Origin: Thermus antranikianii DSM 12462
Lineage (GTDB): Bacteria > Deinococcota > Deinococci > Deinococcales > Thermaceae
Length of the DNA: 43,246 bases
Direction of reading: 5' to 3'
Assembly (NCBI RefSeq): GCF_000423905.1
Contig: NZ_AUIW01000016.1
Span: 1-43,246 of the forward strand
The notes beneath the pieces are model-generated. The model saw only the letters and a list, made by a program, of their open reading frames with translations, was not told the origin of the DNA and made no database searches. Shown here piece after piece: positions 1 to 43,246 of this stretch. The translations under genes were made by a program, and so were the position numbers. Within the stretch, counting starts at the first letter, position 1, and each line of letters starts with the position of its first letter.

Positions 1-144
1 GCTTGCGGGGGTAGTAGCCGTTCCTGCGGCCTCCGTGCACCTGCAAGAAGGCCGTCCGGTCCAACTCCAGAACCGTCTGCAAAACCTCGGCCACCTCTCC
101 CGCACCGCTTCCCTCAGCAAGATTCGCAAGGTATCCTGGTCCAC
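1..144 (-). pseudogene. IS256-type transposase, N-terminal fragment with frameshift
   Basis: The GTG start (142-144) is preceded by an AGGAGG ribosome site and codes for the same first residues (MDQDTLRILLREAVRE) as the right-hand copy. A single base present in the right copy (C at 43016) is missing here between 95 and 96. The frame then changes after about 16 codons and the conserved NGYYPRK segment is lost from the original frame. Either this copy is inactive or the base was lost in assembly near the end of the sequence. The gene continues beyond position 1. Confidence 0.7.
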
Positions 145-178
145 GGGGCACCTCCTCGTGCTAAGGTGTGCCCCCCTA

Positions 179-1114
179 TTAAACACGGACCCTTACACAT
201 AAATCCTTACACGACCGGAAGAGACCGGCTGTGAAGAAGGCGATACCAAGAAGCAAAGAACATTTTGTACCGCAATGGCCAGCCAGTATACCAGCCAACA
301 CCCCTCCAACAACGGATGCGGCGTTGAGAATCAGGAGCCACAATCCTACCAGGCGAGCATCCAGGCCTACCTCGTAGGCATAGGCCCCCGCCCATAGGCT
401 CTGCACGGCGAAGAACCCACCAATGTAGGCAAACGCCACCAAGCTCAGGGAAACCAAGCCCCAGCTAGCCACTCCTGGAGAGTCCTCCTTATCGACGGAT
501 AGGGGGATAAAACCCCTTAGGACACCCCCGGGAACCACGCCAGGCCGGTTCTTCGCTGACGGTGGATCCCGGGGAACCGTGCATAGCCCCACAAAGGCCA
601 GGACAAAGGCGAGTAAGGCCAACAGCAGAAAAGCTCCCTGCCAGCCCACGCCTTCGGTTACGTAAGCCATAGGCGAGGTAGCCAGAAGCCCGCCCAAGCC
701 TCCCAGGGCCACGGTAAACCCGCTTAAAGCGCCCATATGAGCGGGAATGTGCAACTGGTAAGCCCTCACGGCACCCACCAACGCCAAGGCCACACCGGCC
801 CCCATGAGGGCGCGTCCAATCAGCAGAAGGGCAAACCCTAGGCCCAGGGCAAAGAGAAGGGAACCAAGACCCGCAACAAACAGGAGGGGGAAAAGCACCC
901 TGCGTGGACCGTACCTGTCCAAGAGCCAACCCAAGGGAAGTTGGGCCAGGGCAAAGGCCAGGTAAAAGGAGGCCGTTAGACTTCCTAGAGCTGCCGGGGA
1001 GAGCCCGAGGTCCCCAGCCAATGGGCCCGCCAAAACAGCATTGGCAGAACGCAGTAGGTACGAAAGGGCATAGCCCAGGGCATAAGGCAGTAGCCGGAAG
1101 GCTAACCGCCCCAT
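179..1114 (-). pseudogene. MFS transporter, 3' end cut by insertion sequence
   Basis: This is a major facilitator permease of unknown substrate, the last gene of the TrmB/E1/TRAP operon. Its 311-residue reading frame shows the N-terminal six-helix half, the motif-A loop after helix 2 (GWLLDRYGPRRV, about residues 62-73), a hydrophilic central loop (about 180-215) and about three helices of the second half. The genuine sequence stops near nucleotide 218. The last ten or so residues (RSCKDLCVRVRV) and the TAA stop come from the IS terminus, so roughly the last quarter of a normal 400-residue MFS protein is missing. The ATG overlaps the end of dctM by 13 nt, suggesting coupled translation. It probably no longer transports. 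Confidence 0.85.
181..217 (-). repeat. Terminal inverted repeat of left IS copy
   Basis: Read outward, this is the same terminus as 42894-42930. It contains two direct copies of GTGTAAGG with start points 14 bp apart, followed by GTCCGTGTTTA. The outermost five bases (CGGTC, read from outside in) are also shared by both copies, so the true tip is either this CGGTC or the first GTGTAAGG. No target duplication can be checked because the other end of this copy is outside the window. Confidence 0.6.
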
Positions 1115-2370
1115 AGGACGCGCCGCAAGAAGGGCCAGTAGGCCAGCAGGAGGAGGCCCACCGCCGAGGCCAGGACGAAAGGCCAGATCTCCCGCCAGAT
1201 CTTCTCGATGGGCAATCCGCTAATCCGGGCGCTCACGAAGAGGTTCACCGCCACCGGTGGGGTGATCTGCCCGATGGCCATGTTTACGGTCATGACGATG
1301 CCCATCCACACCGGATCCCAACCCATGTGGAGCATAACCGGAAGCAGGATGGGCAGGGTCAGGTAGTAGATGCTCACAGCATCCAAAAGCATCCCCAGCA
1401 CCAACCAGAAGAGGTTGAGGACGAGCATCAGGACCAGGGGATTTCCAGACCACTCCAGAAGGACCTGGGAAGCCCTTCCCACCAGGCCCACGGTGTCCGC
1501 AGCCCAGGCGAAGATCCCCGCCCAGGCCACGATGGCCATGACCACAGCGCTGGATACTCCCGCCTCCACCAGGAGAGGAACGAGATGGGCGGGGCGCAGG
1601 GTCCGGTAGACGAAGAAGCCCACAAATAGCCCCCAAAACACCCCCACGGCGGCCGCCTCCGTGGGGGTGAAGACCCCGCCGTAGATGCCCCCCAGGATGA
1701 CCAGTGGGGTCAGGAGCCCGGGCACCGCCTCGAGGAAGAGGTGGAACCGGGGCACCCCCACCTCCACCGCTTCCCCCCAGCCCCGGGCCCGGACCACCAG
1801 AACCGCAGCCAGGCCCAGGAGCCCCCCTATGAGGATTCCCGGAAGGATCCCCGCCCAAAACTGCTGGGCCACCGAGGTGCTGGCCAGGGTAGCGTAGACG
1901 ATCAGGGCGATGGAAGGAGGGATGATGATGGAGAGCTCCGCCGAGGCGGCCACCAAGCCAGCGGCGAACCCCGGGGCATACCCTTGGCGCACCATCATGG
2001 GGATGAGAATCCCTCCCAAAGCGGCCACGGTGGCGGGGCCCGAACCGGACACGGCACCCCAGAACATCCCGGCCAGAACCGTGGTTATCGCCGCCCCCGC
2101 CCGCCATCCCCCCATGAGGGCCAGCAGAAGGCGCACGATCCTCTCGGCGATGCCGGCCCGGTCCATCACCGCCCCAGCCAGGATGAAGAAGGGGATGGCC
2201 AGTAGGGGAAACTTGGCAATGCCCGCCTGGAAGTTGAAGGAAACCACCTGAAGCCCAAGCCCCCCGGCAGCGATCACGCAAACAGCGCTGGCCCCCAAAG
2301 CAGCGGCCACGGGAACGCGCAACAGGAGGAGGGCAAGGAAGAGCCCTATGAGGAGGACCCCAAGCCCCAT
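1102..2370 (-). CDS. dctM: TRAP transporter large permease (DctM)
   Basis: This is the 422-residue large membrane subunit of a tripartite ATP-independent periplasmic transporter, which uses an ion gradient to move substrate delivered by DctP. It is hydrophobic throughout, with about 12 membrane segments and typical DctM stretches: ILAGAVMDRAGIAERIV near 65, GSGPATVAALGGILIPMM near 113 and the proline-rich SIIIPPSIALIVYA near 150. Near the C-terminus are MGIVMTVNMAIGQITPPVAVN-like residues, also characteristic of DctM. The length is normal for the family. It starts 4 nt after dctQ ends and overlaps the MFS gene by 13 nt, so it is part of one long operon. Confidence 0.93.
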   Translation of the reverse strand: MGLGVLLIGLFLALLLLRVPVAAALGASAVCVIAAGGLGLQVVSFNFQAGIAKFPLLAIPFFILAGAVMDRAGIAERIVRLLLALMGGWRAGAAITTVLAGMFWGAVSGSGPATVAALGGILIPMMVRQGYAPGFAAGLVAASAELSIIIPPSIALIVYATLASTSVAQQFWAGILPGILIGGLLGLAAVLVVRARGWGEAVEVGVPRFHLFLEAVPGLLTPLVILGGIYGGVFTPTEAAAVGVFWGLFVGFFVYRTLRPAHLVPLLVEAGVSSAVVMAIVAWAGIFAWAADTVGLVGRASQVLLEWSGNPLVLMLVLNLFWLVLGMLLDAVSIYYLTLPILLPVMLHMGWDPVWMGIVMTVNMAIGQITPPVAVNLFVSARISGLPIEKIWREIWPFVLASAVGLLLLAYWPFLRRVLWGG

Positions 2371-2374
2371 CCGC

Positions 2375-2833
2375 CTACCCCCGAAGGCTCCGCCACACCC
2401 CTTCTAAGGCGCGAAAGGCCACCCAGAGGGCCAGGAAGGGGGTGGGCAGGGTGTAGACCGCATTGGGCAGGCCCAGGGAGGGGGAGGTGGTCCTGAGGAA
2501 GAGGTCGTCCTGGGCCTGCCTCCAGGCCAGTAGGGCCAAGAGCAGGAAGAGGAAGCCAAACACCGCAAAGCCCAGGGCAACAAAACCCCGGCGCCAGGGC
2601 CCTGGAAGAACCTCAGTCAGGGCCACAAAGCGGATGTGGGCACCCTCCTGGCCCTCGCGCAAACCGATGGCTACGCCCAGCAGGGTGGCCCAGACAAAGG
2701 CGTTCACCAGGAGTTCCTCCGTGAAGGCCAGGGGATAGCGCAGGAAGTAGCGGGTAAGCACGTTGGCGAAGGCCAAGGTGACCATGCCGCCCAGGAGCAG
2801 GGCTAAGAGGGTTTCCTCTACCTTGCGCAGCAT
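2375..2833 (-). CDS. dctQ: TRAP transporter small permease (DctQ)
   Basis: This 152-residue protein has four predicted membrane helices and is the small membrane subunit that pairs with DctM. Family features are the early TRYFLRYPLAFTEELLVNAFVW segment (about residues 28-48) and the following GLREGQEGAHIRF loop. The ATG at 2831-2833 overlaps the dctP stop codon by one base (TGATG), which is why this start is chosen over longer upstream extensions of the frame, which would lie inside dctP. The family is poorly conserved, so the call rests on size, helix pattern and position between dctP and dctM. Confidence 0.9.
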   Translation of the reverse strand: MLRKVEETLLALLLGGMVTLAFANVLTRYFLRYPLAFTEELLVNAFVWATLLGVAIGLREGQEGAHIRFVALTEVLPGPWRRGFVALGFAVFGFLFLLLALLAWRQAQDDLFLRTTSPSLGLPNAVYTLPTPFLALWVAFRALEGVWRSLRG

Positions 2834-3879
2834 CACTTGGCCCGCTTCTTGTCCGCCTCCGCCTGGACGATCAGGGTCCCCCCAATCTCCCCCATCCACC
2901 GCTGGACCACACCCGACACCCGCTCCCGGAAGCGGCCGATCTCCAGGGGCGTCAGGACCGTGACCTGCACGCCGTGGGACCGGAGATAGGCCAGCGGATC
3001 GGCGATCTCCACCTTCACCCCCTGGGAGGAAAGGTAGCGGAGGGCGGTGCCGTCGTCCATTCCCGCGCGGGCCAGGGCCTTCTGGTAACGGGCCGCCTCG
3101 AGGGCAGCCTCCTGGATGGCCTTCTGCACATCGCTGGGGAAGGTGCGCCAGGTCTGGGCGCTGGCGGCGAAGATCAGGGGATCGATCACGTAGTTCCACA
3201 CCGTGAGGTAACGCTGTCCAAGCTCCCAGAGCTTATAGGGAATGATCACCCCCACGATGGGGTTCTCCTGGCCCTCGATGACCCCCTGTTGCAGGGCGGT
3301 CAGCACCTCCGCCCAGCTCATGGAGGTGGGGTTAGCCCCAAGGGCACGGAAGGTATCGATGAAGATGGGGGCCCCCACCACCCGGATCTTCAGCCCCTGG
3401 AGGTCCTCCGGGGTGCGGACGGGCCGCTTGGAATTGGTGAGCTGGCGATACCCGTTTTCTCCCCAGGCTAAGGGTTCCACCCCCAACTGCCTTAGCCGTT
3501 GGAAAATGGCCTTACCTGCTTGACCCTCCTCCACCGCATCCAGCTCCCTATAGCTGGGGAAGAAAAAGGGCAGGTTGAAGAGGTTCAGCTCCTTCACCTG
3601 GGGAGACCAGTTGATGGTGGAGCCGATGGCGAAATCGGCCACGCCAGTGCGCAAAAGCTGGAACTCGTTGGTCTGCTGTCCGGCAAAGAGCTGGCCCGAG
3701 AAGTAGACCTTGATGTTGACCCGGCCCCCCGTCTTCTCCTTGACCAGATCGGCGAACCTCTGGGCCCCCATGCCCCAGGCGGTGTTGGGAGCCACCACCA
3801 CGGAGAGCTTGTACTCGCTCTTGAACTGGGCGAGAGCGAGTCCCAAGAGCACCAGGATGCCGGCCAAGATCCTCTTCAT
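2833..3879 (-). CDS. dctP: TRAP transporter substrate-binding protein (DctP family)
   Basis: This 348-residue extracytoplasmic receptor has a signal peptide of about 17 residues ending in LALAQ, with no lipobox cysteine, so it is probably soluble in the periplasm. The DctP fold signatures are present: a GLKIRVVGAPIFIDTFRALGA-like segment, whose arginine normally grips the substrate carboxylate, and GVIEGQENPIVG. These predict a carboxylate ligand, but the specific acid cannot be read from the sequence. Neighbouring 2-oxoacid/acetoin dehydrogenase E1 genes make a 2-oxo or hydroxy acid a reasonable guess. A GGAGG ribosome site lies just upstream within the last codons of the lipoyl gene, and the stop overlaps dctQ by one base. 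Confidence 0.92.
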   Translation of the reverse strand: MKRILAGILVLLGLALAQFKSEYKLSVVVAPNTAWGMGAQRFADLVKEKTGGRVNIKVYFSGQLFAGQQTNEFQLLRTGVADFAIGSTINWSPQVKELNLFNLPFFFPSYRELDAVEEGQAGKAIFQRLRQLGVEPLAWGENGYRQLTNSKRPVRTPEDLQGLKIRVVGAPIFIDTFRALGANPTSMSWAEVLTALQQGVIEGQENPIVGVIIPYKLWELGQRYLTVWNYVIDPLIFAASAQTWRTFPSDVQKAIQEAALEAARYQKALARAGMDDGTALRYLSSQGVKVEIADPLAYLRSHGVQVTVLTPLEIGRFRERVSGVVQRWMGEIGGTLIVQAEADKKRAK

Positions 3880-3880
3880 C

Positions 3881-4123
3881 TCACACCTCCTCGTAGTACC
3901 CCAGAATTGCGCCCACGGGGTAGGTTCTGCCTACCTCCGCCAAGGCCTCCCTCAAGACGCCATCCGCCTCGGCCTCCACCTCCACCAAGGCCTTGTCGCT
4001 TTCCACCTGAAAGAGGGGTTCCCCACGGCGAAACCGCTCACCCACCTCCTTGAGGAAACCCTGGAAGGTTCCCTCCTGCATGGTGAGGCCGAGCTGGGGC
4101 ATCAGGATGGGTTTTAGCGCCAC
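3881..4123 (-). CDS. Free-standing lipoyl/biotinyl carrier domain protein
   Basis: This 80-residue protein is essentially one complete lipoyl domain. It shows the N-terminal MPQLGLTMQEG strand, the carrier turn ESDKA with the modifiable lysine near residue 45, and the closing GAILGYYEEV strand. In the usual acyl-transferring complexes this domain is the N-terminus of a 400-residue E2 subunit with a catalytic domain; here a stop codon follows immediately and dctP begins after one intervening base. No E2 catalytic core or E3 is present in the window. It overlaps the E1-beta gene by 10 nt. It probably carries lipoate for the adjacent E1; a biotin carrier is less likely because the motif is not MKM. 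Confidence 0.88.
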   Translation of the reverse strand: MALKPILMPQLGLTMQEGTFQGFLKEVGERFRRGEPLFQVESDKALVEVEAEADGVLREALAEVGRTYPVGAILGYYEEV

Positions 4124-5094
4124 GCCAACACCTCCTTTGCCGCTTTGAGGATGTCCTCCACCTGGGGAAGAACCCGGCGCTCCAACGGAGGGCTAAAGGG
4201 AATGGGCACATGGGCCGCCCCCACCCGCGCCACGGGGGCCTTGAGCTTTCCCCAAAGCCTCTCCTCCAAGGTGGCGGCGATCTCGGTACCCGGACCCAGG
4301 AAGCGCCACCCCTCGTGGGCCACCACCGCCCTGCCCGTCCTTTCCACGGAGGCCAGCAGGGTATCCCAGTCCAGGGGATAGAGGGTCTTAAGGTCCACCA
4401 CCTCCGCCTGCACGCCCTCCCCGGCCAGGAGTTCGGCAGCTTCCAGAGCCTTGTGCAGGGTCAGGGAGTAGCTGATGAGGGTGAGGTCCGTCCCCGGACG
4501 CACCACCTCCGCCCGGCCCAAGGGGACCAAGTACTCCTCCTCGGGGACAGGCCCTTTTCGCGGATAAAGGGCCTTGTGCTCAAGATAGAGCACGGGGTCC
4601 TCAGACCGAATAGCGCTTTTTAATAGACCCTTGGCATCCTTGGGGGTAGCGGGGGCCACCACCTTGAAGCCCGGCAGGTGGAGGAAAAGGGTCTCGAGGC
4701 TCTTGGAATGATGGGCGCCAGCGGAACGGATGGCCCCATCCGGGGCCCGGATCACCAGGGGAACCCGGAGCTTGCCCCCGGACATGTAGCGGATGCTGGC
4801 CGCCTGGTTGGCCAGCTCATCCATGGCCAGAAGAAGGAAGTCCGCGAAGTGGATGTCCAAGACGGGACGGGCACCCACCAGCGCCGCCCCCAAGGCCGCC
4901 CCCACCAGGGTGGGCTCGCTGATCGGGGTATCCCGAACCCTTTCCAGGCCGAACCGCTCCGGCAACCCTTTGAACTGCCCGAAAATGCCCCCCTGCTTGG
5001 CGATGTCTTCCCCCATAAGAAAGACCCGAGGATCCCGGGCCATCTCCTCCTCCATGGCCTCCCGGGTGGCCTCGGCAAAGGTGATCTCCCTCAT
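4114..5094 (-). CDS. 2-oxoacid/acetoin dehydrogenase E1, beta subunit
   Basis: This 326-residue protein is the beta half of a thiamine-diphosphate dehydrogenase (PDH-beta/AcoB/BkdB family). The transketolase-like N-terminal domain contains GEDIAKQGG near residue 28, RVRDTPISEPTLVGAALG (about 55-72) and DFLLLAMDELANQAA. The C-terminal transketolase domain follows from about residue 200, with DLKTLYPLDWDTL and AHEGW. The start MREITFAEA is chosen because its ATG overlaps the alpha-subunit stop as ATGA; longer upstream extension of the frame would lie inside the alpha gene. Family length is about 325, so it is complete. Substrate specificity is not evident. Confidence 0.92.
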   Translation of the reverse strand: MREITFAEATREAMEEEMARDPRVFLMGEDIAKQGGIFGQFKGLPERFGLERVRDTPISEPTLVGAALGAALVGARPVLDIHFADFLLLAMDELANQAASIRYMSGGKLRVPLVIRAPDGAIRSAGAHHSKSLETLFLHLPGFKVVAPATPKDAKGLLKSAIRSEDPVLYLEHKALYPRKGPVPEEEYLVPLGRAEVVRPGTDLTLISYSLTLHKALEAAELLAGEGVQAEVVDLKTLYPLDWDTLLASVERTGRAVVAHEGWRFLGPGTEIAATLEERLWGKLKAPVARVGAAHVPIPFSPPLERRVLPQVEDILKAAKEVLAWR

Positions 5095-6062
5095 CCCTCC
5101 CCCCACGGGTAGTCGCCCACCGGCTCGGCGAATAGGTCTGTCAGGGCTTCCTCCGGATCTGGCCACGAGCTGCGCTCCGCAAAGGCCACCGCCTCCTCCA
5201 GAAGCTCCTCCTCTTCCCTTTCCAGGTCCTCGAGTTCTTTCTGGGCAACGCCTGAGGCCAGGAGCTTACCCCGGGCGATGGCCAAGGGATCCCTCCTTCG
5301 GGCTTCCTCCACCTCCTGGCGGCTCCGGTACCGCTCGGGATCACCCACATAATGCCCCTTAAAACGATAGGTGTGCACCTCCAGGAAGGCTGGCCCCCGG
5401 CCCATGCGAATGCCGGAGAGGAGTTCGGCCGTAGCCCCATAGACCTCCTCCACGTCGGTACCATCCGCTTCCAGATACGGCACCCCATAGGCGGCGACCA
5501 GGGCGGGAACACGGAAAGCATGGCTCTCCTCAAAACCGGTGGTGGAAGCATACCGGTTGTTTTCCAGAACAAAGAGCACGGGAAGCCTCCACAGGGCCGC
5601 CAGGTTCAGCCCCTCGTGGAGCACCCCGCGGCCCAAGGCCCCATCCCCGAAGAAGCAGAAGACCACCCCCTCCCGCCCCAAAACCCGGAGCCCCAGCCCG
5701 GCACCCACGGCGATGGGGATACCGCCAGCCACGATGCCGTTGGCCCCCAGCATCCCCCGGTCGGCGTCAAAGAGGTGCATGCTCCCCCCCTTTCCCCGGC
5801 AGATCCCCGTCTTACGGCCGAAGAGCTCCGCCATCATGGCCCTCGGTTCGACCCCCACCGCCAGGGCGTGGCCGTGACCCCGGTGCGTGCTGGTGAGGTA
5901 GTCCCCCGGACGGTAGTGGGCCAAGACTCCTGCCGCCACGGCTTCCTGCCCGATATAGAGGTGGACAAAGCCAGGGATCTTTCCCGCAAGAAAGAGGCGC
6001 TCCACCCGCTCCTCGAAGCGGCGGATCCGGTACATGAGCCGGTAGAGGTCAAGGAGCCCCAT
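5091..6062 (-). CDS. 2-oxoacid/acetoin dehydrogenase E1, alpha subunit
   Basis: This 323-residue protein is the thiamine-diphosphate-binding alpha subunit. The cofactor motif runs from FFGDGALGRG to LFVLENN (about residues 137-168), and the substrate-loop segment STHRGHGHALAVG and the KGGSMH segment are typical. By eye it most resembles acetoin dehydrogenase AcoA (PGFVHLYIGQEA, GICRGKGGSMH, GMLGANGIV), but branched-chain or pyruvate E1-alpha proteins share these features. The ATG is preceded by GGAGGAGG and overlaps the end of the TrmB-like gene by 14 nt. Together with E1-beta and the free lipoyl protein it would decarboxylate or cleave its substrate and hand the acyl group to lipoate. Confidence 0.92.
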   Translation of the reverse strand: MGLLDLYRLMYRIRRFEERVERLFLAGKIPGFVHLYIGQEAVAAGVLAHYRPGDYLTSTHRGHGHALAVGVEPRAMMAELFGRKTGICRGKGGSMHLFDADRGMLGANGIVAGGIPIAVGAGLGLRVLGREGVVFCFFGDGALGRGVLHEGLNLAALWRLPVLFVLENNRYASTTGFEESHAFRVPALVAAYGVPYLEADGTDVEEVYGATAELLSGIRMGRGPAFLEVHTYRFKGHYVGDPERYRSRQEVEEARRRDPLAIARGKLLASGVAQKELEDLEREEEELLEEAVAFAERSSWPDPEEALTDLFAEPVGDYPWGEG

Positions 6063-6885
6063 GAACCTCCTCCCCCGTCACCATTTGCCTGAGATCCTCC
6101 CGTCCCGTCCACAGGGCGGTGAGCTTGTCCACCCCGTACGCAAGGGTCATCTCCGCCAGAACCACATCGTGGCGCACATATTCCTCCGCCACGAGCACAA
6201 GGGCAGGATCCCGCGTACGAACGGCCCAGCTATCTCCCTGGCTACTGAGGTTGCCCACCACCACTTCTTGATGATCCCGAACAACCACGAAAAGTCGGGC
6301 ACGAAGCCTGCCTTCCACTACTTTGGGATCGACGAAGTGATGGTAGTAAACCTTTCCCAGTCTGGGATCAGCCCGATCCCCAAAAAGCACGAGGCGGATC
6401 CGCACACCTCGCTCTCGAGCGTTCAACAAGGCGTCGTGAAGAGCATCCAACTGCTCCTGCCACAAGGACAGGGTAAGGGCCCCCTGGGCCTGCTCCACCA
6501 AGGACAGGGCCTCGGTCAGGGTCCTATCTGGCCCGCGAACCCGCCAGATGGCCTCTGCAGGCCGCTCTGGAGTCAGCCGGGACAAGCTCTCCTTAGCACG
6601 GGAAAGCTTGCCCATCACATCCCGCTGTAGGCGGGAAAGTAGCTCTTCCGGCGGAACGGCTCCGTAGAAAACGCCCTCCTTATCCTCGATCCGGTATGCA
6701 GCTCCCCTTGTCACGAGGCGCTCCAGGGCCTGATAGACCATCGAGCGGGGCACGCCGCTTGCCTTGGCCACCTCATATCCCTTCTGCCTACCCCCACGCA
6801 ACAGGGCCAGATAAGCCCTGGCTTCATACTGGCTGAAACCGAGAGCCTGTAAATCCCTAAGGGCGATGGCAGCGGGATCCATCAT
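6049..6885 (-). CDS. TrmB-family transcriptional regulator
   Basis: This 278-residue protein has an N-terminal winged helix of the TrmB type (about residues 10-75: ALGFSQYEARAYLALLRGG, then SGVPRSMVYQALERLVTRGA), a short helical linker, and an effector domain related to the phospholipase-D-like fold (TLSLWQEQLDALHDAL to the C-terminus). TrmB proteins usually bind sugars or other small ligands; the ligand here is unknown. It is the first gene of the operon and overlaps E1-alpha, so it most likely controls its own operon. Two ATG codons in tandem are possible starts; an AGGAGG lies 16 nt upstream, which is unusually far, so translation may rely on a short leader. Confidence 0.85.
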   Translation of the reverse strand: MMDPAAIALRDLQALGFSQYEARAYLALLRGGRQKGYEVAKASGVPRSMVYQALERLVTRGAAYRIEDKEGVFYGAVPPEELLSRLQRDVMGKLSRAKESLSRLTPERPAEAIWRVRGPDRTLTEALSLVEQAQGALTLSLWQEQLDALHDALLNARERGVRIRLVLFGDRADPRLGKVYYHHFVDPKVVEGRLRARLFVVVRDHQEVVVGNLSSQGDSWAVRTRDPALVLVAEEYVRHDVVLAEMTLAYGVDKLTALWTGREDLRQMVTGEEVHGAP

Positions 6886-6922
6886 ATACGGGCGTAGTTA
6901 GCCTCCTGACGTCTTTAGGCAT

Positions 6923-6951
6923 AGGCTATCACCCACCCCGCCCCATGTCAA
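6923..6951 (-). promoter_or_regulatory. Candidate promoter of the TrmB/E1/TRAP operon
   Basis: On the minus strand a perfect -35 hexamer TTGACA (6951-6946) is followed by a 17-base spacer and TAGCCT (6928-6923), which keeps the three best-conserved -10 positions. Transcription would start about 30 nt upstream of the TrmB-like gene. Seen by eye only. Confidence 0.5.
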
Positions 6952-7049
6952 GCTGGCAGCGCGCGGCCCAAAACTTGCTTCAAACAGGGCGCTGCTAAGC
7001 GGAATCTTCCCATTGGCAGAGAAAACTAGCCTTCCCACTTTTCGGGAAT

Positions 7050-7078
7050 GGAAACGCTTTTTGGGAAACAATCGCTTC
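7050..7078. promoter_or_regulatory. Imperfect operator-like repeats in the trmB/lacI divergent gap
   Basis: GGAAACGCTTTTT (7050-7062) resembles a LacI-type operator half, and GGAAACAATCGCTTCC (7063-7078 region) is an imperfect palindrome with six of eight pairs matched. They lie in the roughly 300-base gap between the divergent TrmB-like and LacI-like genes and could bind either regulator. The rest of the gap (6952-7049) shows nothing recognisable. Confidence 0.35.
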
Positions 7079-7137
7079 CGGCGCATGGCGGTTTGGGGAG
7101 GATAACCCGTAACGCCAAAAGGGTCAGAGGCCCCCTC

Positions 7138-7166
7138 TTGCAAGCGCTTTCACCCCATGGTATAGT
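7138..7166 (+). promoter_or_regulatory. Promoter of the lacI/sugar cluster
   Basis: TTGCAA (7138-7143), a 17-base spacer and TATAGT (7161-7166) form a good sigma-70-type promoter. Transcription would begin about 10 nt before the ATG at 7182, giving a very short leader without a clear ribosome site. Confidence 0.65.
7139..7152. promoter_or_regulatory. LacI-family operator overlapping the -35 box
   Basis: TGCAAGCGCTTTCA is a 14-base palindrome around AGCGCT with a single mismatched pair. It covers the -35 hexamer of the lacI promoter, so binding would block polymerase and give autorepression. The same core recurs as a perfect palindrome at 8271-8282. Confidence 0.65.
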
Positions 7167-7181
7167 GACGGACAAGACACC

Positions 7182-8174
7182 ATGGTGCGCAGTCGCCCAA
7201 CCATTGAGGAGGTCGCCCGCCGCGCTGGGGTCTCGCCGGCCACCGTTTCCAGGGTGCTGAACGGCACAGCAAGGGTTTCCCGGGATAAGGTCCGGGCCGT
7301 CCTCGAGGCCGTGGAGGCGCTAGGCTACACTCCAAGCCCCCAGGCCCAGAGCCTAGCCAAGGGCCGCTCCTACGCGGTGGGAATCATCCTACCCGACTTC
7401 TCCAGCGCCTTTTACGGGCCCATCCTCGAGGCCATCACCCTGGAGCTGGAGTCCACCCCTTTCCGTCCCATCGCCGTACCCGGCCATTGGAGCCTGGTGC
7501 GGGAACTCGAGGCCCTGGACTTCCTCAAAGGGCACCGGGTGGAAGCCCTCCTACTTTTGGGAACTTCTTTGGAAAGCTCGGCCCTCAAGAACTTGGATAT
7601 GCCCGTACTGGCCTTCGGACAACCCCTGGAGGGACCCAGGGTATGGTCCTTAGTGCTGGACAATCGCCAAGCGGCCTACCGTGCCACCCGCTACCTCCTC
7701 GACAAGGGGCACCGGAAGATTGCCCACATTTCCAGCCACCGGGGAGGCATGGACATTCGCGAGCGGCTTCTTGGCTACCGCAAGGCCATGCGGGAAGCCG
7801 GCCTCGAGGTTCGGGTGGTCTACGGCAACCTTCAGGAAGACGGCGGATACAGGGCCACCCAGGAGCTTTTAAGCCGCTACCCCGACACCACGGCTATCTT
7901 TGCCGCAAACGACCAAACCGCCTTTGGGGCCAGGCTCTACCTCTTTGAACAGGGCGTGCGCGTACCCGAGGACATCTCCCTTGTGGGCTTCGACGACATT
8001 CCCTTGGCGGCTTATCACATTCCCCCCCTTACCACTGTCCGCCAGCCCGCAGGGGAGGTGGGCCATGCCCTTATAGAAGCCCTAAAAAACCTTCTTGAAG
8101 GAAAGGAGCCCCAATTCCCTTTCATCGCCTTGGACCTCGTGGAGCGGGCTTCGGTAAAGGAGGTGGGAACCTGA
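7182..8174 (+). CDS. LacI-family transcriptional repressor
   Basis: This 330-residue protein has a classic LacI N-terminal helix-turn-helix (TIEEVARRAGVSPATVSRVL, residues 7-26), the hinge-helix region ending near ALGYTPSPQAQSLAKGRS (about 48-66), and a periplasmic-binding-protein-like sugar-sensing domain with GIILPDFSSAFYGPI, ANDQTAFGARLYL and SLVGFDDIPLAAY. Length is normal. It is the first gene of a sugar-uptake and beta-glucosidase cluster, so its inducer is probably a beta-glucoside or a breakdown product (inference). Palindromes with the AGCGCT core on its own promoter and at the start of the next gene are its likely operators. Confidence 0.93.
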   Translation: MVRSRPTIEEVARRAGVSPATVSRVLNGTARVSRDKVRAVLEAVEALGYTPSPQAQSLAKGRSYAVGIILPDFSSAFYGPILEAITLELESTPFRPIAVPGHWSLVRELEALDFLKGHRVEALLLLGTSLESSALKNLDMPVLAFGQPLEGPRVWSLVLDNRQAAYRATRYLLDKGHRKIAHISSHRGGMDIRERLLGYRKAMREAGLEVRVVYGNLQEDGGYRATQELLSRYPDTTAIFAANDQTAFGARLYLFEQGVRVPEDISLVGFDDIPLAAYHIPPLTTVRQPAGEVGHALIEALKNLLEGKEPQFPFIALDLVERASVKEVGT

Positions 8175-8183
8175 GCTGAAAAA

Positions 8184-8198
8184 GGAAAGCGGGTTTCC
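8184..8198. repeat. Short inverted repeat between lacI and binding-protein gene
   Basis: GGAAA-GCGGG-TTTCC has 5-bp arms and sits 10 bases after the lacI stop codon. It resembles half sites of the neighbouring LacI palindromes but lacks the AGCGCT core, so it may be a weak operator or chance. Confidence 0.3.
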
Positions 8199-8262
8199 GT
8201 AGGGCCCAAAGGCAACTAGGACTTCAGCCGCCCTTGAGGCAAGCGAAAGAGGAGGTTTGCGT

Positions 8263-9567
8263 ATGCTTAAGAAAGCGCTTTCAACCCTTCTCTTCCTCCT
8301 GTCCGTTAGCTTTGGACAAAAGACCCTCGAGGTATGGATCATGCCCAACTCAGGCCAACCGGCAGAGGACTTCAAGGCCTTGGTAGCGCCATTTGAGCGG
8401 GCCAACAACGTGGAGGTTAAGGTTACGGTACTGGACTGGGGCGTGGCCTGGACCAGGATCACCGCCGCCGCCACGAGCGGGGTAGGCCCCGACATCACAC
8501 AACTGGGCACCACATGGGTGGGAGCTATAAGCGCCATGGGTGTTCTAGAGCCTCTGGACGATGTGCTCCAAGCTCTTGGCGGTCAACAAGCCTATCTCCC
8601 CGCTGTCTGGAACACCACCCGCCTGGCCGGATCCCGCCAGGCCACCGCCATGCCGTGGTTTTCCGAGCTCAGGGCCTTTTACTATCGCACCGACGCCCTG
8701 CGATCCGCCGGAATCAATCCCGCCCAGATGTTCTCCAGCTGGCAAAACTTCGAGGCGGGTTTGGAGCGCCTGGCCCGCTCCTCCTTCACCGACCCCGAAA
8801 CCAAGCAGCGCCTTTTCCCCTTTTGCACCGCGGGAAAGAACTCCTGGGATGTGCTCCATAACGCTGCTCCCTGGATATGGGGCGCCGGTGGAGATATCGT
8901 CAGACAGGTGGCTGGACGGTGGCAAAGCGCCTTGAACACCCCGGAGAGCCTGCAAGGCCTTTACTTCTTCCTCTCCCTAGCGCAGAAGGGCCTCATCCCC
9001 GCGGAAAGCCTGGAAAAGAACACCGCCCAGATTGAGGCCGACTTCCAAGCAGGCCGATGCGCCACCTTCGCCAGCGGTCCTTGGATGATCCAACGGGCTC
9101 AGGTACCCGAGGCCAAGGGAGGGTTCGCGGAACGGCCGGCCGCCAAGAACCTCGGCGTAGCCCCCTACCCTCCGGGTCCAAAGGGGCGTTACACCTTCTT
9201 TGGAGGCTCCAATCTGGCCATCTTCACCTTTTCCAAGAACAAGCCTCTGGCCAAGGAGCTTCTGAAGTACCTGGGTAGCCTCGAGGCCCAACTGGCCTAC
9301 GCTAGGGCTACCGGAATGTTGCCTGCTTTGCGGGCCGCTTGGAACGCTCCGGAAATCCAGGGTAACCCCCTAATGCGCACCTTTATCCAGGCCGCCCAGT
9401 TCGGGCGCACCTACCCGAGCCTGGCGGGGTGGGGCGGGGTTGAGAACCTGGCCGTCCAGCACCTGGGCATGGCCTGGGACCTGGTGGCCCAGAAGAAGCT
9501 CACCCAGGAAGGGCTTAAGGACCTCATGGACAAGGCCTCCAACGCCATCAACGGGGCCCTGAGGTAG
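8263..9567 (+). CDS. ABC transporter sugar-binding protein (family 1)
   Basis: This 434-residue extracellular solute-binding protein belongs to the MalE-like family 1. A signal peptide (MLKKALSTLLFLLSVSFG) ends before QKTLEVWIM and has no lipobox cysteine. Sugar-binding-protein signatures are VGPDITQLGTTWVG near residue 75, AMPWFSELRAFYYRTDAL near 130 and ASGPWMI near 270. ATG 8263 is chosen because AGAGGAGG (8248-8255) is 7 nt upstream; a TTG at 8257 is too close to it. It is followed by two permeases and a beta-glucosidase, suggesting beta-glucosides as substrate (inference). No ATP-binding subunit is encoded nearby. Confidence 0.92.
   Translation: MLKKALSTLLFLLSVSFGQKTLEVWIMPNSGQPAEDFKALVAPFERANNVEVKVTVLDWGVAWTRITAAATSGVGPDITQLGTTWVGAISAMGVLEPLDDVLQALGGQQAYLPAVWNTTRLAGSRQATAMPWFSELRAFYYRTDALRSAGINPAQMFSSWQNFEAGLERLARSSFTDPETKQRLFPFCTAGKNSWDVLHNAAPWIWGAGGDIVRQVAGRWQSALNTPESLQGLYFFLSLAQKGLIPAESLEKNTAQIEADFQAGRCATFASGPWMIQRAQVPEAKGGFAERPAAKNLGVAPYPPGPKGRYTFFGGSNLAIFTFSKNKPLAKELLKYLGSLEAQLAYARATGMLPALRAAWNAPEIQGNPLMRTFIQAAQFGRTYPSLAGWGGVENLAVQHLGMAWDLVAQKKLTQEGLKDLMDKASNAINGALR
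8271..8282. promoter_or_regulatory. Perfect LacI-type palindrome inside the gene start
   Basis: GAAAGCGCTTTC is a perfect 12-base palindrome starting six bases after the ATG codon of the binding-protein gene, coding for part of KKALS. It shares the AGCGCT core with the operator on the lacI promoter. A repressor bound here would act as a roadblock or join a loop to the upstream site about 1.1 kb away. Confidence 0.6.
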
Positions 9568-9569
9568 CA

Positions 9570-9598
9570 AAGGGAAGGGGGCAAAGCCCCCTTCCCTT
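9570..9598 (+). terminator. Strong hairpin between binding protein and first permease
   Basis: A perfect 13-bp stem (AAGGGAAGGGGGC with its complement) closes an AAA loop two bases after the binding-protein stop codon. There is no U-run. Such hairpins after binding-protein genes are known to stabilise the upstream mRNA and reduce read-through into the permeases, giving an excess of binding protein. Confidence 0.75.
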
Positions 9599-9610
9599 AT
9601 CCCCTAGACC

Positions 9611-10531
9611 ATGGCTCACCTTTGGAAGAAACACGGTCTAGCCTACCTTTTCGTCGCCCCTGCCATTCTGGGCATGCTCCTCGTCCACTACGGGCCCATG
9701 CTTCAAGGCATCTATATGGGTTTCCTGGACCTCCGCCTGGAAACCCTGCGCCTCTACCTCTCCGCCCCTTTTGTAGGGTTCGCCAATTTCCAGGAGATTC
9801 TCTTCGACCCAAGCTCCACCTTCCGTACCGGCTTCGTCCACGCGGTACGCACCACCCTCCTTTACGCATTGGCCGTAAACACCTTGACCTTATCCCTTGG
9901 CCTCCTCATGGCCCACGTGCTCAACCGCCCCCTGGTGGTGCGGGGTCTACTCCGCACCCTTTTCCTCCTCCCCTGGGTAGTGCCCAGCTATGTGGTGGGA
10001 TTGTTGTGGGGCTTCATGTGGCTTAAGAACGGCGTCATCAACACCCTCCTGGTGGAAATCCTTCGTCTCCTACCGGAAAAACCCCATTGGCTCATCGGAC
10101 CCCTGACCTTCGTCGCCATCGTTCTGCCCACCGTCTGGCGGAGCTGGCCCTTCGTAATGGTCACCTACCTCGCGGCCCTCCAGAGCATTCCTCAGGAGCT
10201 TTACGAAGCAGCCCGGGTAGACGGGGCCACTCCCTGGCAGCGGTTCCGCTTTATCACCTGGCCCTACCTTCGCCCTGTAACGGCCATCCTCCTCCTCTAC
10301 GGGCTCCTGGGCACCCTCTACAGTTTCAACATCGTCTACATGATGTTCGGCCACGGGGCTGGCTACCCCGGGGAATGGGGGGACCTTCTTATGACCAACC
10401 TCTTTCGCAACACCTTCGGCATGTGGAACTTCGGACTGGGCGCAGCGGCCAGCACCCTTTATATGCTCCTTACCTTGGCCCTCATCCTATTGTGGTATCG
10501 CGCTTTCCACGAGGACCTGAGAGCGAGGTGA
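9611..10531 (+). CDS. ABC sugar transporter permease 1 (MalF type)
   Basis: This 306-residue inner-membrane permease has about six helices and the ATPase-contact EAA loop EAARVDGATPWQRFRFITWP (about residues 198-217). It is one half of the membrane channel with the next gene, and both belong to the carbohydrate-uptake-1 group. The ATG at 9611 lacks a good ribosome site and lies 12 nt after the hairpin, consistent with lower expression than the binding protein. It ends 2 bases before the second permease begins. Confidence 0.93.
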   Translation: MAHLWKKHGLAYLFVAPAILGMLLVHYGPMLQGIYMGFLDLRLETLRLYLSAPFVGFANFQEILFDPSSTFRTGFVHAVRTTLLYALAVNTLTLSLGLLMAHVLNRPLVVRGLLRTLFLLPWVVPSYVVGLLWGFMWLKNGVINTLLVEILRLLPEKPHWLIGPLTFVAIVLPTVWRSWPFVMVTYLAALQSIPQELYEAARVDGATPWQRFRFITWPYLRPVTAILLLYGLLGTLYSFNIVYMMFGHGAGYPGEWGDLLMTNLFRNTFGMWNFGLGAAASTLYMLLTLALILLWYRAFHEDLRAR

Positions 10532-10533
10532 AC

Positions 10534-11391
10534 ATGCGCGAGGAACGGTGGGTAACCTACGGCGCATGGGTGGTGCTCGTCCTGATCCTCACGCTGCAGC
10601 TTTTCCCTATCGCCTGGATGGTCAATACCTCCCTAATGACCCAGCTGGAGGCCGCCACAGGAAGCCTCCTACCCAAAACACCCCGATGGGAGAACTACTT
10701 GGACATCTGGAGGGTTCTGCCCTTCTTTCATTACCTGAAAAACTCCCTCCTCGTCTGCTCGCTCACCACCCTCTTCGCCTTGGGGATAGCTACCCTGGCG
10801 GGCTATGCCCTGGCTCGCTTTCGCTTCCCCGGAGCGGAACTCTTCGGGGGAAGCGTTCTCCTCACCCAGGTCATCCCGGGCATTCTCTTCCTCATTCCCA
10901 TCTACATCATGTACATTGCCTTTCAAAACTGGGTCCGGCAGGCCCTTGGCCTCGAGATCCGCTTAGTCGGCACCTACCCGGGTCTTATCCTGACCTACAC
11001 CGCCTTCTTTGTTCCCATTAGCATCTGGATCTTGAGGGGGTTCTTCGCTTCCATTCCCAAGGAACTGGAAGAAGCGGCCCTGGTGGACGGGGCTACCCCC
11101 TTTCAGGCCTTCCGCCAAGTCATCCTTCCCCTGGCCCTCCCCGGAATCGCTGCCACCGCAGTTTACATCTTCCTCACCGCTTGGGATGAGCTTCTCTTCG
11201 CGCAAATCCTCACCAACGAGGCCACCGCCACCATCCCCGTGGGCATTCGTAACTTCGTGGGCAACTACCAAAACCGTTACGACCTGGTCATGGCCGCTGC
11301 CACAGTGGCCACGCTCCCCGTGCTCGTTCTCTTCTTCTTGGTGCAGCGGTGGCTGATCCAAGGGCTAACCGCTGGGGCGGTGAAAGGATGA
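10534..11391 (+). CDS. ABC sugar transporter permease 2 (MalG type)
   Basis: This 285-residue permease has six helices and an EAA loop EAALVDGATPFQAFRQVILP (about residues 183-202). MalG-type marks include NSLLVCSLTTLFALGIATLAGYALARFRFPG in the first helices and TAWDELLFAQILT near the end. The start at ATG 10534 is chosen because GAGAGCGAGG lies just before it and the upstream frame is inside the first permease. It pairs with the MalF-type protein and needs an ATPase encoded elsewhere. Confidence 0.93.
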   Translation: MREERWVTYGAWVVLVLILTLQLFPIAWMVNTSLMTQLEAATGSLLPKTPRWENYLDIWRVLPFFHYLKNSLLVCSLTTLFALGIATLAGYALARFRFPGAELFGGSVLLTQVIPGILFLIPIYIMYIAFQNWVRQALGLEIRLVGTYPGLILTYTAFFVPISIWILRGFFASIPKELEEAALVDGATPFQAFRQVILPLALPGIAATAVYIFLTAWDELLFAQILTNEATATIPVGIRNFVGNYQNRYDLVMAAATVATLPVLVLFFLVQRWLIQGLTAGAVKG

Positions 11392-11562
11392 GGAAAGCCC
11401 CTGCGCACCCCTACCCTCGCCGCGCCCAGCCTCCCTTCCAACCGGAAATCCCCGGCTGGAACCTGGGTCCAACCCTCCCTCCCCAAACCCAACCCCACCC
11501 CGTGCCCAGGTCCCAGGCGGGGAAGGGCTTCCTGCTCACCTCAAACTAAAAGGAGGTTGACC
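11392..11562 (+). other. C-rich, G-poor leader between permease 2 and beta-glucosidase
   Basis: This 171-base gap contains a strikingly C-rich, G-poor tract, densest at about 11469-11505, of the kind that Rho factor can load on. A 53-codon frame starting at ATG 11388 overlaps the permease stop and runs to 11549, but it is proline-rich and unlike a protein. The gap ends with AGGAGG at 11551-11556 serving the glucosidase. Confidence 0.4.
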
Positions 11563-12858
11563 GTGAACGCGAACTCCTTCTTGTTTGGCGTGGCCACCAG
11601 CGCGTACCAGATCGAGGGCAGCACCAAAGAGGATGGGCGTGGGCCCTCCATATGGGACGCCTTTGCCCAGCGAAAGGGTACCATTCGTGACGGCAGTACG
11701 GGCGAACCCGCTTGTGACCACTACCGCCGCTGGCGGGAGGACCTTGCCCTAATGAAGGAACTGGGTATAGGGGCCTACCGCTTCTCGATAGCCTGGCCGA
11801 GGGTTCTCCCGGAAGGGAAGGGGCGAGTGAACCCCAAGGGCCTTGCCTTCTACGACCGGCTGGTGGATGGGCTCTTGGAAGCTGGGATTACCCCTTTTAT
11901 CACCTTGTACCACTGGGATCTGCCCCTGGCCCTTGAGCAACGGGGAGGGTGGCGAAGCCGGGAAACCGCTTACGCCTTCGCCCAGTATGCGGAGCTCGTC
12001 GCAAGAAGCCTGGGAGACAGGGTCCCTTTCTTTGCCACCTTGAACGAACCCTGGTGCAGCGCTTTCCTGGGGCACTTTACCGGAGAACACGCTCCAGGTC
12101 TCCGCAACCTCGAGGCAGCCCTTCGAAGCGCCCACCACCTGCTCCTAGCGCATGGCCTCGCCGTGAAGGCCCTCCGCGCATCTGGGGCAAGGCAGGTGGG
12201 CATCGTCCTTAACTTTACCCATATAGAAGGAGAGGACAGGGAAGCCGTGGCACGGGCGGACGCTTACCATAATCGCTTTTTCCTGGATCCACTCCTGGGC
12301 CTCGGCTACCCCCAGGGGATCTTCTTGGCGGAGCATCCGATGCCTATCCAGCCGGGTGACATGGAAATCATTGCGGCACCCATCGACTTCCTCGGGGTGA
12401 ACTACTACACCCGGGCCAGGGTGGCCCCAGGCGAGGGGCTATACCCTGTGCGCTATCTTCCCCCCAAGGAAGCCACCACCAGCATGGGTTGGGAGGTGTA
12501 CCCCGAGGGTTTATACCTGCTCTTACGGCGCCTTTCGCAAACGACCCCCTGGCCCCTTTACGTTACCGAAAACGGCGCCGCCTACCCTGACCGCTGGCGG
12601 GGAGAAGAGGTGGTGGAAGATCCCGAACGGGTTGCCTACCTTCAAGCCCACCTCGAGGCCACCTTGAAGGCTAGAAGGGAAGGTGGGGATATCCGTGGGT
12701 ACTTTGTCTGGAGCCTTCTCGACAATTTTGAATGGGCTCAAGGCTACACGCAACGCTTTGGCCTTTTCTATGTGGACTACCCAAGCCAGCGTCGCATACC
12801 CAAGCGAAGCGCCCTCTGGTACCAAAAACGCATCGCCGAGATCACCGCTGATCCCTGA
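11563..12858 (+). CDS. bglA: Beta-glucosidase/beta-glycosidase, GH family 1
   Basis: This protein of about 431 residues is a (beta/alpha)8-barrel glycosidase cleaving beta-glucosides and probably beta-galactosides and beta-fucosides. The acid/base glutamate is in TLNEP (E162 from this start) and the nucleophile in YVTENGAAY (E336). N-terminal FLFGVATSAYQIEGS and C-terminal GYFVWSLLDNFEWAQGY are standard GH1 marks. It appears close to the thermostable beta-glycosidase of T. thermophilus, whose catalytic residues I recall as E164 and E338; starting two codons earlier at TTG 11557 would restore that numbering, but that codon abuts the AGGAGG, so GTG 11563 with 6-nt spacing is given. No signal peptide: it acts on imported sugars. 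Confidence 0.95.
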   Translation: MNANSFLFGVATSAYQIEGSTKEDGRGPSIWDAFAQRKGTIRDGSTGEPACDHYRRWREDLALMKELGIGAYRFSIAWPRVLPEGKGRVNPKGLAFYDRLVDGLLEAGITPFITLYHWDLPLALEQRGGWRSRETAYAFAQYAELVARSLGDRVPFFATLNEPWCSAFLGHFTGEHAPGLRNLEAALRSAHHLLLAHGLAVKALRASGARQVGIVLNFTHIEGEDREAVARADAYHNRFFLDPLLGLGYPQGIFLAEHPMPIQPGDMEIIAAPIDFLGVNYYTRARVAPGEGLYPVRYLPPKEATTSMGWEVYPEGLYLLLRRLSQTTPWPLYVTENGAAYPDRWRGEEVVEDPERVAYLQAHLEATLKARREGGDIRGYFVWSLLDNFEWAQGYTQRFGLFYVDYPSQRRIPKRSALWYQKRIAEITADP

Positions 12859-12880
12859 AAACTCCCTGGGTTAAAGAGCC

Positions 12881-12910
12881 AAGCCCAGGGGGGTAAGCCC
12901 CCCTGGGCTT
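12881..12910. terminator. Bidirectional terminator between bglA and ppdK
   Basis: AAGCCCAGGGGGG pairs perfectly with its complement across a TAAG loop, a 13-bp stem, between two convergent genes. No long U-tract follows on either strand, but position and stem strength fit a shared terminator. Confidence 0.75.
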
Positions 12911-12924
12911 CCTTCAGGTTTCGG

Positions 12925-15531
12925 TCAGGTGCCAGCGTACCTCGAGGCCCGAAGCCCCGCCTGGGCTGCGGCAAGCCGGGCGATAAGCACCCTGAAGGGG
13001 CTCGCCGAGGTGTAATCCAGGAGGTCGGCCACAAAGGCCACGCTGCGGGCCTCGCCCCCATGTTCCCCGCAAAGCCCTACCTTAAGCCTGGGGTTAGCCC
13101 GCTTCCCTTCCTGCACCGCAAGCCGAAGAAGCCTTCCCACCCCCTTCTCGTCCAGGCGCTCCGTGGGGTCGAAGGGGAAAAGCCCTTCCTCCACGTACTG
13201 GGGCAGGAACTTCCCGGCATCGTCCCGGGAAAGACCAAAGGCCATCTGGGTGAGGTCGTTGGTGCCAAAGCTGAAAAAGTCCACCAAGGGAGCGATCTCC
13301 GAAGCCAGGAGGGCCGCCCTTGGAGTCTCGATCATGGTGCCGAAGGGGATGGGGCCGTACTCCCGGAAAAGCTCCTCCGCCAGGGCCTTGGCCCTTTCCA
13401 CCTCCTTGGGATCCGCCACCAGGGGAACCATGACCTCCGGGCGGGGATCAAAACCCTCTTCCCTTAGCTCCTTGGCCGCCTCCAGGAGGGCCCGGAGCTG
13501 CATGCGGAAGATGCCCGGCCTGAGGAGCAAAAGCCGGATGCCCCGAAAGCCCAGCATGGGGTTCTGCTCCGCCAGGGCCTTGGCCCGCTCCCAAAGGGCC
13601 TTGGCCTCCTCGTCCCCGGCCTCCGCCTGCGCCTTCAGTTCCTCGAGGGAGGGCAGGAACTCGTGGAGGGGAGGATCCAGGAGGCGTACGGTCACCGGGA
13701 GGCCATCCATGGCCTTGAGGATGCCCTTGAAGTCCTCCTTTTGGAAGACGAAAAGCCGCTCCAAGGCCTCGGCTTCCTCCTCCGGGGTGCGGGCCAGGAT
13801 CAATCGCCGAACCCAAGGCAGGCGTTCCTCCTGGAAAAACATGTGCTCGGTACGGCAAAGCCCGATCCCCTCGGCGCCGAAAGCCCGGGCCCTTTGGGCA
13901 TCCAGGGGGGTATCGGCGTTGGCCCTGACCCCCAGGGAACGGTGAGGCTCCGCCCAGGAAAGAAGCTTATGCAAAAGCTCCTCCTCGGCCGCTTCAGCCA
14001 GGGGCACCGCTCCCAGGTAAACCTCCCCGGTGCTCCCGTCCAGGGTAAGCAGCTCCCCCTCCCGGATCTCCAGGCCGTCCACCCAGGCCCGACCTTCCTC
14101 GGGAACCACCCTCAAGGCTTCCGCCCCCACCACCGCCGGCACCCCCAGGCCCCGGGCCACCACCGCCGCATGGGAGGTCAAGCCCCCCCGGGCGGTGAGG
14201 ATTCCCTTGGAAAGGTACATGCCGGTGATGTCCTCGGGGGTGGTTTCCGGGCGCACCAGGATGGTGGGAAGCCCTTGAGCGGCGTAGCGCTCCGCCGCCT
14301 CGTTGCTGAAGACCGCATGGCCGAACGCCGCCCCTGGGCTTGCGGGAAGGCCCCGCAGAATGGGCTTGGGAGCCTTCTCCCGGTCCACGGTGGGCTTGAG
14401 GAGGCCGGGCAGGGCGTTGGCCTCCACCCGGAGCACGGCCTCCTCCTTGCTGATCAGGCCCTCCTCCGCCATCTCCACGGCGATGCGCACCGCGGCCTGG
14501 GCCGTGCGCTTGCCGGAGCGGGTTTGGAGCAGGTAGAGCCTCCCCCGTTCCACGGTGAACTCAAAATCCTGCATGTCGCGGAAGTGGCGCTCCAAGAGGT
14601 GGGCCACCCGCTCGATCTCCCTATAGAGCTCGGGGGCGTACTCCTTGAGGCGGGAAAGGGGCTCGGGGGTGCGGATACCCGCCACCACATCCTCACCCTG
14701 GGCGTTCCGGAGATATTCCCCGTAGAGGCCCTTCTCCCCGGTGGCGGGGTTACGGGTAAAGCCTACCCCGGTCCCCGAGTCCTCCCCGAGGTTCCCGTAG
14801 ACCATGGCCTGGACCACCACCGCCGTGCCCAGGTCCTCCGGAATGCCGTAGATGCGGCGGTAGGTTTTGGCCCGGGGATTCAGCCAGCTGCGGAAGACCG
14901 CCTCGATGGCCCCTTGCAGCTGAAGCCAGGGGTCCATGGGGAAGGGCGTACCCCGCTCTTGCAGGTGGCGCAGGTATTGGAAGGAAAGCGCCTCGAGGTC
15001 CTCGGGGGAAAGCTCCGTGTCGCTTTGCACACCCCGCTTCTCCTTCAAGGCAGAGAGCATGCCCTCAAAGACCTCCGCCCTCTCCCCCAAGACCACCTCC
15101 CCGTACATGGAAAGGAGCCTTCTGAAGGCATCCCAAGCGAAGCGGGGATTCCCCGTAGCCCGGGCCAGGCTTTCTACTCCTTCCAAGGAGAGGCCCAGGT
15201 TGAGGATGGTGTCCATCATCCCGGGCATGGACACCGGGGCCCCGCTCCGCACAGAAACCAAAAGGGGAGGGGTGCTCCCCTCCCCTTTGCCGAAGCGCTT
15301 GCCTACTAGGCCCTCGAGGGCCGCCAGCTTGGCCCGGACCTCCTCCCACAGGCCCGGCACCGCCCCCTCCTTGAGGAAGCGGCGGCAAGCCTCCGTGGTG
15401 ATAATGAGGGCCGGGGGGACGGGAAGCCCCGCCTGGGCCATCTCCACCAGCCCAAACCCCTTGCCACCCAAGAGGTCCCGGGAAAGGCCCCGGGCTTCGG
15501 AAAGGAGATACACCTGCGTGCGCGTACCCAC
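12925..15531 (-). CDS. ppdK: Pyruvate, phosphate dikinase
   Basis: This 868-residue enzyme interconverts pyruvate + ATP + phosphate and phosphoenolpyruvate + AMP + PPi. The N-terminal ATP-grasp domain includes GGKGFGLVEMAQAGLPVP (about 22-39), SVRSGAPVSMPGMMDTILNLG (about 93-113) and the DFEFTVERGRLYLLQTRSGKRT segment. The phosphohistidine domain has GGLTSHAAVVARG near residue 450. The C-terminal PEP/pyruvate barrel has GIGLCRTEHMFF, FSFGTNDLTQM and the GLCGEHGG catalytic cysteine loop. Length matches the family, so it is complete. It starts at GTG 15531 and stands alone, facing the MFS/cobalamin genes divergently. It probably serves gluconeogenic PEP formation during growth on acids (inference). 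Confidence 0.96.
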   Translation of the reverse strand: MGTRTQVYLLSEARGLSRDLLGGKGFGLVEMAQAGLPVPPALIITTEACRRFLKEGAVPGLWEEVRAKLAALEGLVGKRFGKGEGSTPPLLVSVRSGAPVSMPGMMDTILNLGLSLEGVESLARATGNPRFAWDAFRRLLSMYGEVVLGERAEVFEGMLSALKEKRGVQSDTELSPEDLEALSFQYLRHLQERGTPFPMDPWLQLQGAIEAVFRSWLNPRAKTYRRIYGIPEDLGTAVVVQAMVYGNLGEDSGTGVGFTRNPATGEKGLYGEYLRNAQGEDVVAGIRTPEPLSRLKEYAPELYREIERVAHLLERHFRDMQDFEFTVERGRLYLLQTRSGKRTAQAAVRIAVEMAEEGLISKEEAVLRVEANALPGLLKPTVDREKAPKPILRGLPASPGAAFGHAVFSNEAAERYAAQGLPTILVRPETTPEDITGMYLSKGILTARGGLTSHAAVVARGLGVPAVVGAEALRVVPEEGRAWVDGLEIREGELLTLDGSTGEVYLGAVPLAEAAEEELLHKLLSWAEPHRSLGVRANADTPLDAQRARAFGAEGIGLCRTEHMFFQEERLPWVRRLILARTPEEEAEALERLFVFQKEDFKGILKAMDGLPVTVRLLDPPLHEFLPSLEELKAQAEAGDEEAKALWERAKALAEQNPMLGFRGIRLLLLRPGIFRMQLRALLEAAKELREEGFDPRPEVMVPLVADPKEVERAKALAEELFREYGPIPFGTMIETPRAALLASEIAPLVDFFSFGTNDLTQMAFGLSRDDAGKFLPQYVEEGLFPFDPTERLDEKGVGRLLRLAVQEGKRANPRLKVGLCGEHGGEARSVAFVADLLDYTSASPFRVLIARLAAAQAGLRASRYAGT

Positions 15532-15639
15532 GCCCCTAGTTTCCCCCGGGGCATGGAAACGTGGAAAGGTGTAAGGCCCGGAGGTCTACACCGCTTCGTG
15601 CCCTACCCACCCTGGCCCGGTTATGGGTAGGCTTTTCCC

Positions 15640-16779
15640 GTGGACTCGAGGCTCGTGGCCCTCCTCTTCGGCGTACTCCTCGGAACGGTGAGCGAAAGCA
15701 GCCTGGCCCCCGCCCTCCCCCTCCTGTCCCGGATCTACGGGGTAGGTCCGGATACCGCCCAGCAGGCGGTTTCCGCTGGGCTTTTGGGAGCGGCCTTGGC
15801 CTATTTGCCCGTGGCCTGGCTGGCCCGCCACCTGGGTGCCGCGCGGCTTTTCCGCCTGGGCCTGATCCTGCACGCCGCCTTGGCCTTGGCCCTAGCCCTG
15901 GCCTCGAGCCTTCCCTACCTCATCCTCCTCCGCCTGGCCCAGGGAGTGGCCACCGCCATGGTGGTGGGCCTGGTGCCCGGCCTGGCCACCAGCGCCTTTC
16001 CCCAGGCCCGGGGTTACGCCATGGGCATGGTGGCCAGCACCGTGGCCACCGGCACCCTCTTGGGCCCTGCCCTTGGGGGCTTGGCCGCCACCTGGGGCCT
16101 TTCCTATGTCTTTCTCCTCCCCCTTCCCGTGGGGCTTCTGGCCCTCTTCCTCTCGGGCAATCTTCCGGAACTTCCCAGGCAGGAAGGCTCTCTAAGGCGC
16201 TTGCTCAAGGCCTCTGGGTTCCTTCAGGCCCTCGCGGCCACCTCCTTGTACTTCCTCCACACCCTGGGCACCACCGTGGCCTTGGCCTTCCACCTGGGGG
16301 CAGAGGGGTTCTCCCCCAGCGCCATCGGCACCCTTCTCCTCCTCAATCCCTTGCAACTTCTCCTCCTGGGTGCCTGGGCCGGCCGCACCGCGGACCGCCT
16401 GGGGTATAACCGCATGGCCCTCCTTGGGGCCTACCTCCTGGTGGCCGCGGGCGTGGGCTTCGCCCTCTTGGCCCTTTGGCACCCCCTCTGGGGCTCGGCC
16501 CTGGGGCTCCTCCTCCTGGGGATAGGACGGGCCCTTTTTCAAGCGGCCAACAACGCCCTGGTGCTCTCCCTGGCACCTGGGGGCCTCGAGGGGCTGGCCT
16601 CGGGTGCCCTGTCCGTGGCCCGGGCCCTGGGCCAAGCCCTGGGAAGCGCCCTGGCCGGGGGTTCCCTAGCCTTCTTCTACGCCGTCCTTCCCAACCACCG
16701 CCTGGCCTTCGCCGCCACCCTCTTGCTCCTCACAGGCCTCATGGGCCTTTCCGCCTGGCTGGTGCGGGCCAGGGGTTAA
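15640..16779 (+). CDS. MFS transporter
   Basis: This 379-residue membrane protein has about 12 helices with the MFS central loop at about residues 178-195 (PELPRQEGSLRRLLKASG). Degenerate motif A regions are seen at WLARHLGAARLFRLG in the first half and AGRTADRLGYNRMALLG in the second. It starts at GTG 15640 and lies upstream of cobalamin-assembly genes with a 47-nt gap, so co-transcription is possible. Its substrate is unknown; a corrinoid or unrelated drug-export role cannot be told apart. An inverted pair CTACCCA/TGGGTAG lies just upstream (15603-15630). Confidence 0.85.
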   Translation: MDSRLVALLFGVLLGTVSESSLAPALPLLSRIYGVGPDTAQQAVSAGLLGAALAYLPVAWLARHLGAARLFRLGLILHAALALALALASSLPYLILLRLAQGVATAMVVGLVPGLATSAFPQARGYAMGMVASTVATGTLLGPALGGLAATWGLSYVFLLPLPVGLLALFLSGNLPELPRQEGSLRRLLKASGFLQALAATSLYFLHTLGTTVALAFHLGAEGFSPSAIGTLLLLNPLQLLLLGAWAGRTADRLGYNRMALLGAYLLVAAGVGFALLALWHPLWGSALGLLLLGIGRALFQAANNALVLSLAPGGLEGLASGALSVARALGQALGSALAGGSLAFFYAVLPNHRLAFAATLLLLTGLMGLSAWLVRARG

Positions 16780-16826
16780 GGGCCAGGCCACACTCCGGAG
16801 GAGCAAAAGGAGCGTAGCATGTAGCC

Positions 16827-17819
16827 ATGCTGGACGATGCGCTGAGGCCCATCCACGGTGGGCCCGATGGGGGTCCTGAGCCCCTCTACGACTTCTCCAC
16901 CAACGCCAACGCCCTAGGGCCCAACCCGGTGATCCTGGAGTACCTCAGGCAGGCCGATCCAAGCCGCTACCCGGACCCCCTCTACCATAGAACCCACCGC
17001 CTTTTGGCCGAGGCCCACGGGGTTCCGGAAAGCCATGTGGCCGTGGGCACGGGCACCAGCGAACTCATCCACCGCCTGGCCCGCTGGAACCCCCTCAGGG
17101 GCCCCATCCTCCTCCTTAAGCCCACCTTCAGCGAGTACGCCAGGGCTGCGCGGGCCCTGGATCTGCCCCTTTTTGAAGCGGGAAGCCCGGAGGAGTTCCT
17201 GAGGCTTCTACCCCGAAGCTCCTTGGCCTTCCTCTGCGTGCCCAACAACCCCACGGGGGAGGTGTACCCCTTCCTGGAGGAGGCCGCACAACGGGCCGGG
17301 GGGGCCTTGGTGTTGGATTTGGCCTACTACCCCCTTATGGAAAAGCCCTTTCCCCTGCCCCAAGGAGCTTGGCGCCTGTACAGCCCCAACAAGGCTCATG
17401 GCCTCACTGGGATACGGGCCGGGTACCTTTTGGCCCCCATAGACCTCACTCCCTTCCGCCATCTGGCCCCTTCCTGGCCGGTTTCCGTCTACGGGGAGGC
17501 CCTCCTCTTAGGCCACCTGGACCCAGAGGCCCAGGGGTGGTTGGAGGAGAGCAAAAAGGAACTCATCCGCCTGCGCCGTCTCCTAGCCCAGGGCCTACGG
17601 GAGCTAGGCCTACCGGTGCGGGAAAGCCCGGCCAACTTCCTCCTGGTGCGGGTGGGGCAGGCCACGGAAGTGGCCAGGAGGCTAAGGGAAAAGGGCATAC
17701 GGGTAAGGGACGCCACCAGCTTTGACCTGCCCGAGTGGCTAAGGCTTTCTGCACAGAAGGAGGAGGCCATAGAGGCCCTCCTGGCAGCCCTCGCCGAGAC
17801 CCTGGCCGCGAGGGCCTGA
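16827..17819 (+). CDS. cobD: PLP-dependent aminotransferase-fold enzyme, likely threonine-phosphate decarboxylase
   Basis: This 330-residue fold-type I PLP enzyme shows GTGTSELIHRLA (cofactor phosphate loop), FLCVPNNPTGEVY and the SPNKAHGLTGIRAGY segment with the PLP lysine. These are shared by histidinol-phosphate aminotransferase (HisC) and by CobD/CobC, which makes (R)-1-amino-2-propanol phosphate for the cobalamin side chain. The neighbouring CobQ-CobU gene favours the cobalamin role. The N-terminus with FSTNANALGPNP resembles the FSANINPLGPP of CobD. The nearest ribosome-like site (AAAAGGAG) is about 14 nt upstream of the ATG. A HisC role remains possible. Confidence 0.78.
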   Translation: MLDDALRPIHGGPDGGPEPLYDFSTNANALGPNPVILEYLRQADPSRYPDPLYHRTHRLLAEAHGVPESHVAVGTGTSELIHRLARWNPLRGPILLLKPTFSEYARAARALDLPLFEAGSPEEFLRLLPRSSLAFLCVPNNPTGEVYPFLEEAAQRAGGALVLDLAYYPLMEKPFPLPQGAWRLYSPNKAHGLTGIRAGYLLAPIDLTPFRHLAPSWPVSVYGEALLLGHLDPEAQGWLEESKKELIRLRRLLAQGLRELGLPVRESPANFLLVRVGQATEVARRLREKGIRVRDATSFDLPEWLRLSAQKEEAIEALLAALAETLAARA

Positions 17820-17999
17820 TGGAGGATTGAACCCTGATGAGTGTGGAAAAGGGATGGCTTAAAACATGGCCCTGGTTCCCCTCGCCTAGGACACCTCGGC
17901 CCACTGGGCCAAGCCTGAAGGCCCAGAATGGCTGGGAGGGAACAGAGAAGGCTTGCACGTTGACCAAGACCTCCTTCGCACCGGTTTCGGAGGTTCAGG
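17820..17999 (+). other. 180-base gap before cobQ-cobU with no recognised gene
   Basis: All three forward frames are broken by stops. GGCCCACTGGGCC is a palindrome at about 17897-17909. The conserved B12-box of cobalamin riboswitches was looked for and not found. A GGAGG about 7 nt before GTG 18000 serves the next gene. Confidence 0.4.
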
Positions 18000-19913
18000 G
18001 TGAAGGCTAAGGCGCTCATCATCTGGGGAACGGGAAGCGGGGTGGGAAAAAGCCTCATCACCGCTGGGCTCCTCAGGCACTTCCGGCGCCTGGGCCTCCG
18101 GGCAGCTCCCTTTAAGGCCCAGAACATGTCCAACCACTCCCGGGTGGTGGCGGGCGGGGAGATGGCCAGCGCCCAGTGGCTCCAGGCGGTGGCGGCAGGG
18201 ACCGAACCCGATCCTCGCATGAATCCCATCCTCATCAAGCCCATGGGCCTCGAGGGAAGCCAGGTGGTGGTCCTGGGCCGGGTGGACCCCCTTCTTTCCC
18301 GGCTTTCCTGGAAGGAGCGAAGACCCCATCTGGAGGCTCCCGTACGGGAAGCCCTGGAGGCCTTAGGAAAGGAGTTCGACCTCCTGGTCCTGGAGGGGGC
18401 AGGAAGCCCAGTGGAGCGGAACCTTTGGCCGGACCTCCCCAACCTTCAGGTGGCGGAGTGGGCGGGGGCCCAGGCCCTCCTGGTGGCCGACGTGGACCAG
18501 GGAGGGTCCCTGGCCGCCCTCTACGGCACCTGGGCCCTGCTGGGGGAGCACCGGGAGAGGCTCCTTGGCTTCGTCCTCAACAAGTTCCGGGGGGACATCC
18601 GCTTGCTGGAACCCGCCTACCGCCTCCTGGAGGGCTGGACGGGAATCCCGGTCCTAGGCACCCTGCCCATGCTTCCCCTGGAGTTGCCCGAGGAGGATGG
18701 ATTCCGCCACCACCCGAGAAAGAGCCTGGGCCCAAAGGTGGCCATCCTCCGCTACCCCCATGCCTCCAACCTGGACGAGTTCTGGCCCCTTTCGGAACTG
18801 GCCCAGCCTGTGTACGCCCGTACCCCCGAGGAGGCCCAGGGAGCCGAGCTCCTAATCCTGCCGGGAAGCCGCCTGCCCGCCAGGGACCTGGCCTGGCTCC
18901 AGGGTTTCCTACCCCTCCTGCGGGCCCACCTCGAGGCGGGAAAACCTGTGCTGGCCATCTGCGGGGGAGCGGAGATGCTGGCCCAGGCCATCCTTGACGA
19001 GGAGGGGGTGGAGGTCAAGGGGGTTTTCCCAGGCCTAGGCCTCCTTCCCTTCCAGGTGCGGATGCTCAGGGAGAAAACGGTACGCCCGGCCGGGGTGGTC
19101 TTCCGGGGGCTTTCCGGCTTCTGGGCCAGGTTGAACGGCCTGAGGGCCCAGGGTTACGAGATCCACCACGGCCAGGGGATCCCCTTGGTGCACCAGGAGG
19201 GGCCCCTTCTCGCCACCTGGCTTCACGGCCTTTTGGAAAATCCTGGGGTGCAGCGGGCCCTCTTCGGCCAGGAGGCCAAGGCCCTGGAGGCAGTCCTGGA
19301 CCAGCTGGCCGACGCCTTAGAGGAGCACCTGGACCTCGAGCACCTCCACCGCCACCTAGGGCTTAGGCCAAACCCTTCCCCAGCGCCCAGGGGGAAAGAG
19401 GAATCCCTTGACCCCCCACCTCCCCCCGGCCTCATCCTCCTCCTGGGCGGGGCCAAAAGCGGGAAAAGCCGCCACGCCCAAAGGCTTGCCGGCCCCTGGG
19501 CCACCCTCATCGCCACCGCGGAGGCCCGGGATGGGGAGATGGCGGAGAGGATCGCCCGCCACCAGGCGGAACGTCCCCCCACCTGGGAAACCCTGGAAGA
19601 ACCTTTGGACCTGGTGGAAGCCCTTAAGAGGGCCCGTTACCCCACGGTGGTGGTGGACTGCGTCACCCTTTGGGTTTCCAACCTTCTGGAGAGGGACCGC
19701 GATCCTCTCGCGGAAGCCCGGCAGTTCCTGGAAGCGGTTTCCTCCAGCGGCAAGCGGGTCATCGCCATCTCCAACGAGGTGGGGATGGGGATCGTTCCCG
19801 CAAACCCCCTGGCCCGGCGCTACCGGGACCTCTTGGGAGAGGTGAACGCCCTTCTGGCGAAGGCGGCCCAGGAGGTCTACTTGCTTATTGCAGGCAGACC
19901 CCTGAAGCTTTAG
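18000..19913 (+). CDS. cobQ-cobU: Fused cobyric acid synthase (CobQ) - adenosylcobinamide kinase/guanylyltransferase (CobU)
   Basis: This 637-residue protein combines two cobalamin enzymes. Residues 1 to about 460 are CobQ: a dethiobiotin-synthase-like ATP domain (WGTGSGVGKSLITAGLLR, PFKAQNMSNHSRV) and a class I glutamine amidotransferase domain with AICGGAEML (nucleophile cysteine near 321) and YEIHHGQ. A proline-rich linker (about 460-478) leads to CobU: P-loop LLGGAKSGKSRHAQRLAG near 481 and TVVVDCVTLWVSNLL, SNEVGMGIVPANPLARRYRD. CobQ amidates four side chains of cobyrinic acid; CobU makes GDP-cobinamide. The single frame is uninterrupted across the junction. GTG 18000 has GGAGG 7 nt upstream. 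The stop overlaps the convergent SDR gene by 4 nt. Confidence 0.92.
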   Translation: MKAKALIIWGTGSGVGKSLITAGLLRHFRRLGLRAAPFKAQNMSNHSRVVAGGEMASAQWLQAVAAGTEPDPRMNPILIKPMGLEGSQVVVLGRVDPLLSRLSWKERRPHLEAPVREALEALGKEFDLLVLEGAGSPVERNLWPDLPNLQVAEWAGAQALLVADVDQGGSLAALYGTWALLGEHRERLLGFVLNKFRGDIRLLEPAYRLLEGWTGIPVLGTLPMLPLELPEEDGFRHHPRKSLGPKVAILRYPHASNLDEFWPLSELAQPVYARTPEEAQGAELLILPGSRLPARDLAWLQGFLPLLRAHLEAGKPVLAICGGAEMLAQAILDEEGVEVKGVFPGLGLLPFQVRMLREKTVRPAGVVFRGLSGFWARLNGLRAQGYEIHHGQGIPLVHQEGPLLATWLHGLLENPGVQRALFGQEAKALEAVLDQLADALEEHLDLEHLHRHLGLRPNPSPAPRGKEESLDPPPPPGLILLLGGAKSGKSRHAQRLAGPWATLIATAEARDGEMAERIARHQAERPPTWETLEEPLDLVEALKRARYPTVVVDCVTLWVSNLLERDRDPLAEARQFLEAVSSSGKRVIAISNEVGMGIVPANPLARRYRDLLGEVNALLAKAAQEVYLLIAGRPLKL

Positions 19914-20707
19914 GAGAGCAGGTGGCGCATGCGTTTTTGGATCACCCGGGTAGCCCAAAGGGGGCTGATCCGGTAAAGCACATCCATGCTCCTGGCATCC
20001 TGGCCCAGGAGTATGCGGAAGGCATCCCGCTCCACTCCATCCAGTAGCATCTTCGCCGCCTTCGCTGGCTCCAGGATAGGGATCCTGGCTTCCCCACCCA
20101 CCCTCGGTGCCTCAACCCCCGAGTGCTCGGCAATAGCCGTGCGCATGGCCCCCGGCAAAACCAGGGTAACCCGCACGGGGGTACCTTGGAGCTCCGCCCA
20201 AAGCCCCTCGGTGAGCAGCTTGAGGGCAGCCTTAGAGGCTCCATAGACCGTCTGCCCCGGTACGGGCAGAAATCCCCCCATGCTGGACACGTTGACCAGA
20301 TGGGCCTCAGGCCGGGCCAAAAGCAGGGGTAAAAAGGCCTTTATCATGTAGAGGGTACCGTAGAAGTTTACCCGCATCACCCGTTCTATGGTGGCGTAGT
20401 CCAGGTCCTGCAAGCGCTTGAAAGGCTGGATGATGCCTGCATTGTTGATGAGGCCATCCACGGCTCCATGTATGGCCACCACCTCCTGGGGAAGGGCTTC
20501 CACCCGTTCCCTATCGGTGATATCCAGCTGGTGAAGGCTTAAACTGGCCGCTTTGGCCCCTGCCTGCTCCCTGGTGGCCTCGAGGCCCTCCCGCCTTAGG
20601 TCCACCGCCGCCACCCGGGCACCCCGGTATAGCAGCTCCAGGGTGAGCGCCTGCCCTAAGCCACTTCCCGCCCCGGTGACCACCATCACCTTGCCTGCCA
20701 ACCTCAT
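19910..20707 (-). CDS. Short-chain dehydrogenase/reductase (SDR)
   Basis: This 265-residue NAD(P)-dependent oxidoreductase of the classical SDR family has the cofactor loop TGAGSGLG (about residues 12-19), LINNAGI near 90, catalytic serine in NVSSMGG, and YGASK with catalytic Tyr/Lys near 155. The tail is longer than usual and ends with a basic, hydrophobic stretch (YRISPLWATRVIQKRMRHLL), which may associate with membrane. The start MRLAGK is chosen because the earlier codons overlap a hairpin. The substrate is unknown. A hairpin separates it from the paaK operon upstream, so it may be its own unit. Confidence 0.88.
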   Translation of the reverse strand: MRLAGKVMVVTGAGSGLGQALTLELLYRGARVAAVDLRREGLEATREQAGAKAASLSLHQLDITDRERVEALPQEVVAIHGAVDGLINNAGIIQPFKRLQDLDYATIERVMRVNFYGTLYMIKAFLPLLLARPEAHLVNVSSMGGFLPVPGQTVYGASKAALKLLTEGLWAELQGTPVRVTLVLPGAMRTAIAEHSGVEAPRVGGEARIPILEPAKAAKMLLDGVERDAFRILLGQDARSMDVLYRISPLWATRVIQKRMRHLLS

Positions 20708-20731
20708 CTGAACCCCTATTTCCAGGGTACA

Positions 20732-20758
20732 CCCCGAGCCCTCCGAAAGGGCTCGGGG
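20732..20758 (-). terminator. Hairpin after the liv-paaK operon
   Basis: CCCCGAGCCCT and AGGGCTCGGGG form an 11-bp perfect stem with a CCGAA loop, located between the FlK-like thioesterase and the SDR gene on the minus strand. No U-tract is visible, but it is well placed to end the aromatic-acid operon. Confidence 0.65.
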
Positions 20759-20803
20759 CATCCCGGGGGTATCCCGGGGACCTCTTGGACCAGATCTAGG
20801 CAG

Positions 20804-21226
20804 CTAGACCCTTCCCCTAGCCTCCCACCTCTCCCGCAGCCGGGCGAAGAGGGCCTCCACCTTCTCCTTGGGGAGGATCACCTGTTCCGTGCGCCCCCGG
20901 CCAATCAGGTCCCCAAGCTCGTTGTAGGCCTCCATGCTGGCGTAAACCCGGTTCCCCTCCGTACGCTCGTGGCGAGCGACGATCCTCACCCGCATTCCCG
21001 GAAGCGCCGAGGCCAGGTGGCGCACCTCCACATAGCTGCCGATTCCCTCCTCCCCCTCCTCCAGGAAGGGGAGGATGATCTTGCGTCCAGCCAGCTCCAT
21101 GTGCTTGGCCATCCAGTAGGTGGCATAAACGGGATGGACCGGGCCGAGCTCCTCGAAGTTCACGGTCATCTCGGGGGTGACCACGGTCTCAAAAACCGCC
21201 TGGAAGCCAGGGGGAATGGGACGCAT
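20804..21226 (-). CDS. FlK-like hotdog thioesterase
   Basis: This 140-residue protein resembles fluoroacetyl-CoA-thioesterase-type hotdog proteins: [21 protein letters not shown] (about residues 31-51), [20 protein letters not shown] (about 61-80) and a closing [14 protein letters not shown] strand. The family hydrolyses small acyl-CoAs or acts as a housekeeping thioesterase in aromatic-acid degradation. It starts 2 nt after paaK ends, so it is the last gene of the Liv/Paa operon. It is only distantly like the PaaI protein two genes upstream, so the operon carries two different hotdog types. The exact acyl-CoA substrate is not evident. Confidence 0.75.
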
Positions 21227-21228
21227 GG

Positions 21229-22569
21229 CTACTTCTTGCGCAGGTCCAGAACCCGCCTCAGCTTCCCCCCCTCGCTCCTCGGGGCCTCCCCTGGGGCCAG
21301 GAGGGTCACCTTCATGCTCACCCCGATGCTGTCCTTGATCTTGTGGGCCACCTTCTCCCTCAGGGCGTGGAGGCGGTGGTCCGCCTCGATGACCTCATCG
21401 GAAAGGGCTTTGCGCCCGATCTCCTGGAAGAAGGCTTCGGAAACCTCCACCTTGAGCTCGGCCTCGTCCAGGGTACCCTCCCGCCGCACCACGATCTGGT
21501 AGTAGGGCTCCACCTCGGGTATGCCCGAAAGCACCGCCTCCACCTGGGTTGGGTACACGTTGACCCCGCGGATGATGAGCATGTCGTCGGTGCGGCCCAG
21601 GATGGGCCCCATGCGCACGTGCGTGCGGCCACAGGAGCAGGGCTCATGGGTAATAAAGGTGAGATCCCCCGTCCAGTACCGCAAGAGGGGCATGGCCTCC
21701 TTGGTGAGGGTGGTGAAAACCAGAACCCCCACCTTGCCCTCAGGAAGGGGCTCGCCGCTATCCGGGTCCACCACCTCGGGCAGGAAGTGGTCCTCCCAGA
21801 TGTGGCTCCCCTGCCGTTCCTCCACGCACTCGTTGGCAACCCCGGGACCGATGATCTCGGAAAGCCCGTAGATGTTGGTGCTCCTCACCCCAAGCCCCTC
21901 GTCCACCTGCTTCCTGATGGTCTCGGTCCAGGGCTCAGCGCCCAACACGGCGTATTCCAGGGAAAGCTCCTCCGGGGAAACCCCCCGCTTCCTGAACTCC
22001 TCCGCCAGGGTCTGGGCATAGGAGGGGGTGCAGGAGATCACCTCCGGGCGGAAGTCCTGAATGAGCATGAGCTGGCGCTCCGTCATGCCGCCGGAAACGG
22101 GGACCACCGTCATTCCCAAGGCCTCCGCCCCCCCGTGCAGACCCAAGCCCCCGGTGAAAAGCCCGTAACCATACGCGTTGTGGAGCATCATCCCCGGCTT
22201 AGCCCCCGCCGCGGCCAGGGAACGGGCCACCACCTCCGCAAAGACCTGGAGGTCGTTTTTGGTATAGCCCACCACGGTGGGCTTGCCGGTGGTGCCGCTG
22301 CTGGCGTGGATGCGCGCCAGCCTTTCCCGGGGCACGGCAAAGAGGCCAAAGGGGTAGTGTTCCCTGAGGTGGTCCTTTTTGGTAAAGGGGAGCTTAGGGA
22401 GGTCCTCGAGGGTCCGCACTCCCTTCGGGTCCACCCCTGCCTCGTCCAGAAGCCGCCGGTAGAAGGGCACCCTCTCGTACACGTAGGCCACGATGGCCCT
22501 AAGCCTTTCCTCCTGCAAGGCCCTCAGCTTTTCCCTGGGTAGGGTTTCCAATTCCGGTTGGTACATCAT
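21229..22569 (-). CDS. paaK: Phenylacetate-CoA ligase
   Basis: This AMP-forming ligase of about 446 residues activates phenylacetate to phenylacetyl-CoA using ATP and CoA. Marks are the phosphate-binding loop [15 protein letters not shown] (about residues 88-102), the aromatic pocket [49 protein letters not shown] and the C-terminal [19 protein letters not shown] hinge. These match PaaK rather than general acyl-CoA synthetases. The start lies at tandem ATG codons preceded by GGAGGAGGTGGAGG, and the first ATG overlaps the PaaI-type gene's stop as ATGA. The ring-attacking paaABCDE genes are not in the window. It is translated with the Liv transporter, consistent with uptake followed by activation. 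Confidence 0.95.
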
Positions 22570-23027
22570 CCCTCCACCTCCTCCTTGCGCCAAGCGTTCT
22601 GCCCGGAAGGTAGCCCTTCCCCTGAACCGGGAAAGGCATTTCCCTCCAGGCGAAACACCGTTCCCGTGAATAAGGCCACCAGTTTCCCCTCGGACACCAC
22701 CTCCACCCGGTAGGTGGCGGTGCGCCGGGAGAGGTTGACCTCCTGGGCTCTCGCCTCCACCCGCGCCCCGGCGGAAAGGGGACGGAAGTAATCCATGCGG
22801 CAGGATAGGGCCACGGCGGGCCCCCGGGAGTTGGAGGCCAGGGCGAAGGCGCTATCCGCCAAGGCGTAGAGAAATCCTCCATGCGCGGTGCCGTGGAGGT
22901 TTAAGTGCGCCTCCCCCACCACCCCGGCCACCACCGCCTCCCCCGGGGCCAGGTGCCGAACCTCGAGGCCCAAGGTCCGCATGAAGGCATCCTCCAAGCG
23001 TTCGCCCTGGGAAGCAGCCTGCCCCAT
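22566..23027 (-). CDS. paaI: PaaI-type hotdog thioesterase
   Basis: This 153-residue acyl-CoA thioesterase of the PaaI hotdog group carries the catalytic-helix motif LNLHGTAHGGFLYALADSAFALASN (about residues 42-66), followed by the SCRMDYFRPLSAGARVEARA strand pair. PaaI rescues CoA trapped in dead-end hydroxyphenylacetyl-CoA intermediates. It lies 3 nt after livF and overlaps paaK by 4 nt. Length and position next to paaK support the name. Confidence 0.88.
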   Translation of the reverse strand: MGQAASQGERLEDAFMRTLGLEVRHLAPGEAVVAGVVGEAHLNLHGTAHGGFLYALADSAFALASNSRGPAVALSCRMDYFRPLSAGARVEARAQEVNLSRRTATYRVEVVSEGKLVALFTGTVFRLEGNAFPGSGEGLPSGQNAWRKEEVEG

Positions 23028-23030
23028 TCC

Positions 23031-23819
23031 CTAGCCCTCCTCCTCCGGGTGTTCGCCTGGCGAAGCAACCAGGGGTTCGCCCTCGGAAGCAGCCACCTCC
23101 GGCTCCCGGGAAAGCCCCAAATAAGCCTCCACCACCCGGGGATCCTGCCTCAGGGCCTCGGCGGGCCCCTCGAGGACCACCTCCCCCGCCTCCAGCACCA
23201 GCCCGCGATCCGCTAGGGCCAAGGCCACCTTAGCGTTCTGCTCCACCAAAAGAAGGGTGGTCCCTTGGGCTTTGAGCTCCCCAAGGATGCGGTAGATTTC
23301 CTGCACCATCAGGGGAGCCAAACCCAGGGAGGGCTCGTCCAGGAGGAGGAGCCGGGGCCTGGCCATAAGGGCGCGGCCGATGGCCAGCATCTGCTGCTCC
23401 CCGCCGGAAAGGGTGCCAGCGGGCTGCCTCCTCCTCTCCAAAAGCCTGGGGAAAAGGGTGTAGACCCTTTCCAGGTCCGGCCTCAGGTTCTCCCTGCGGC
23501 GAAAACGGGTAAAGCCTCCCAGGAGGAGGTTGTCCTCCACGGAAAGCCCGGGGAAGAGGGCCCGGCCCTCCGGCACCAGCACCAGACCCCGGGAAAGAAG
23601 GGCCTCCGGGCTTCGCCCCCGCACCTCCTCCCCGTCCAGGAAGACCTTCCCCTCCGCCTGGGCCAGGCCCAAGAGCCCCCTCAGCACGCTGGTCTTCCCC
23701 GCTCCGTTGGGGCCGATGAGGGTAAGGGCCTCCCCCTCCCTCAGGGAGAAGCTCACCTCCCGCACCGCCTCGAGGGGCCCGTAGCGCACGGTGAGACCCT
23801 GAACGGAAAGGAGACTCAT
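23031..23819 (-). CDS. livF: Liv-type ABC transporter ATP-binding protein (LivF)
   Basis: This 262-residue ATPase of the branched-chain/hydrophobic amino-acid family has Walker A GPNGAGKTS (about 37-45), signature LSGGEQQMLAIGRALM near 137 and Walker B LLLLDEPSLGLAPLM. The LivF-type hallmark VPEGRALFPGLSVEDNLLLG is present. It carries an extra acidic tail of about 25 residues (EPEVAASEGEPLVASPGEHPEEEG) beyond the usual LivF end. It overlaps the LivM-LivG fusion by 4 nt and works with it, LivH and LivK. The operon context points to aromatic acids as cargo. Confidence 0.93.
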   Translation of the reverse strand: MSLLSVQGLTVRYGPLEAVREVSFSLREGEALTLIGPNGAGKTSVLRGLLGLAQAEGKVFLDGEEVRGRSPEALLSRGLVLVPEGRALFPGLSVEDNLLLGGFTRFRRRENLRPDLERVYTLFPRLLERRRQPAGTLSGGEQQMLAIGRALMARPRLLLLDEPSLGLAPLMVQEIYRILGELKAQGTTLLLVEQNAKVALALADRGLVLEAGEVVLEGPAEALRQDPRVVEAYLGLSREPEVAASEGEPLVASPGEHPEEEG

Positions 23820-25570
23820 GCCACCTCCTCCTCTCCCAGATAGGCCGCCCGCACCAAGGGGTTCCTCTGGACCTCCTTGGGCGTGCCCTCGGCGATCTTC
23901 TCCCCGTAGTTCATCACCACCACCCGGTCTGCTAGGCCCATGATGAGGTCCATGTCGTGGTCCACGATGAGCACCGTGTAGCCCTCCCTGGCCAGGGAGC
24001 GGAGGAGGGAGGCAAGCTCCCGCTTCTCCTGGGCCCTGAGTCCCGCAGCGGGCTCGTCCAGGAGGAGCACCTCGGCCCCCGAGGCCAGGAGCCGGGCGAT
24101 CTCCAGCAGGCGCTGCTGGCCCACGGAAAGGCGCTCCGCCTTTTCCAGGGCCAAGGACTCCAGCCCCACCCGCTTCAGGGCCCAGTAGGCGGAGGCCAAA
24201 GCCCGCTCTTCCTCCTTGCGGGAAAGGCCCAGAAGAGCCTGGAAAAAGCCCGCCCGGGTACGGCTGTACGTGCCCAAAGCGGCGTTCTCCAGCACCGTGA
24301 GCTCCAGGAAAAGGTGGGGATGCTGGAAGGTGCGGCCCAAACCCATGGCGTGGATCCGGTAAGGAGGAAGCCCCGTGATCTCCTTACCGAAAAGATGGAC
24401 CTGGCCCCGGTCGGGGAGCAAAGCCCCCGCCACCAGGTTAAACAGGGTGCTCTTCCCCGCCCCGTTGGGACCGATTAAGGCCAGGATCTCCCCCCGCTTC
24501 AAAGTGAAGGAAACCCCTGCCACCGCCATCAGCCCCCCGAAGGACTTCTGCAGGCCCCGGACCTCCAAGACCACTTCACCCCGGGGGCCGTCGGGGCTCT
24601 TGAGGGGAAGGGGTTCCGCCTTGGGCAACCCCTGGCCCCGGTTTGGCAGGTACCGCTCCACCATGGGCCAGAGGCCCTTGGGGGCCAGGATGAGGATCAG
24701 GGCCAGAATGAGGCCATAGCCGATGGTTTCGTAGTTGCCCTGTTGCCCCAAGAGGAGGGGCAGGAGGTCCTTTAACCAATCCTCGAGGCCGGTGAAAAAG
24801 GCCGCTCCCAGCATCACCCCGGGAATGCTCCCCACTCCCCCGGCCACGGCCATCACCAGGTACTTGATGGAAGCCTCCAGGGAAAAGGGCGTGGGGTTGA
24901 CGAAGCGCAGGAAGTGGGCGTACAGGAAACCCGCCAGGCCGGCTATGACCCCCGAGAGCAAAAAGGCCTTGAGCCTGAGGGCTGCCGGGTCCACGCCGAA
25001 GCTGGCCGCCGCCAGGGCATCCCCCCTCAGGGCCAGAAGGGCCCGCCCGATACGGCTTTGGCGCAGGTTGTAAAGGGCCAGGACCAGGAGGACCAGGAGG
25101 AAAAGGGTGAGGAAGGCGTAGTGGAAGCCGGTGTCCAGGGAGATGCCGAAGAGGTGGATCGGGGGAAGATCCGTAAGCCCCGTATGCCCCCCGGTGAGCC
25201 CCACCAGGTTCCCCGCCAGGATGTACAGGGCCACCTGCCAGGCGATGGTGGAAAGAGGAAGAAAATGCCCCTTAAGCCGCACCGTCAGAGCACCCAGGAG
25301 CAAAGCCAAAAGAAGGGCGGAGAGGAGCCCGGCCCCAAGCCCAAGCCAAGGGGAAAGCCCAGCCTTGACCGTGAGGAGGGCGGTGGCGTAGGCCCCCATG
25401 CCCATGAAGGCCGCCTGGGCGAAGCTGGTCATCCCTGCCAGACCCGTGAGCACGTAGAGGGAGAGGGCCACCATGGCGGAGAGGGCGAAGAAGTTCAGGA
25501 GGGTGAGGTAGTAGGGAAAGGGGGACAGGGCCAGGGGCAACAGGAGCAACAAAAACCAGAGGTAGCGCAT
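23816..25570 (-). CDS. livM-livG: Fused Liv-type permease and ATPase (LivM-LivG)
   Basis: This 584-residue protein joins an inner-membrane permease and its cytoplasmic ATPase. Residues 1 to about 305 are LivM: GLAGMTSFAQAAFMGMGAYA near 45, SRIGRALLALRGDALAAASFGVD and VMAVAGGVGSIPGVMLGAAFFT. After a linker (about 306-335) comes LivG: Walker A GPNGAGKST near 365, GLGRTFQHPHLFLELTVLENA, signature LSVGQQRLLEIARLLA and Walker B EVLLLDEPAAGL. The reading frame is continuous. The ATG at 25570 overlaps the livH stop as TGATG; a GTG one codon earlier is also possible. Such fusions occur in some Liv-type systems. Confidence 0.93.
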   Translation of the reverse strand: MRYLWFLLLLLPLALSPFPYYLTLLNFFALSAMVALSLYVLTGLAGMTSFAQAAFMGMGAYATALLTVKAGLSPWLGLGAGLLSALLLALLLGALTVRLKGHFLPLSTIAWQVALYILAGNLVGLTGGHTGLTDLPPIHLFGISLDTGFHYAFLTLFLLVLLVLALYNLRQSRIGRALLALRGDALAAASFGVDPAALRLKAFLLSGVIAGLAGFLYAHFLRFVNPTPFSLEASIKYLVMAVAGGVGSIPGVMLGAAFFTGLEDWLKDLLPLLLGQQGNYETIGYGLILALILILAPKGLWPMVERYLPNRGQGLPKAEPLPLKSPDGPRGEVVLEVRGLQKSFGGLMAVAGVSFTLKRGEILALIGPNGAGKSTLFNLVAGALLPDRGQVHLFGKEITGLPPYRIHAMGLGRTFQHPHLFLELTVLENAALGTYSRTRAGFFQALLGLSRKEEERALASAYWALKRVGLESLALEKAERLSVGQQRLLEIARLLASGAEVLLLDEPAAGLRAQEKRELASLLRSLAREGYTVLIVDHDMDLIMGLADRVVVMNYGEKIAEGTPKEVQRNPLVRAAYLGEEEVA

Positions 25571-26547
25571 CACTCCTCCACCGTGCGCGCCCGCAGGCTC
25601 TGGTAGAAGAGAGCGGGCACCAAGAGCAGGAAGACCAAAGCCTCCTTGTAGGCGCTGGCGTAGAAGCTGGTGAAGCTCTCAAAGAAGCCCACAAGGAGGG
25701 CTCCCAAAAAGGCCACCGGGTAGCTGGCAAGCCCCCCCAGGATGGCGGCCACGAACCCTTTAAGCCCCAGCATGAAGCCCATGAAGTAGGCGGCGTTGAT
25801 GAGGGGGGCCAAGAGAAGCCCGGAAAAAGCCGCCAAGAGGCTGGCGATGCCGAAGGCCACCATCCCCGCTTCCTCCGGGCGTATCCCCAAGAGCCTGGCC
25901 CCAAGCCGGTTCTCCGCCGCCGCCAAAAGCGCCTTTCCGAAAAGGGAGAAACGGAAGAAGAGGTAAAGGACCATCAGGCTCAAAGCGGCGAAGAGGAGGA
26001 CCAGAACCCCCTGCCAGGAGAGGCCCACCACCACCTCTCCCGAAAGGAGAGGGGCGGGACGGAACTGCTCGGGACCGAAGAAGACGAGGCCCAACCCCTG
26101 GTAGGCCACGTGGAGGCCCACGGCCATGATGAGGAGGGAAAGCACCGTGGCCCCCCGCATGGGCTGGAAGAAGACCCGGTAGGTGGCCACCCCCAGGTAC
26201 ACCACGAGGAGCACCGCCGCCAGATAGGCCAAGGGAGGAACCCCTTTAGCTAGAAGGAAGAGGAGGAAAAGCCCCACCCCGCCCACAAGGGGCAGAAGGG
26301 CTCCCCGGCCCCGGGCCATGAGGGCCCAGGCCCCTCCCAGGGCCAGGGCCAGCCACAGGGTGCCGGGGAGCTTGCCCTCGAGGAGCCACACCAGGGAAAG
26401 GGGGGCGAACATCAGAAGCTCCCCGATGGGCACCAGGATCACCCGGGTGACGGCAAAGACCAGCACCAGGGACAGGGCCAGAAGGCCGTAGACCACCCCG
26501 TTTTGCAACCCGTCCAAGAGGAGGAAGCTGAGGATGGTGGCGTCCAT
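25570..26547 (-). CDS. livH: Liv-type ABC transporter permease (LivH)
   Basis: This 325-residue membrane protein has about eight or nine helices. LivH marks are DGLQNGVVYGLLALSLVLVFAVTRVI near residue 12, QPMRGATVLSLLIMAVGLHVAYQGL near 128, ENRLGARLLGIRPEEAGMVAFGIAS near 210 and GLKGFVAAILGGLASYPVAFLGALLVGFFES near 263. It is slightly longer than average owing to an extra hydrophobic segment (about 75-110). It starts 3 nt after livK and overlaps the LivM-LivG start by one base. Confidence 0.93.
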   Translation of the reverse strand: MDATILSFLLLDGLQNGVVYGLLALSLVLVFAVTRVILVPIGELLMFAPLSLVWLLEGKLPGTLWLALALGGAWALMARGRGALLPLVGGVGLFLLFLLAKGVPPLAYLAAVLLVVYLGVATYRVFFQPMRGATVLSLLIMAVGLHVAYQGLGLVFFGPEQFRPAPLLSGEVVVGLSWQGVLVLLFAALSLMVLYLFFRFSLFGKALLAAAENRLGARLLGIRPEEAGMVAFGIASLLAAFSGLLLAPLINAAYFMGFMLGLKGFVAAILGGLASYPVAFLGALLVGFFESFTSFYASAYKEALVFLLLVPALFYQSLRARTVEE

Positions 26548-26550
26548 GGC

Positions 26551-27723
26551 TTAGCGGAAGATGCGTTCCAGCTTCCAGCGGCCGTTCTCCACCCGGACCA
26601 TCACCGCCGCATCCTCAAAGCGCAGGCCCAGGTGGTCCTCCCGGCTGAAAGTGAAGACCCCGTGGGTGGCCACCAGGTTCCGGGTGGCCTCGATCTCGTC
26701 CCGCAAGGCAGCGCGGAAGGCGGCGAGGTCCTTAGCCGGGTCAGCCCGCTTCAAGGCCCGCTCCAGGGCCGGCTTCAGGATCAGCCAGGCATCCCAGGCA
26801 TGGGCGCCGAAGGTGGAGTAGCTGCCGATGCCGTACTTGGCCTCGTAACGCTGGATGTAGTCCAGGGCCACCCGCTTGCTGGGGAAGGTGCCGGGAAGTT
26901 GCTCCGCCACCAGGATGGGCCCGGCCGGGAGAAGGGTGCCCTCCACGTCCTTGCCCCCCACCCGCAGGAAGTCGGGGTTGGCCACCCCGTGGGTCTGGTA
27001 GATGAGGCCGGCATAGCCCCGCTCCTTCAGGGTGCGCTGGGGAAGCACGGCGGGGGTGCCGCTGGCCCCGATCAAGACCGCGTCGGGCCGCCGGGCGAGG
27101 ATGCGCAGCACCTGGCCGGTCACCGAGGTGTCGGTGCGGGCATAACGCTCGCTGGCCACCACCTGCAGGCCCTTGGCCTTGGCCTCCGCCTCGAAGAAGC
27201 GGGCCCAGCCCTCCCCGTAGGCGTCGTTAAAGCCGATGTAGGCCACGGTCTTGACCCCCCTGGCCACCATGTCCGCCACGATGGCCCGGGCCATGAGCTC
27301 CTCTGTCTGGGGGGTCTTGAAGACCCAGTGCCGCTGGGCGTCCACGGGGTGGATGATGTCCTTGCTGGCCGCCAGGGAGATCATGGGCACCTTAGCCTCG
27401 GCCACCACGGGGATCATGCCCAAGGAAGCCGGGGTGGTGGTGGTGCCGATAATGGCCACCACTCCCTCCTCCACCAGGCGGCGGGTATTCCGCACCGCCT
27501 GGGTGGTGTCCGAGGCATCGTCCAGGATCACGAACTGCACCTTGCGCCCGGCCACGCCTCCCGTGCGGTCCAGCATCTCCTGGAGCATGAGGAAGGTGTT
27601 CCGCTCGGGAATACCCAAGGAGGCGGCAGGGCCGGTGGCCGAGACCACCACACCCACCTTGAGAGCCTCCTGGGCCAGGGCCGAAAGGCCTAAAACCAAC
27701 AGGGCTACCAACCAGCGCTTCAT
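26551..27723 (-). CDS. livK: Liv-type substrate-binding protein (LivK family)
   Basis: This 390-residue periplasmic receptor has a signal peptide (MKRWLVALLVLGLSALAQ) without a lipobox. The type I periplasmic-binding fold is evident from VGVVVSATGPAASLGIPERN near 25, DDASDTTQAVRNTRRLVEEGVVAIIG near 70 and YIGFNDAYGEGWARFFEAEAKAKG near 152. The start at ATG 27723 has GAGGGGAAG just upstream; longer upstream extension of the frame is not supported. It is the first gene of the Liv/Paa operon. PaaR-like control and the downstream paaK suggest it binds phenylacetate or a hydroxy derivative instead of an amino acid (inference). Confidence 0.92.
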   Translation of the reverse strand: MKRWLVALLVLGLSALAQEALKVGVVVSATGPAASLGIPERNTFLMLQEMLDRTGGVAGRKVQFVILDDASDTTQAVRNTRRLVEEGVVAIIGTTTTPASLGMIPVVAEAKVPMISLAASKDIIHPVDAQRHWVFKTPQTEELMARAIVADMVARGVKTVAYIGFNDAYGEGWARFFEAEAKAKGLQVVASERYARTDTSVTGQVLRILARRPDAVLIGASGTPAVLPQRTLKERGYAGLIYQTHGVANPDFLRVGGKDVEGTLLPAGPILVAEQLPGTFPSKRVALDYIQRYEAKYGIGSYSTFGAHAWDAWLILKPALERALKRADPAKDLAAFRAALRDEIEATRNLVATHGVFTFSREDHLGLRFEDAAVMVRVENGRWKLERIFR

Positions 27724-27803
27724 CTTCTTCCCCTCCTTCGTCCCTTCATCTTTCCGCTTCCCACTGTTCATTCCCCACCGGGCGAGACCCGGATCGGGTC
27801 TAA

Positions 27804-27817
27804 CTAACGACCGTTTG
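27804..27817. promoter_or_regulatory. PaaR-type operator upstream of livK
   Basis: CTAACGACCGTTTG fits the consensus CNAACGNNCGTTNG, recalled for PaaR, the TetR-family phenylacetyl-CoA-responsive repressor of T. thermophilus, at every fixed position. It lies 6 bases downstream of the -10 box, across the expected start point, where repressor binding would block transcription. The repressor gene itself is not in this window. Confidence 0.75.
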
Positions 27818-27823
27818 CCTTCC

Positions 27824-27852
27824 AGTTTAACCAGGGACTTCTGTCCCGTCAA
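27824..27852 (-). promoter_or_regulatory. Promoter of the livK operon
   Basis: On the minus strand TTGACG (27852-27847), a 17-base spacer and TAAACT (27829-27824) form a good promoter whose -35 hexamer begins two bases from the end of hpaD. Transcription would start near 27817, inside the PaaR-type operator, leaving a leader of about 95 nt. Confidence 0.7.
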
Positions 27853-27853
27853 G

Positions 27854-28810
27854 CTAGGTCACGTGCTCGGGGATGCCGACAAGGGGCGAAGGCCGCGTGG
27901 GCAAGGGCTTTCCCTCGAGGTCCAAAAGCAAGCTTCCCTCCAGGAACCAGCTCTTTGGGGTCCTGTGCCCCCAAAGGGTCTGTCGCCTGGGGTCGTTCAG
28001 GCTCCAGCGCACCGGGGGCAGGTCGGGGTCCACGGTGAGGTAGTCGGAGGTGTAGAGCTCGATGCGGTGCCCGTCCGGGTCCTTGAGGTAGAGGAACATG
28101 GCGTTGGAGATCCCGTGCCGCCCGGGTCCCCGTTCGATCTGGTCCGTCCTGCGGGCTCCCGCCAGGATGTCCGCCGCCTTCAGGATGGCCATGGGGTCAG
28201 GAAGCCAGTAGGCGAAGTGGTGGAGCCTCGGGCCTTCCCCGTTGGTGAAGGCCACGTCGTGGACGTTCCCCTTGCGGTGGAGCCAGCTGGCCCAAAGCCT
28301 CCCCTCATCGTCCTCCGTGTACTCGGTGAGGCGGAAGCCCAGCCTCTCCTGGTAATAGCGGGTGGCCCGCTCCACCTCGGGGGAGAAGAGGTTCAGGTGG
28401 TCGATGCGCAAAATCCCCGGCCCCCGGTAGAGGTGGTACTCCTGCAACATGCGGGGAAGCTTCTCCGCCCCCGCGTAGAAGACCAGGGGATAGCCAAAGG
28501 GGTCCTGAACGCGGAGCATCCTGGGCCTACCCCAGTCCGCTTCCAACCGGTGGGGAAGCCCTTCCTGTTCCGCCCAAGCCTGGGCCTCTTCCATCCCCTT
28601 CTCGTCCACCTTGAAGCCCAGGCTCCGCACCGCGGGAAGTTCCGCCTGGGTGAGCTTCAGGCTCCACTCCAGCTCCTCGTAGCCCCGGAGGTAGGCGCTT
28701 TTCCCCTCCTTGCGCTCCAGGCGGAAGCCCAAAAGCCCCTCGTAGAACTCCAGGCTTTTCTCCAGGTCCCTCACCCAAAGCTCTATGAATCCAACCCTCA
28801 CGATGGCCAT
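27854..28810 (-). CDS. hpaD: 3,4-dihydroxyphenylacetate 2,3-dioxygenase
   Basis: This 318-residue type I extradiol dioxygenase is built of paired vicinal-oxygen-chelate modules. Metal ligands are predicted at H138 (RIDHLN), H197 (RLHHFAYW) and E250 (HRIELYTSDY). The spacings of 59 and 53 residues equal those I recall for the Brevibacterium homoprotocatechuate 2,3-dioxygenase (H155, H214, E267). It opens the homoprotocatechuate ring to 5-carboxymethyl-2-hydroxymuconate semialdehyde, the substrate of HpaE. The start overlaps the end of hpaC by 13 nt. It is the last gene of the hpa operon, with the livK promoter immediately after it. Confidence 0.94.
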   Translation of the reverse strand: MAIVRVGFIELWVRDLEKSLEFYEGLLGFRLERKEGKSAYLRGYEELEWSLKLTQAELPAVRSLGFKVDEKGMEEAQAWAEQEGLPHRLEADWGRPRMLRVQDPFGYPLVFYAGAEKLPRMLQEYHLYRGPGILRIDHLNLFSPEVERATRYYQERLGFRLTEYTEDDEGRLWASWLHRKGNVHDVAFTNGEGPRLHHFAYWLPDPMAILKAADILAGARRTDQIERGPGRHGISNAMFLYLKDPDGHRIELYTSDYLTVDPDLPPVRWSLNDPRRQTLWGHRTPKSWFLEGSLLLDLEGKPLPTRPSPLVGIPEHVT

Positions 28811-29301
28811 ACCAACCTCCTGTAACCCCGGCCGAAGTACACCAAGGGAAGGCCGGGTTCCCCCAGCTCCACCGCCTCCACCCGGCCCACCACCAGCCGG
28901 TGGTCCCCCCCGGGGTAGGCCGCCTCCAGGCGGCAGCGCAGCACCGCCAAGGCCCCTGGCACCCTGCCGTCCACCAACCCCACCCCTTCCTGGGGTTTGC
29001 CGGCAAAGTGCTGGGAGACTGCCTCCTGCCCTTCCCTCAGAACGCTAACGGTGAAGGCCCGGGAGGCCTCCAGAAGGGGCAAAAGCCTCGCCTTCTCGTG
29101 GATGCCCAGGGCCACCAGGGGAGGCTCGAGGCTCAAGGACATGAAGGCGGTGGCGGTCATGCCCCGCTCCTCCTCCCCCAGCCGGGCGGACACCACGGTC
29201 ACCCCGGCGGCAAACCGGCTTAGGGCCTCCTTGAAGGCCTCCTTCAAGGCCTCGTCCGGCTTGGGCAAACCCGCAGGCCCCTCGGGAAAGGCACCCGTCA
29301 C
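28798..29301 (-). CDS. hpaC: 4-hydroxyphenylacetate 3-monooxygenase, flavin reductase component
   Basis: This 167-residue NAD(P)H:flavin reductase supplies reduced FAD to HpaB. The flavin-reductase fold is shown by RFAAGVTVVSAR near residue 29, GMTATAFMSLSLEPPLVALGI (about 47-67), and the final YPGGDHRLVVGRVEAVEL and YFGRGYRRLVW. It seems very like the T. thermophilus HpaC but with about 18 extra N-terminal residues. The GTG at 29301 is well supported by a GGAGGTGGAGG and GTGA overlap with hpaB; a TTG at residue 19 would give the usual 149-residue length. Confidence 0.92.
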   Translation of the reverse strand: MTGAFPEGPAGLPKPDEALKEAFKEALSRFAAGVTVVSARLGEEERGMTATAFMSLSLEPPLVALGIHEKARLLPLLEASRAFTVSVLREGQEAVSQHFAGKPQEGVGLVDGRVPGALAVLRCRLEAAYPGGDHRLVVGRVEAVELGEPGLPLVYFGRGYRRLVWPS

Positions 29302-30749
29302 GCCTCCACCTCCGCAAACACGGAAAGCGCCCTCTTCAGGTAGGCGCGGATCCGCTCCTTGTAGGGCTCTTTATCGTAGACGCTAAAGAGGGTCTGATAC
29401 ATGCGCACCGGATCCCCGAAGAAGAAGCGCTCGTAAAGCTCCTGCCGGGCTCCGAATCCCGAGAGGGTCATGTCCCAGGCCAGGCGGAAGAGGGCCACCC
29501 GCTCCTTGGCCTCGAGGGTAGCCCCCTGCAGATACTTCTCCAGCAAGGGGGCCAGGGGGCCCTTGAAGTCCCGCTCCGAGGGCAGGGTGATCAGGCCGCT
29601 GGCCCCGATCTGCTCCAGGATCTCCCTAAGCCGGGGGTAGAGCCTGGGGTACAGGTTCCTCGCCCCGTCCAAGGCCCCCCGGTCGGGTACCAGCAGGCCA
29701 AAGGCATTCTCCTTGGCCTCCTCCTCCGCCCGGGTCCAGAAGGCCCGCATGGCCTCCAGGTAGACGATGATCTCGGCGATCTTCTCCTGCACGTGGCTGT
29801 AGGCGTCGGCCCCGATCCCCTCGGCCATCAAGGCCGCCACCCCCAGAAAGGCCTCGGTCTTGGCGGTCTTCAAGGCCACCACCTGGTGGGCCATGTGGTT
29901 CAAGGCTCCCGTGGCGGCGTAGGCGTTGTTGCAGAGCTCCACGTTCCCTAAAATGAAGACCCGCTCCCAAGGGACCAGCACATCGTCAAAGATCACCAGG
30001 CAGTCCATCTCCTCGAGGCGGCTGCTAAGGGGGTAGTCGAAGGGGCTATCCCCTCCCACCAAGGCCTCGCGGCAGACGAAGTGAAGCCCCGGGGTGGAAG
30101 TGGGCAGGGCGAAGGCAATGGCGTACTTCTCGTTGCCCGGCCCCTCCTTAAGCAGGGTGGAAGGGAAGATGAGGACCTCATCCGCCAGGGGAAAGGTGGC
30201 GGTCATGCGGGCTCCCCGCACCACGATGCCCTTTTCCGTCTGACGCACCACCCCCACGGGGATGTAGGGGTCGGGCTGGGCCGAGGGGGGCTTGGCCCGG
30301 TTCACCTGGGGGTTGGTAAGGGCGTGGGTGGTGGCCAGGTCGTGGTCGCGGAGGTAGCGGTAGTAGGCCCGCACGTTGTCGGCAAACTCCCCGAAGTACT
30401 CGGCGCTGGCAGCATAGGCCATGACCACGGCGTTCAGGTAGTCCGGGCTACGGCCCATCATCCCCAGGTTCTGGTCGGCCCAGAGCTTGTAGGCCTGGCC
30501 CCGCCGCTTCAGGTCCTCCTTGGTCTTGGGGATGAGGAAGCTCATCCCGTGCCGCTTCCCCTCCTCCTCGTAGGTGAGGGCCTCCCGGTACCGAGGATCG
30601 TGCTGCAGGTCATAGAGGGCCGCCATGGTGCGCACGATGCCCCGGAAGACGGGATGGGTAGTGGGGTCCTCTACCTTTTCCCCCTTGTACCAGAGGTTGG
30701 GGGGCCGCTCCTTCAAGGCTTCCAGATACTCCGCTCCTGTCCTCGCCAT
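29298..30749 (-). CDS. hpaB: 4-hydroxyphenylacetate 3-monooxygenase, oxygenase component
   Basis: This 483-residue FADH2-using oxygenase hydroxylates 4-hydroxyphenylacetate at C3 to give homoprotocatechuate. Typical sequence includes the N-terminal RTGAEYLEALKERPPNLWYKGEKV, GRSPDYLNAVVMAY near residue 98, ALTNPQVNR near 143, PLSSRLEEMDCLVIFDDVLVPWERVF near 240 and FGDPVRMYQT near the end. Length matches the T. thermophilus enzyme of about 481. It is followed by hpaC with a 4-nt overlap and preceded by hpaE with a 4-nt gap. Confidence 0.95.
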   Translation of the reverse strand: MARTGAEYLEALKERPPNLWYKGEKVEDPTTHPVFRGIVRTMAALYDLQHDPRYREALTYEEEGKRHGMSFLIPKTKEDLKRRGQAYKLWADQNLGMMGRSPDYLNAVVMAYAASAEYFGEFADNVRAYYRYLRDHDLATTHALTNPQVNRAKPPSAQPDPYIPVGVVRQTEKGIVVRGARMTATFPLADEVLIFPSTLLKEGPGNEKYAIAFALPTSTPGLHFVCREALVGGDSPFDYPLSSRLEEMDCLVIFDDVLVPWERVFILGNVELCNNAYAATGALNHMAHQVVALKTAKTEAFLGVAALMAEGIGADAYSHVQEKIAEIIVYLEAMRAFWTRAEEEAKENAFGLLVPDRGALDGARNLYPRLYPRLREILEQIGASGLITLPSERDFKGPLAPLLEKYLQGATLEAKERVALFRLAWDMTLSGFGARQELYERFFFGDPVRMYQTLFSVYDKEPYKERIRAYLKRALSVFAEVEA

Positions 30750-30753
30750 CCTC

Positions 30754-32304
30754 TCACCTCTTTCCGAACTTGGGCACGTGGGGGGGCCTTAGGGGAAGCC
30801 CCACGGCCTTGAGGTCGGTGTAAAACTCAAGAGCATAAAGGCCACCCTCCCGCCGTTCCCCGCTGGCCTTCACCCCGCCAAAGGGGGTGGGCAGGTGGCG
30901 CACGTTGTGGCTGTTCAGGTATACGAGGCCCGCCTCTAGCTCCAAGGCCAGGCGATGGGCCCTTTCCAAGTCCCGGGTGAACACGTAGGCCGCAAGGCCA
31001 TACCGGGTGTCGTTGGCCTTCCTAAGGGCTTCCTCCTCGTCCTTGAAAGGAATGGCCACCAAGACGGGCCCGAAGATCTCCTCCTGGGCGATTTTCATGT
31101 GGTTTTCCCCCACGAAGAGGGTGGGCTCCAGGTAGTTCCCCTGGGAAAGATCCTCCCCGCGGAAGGAGGTGGTGGCCCTCCTTCCGCCCACGAGAAGCCT
31201 TGCCCCCTCCTTAAGGCCCGCCTCCACATACCCCAAAACCCTCTCCAGGTGCTCGGGGTGGATGAGGGGGCCCACCTCGGTCTCGGGGTCCAGGGGATGG
31301 CCCACCCGGATGGCCCGCGCCCGTTCCGCCACCCTCTCCACAAAGGTTTCAAAGATGGACTCCTCCACCAGGAGGCGGGAGCTCGCTGTGCACCGCTCCC
31401 CGTTGAAGGAGTAGATCTGGAAGACCACCGCATCCAAAGCCCTTTCCAGATCGGCGTCGGCAAAGACCAAGGCCGGGCTTTTCCCGCCAAGCTCCAGGGA
31501 AAGCCGCTTAAGGTGGCGGGCGGCGTTTTGCATCACGATCTTCCCGGTTTCCGTCTCCCCGGTGAGGGTGATGAGGGGAACGAGGGGATGGGCCACCAGG
31601 GCAGCCCCCGCCTCCTCGCCGTAGCCCTGGACCAGGTTGAAGACCCCAGGGGGAAGGTCCGCCTCCTGCACGATCTCCGCCAGCTTGCTGGCGGTTAAGG
31701 GGCTCCATTCCGCGGGCTTCAGCACCACCGTGTCCCCGAAGGCCAGGGCCGGGGCGATGCGCCAGGTGGAAAGCATCAGGGGAGCGTTCCAGGGAGTGAT
31801 GATGCCCACCGGCCCAGCCGGGACCCTCAGGCTGTAGTAAAGCCAGTCCCGGTCCACGGGGAAGGTGCGGTCCTCCATGGCGTGCTCGGCGTACTCGGCG
31901 TAGAAGGCGAAGTTCTCCGCGGAGCGGGCCACCTGGGCCTTGACAATCCGCAGCACCTGCCCAGCATCCAAGGCCTCCACCACCGCCAGCTCATCCGCAT
32001 GCTTTTCCAAAAGCTCGGCGATCCTCAGGAGGTAGCGCTTCCTCTCCCGGGCCGGGGTGCGGCTCCACCGCTGGAAGGCCTCGTGGGCCGCCTTGGCGGC
32101 CCGGTCCACTTCCCTTTCCCCGCCCCGGGCCGCATGGGAGAGCACCTCGTTGGTGGAAGGATCCAAGGTGGGAAAGACCTCCCCGCTTTCCGAGGGGCGG
32201 AACTCCCCGCCGATGAAGTGGAGGGCCGTCCACCCCTTTAGGGCGTTTCGAATGGCCTCGATCCTTTCCCAGGGAATCCCTGCCACCTGGTCCTGGTACC
32301 TCAT
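30754..32304 (-). CDS. hpaE: 5-carboxymethyl-2-hydroxymuconate semialdehyde dehydrogenase
   Basis: This 516-residue aldehyde dehydrogenase has the NAD fold (GIITPWNAPLMLSTWRIAPALAFGDTVVLKPAEWSP, about residues 167-202), general base glutamate in LELGGKSPALVF near 272, catalytic cysteine in FNGERCTASSRL near 307 and EEIFGPVL near 412. Its position between the FAH-type enzyme and HpaB identifies the substrate as the HpaD product. Length is slightly above the usual 490 because of an N-terminal extension (MRYQDQVAGIPWERIEAIRNALKGW). It overlaps the preceding gene by 4 nt (ATGA). Confidence 0.92.
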   Translation of the reverse strand: MRYQDQVAGIPWERIEAIRNALKGWTALHFIGGEFRPSESGEVFPTLDPSTNEVLSHAARGGEREVDRAAKAAHEAFQRWSRTPARERKRYLLRIAELLEKHADELAVVEALDAGQVLRIVKAQVARSAENFAFYAEYAEHAMEDRTFPVDRDWLYYSLRVPAGPVGIITPWNAPLMLSTWRIAPALAFGDTVVLKPAEWSPLTASKLAEIVQEADLPPGVFNLVQGYGEEAGAALVAHPLVPLITLTGETETGKIVMQNAARHLKRLSLELGGKSPALVFADADLERALDAVVFQIYSFNGERCTASSRLLVEESIFETFVERVAERARAIRVGHPLDPETEVGPLIHPEHLERVLGYVEAGLKEGARLLVGGRRATTSFRGEDLSQGNYLEPTLFVGENHMKIAQEEIFGPVLVAIPFKDEEEALRKANDTRYGLAAYVFTRDLERAHRLALELEAGLVYLNSHNVRHLPTPFGGVKASGERREGGLYALEFYTDLKAVGLPLRPPHVPKFGKR

Positions 32305-33041
32305 GCCTCCTCCTCTATGGGGTTTTCCAAAGCGCCAAGCCCTTCGATCTCCAGCCGCATCACATCCCCGGGAAGCACCCGGCTTATGCCCTTGGGCGTC
32401 CCGGTGAGAATGACGTCGTAGGGCTCCAGGGTCATGAACTCGGATATGTACTCCAAAAGCTCCGCCACGCTGTAGAGCATCCTCGAGGTGTGCCCTTCCT
32501 GACGAAGCTCCCCGTTCACATAGGCCCTTAGGGTAAGGTTCTGGGGATCCTCCACCTCCCCCACCACCAGAAAGGGCCCCAGGGGGCCAAAGGTATCCCG
32601 TCCCTTGGCCCGGATGGGGGGGCGGAAGGTGTTGGAAACGTAGTCCCGCACCACCAGGTCGTTGGCGATGGTGTATCCCAGGACGTAGTCCAGGGCCTCT
32701 TTGGCCTTCACCCTGCGCATGGGCCGGCCCACCACCACCGCCAGCTCCACCTCGTAATGCATGTACTCCACCCCTTTTGGGTAACGCACCACGCCCTTAT
32801 GGGGAAGGAGGCTATTGTTCGGTTTCCAAAAAAGCGCGGGCTCCTCGGGACGGGAAAGGCCCAGCTCCTCGGCATGGTCCGCATAGTTCAGGGCCACCCC
32901 GATCACCTTGCCGGGGGTGAAGGGAAGGAGCCAGGTGACCTCCTCGGGATCATGGGCCTCCCCAGCTTCGTCCAGGAGGATGCCCTCCCTATAAACCCCG
33001 TGATGGAGCCTTCCCTTAGCCAGGAAACGGCAGAGCTTCAT
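32301..33041 (-). CDS. hpaG: FAH-family isomerase/decarboxylase of the homoprotocatechuate pathway (HpaG-like)
   Basis: This 246-residue single-domain fumarylacetoacetate-hydrolase-type protein has metal ligands in MHYEVELAVVVGR and GYTIANDLVVRD. The signature GVALNYADHAEEL and the ILTGTPKGISRVLPGDVMRLEIEGLG end are standard. In enteric bacteria HpaG is about 430 residues with two such domains covering both decarboxylation and isomerisation; here there is one, so one activity may be missing or shared. The start MKLCRF overlaps the DapA-like gene's stop (ATGA). Assignment to decarboxylase versus isomerase is not possible from sequence alone. Confidence 0.85.
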   Translation of the reverse strand: MKLCRFLAKGRLHHGVYREGILLDEAGEAHDPEEVTWLLPFTPGKVIGVALNYADHAEELGLSRPEEPALFWKPNNSLLPHKGVVRYPKGVEYMHYEVELAVVVGRPMRRVKAKEALDYVLGYTIANDLVVRDYVSNTFRPPIRAKGRDTFGPLGPFLVVGEVEDPQNLTLRAYVNGELRQEGHTSRMLYSVAELLEYISEFMTLEPYDVILTGTPKGISRVLPGDVMRLEIEGLGALENPIEEEA

Positions 33042-33928
33042 GCCTCCTCCCCGATCAGGCGGTAGCGCCGGGCCATGGCCCTTAGCCTCTCCTCCACCTC
33101 GGGGGTGGTGGGACCCAAGGGGAGGCGCCACTCCTTCTCCAAAAGGCCCATCCAGGAGAGCACCGTCTTCAGGGGAATGGGGTTCGTGTCCCAGAAGATG
33201 GCCTCGTTGGCCTCGAGGAGGTAGTAATGGAGCTCCCTGGCCCCCTGGAAATCCCCCGCCAGGGCCAGCTCCGTGAGCCTCGCCACCTCTTTGGGAAGCC
33301 AGTTGGCGGTGGCGGCGATGGTCCCCACCGCTCCCAGGCTCATCATGGGCAGGGTGAGGCTTTCCAAGCCGCAGAACACCAGGAAGTCCCGGCCCACCTC
33401 TTGGAAGAGCTGGGAGAGGTACTCCAGGTCCTTGGAAGAGTGCTTCAGCCCCACGATGTTGGGAAAGTCCCGCCTAAGGCGGGCCACGGTCTTGGGGGCG
33501 ATCTCCACCCCTGCCCGGCCCGGGATGTTGTAGATGAGGATGGGAAAGTCGGGTACCGCCTTGGCCACCTCGGCGAAGTAGCGGTACAGTCCTTCCTGGT
33601 TGGGTTTAACGTAATAGGGGACGATGACCATGGCCCCCTGGGCCCCTGCTTCCCTGGCAAAGCGGGTGAGCTCGAGGGTCTCCTCAAGCCTGAGGGCCCC
33701 GGTGCCGGGGATGACGGGAACCCGGCCCGCCGCCTGCTCCAGGGCGATCTCGATCACCCGCTTCCGCTCCTCCAGGGTCTGGGTGCCGGGTTCGCCCGTG
33801 GTGCCCCCCACGCTAAGGCCATGGGAGCCCCCTTGGATTACCCGTTCCACCAAACCCCGTAGGGCTTCCTCATCGATCCGGCCTCGCCGAAAGGGTGTGG
33901 GTAAGGGAGGAATGGACCCGCGGAACAT
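33038..33928 (-). CDS. DapA-family class I aldolase (hpa operon)
   Basis: This 296-residue member of the dihydrodipicolinate synthase/N-acetylneuraminate lyase family has a Schiff-base lysine at K162 (GLKHSS), Y133 and R138 (YNIPGRAG), and T43/T44 in GGTTGEP, which line up with the DapA catalytic residues K161, Y133, R138, T44 and T45 of E. coli. It is the first gene of the hpa operon with AAAGGAG ahead of ATG 33928. A metal-dependent HpaI aldolase is normally expected to finish this pathway and none is present; this class I aldolase could cleave the pathway's 4-hydroxy-2-oxoheptanedioate (inference). It could instead be an ordinary DapA or a hydratase of the same fold. Confidence 0.88.
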   Translation of the reverse strand: MFRGSIPPLPTPFRRGRIDEEALRGLVERVIQGGSHGLSVGGTTGEPGTQTLEERKRVIEIALEQAAGRVPVIPGTGALRLEETLELTRFAREAGAQGAMVIVPYYVKPNQEGLYRYFAEVAKAVPDFPILIYNIPGRAGVEIAPKTVARLRRDFPNIVGLKHSSKDLEYLSQLFQEVGRDFLVFCGLESLTLPMMSLGAVGTIAATANWLPKEVARLTELALAGDFQGARELHYYLLEANEAIFWDTNPIPLKTVLSWMGLLEKEWRLPLGPTTPEVEERLRAMARRYRLIGEEA

Positions 33929-33984
33929 GCTGCTCCTTTCGCCCCTCAGGATGGCCGTCCCGGCCCGGGAGGGCAACTGTAAGT

Positions 33985-34065
33985 AGCACAAGATTCTGCC
34001 GAAATATGTTTCGTTGTACAAAAACGCCCCCCTTGTCCCCTGGCAGAACCGGGTATATTGTGCAA
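33985..34065. promoter_or_regulatory. hpa / pucR divergent control region
   Basis: Three TTGTRC half-sites are spread through this gap: inside TCTTGTGCTA on the minus strand (33985-33994), the palindrome TTGTACAA (34014-34021) and TTGTGCAA (34058-34065), the last two 44 bp apart. On the minus strand TTGTAC (34019-34014) with a 17-base spacer and CAGAAT is a possible hpa promoter. On the plus strand TATATT (34054-34059) is a possible -10 box for the regulator. The repeats are candidate binding sites of the divergent PucR-type protein. Confidence 0.4.
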
Positions 34066-34072
34066 GACAACA

Positions 34073-35449
34073 ATGTCCATGCCAGAATTTAGGTCAATTT
34101 CCATCGGCTTCCTCCATCTGGCCCAGGACCTGGGCCTCGAGGTCCTGGTCCCCTCCCATAGGCCGGTCCTCTACCTCCTGGAGGAGGCGAGACCCCTCCT
34201 GCCCCTGGAGGGGGCCCTTCTCCTCGCCCGCCCCGAGGGAAACCTCTGGCGCTACCGCACCGCCTCCGGCTTCCTCCTTCCGGCCCCGGATCCGGAACTC
34301 CTGGAGTATGCCCGGAAGGAGGGCCTAGGGGTAGCGGTCTACCCCCCTTGGCTGAAGCGGGAGGAACTGGCCAAGGCGGTGGCCCTGCGCCTCTTCCACC
34401 TGGGCTCGGGCCTGGGGATGGCCGGGCTTTTGGACCTCCTGTTGAGGCTTCCAGAAAGGCCCTTCCTGGAAGTCCTCTACCAGGCCACGGGCCTGGCCCT
34501 GGCCCGGGTAGCCCCTTGGGGAGAAGTGCTGGGATTTGCCGGTCCCGTGCCTCCCCAGCACCCCAAGGAGCCTGGGGAAGGCCGAGGGTGGCTTTCCCTG
34601 GAGGCAGGCGAGGGCGTTCTGGTGGCCTACGGGGAGGAGGAGGGTCTACGGCAAGCCCGGGGCCTTCTGGAGGTGGCCGCCCGGCTCCTTCGGGTGCGGG
34701 CCCTGGAACGCTCCCTGGAAAGGATGCGGGAGGAATCCCTGGGCGGGGCGCTCCTGGAGGGCCTTATCCTGGGGGAAGCGGAACCCGACCGGCTCTTCGC
34801 CTTTGGCTTCACCGAGGGGGTGGAGTGGGTCCTGGCCCTGGTGGAACCCCCGGCGGTACCGGGCCGCCACCGGCTGGCAGAGGAGCGAAGGAGGGAGGCC
34901 ACCCTGGAACTGAGGCGTCGGGCCGGCACCTTTCTGGACCGGCTGGGCGTGCCCTACCTCCTCACCACCCGGGGGAACCGCCTGGCGGCCATGTGGCAGG
35001 TGCACAACCCTAAGAAGGAGGCGCAAAGCCTCCTTTCTGCCCTGCCCCCGGGAAGCCGGCTAGGGTATTCCGCGGTCCACGCCGCTGGCGAGGAGGTCCA
35101 AAACGCCTACCGCGAGGCCCTCATCGCCCTGAAGGCGGCCCGGGCGGGGGAGGCCCTTTCCTTCAGCGGCCTGGATCCCGTGGCCTTTGTGCTCCTCCAG
35201 CAGTCTCCCGAGGACCTGAAGGCCCTGGTGGAGCGCTACCTACCCCTTCCCCCGAAGCTCCTGAAGACCCTCGAGGTGTACATGGCCACGGGCAGCGTGG
35301 AGGAGGCGGCCTCTTCCCTCCACATCCACCCCAACACCCTGCGCTACCGCCTTAAGCGGATCGAAGCCGCCCTGGGTTCCCTGTCCCGCCCCGAGGTCCT
35401 GGCCCAGGTTCACCTGGCCCTTAAGGCCCGAGACCTCCTGATGGGGTAA
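34073..35449 (+). CDS. PucR/CdaR-family transcriptional regulator
   Basis: This protein of about 458 residues has a PucR-type N-terminal domain (about 1-110, FLHLAQDLGLEVLVP and ARPLLPLEGALLLARPEGNLWRY), a middle region with a degenerate GGDEF-like domain (about 215-360), and the C-terminal PucR helix-turn-helix ending in SVEEAASSLHIHPNTLRYRLKRIEAALG (about 410-438). The family senses purines, aromatic acids or other carbon sources. It is divergent from the hpa operon, so it is a likely activator of it. ATG 34073 is taken as the start because the likely -10 box TATATT lies at 34054-34059, leaving a nearly leaderless message. ATG 34079 is equally possible. Confidence 0.85.
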   Translation: MSMPEFRSISIGFLHLAQDLGLEVLVPSHRPVLYLLEEARPLLPLEGALLLARPEGNLWRYRTASGFLLPAPDPELLEYARKEGLGVAVYPPWLKREELAKAVALRLFHLGSGLGMAGLLDLLLRLPERPFLEVLYQATGLALARVAPWGEVLGFAGPVPPQHPKEPGEGRGWLSLEAGEGVLVAYGEEEGLRQARGLLEVAARLLRVRALERSLERMREESLGGALLEGLILGEAEPDRLFAFGFTEGVEWVLALVEPPAVPGRHRLAEERRREATLELRRRAGTFLDRLGVPYLLTTRGNRLAAMWQVHNPKKEAQSLLSALPPGSRLGYSAVHAAGEEVQNAYREALIALKAARAGEALSFSGLDPVAFVLLQQSPEDLKALVERYLPLPPKLLKTLEVYMATGSVEEAASSLHIHPNTLRYRLKRIEAALGSLSRPEVLAQVHLALKARDLLMG

Positions 35450-35458
35450 GATCCCTAT

Positions 35459-35890
35459 ATGCCAAAGCCCAGGGTGGTTCTCCTGGTCCTCCTGCTTTTG
35501 GGCGGCGTGGGCTTTGCCCAGACCCTCCTGGAGGCCACCGCCGTGGTGGCCTTGGCCTCCAGCCTGGACCCAGCGGTGCGCCTGCCCACGGGAAGCTACA
35601 AGGCCAAAAACCCCGAACCCCTCCTCCTTCGCTTTCCCGAGGCCAAGGGGTATGCCCTCGAGGCCTTCGTGGCCAAAGGCATCGCCAGCAGGCTCCACGC
35701 TGCTTTCGTCCAGCAGGTGCTCACCAGCTTTGCCGCCGCGGGCTACTTCGTGGAGAGGCAGGAGGAGAAAACCATAGACGGGGAGGTGCGAAGCCTTTAC
35801 CTCCTCAAGGACAACCTGGGCCGGTCCGCCATCCTCCTGGTGGTGCGCAAGGGGGAGGAACTGGTCTACGGGTTCGGCAAAAAGCGCTGA
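35459..35890 (+). CDS. Small secreted protein of unknown function
   Basis: This 143-residue protein has a clear signal peptide (MPKPRVVLLVLLLLGGVGFAQ) and a mature part with an alternating alpha/beta look: an alanine-rich helix, PEAKGYALEAFVAKGIASRLHAAFVQQVLTSF as a long helix, then strand-like SLYLLKDNLGRSAILLVVRKGEELVYGFGKKR. I recognise no family. It begins 9 nt after the PucR-type gene and may be read with it. The ATG has no strong ribosome site. A 12-bp hairpin spans its stop codon. Confidence 0.75.
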   Translation: MPKPRVVLLVLLLLGGVGFAQTLLEATAVVALASSLDPAVRLPTGSYKAKNPEPLLLRFPEAKGYALEAFVAKGIASRLHAAFVQQVLTSFAAAGYFVERQEEKTIDGEVRSLYLLKDNLGRSAILLVVRKGEELVYGFGKKR

Positions 35891-35900
35891 ACCCGTAGAC
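35864..35900 (+). terminator. Hairpin spanning the stop codon of the secreted protein gene
   Basis: GTCTACGGGTTC (35864-35875) pairs perfectly with GAACCCGTAGAC (35889-35900), with a 13-base loop containing the end of the gene. No U-tract follows, so it could equally be an RNA-stability element. The remaining 190 bases to serA (35901-36090) show no gene or recognisable site. Confidence 0.55.
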
Positions 35901-36090
35901 TCCGCGCTGGGCCCGGGCTATCCCAAGCACCGGAGAAACGGCCCACCTCTCCTAATCCCCCTTAGCCCCAGCACGAAGGTGGCTGTTTGCGGCAGGAAGG
36001 GGGCAGTGTATGTGCCTATTTTCACGATAAAACCTGCTTGTGCCTACCTTCTCCACTGAAGTCACCCCTAACCAGCCTCCCACCCCAGGC

Positions 36091-37656
36091 CTAAAGCTCC
36101 GCCAGATCCACCCTCTCCAACACCGGCAAAGCCCTAAGGGCCTCCAGAACCTCCGGGCTTGGCTTCTGGTCCACGGTAAGCACAAAGAGGGCCCTTCCCC
36201 CCGGCACATCCCGGCCCAGTTGCATCCCGGCGATGTTCACCCCCGCCTCGCCCAGGAGGGTTCCCACCTGGCCCACCACCCCCGGGCGGTCGTAGTTGAT
36301 GCAGACCAACATGTACCCCTCCGGCACCACCTCGAGGGCATAGTCGTCGATGCCCACCAGGCGGGGCTTACCCGCCATCACCACCCCGCGGGCCCGGCGC
36401 TCCTCCTGGTCGGTGGCAAGGCGCACCTCCAGAAGCCTGGTGTACTCCCCCGCCTCCTCCTGCCTGCGGGTGACAAGCCGGATGCCCCGGTCCTTAAGAA
36501 GGGGCCTGGCGGAAACCAGGTTCACCATCTCCTCCCCCAGCACCCGGGAGAGGAAGCCCTTGGCCACGGCGCTGGCCACGGGCTCGGGGTCCTTTTCAAA
36601 CCGGCCCAGGAAGCTTACCTCCAGCACCTCGGGCCGGCCCCGGGTGATCTGGGCAAGAAGCTTCCCCAACGCCTCCCCCAGGGGCAGGAAACCCCTCAGG
36701 GCCTCGAGGGCCTCGGGATCAAACCCGGTGTTCAGGGCATAGGAGAGATCCCCCTCCAGGGTGCGCACCACCCGCTCCAAAACCGCCTCCCCCACCCGGT
36801 CCTGGGCCTCAAAGGTGTTGGCCCCCAGGTGGGCGGTGAGGACCACCCTCGGGTGCTTAAGAAGCGGGTGGTCCTTGGGGGGAGGCTCCTGGGTAAACAC
36901 GTCCAGGCCTGCGGCAAAGAGGTGGCCCTCCTCCAACACCTCCAACAGGGCCTTCTCGTCCACGATGCCCCCTCTGGCGGCGTTCACCACCACCGCCCCC
37001 CGGGGGAGGAGGTAGAGCTCCCTCCGCCCGATCATCCCCCGGGTTTCCTCGGTGAGGGGGGTGTGGACGGTGAGGAAGTGGCTCTGACGGAGGAGGTCGG
37101 AAAGGTCCTCCAGGAGCTCCACCCCCAGGCTCTCCGCCCGGGTCCGGGGGATGTAGGGGTCGTAGGCCAAAACCCGCATCTCAAAGGCCTTGGCAAAGCG
37201 GGCCACCTGGCTTCCGATCCTCCCCAGGCCGATGATACCCAGGGTTTTCCCCTTAAGCTCAAGGCCCAGGAACTTCCGGTCCCACTCCCCGGCGCGGATC
37301 TTGCGGTCGGAAAGGGCAATGCCCCGGGCCGCCGCCAGAAGGAGGCCAAAGGCCAGCTCCGCCGCCGAGCGGGTGTTGGCCTCGGGAACGTTGACCACCA
37401 GGATGCCCAAGCGGCTTGCCGCCTCGAGGTCCACGTTGTCCACGCCTACCCCGCCCCGTCCCACCACCTTAAGCCGCTTGCCCCGCTTCAGTAGCTCGGC
37501 ATCCACCTGGGTTCGGCTCCGGGTGATGAGGGCATCGTAGGCGGGGATGATCTCCAAAAGCTCCTCCCGCCCAATCCCCGGCCGGTAGTCCAAAAGCACC
37601 CCTGGGTACTTCACATCCCCAAGCCGCATCTCGTCGGACACCAAGACCCGCCACAT
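36091..37656 (-). CDS. serA: D-3-phosphoglycerate dehydrogenase
   Basis: This 521-residue enzyme oxidises 3-phosphoglycerate in serine synthesis. It is the long type I form: substrate and NAD domains (1 to about 310) with GLGRIGSQVARFAKAF, catalytic arginine in NAARGGIVDE, DVFTQEPP and the catalytic histidine in LTAHLGANTFEAQDRVG; an intervening ASB domain (about 320-445); and a C-terminal ACT domain (VCINYDRPGVVGQVGTLLGEAGVNIAGMQLGRD) for serine feedback. Length is standard. ATG 37656 is nearly leaderless with respect to its promoter. It stands alone on the minus strand, divergent from degV. Confidence 0.96.
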   Translation of the reverse strand: MWRVLVSDEMRLGDVKYPGVLLDYRPGIGREELLEIIPAYDALITRSRTQVDAELLKRGKRLKVVGRGGVGVDNVDLEAASRLGILVVNVPEANTRSAAELAFGLLLAAARGIALSDRKIRAGEWDRKFLGLELKGKTLGIIGLGRIGSQVARFAKAFEMRVLAYDPYIPRTRAESLGVELLEDLSDLLRQSHFLTVHTPLTEETRGMIGRRELYLLPRGAVVVNAARGGIVDEKALLEVLEEGHLFAAGLDVFTQEPPPKDHPLLKHPRVVLTAHLGANTFEAQDRVGEAVLERVVRTLEGDLSYALNTGFDPEALEALRGFLPLGEALGKLLAQITRGRPEVLEVSFLGRFEKDPEPVASAVAKGFLSRVLGEEMVNLVSARPLLKDRGIRLVTRRQEEAGEYTRLLEVRLATDQEERRARGVVMAGKPRLVGIDDYALEVVPEGYMLVCINYDRPGVVGQVGTLLGEAGVNIAGMQLGRDVPGGRALFVLTVDQKPSPEVLEALRALPVLERVDLAEL

Positions 37657-37665
37657 ATACCCTTG

Positions 37666-37694
37666 AACCTAGCAGAAAGCCCTTCTTCAAGCAA
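37666..37694 (-). promoter_or_regulatory. Candidate serA promoter
   Basis: On the minus strand TTGCTT (37694-37689), a 17-base spacer and TAGGTT (37671-37666). The start point would fall within about 3 nt of the serA ATG, implying a leaderless or nearly leaderless message. Confidence 0.45.
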
Positions 37695-37755
37695 CCAGGC
37701 CGCTACACTACACCACCTACCTGTGGTATCTTGTCCGGGAGCACAAGGAGGAGTG

Positions 37756-38598
37756 ATGAAGGTTGCCTTGATCACCGACTCCACCTCTGACCTACCCAGG
37801 CCCCTAAGGGAACGCCTGGGGGTAGGGGTGGTGCCCCTTTACGTGAACCTGGGAGGACGCATCTACAGGGACTGGGAGGAGATCACCCCCGAGGAGATCT
37901 TCACGAAGGTGCGGGAGGGGGAGGCCTTTCCCACCACCAGCCAGCCTTCCCCTGAGGATTTCCAGCGGGCCTACCGGGAGGCCCTGCAGGAGGCCGACCA
38001 CGTGCTTTCCATCCACATCTCGGCCAAGCTCTCGGGAACGGTGCAGTCCGCCCTTCTTGCGGCGCAAAACTTTCCCGAGCGGATCACCGTCTTTGACAGC
38101 CAGGCCGCTTCCTTGGGGATAGGCATGATGGTCCTGCGGGCCCACGAGCTCTTGCAAGCGGGCCAGGCTCTGCCGGAGGTCATCCGCGAGCTTGAGCGCA
38201 TCCGCCAGGACCACTTCGTGCGCTTCAGCGTGGCCACCCTGGAGTTTTTGAAGCGAGGGGGGCGCATCGGCGGGGCCCAGGCCCTGTTGGGCACCCTCCT
38301 GGGCATCAAGCCCATCCTGACCCTGAAGGAAGGCCGGGTGGAGGCGGCGGGCCGGGCCCGGGGGGAAAAGAAGGCCAGGGAGGAGATCCTCAAGGACTTC
38401 CAGGCCTGGGCCAGGGGACGGGAGCGCATCCGGGCCTACTTCCTCTACAGCGCCGAGGCAAGCGCCGTGAGGGAACTGAAGGAAATGGTTCTGGCCTCGG
38501 GCCTTCCCGTGGAGGAGGCCCTGGTGAGCGAGCTGGGAGCGGTGATCGCCAGCCACACCGGGCCCGGCACCTACGGGTTCTATGCCTACAGCCTCTAA
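37756..38598 (+). CDS. DegV family protein (first of a pair)
   Basis: This 280-residue protein is a DegV/FakB fatty-acid-binding protein. Family marks are VALITDSTSDLPR at the N-terminus, PTTSQPSPEDFQRAYREAL near residue 64, SIHISAKLSGTVQSA near 88, TLEFLKRGGRIGGAQA near 163 and the final SHTGPGTYGFYAYS. In Firmicutes FakB presents bound fatty acid to the kinase FakA; no FakA is encoded here. ATG 37756 follows AGGAGG with 4-nt spacing. The next gene is a divergent paralogue overlapping by 17 nt. Confidence 0.93.
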   Translation: MKVALITDSTSDLPRPLRERLGVGVVPLYVNLGGRIYRDWEEITPEEIFTKVREGEAFPTTSQPSPEDFQRAYREALQEADHVLSIHISAKLSGTVQSALLAAQNFPERITVFDSQAASLGIGMMVLRAHELLQAGQALPEVIRELERIRQDHFVRFSVATLEFLKRGGRIGGAQALLGTLLGIKPILTLKEGRVEAAGRARGEKKAREEILKDFQAWARGRERIRAYFLYSAEASAVRELKEMVLASGLPVEEALVSELGAVIASHTGPGTYGFYAYSL

Positions 38599-39424
38599 TG
38601 TAGCCTTCGTGGCCGACTCCACCTTAGGCCTGAGCCCGGAAGAGGCCTTAAAGCAGGGTATTCACGTGGTGCCCCAGCAGGTGATCTGGGGGAATAGAAC
38701 CCTCCGCGACCAGCTGGCCATCGCCGACGAGGAGGTCCTGGACCTCCTGCGCCGAGGGGAGCGGCTTTCCACCAGCCAGGTAGCCCTCGAGGACCTGCGC
38801 TCCACCTACGAAACCCTCCTGCAAACCCACGAGCGGGTGCTTTCCGTCCACGTGTCCGGCCACCTCTCGGGGACCGTGGCCACCGCCATGGCGGTGGCCC
38901 GGGAGTTCGGGGAAAGGGTCAAGGTGCTGGATTCCTGGTCCCTGAATGGGGGCCTCCTCTTGGTGCTGGAGGAAGCCCGCCGGCTTCTAAGAAGAGGGGT
39001 GGCCTGGGAACACCTGGAGGAAGCCCTTGCCCCCTACCGGGAGAGGGTGCGGGGCTATGTCCTCCCCGAAACCCTTATCTACCTGCACCGCTCCGGGCGG
39101 ATCTCCGGCCTGCAAAGGTTCATGGGCGGGCTTCTCAGCATCCTTCCGGTGCTGGAGGTCAAGGGGGGCCGGGTCCTGGCTGGCCCGCGGGTGCGGGGCC
39201 TCAAGGAGGGCCTGCGCAGGCTGGTGGAGCTCTTCCGCCGGGACTTCCCGGATGGGGGACCCGTCTACCTGGCCCATGCGGGCAACCTGGAGGGCGCCAG
39301 GACCTTGGGCGAGGCCCTGAGGGCGGAAGGCGTGGAGGTCTTGGGCACCTTGCGGGCAGGAGCTGCGGTGAGCGTCCACGCGGGCCCGGGCACCGTGGCC
39401 CTCTTCGCCGGGCCCAGGGGGTGA
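38582..39424 (+). CDS. DegV family protein (second of a pair)
   Basis: This 280-residue DegV paralogue has NVAFVADSTLGLSPE near the start, LSTSQVALEDLRSTYETLL, SVHVSGHLSGTVATAM, LIYLHRSGRISGLQRFMG and VHAGPGTVALF at the end. It keeps the TSQ and SGT ligand-contact motifs of the first copy but differs widely elsewhere, so the two probably bind different lipids or serve different partners. It overlaps the first gene by 17 nt and is followed 3 nt later by dtd, forming one transcription unit. Confidence 0.92.
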   Translation: MPTASNVAFVADSTLGLSPEEALKQGIHVVPQQVIWGNRTLRDQLAIADEEVLDLLRRGERLSTSQVALEDLRSTYETLLQTHERVLSVHVSGHLSGTVATAMAVAREFGERVKVLDSWSLNGGLLLVLEEARRLLRRGVAWEHLEEALAPYRERVRGYVLPETLIYLHRSGRISGLQRFMGGLLSILPVLEVKGGRVLAGPRVRGLKEGLRRLVELFRRDFPDGGPVYLAHAGNLEGARTLGEALRAEGVEVLGTLRAGAAVSVHAGPGTVALFAGPRG

Positions 39425-39427
39425 AGC

Positions 39428-39895
39428 ATGCGGGCAGTGGTGCAACGGGTTTCCGAGGCCTTCGTGGAGGTGGACGGCGAGGAGGTGGGCAGGATCGGCC
39501 TCGGGCTTCTGGTCCTCCTGGGGGTGGGGCACGGGGACACGGTGGAGGACGCCCTTTACCTGGCGCGCAAGATCGTGGCCCTGCGCATCTTCCCCGACGA
39601 GGCCGGAAAGATGAACCTCTCCCTCAAGGAGGTGGGCGGGGAGGTGCTCCTCGTGAGCCAGTTCACCCTTTACGCGGACACCCGCAAGGGAAACCGACCC
39701 TCCTTTGTCCAGGCGGCCCCGCCCGATCTGGGCAAGCGCCTCTACGAGGCGGCCATAGAGGCCTTCCTGCAACAGGGCGTGCACGTGGAAACCGGGGTCT
39801 ACGGGGCCCACATGCGGGTGCACCTGGTGAACGATGGCCCCGTGACCCTCATCCTGGACTCGGAGGCGAAGGCGGAGAGGTTCAGGAGCCGCTGA
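39428..39895 (+). CDS. dtd: D-aminoacyl-tRNA deacylase
   Basis: This 155-residue enzyme removes D-amino acids (and glycine from mischarged tRNA-Ala) from tRNA. The two active-site motifs are SQFTLYAD (about residues 77-84) and [11 protein letters not shown] (about 137-147, containing the Gly-cisPro pair). The N-terminus [24 protein letters not shown] is typical. Length is slightly above the usual 145-150. It ends by overlapping the convergent c-di-GMP gene by 14 nt. Confidence 0.95.
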
Positions 39896-42839
39896 TGGGC
39901 TGGGGAGTCCCGAAGAGGTACCCCTGGGCAAACCGGTACCCAAGGCGCAACAACCAGTCCCGCTGCACCTCGGTTTCCACCCCTTCCGCCACCAGTTCCA
40001 ACCCCAGCTCCCGGGCCAGGCTTAAGGAGGCCCGCAGGACCGCATGGGATTTGGGATTTTGCCCAAGCCCGGCGGTGAAACCCCGGTCCATCTTGACCAT
40101 GCAGAAGGGGTGTTGGATCAAGGTGTTGAGGGAGGCGTAGCCCTGGCCAAAGTCATCCAGGACCAGCCCAAACCCCATTTCCACCAGCTCCTTTAGCACC
40201 TCCTCCACCCCTTGGGCCAGGGCGTACTCGGTGATCTCAAACCGCACCCCCTTGCCCCGCAGGCGGGAGGCCACCTCCAGGAACCGGGGGTCGCGCAGGG
40301 TCTGCGGGGAAAGGTTCACGTGCCAGACGCTACTCTCGGGCAGGGTCTCCACCCGGCGGAGCACGTAAAGGTCCAGCTCCCGGATCAACCCGGTTTCCTC
40401 CGCCAGGGGGATAAAGGCCCCCGCAGGCCAGAAGCCTCCCTCCCTGGGCCAGCGCACCAGCACCTCCGTGGCCACGGCCTCGAGGGTGGAAAGATCCACG
40501 ATGGGCTGGCCGAACAGGATCAACCGGCCTTCCCGCAGGGCTTCCTCCAGGGCGGCCAGGACCTCCACCCGCTCCATGTAGGCCGCCTCCAGCTCCCGGT
40601 TGAAGTAAGCGATCCCCCGGCCCTTCTTGGCCTCCCGCAGGGCAAGGTCCGCCCGCCGGAGGAGTTCGCCCAGGTTCCGCCCGTCGCAGGGGTAGGCCAC
40701 CACCCCCACGGAGATCCCCAGCTTGGCCTTTTCCAAGGCGCTTGGGGCGCTGGCCTCTAAGGCCCTCGTGAGGTCCTGGTAGAACCCCAGGACCCTTCCC
40801 GGTTCAAGGGGAAGCACAAAGAGGAACTCGTCATCCCCCAAGCGGTAAAGCTCCCCACCCTTGGGAAGGAGTTCCGCCCAGGCCCGGGCCGCTGCCGCGA
40901 GAAGCATATCCCCCACCTTCCGGCCATGCGTCTGGTTGTTTTCCCCAAAGCTGTTGAGATCCGCCAGCACCAGGCTGAGGGTTTCCTCCCTTTCCCGCCA
41001 GGCTTCCTCCAAAAATGCGCGGTTGGGCAGGCCGGTAAGGGGATCGTGGTAGCGGAGGTACCGGGCCTGCACCTGGGCCCGCTCCCAGGAGAAAACCATC
41101 TCCAGCCAACGGGCCAGGAAACGGAAGGGATCCAGGGCCTCCTCAGGGAAAGGAGCCTGGAAGGCATCCAGGTACAGGGCCCCGATGGCTTCCCCCTCCA
41201 CCTCGAGGCGGGCGTAAAGGGTTTCCTTAAGCTCCCCAAAACGCCCCCTTTGCCTAAGGATCCCCCCCTTTTCCGGGGGCAGGTGCCGGAGGAACTCCCC
41301 AAGCACCGCTCCCGACACCCGGCCCTGCGAAGCCTGGGCCTGTAGGGCGTAAACCTCCTCGGGAGCAAGGCGCACCTCCTTTAGCCCGGGGTCATGCCCC
41401 GTAAGGGCCACGAAGGAGAAGCTCCCGTCCTGGTTTCGTAAAAGGAGGCTTCCCGCCTCCGCCCCCGGGATGGCTTCCAGGACCCTGTCCAGAAAGTGCT
41501 GGAAGAAGGAGCGGCCCATCCCCTCCTGCAAAAAGCGCTCCAGCATCTGGATGAGCACCTGCTGGATGCGGTAAAGGCTCCACTCCCGGGTGATGTTCCG
41601 CCCCGTGGAGGAGTAGGCCACCACCTGGCCCCTAAGGTCCCGTATGGGGGTGAGGATTTTGTGCTCCACCACCAGGCGCCCATCCTTGCGGCGGTTATAG
41701 AAGAGGCTCTGAAATACTTGGCCTCGCTGCAAGGTGTCCCAAAGGTGCCGGTAGAAAGCCTCCGGGTGCTTCCCCGACTTGAAGATGCGGGGATTCTGCC
41801 CCAGGACCTCCGAAGGAGAATAGCCCGTCTGGGTATATAGCGCCGCGTTGGCGTAGGTGATGCGCCCTTCCAGGTTCGTGATGAAGATGGCCTCCGGCAC
41901 CTGCTCCACCACCTGGGAAAGGAGATGGGCCAAGGCTTGGGCACGGAAGCGCTCCAAGGCCTTCCCCGCCGAATAAGCCAGGTCCTGGAGGAGGGCCACC
42001 TCCTCCGGGTCAAAGGCATCGGGCTCGGGGGCGTAAACGTTGAGCGTCCCGAAGACCCTTTCCCCTATTCGCAAGGGAAAAGCGGCGCTGGAGGCAAAGC
42101 CAAAGCGCTGGGCCCGAAGGCGCCAAGGGCCGTAGTTTGGGTCCGTGCCCACATCCCTCAGCACCTGGGGCTTGCCCAGGCGGATGGCCCTTCCCGTGGG
42201 ACCCTGACCCTCGGGGGTTTCGTCGTGGCGCACCACCAGTCCCTCCAGGTACCCCACCGCCCCCGCCCCTTCCAGAGGGCGCACCCGGCCGTCGGGCAGG
42301 GCCTCCCCCACCCAGGCCAGGGCGTATCCCTCCTCCACCAGCAAACCACACAGGCGCTGGAAATACTCGGCCTCGTCCTGGGCCTCAAGGGCCACCTGGC
42401 TGGCCCGGTGCAAAACCCTGGCCGCCCTCTCCGCCCGCTCCCTGAGCACCGCCAGGGCTAGAAGGCCCGCGGCCATCTCTAACGTGGCCTTGACTGTTGT
42501 GGAGAGCCTCACCCCGGGCTCCAGGTACAGGTTCAAGACCCCGAGAACCCGCTTTCCCACCTTGAGGGGAAGGATGGCGTGGCCGTGGGGAGGCATCCCC
42601 GGGTAGGTGATCTCGTGGGCCTCATCCACCTCAGGGATCCAGAGGGGCTCCTCCGTGAGCCCCACCCGCCCGCACAGGCACCGGCCCAAGGGCAAAAGGG
42701 CACAGGCGGTCTTCAAGGGTTCGTCCAGACGGTACTCCGCCACCAGGTGGAGGCCTTCCCCCCGCTTGAGGAAGATGGCCCCTTTTGTCTGTAGGGGAAG
42801 CCAAGGCACCTCTAGGAGGGCCTGGAGGAACTCCCGCAA
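39882..42839 (-). CDS. GAF-PAS-GAF-GGDEF-EAL cyclic-di-GMP protein, 5' end cut by insertion sequence
   Basis: This frame of 985 residues has two N-terminal GAF-like domains (about 1-145 and 150-300), a PAS domain (about 305-425; [20 protein letters not shown]), a further GAF-like domain (about 430-590), a GGDEF domain (about 600-730) and an EAL domain (about 740-985). The GGDEF motif is altered to RLGDDEF near 668 and neighbouring motifs are also degenerate ([18 protein letters not shown]), so it probably does not make c-di-GMP. The EAL domain keeps [22 protein letters not shown] and KMDRGF, with EAL itself changed to EVL. The frame stays open upstream of the TTG shown and runs into the IS end at 42893, so the true start is lost. 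Confidence 0.88.
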
Positions 42840-42893
42840 CCTCGCCTGTAAGGGAGCCTCCTTTAGGAGGATCCGGGAAAGCTCGAGGGTTAA

Positions 42894-42930
42894 CGGTCGT
42901 GTAAGGATTTATGTGTAAGGGTCCGTGTTT
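42894..42930 (+). repeat. Terminal inverted repeat of right IS copy
   Basis: Mirror of 181-217. It contains two direct GTGTAAGG repeats (42899-42906 and 42913-42920) and GTCCGTGTTTA. If CGGTC (42894-42898) is not part of the element, its presence next to both copies would be a coincidence of flanking sequence. Confidence 0.6.
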
Positions 42931-42966
42931 AATAGGGGGGCACACCTTAGCACGAGGAGGTGCCCC

Positions 42967-43246
42967 GTGGACCAGGATACCTTGCGAATCTTGCTGAGGG
43001 AAGCGGTGCGGGAGACGGTGGCCGAGGTTTTGCAGACGGTTCTGGAGTTGGACCGGACGGCCTTCTTGCAGGTGCACGGAGGCCGCAGGAACGGCTACTA
43101 CCCCCGCAAGCTGGAGACCGCCTTTGGCCAGGTGGACCTGAAGGTCCCTAGGGATCGGGAATCTCGGTATTACCCGGCTTTCCTTAAGCCCTACGTCCGC
43201 CGCCTGGTGGACGTGGGGGAAGTGGCGGTAGCCCTTTACGCCGCCG
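42967..43246 (+). CDS. IS256-type (mutator family) transposase, N-terminal part
   Basis: The GTG start has AGGAGG (42955-42960) 6 nt upstream. The visible 93 residues include REAVRETVAEVLQTVLELDR, GGRRNGYYPRK and VDLKVPRDRESRYYPAFLKP, followed by VRRLVDVGEVAVALYAA; this order is typical of IS256/mutator transposases just before their catalytic DDE domain. The frame is intact to the window end, unlike the left copy. The DDE residues lie beyond the window. Confidence 0.9.
   Translation, partial: MDQDTLRILLREAVRETVAEVLQTVLELDRTAFLQVHGGRRNGYYPRKLETAFGQVDLKVPRDRESRYYPAFLKPYVRRLVDVGEVAVALYAA

Follow-up and report, generated by a model that had tools for sequence, protein, structure and literature searches.

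Operators recognized by the LacI family of transcription factors are usually palindromes of even length centered on a CG pair, and fewer than 1% of the family's sites lie in coding regions, the examples given being a LacI site in lacZ and a PurR site in purB, according to a survey whose operon definition left out internal sites (PMC4052901). As stated in the same survey, 72% of the LacI-family regulators studied were autoregulated (PMC4052901). On promoters of weak to moderate strength, LacI has been reported to roadblock transcription by as much as 25-fold, and when polymerase flux is low the roadblock has been likened to a resistor that imposes a constant fold reduction (PMC4132739). A related role has been proposed for CcpA, as a roadblock to read-through into rocG in Bacillus subtilis (PMC4348106).

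We examined a stretch of 43,246 nucleotides from Thermus antranikianii DSM 12462 (NCBI RefSeq assembly GCF_000423905.1, contig NZ_AUIW01000016.1, positions 1 to 43,246; hereafter, the window), whose genome comprises 2.16 Mb in 33 contigs. The window contains a five-gene unit with the regulator first, in which lacI is followed by genes for a binding protein, two permeases and a GH1 beta-glucosidase. The features considered here are as follows:

7138..7166, + strand: lacI promoter, consisting of -35 TTGCAA (7138-7143), a 17-bp spacer and -10 TATAGT preceded by TG (from a consensus scan)
7138..7152, + strand: predicted operator O1, TTGCAAGCGCTTTCA, covering the lacI -35 (in 17/17 Thermus loci)
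7182..8174, + strand: gene for the LacI-family repressor, 330 aa (Pfam LacI and Peripla_BP_3; solved-structure matches)
8249..8255, + strand: Shine-Dalgarno GAGGAGG of the binding-protein gene (from the sequence)
8263..9567, + strand: gene for the sugar-binding protein, 434 aa (SBP_bac_8, SBP_bac_1; PDB 7c63 group, E 7.6e-243)
8269..8283, + strand: predicted operator O2, AAGAAAGCGCTTTCA, codons 3-7 of the binding-protein gene (palindrome, 17/17 loci, codon tests)
9611..10531, + strand: ABC permease 1 (BPD_transp_1)
10534..11391, + strand: ABC permease 2 (BPD_transp_1)
11563..12858, + strand: GH1 beta-glucosidase (Glyco_hydro_1, 485.5 bits; NCBIfam TIGR03356, 598.6 bits, above cut-off)

The regulator is a LacI-family transcription factor in which both the N-terminal HTH (PF00356 LacI, 60.2 bits, cut-off 27) and a periplasmic-binding-type sensor domain (PF13377 Peripla_BP_3, 118.8 bits, above cut-off) are present, and its best solved matches were CcpA, then PurR among others. 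The binding protein closely resembles the protein of PDB 7c63 and related entries, a group that appears to correspond to the beta-glucosides-binding protein of T. thermophilus HB8, which is described as binding oligosaccharides of 2-5 glucosyl units (PMC9601137). Because of this resemblance, the operon most likely serves the uptake and hydrolysis of beta-glucosides. Relatives of the whole operon were from Thermus, as were 26 of the 34 plasmid records matching the region. The divergent neighbor of lacI encodes a TrmB-type regulator (window 6049-6885; PF01978, 73 bits; PF11495, 36.2 bits), and a gene for an E1-type dehydrogenase lies beside it.

As the original prediction had claimed, a palindrome (TGCAAGCGCTTTCA, 7139-7152) overlaps TTGCAA (7138-7143), the consensus -35 of the lacI promoter, and a perfect 12-bp palindrome, GAAAGCGCTTTC, lies just after the binding-protein start at 8271-8282, where it forms the core of O2. 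The latter had been placed six bases after the ATG, which holds if one counts to the palindrome's first base, although only five bases intervene between the ATG (8263-8265) and the palindrome. The two sites were also said to be about 1.1 kb apart, in agreement with the 1131 bp from O1 to O2 in the window. O2 starts 14 bases past the end of the Shine-Dalgarno. Since the 12-mer of O1, GCAAGCGCTTTC, is an even palindrome with a central CG and one mismatch, and the core of O2 is likewise even with a central CG, both predicted sites have the usual form of LacI-family operators. Each is one base off the 14-bp palindrome TGAAAGCGCTTTCA (O1 has C at position 3 and O2 has A at position 1), and therefore the sequence ranks neither as the stronger site. 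We infer that one local LacI-family repressor would recognize both.

In the window, as in the entire 2.16-Mb genome, O2 is the sole perfect copy of GAAAGCGCTTTC, for which a first-order Markov model built from the window predicts 0.003 and 0.14 perfect copies, respectively. A genome-wide survey covering up to one mismatch, as had been proposed along with the original prediction, returned 21 places, compared to three for the reversed pattern and a Markov expectation of five. Two of the 21 are O1 and O2. Judged on mechanical ORF lists, 18 of the other 19 fall within ORFs of 100 aa or more, L018 being the exception and lacking the central CG, while three (L017, L019, and L023) are near a gene start and drift between species. 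No persuasive further operator was found among these 19 one-mismatch places, and the repressor is probably dedicated to this operon. Within the window, near-matches to GAAAGCGCTTTC with up to three mismatches numbered 42, as opposed to 17 expected from shuffles; much of this surplus may reflect codon composition rather than operators. A candidate third operator, GGAAACGCTTTT at 7050-7061, lies 88 bp before O1 (the spacing of lac O3) and was rejected, as a G.AA.CG.TT site within 300 bp before O1 was absent from all other 16 loci.

Orthologues of lacI were found in 10 of 27 Thermus species genomes at E ≤ 1e-90, and those of the binding protein in 9 of 27 at E ≤ 1e-100. Among 111 genomes of the phylum, the binding protein was detected at E ≤ 1e-45 in nine, all of which belong to Thermus. 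We also examined eight of the 26 matched Thermus plasmid records and counted seven of them (HB8, HB27, JL-18, SG0.5JP17-16, TTHNAR1, SNM1-7, and T. oshimai JL-2); T. brockianus pTB1 has the letters of genome G006 and was not recounted. O1 and O2 were both present in all 17 of the resulting loci (10 genomes with lacI and seven plasmid records), which are not independent, since they include six T. thermophilus strains, the nearly identical G010 and G011, and many other close relatives. When we asked whether the palindrome is missing at orthologous gene starts, O2 was found to occupy the same codons of the binding-protein gene in 17/17 loci, so the original prediction withstood this check. The exact 12-mer was retained in 16/17 loci for O2 and in 15/17 for O1. 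The sole O2 variant is GAAAACGCTTTC in Thermus sp. JCM 17653 (G020), where residue 5 changes from Ala to Thr, and the only O1 variants are GCAAGCGGTTTC in G018 and GCAACCGCTTTC in T. oshimai; all three are altered at the base beside the central CG. T. oshimai also shows a Lys3 to Arg change just outside the O2 12-mer, which is itself intact. Judging from these alignments, the protein varies around and inside O2, yet the predicted operator form persists. O2 was absent from nine binding-protein relatives outside Thermus, and the predicted O1/O2 arrangement is known from one genus only.

Damage to the operon was seen at some loci. In G026 (L044), the operon is gone from binding-protein codon 21 on, with O1, lacI, and O2 intact, and the sequence then runs on into a GH1 remnant (matching protein residues 390-426). 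In G018 (L034, from 5109), the binding-protein gene is shortened and matches residues 1-216 only; O1 and O2 remain. A transposase gene interrupts the binding-protein gene in the SNM1-7 operon (L169, 4042-5142), and another, of the IS256-like ISTth4, interrupts permease 1 in the HB8 operon (L025, 8974-10194). That O2 persists in loci with a disrupted operon or binding-protein gene (G018, G026, SNM1-7, and perhaps G020) may reflect recent decay, draft errors, or another use of O2.

Given local codon usage (eight window genes, 3255 codons), the probability of KKALS being spelled so as to contain GAAAGCGCTTTC was 0.0029. A seven-row alignment of the binding-protein genes, which omits G018 and G026 (both broken), G020 (frame shift near residue 327), and G011 (almost the same as G010), contains 105 columns in which the residue is conserved and the window uses a minor codon. 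Only nine of these were invariant; AAA4, GCG5, CTT6, and TCA7, which follow one another in O2, make up four of them, and the remaining five are four CTG codons and one AGG. With G020 included, 4/67 such columns were invariant (4/62 with G020 trimmed), three of the four being in O2; the number of invariant O2 codons falls to three because G020 changes residue 5. By comparison, 2/58 minor-codon columns were invariant in a 10-row alignment of lacI. Runs of 15 invariant bases that do not look like an operator are also seen at binding-protein codons 35 and 57-60, and these consist mostly of preferred codons.

KKAL is a common start for a signal peptide and is able to spell the palindrome, so O2 could conceivably be a coincidence of coding. 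Near-matches do arise in this way, as in the signal peptide MRKALLL of another binding-protein gene (L023) and at the start-proximal L017 and L019. However, the 11-letter core was kept in only 2/18 orthologues of L023 (two rows start at an internal Met, with no core in the letters displayed ahead of it), in 2/27 orthologues of L017 (an ATP-binding-protein-like frame, judged by eye), and in 3/27 orthologues of L019. From these controls, near-matches close to gene starts appear normally to drift between species, whereas O2 is frozen, minor codons included, and has its match in O1, at the promoter of lacI itself. We rejected the coincidence on the basis of the codon tests and the three drifting controls, and regard it as scarcely credible; the same data indicate that O2 is maintained by selection beyond the protein code. 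It is also very improbable that the conserved letters of O2 work at the level of the mRNA, by controlling translation or through structure at the start codon, instead of as DNA. RNA structure does matter just past a start codon, where the palindrome lies. However, these letters recur at the -35, a region that should be outside the transcript, and the palindrome paired with itself would give no more than a 4-bp stem capped by a GCGC loop. Moreover, the O2 variant and both O1 variants alter the same kind of position.

As to how such a site would act, a repressor bridging O1 and O2 could form a loop of ~1.1 kb that strengthens repression of the promoter, with O2 as an auxiliary site like lac O2. 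Looping by LacI-family proteins is established, and in 17/17 loci the regulator gene has a matching site on either side. However, local alignment of the repressor to E. coli LacI stops at residue 321 of 330 (LacI residue 325 of 360), and the nine residues left are too few for a tetramerisation tail of the LacI type. The sites also do not stay in helical phase, since dividing their spacing (1110-1131 bp) by a 10.5-bp turn leaves 0 to 7.5 bp over, although phase counts less at ~1.1 kb. On balance, we consider a loop unlikely. It is doubtful, too, that an additional, unrecognised promoter downstream of lacI is the main target of O2. This promoter would lie in the gap before the binding-protein gene, which measures 88 bp in the window and 70-80 bp in other loci. 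While separate promoters for structural genes are common, a weak consensus scan of 11 loci revealed no promoter-like site from the end of the lacI promoter to the start of the binding-protein gene, the gap included. The scan was insensitive, in that the conserved lacI promoter itself, which stands in the same place in orthologues, was missed in 3/11 loci where its -10 is too poor. It did detect a promoter-like site inside the window's binding-protein gene (8313-8342), downstream of O2. Even a promoter in the gap would have to include the Shine-Dalgarno in its transcript, which would put the center of O2 at +28 or so, if not further downstream, so the repressor would still act largely on early elongation.

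Since the Shine-Dalgarno must be on the message, O2 is inside the transcript whatever the promoter, and it is thus a candidate site within a transcribed region and downstream of a promoter, as a roadblock would have to be. The explanation that we favor, and consider reasonably probable, is that O1 and O2 are two operators of one local repressor on a regulator-first operon, with O2 acting as a roadblock after lacI. O1, over the -35 of the only recognisable promoter, would impose negative autoregulation on the whole unit. Because lacI is the first gene of that unit, full silencing at O1 would stop repressor synthesis too. The position of a site right after lacI would let leaky polymerase finish that gene, so that repressor bound to O2 could halt polymerase which had leaked past O1 after the full lacI frame and before the binding-protein start. 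Supply of the repressor would then continue in part while the proteins for uptake and hydrolysis stay off, and a beta-glucoside or derivative, as the presumed inducer, would free both O1 and O2. A promoter held down by O1 would be expected to fall in the low-flux regime of roadblocking described above. O2 is most likely a second brake on the uptake genes. The original suggestion that lacI could be made while the uptake genes are shut fits this layout, with the regulator first and O2 at the first structural gene; of the two mechanisms offered for it, roadblocking appears to fit better, and looping is less likely in view of the missing tail and the unconserved helical phase. A bolder form of the favored explanation, to which we give even chances of being right, is that the unit has a built-in splitter, whereby the repressor would brake its own promoter and independently cut the transcript after its own gene, with signal-peptide codons doubling as the barrier. 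If true, repressor supply and uptake capacity would be on separate settings from one promoter.

An intercistronic hairpin was considered as an attenuator and rejected. A stem of 6-7 bp ends 19-23 nt before the binding-protein ATG in 9/11 loci and is absent from the gap in the window (8175-8262). The stems differ (CCGTCC/GGACGG, CCACCCC/GGGGTGG, and CCGCCC/GGGCGG), and the hairpin was equalled by 33 to 93 of 200 shuffles in each locus. A count of pairs on a MAFFT alignment, in which the stems are unaligned, gave nothing.

Elsewhere in Thermus, a palindrome-pair script applied to 19 stretches around other LacI loci (a LacI frame being recognised in 17) found pairs in two, L145, where the second site is within lacI, and L153, where the pair is GC-rich and weak. 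A second Thermus LacI-type regulator (L145, L146, and L151-L157) has CGTAAACGTTTACG or variants near its own start codon. In L145 (G012, 4406-4477), a second copy of the CGTAAACGTTTACG type stands 58 bp further inside the coding region, and in L146 the sole copy is inside the coding region. A pattern consisting of a Shine-Dalgarno, an ATG, and an operator-like palindrome was matched in 21 of the 111 phylum genomes, at 15 distinct places besides orthologues of the lacI operon; our inspection covered 12 of these 15 (all but L056/L076, L059, and L062), plus one other. At one of the 12, in a different genus of the same order (G065), the operator-like GAAAACGCTTTC occurs directly after the ATG of a 412-aa frame (L057, 1501-1523). 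In open-licence PubMed Central literature, neither the repressor nor O2 was described by title or abstract among the matches listed.

Intragenic operators of the LacI family are already known but rare, and the Thermus O2, as read from its sequence, adds a clear example of a known form of control. It constitutes a clean LacI-type case within a gene, in which selection appears to go beyond what the protein requires, as seen across the Thermus loci that we examined, and suggests a compact natural design that separates expression of a repressor from that of the genes it controls. T. thermophilus HB27 has long been used for genetics and has the same two 15-mers as the window; therefore, the idea is directly testable. 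The LacI site in lacZ and the PurR site in purB of E. coli are likewise LacI-family operators in a transcribed coding region. In contrast to these, O2 occupies the opening codons of the structural gene that comes directly after the regulator, and is kept across the genus. The proposal made for CcpA at rocG is similar in that a LacI-family protein would stop read-through ahead of a downstream gene. However, CcpA as described there is a global regulator with an intergenic site, whereas Thermus would employ a local repressor and an intragenic site in a regulator-first operon. Finally, autoregulated local sugar regulons of the LacI family, as far as they are described in the survey, likewise have an even palindrome centered on CG at the promoter of the regulator, but in Thermus the second site is in the downstream coding region and not in the same upstream region.
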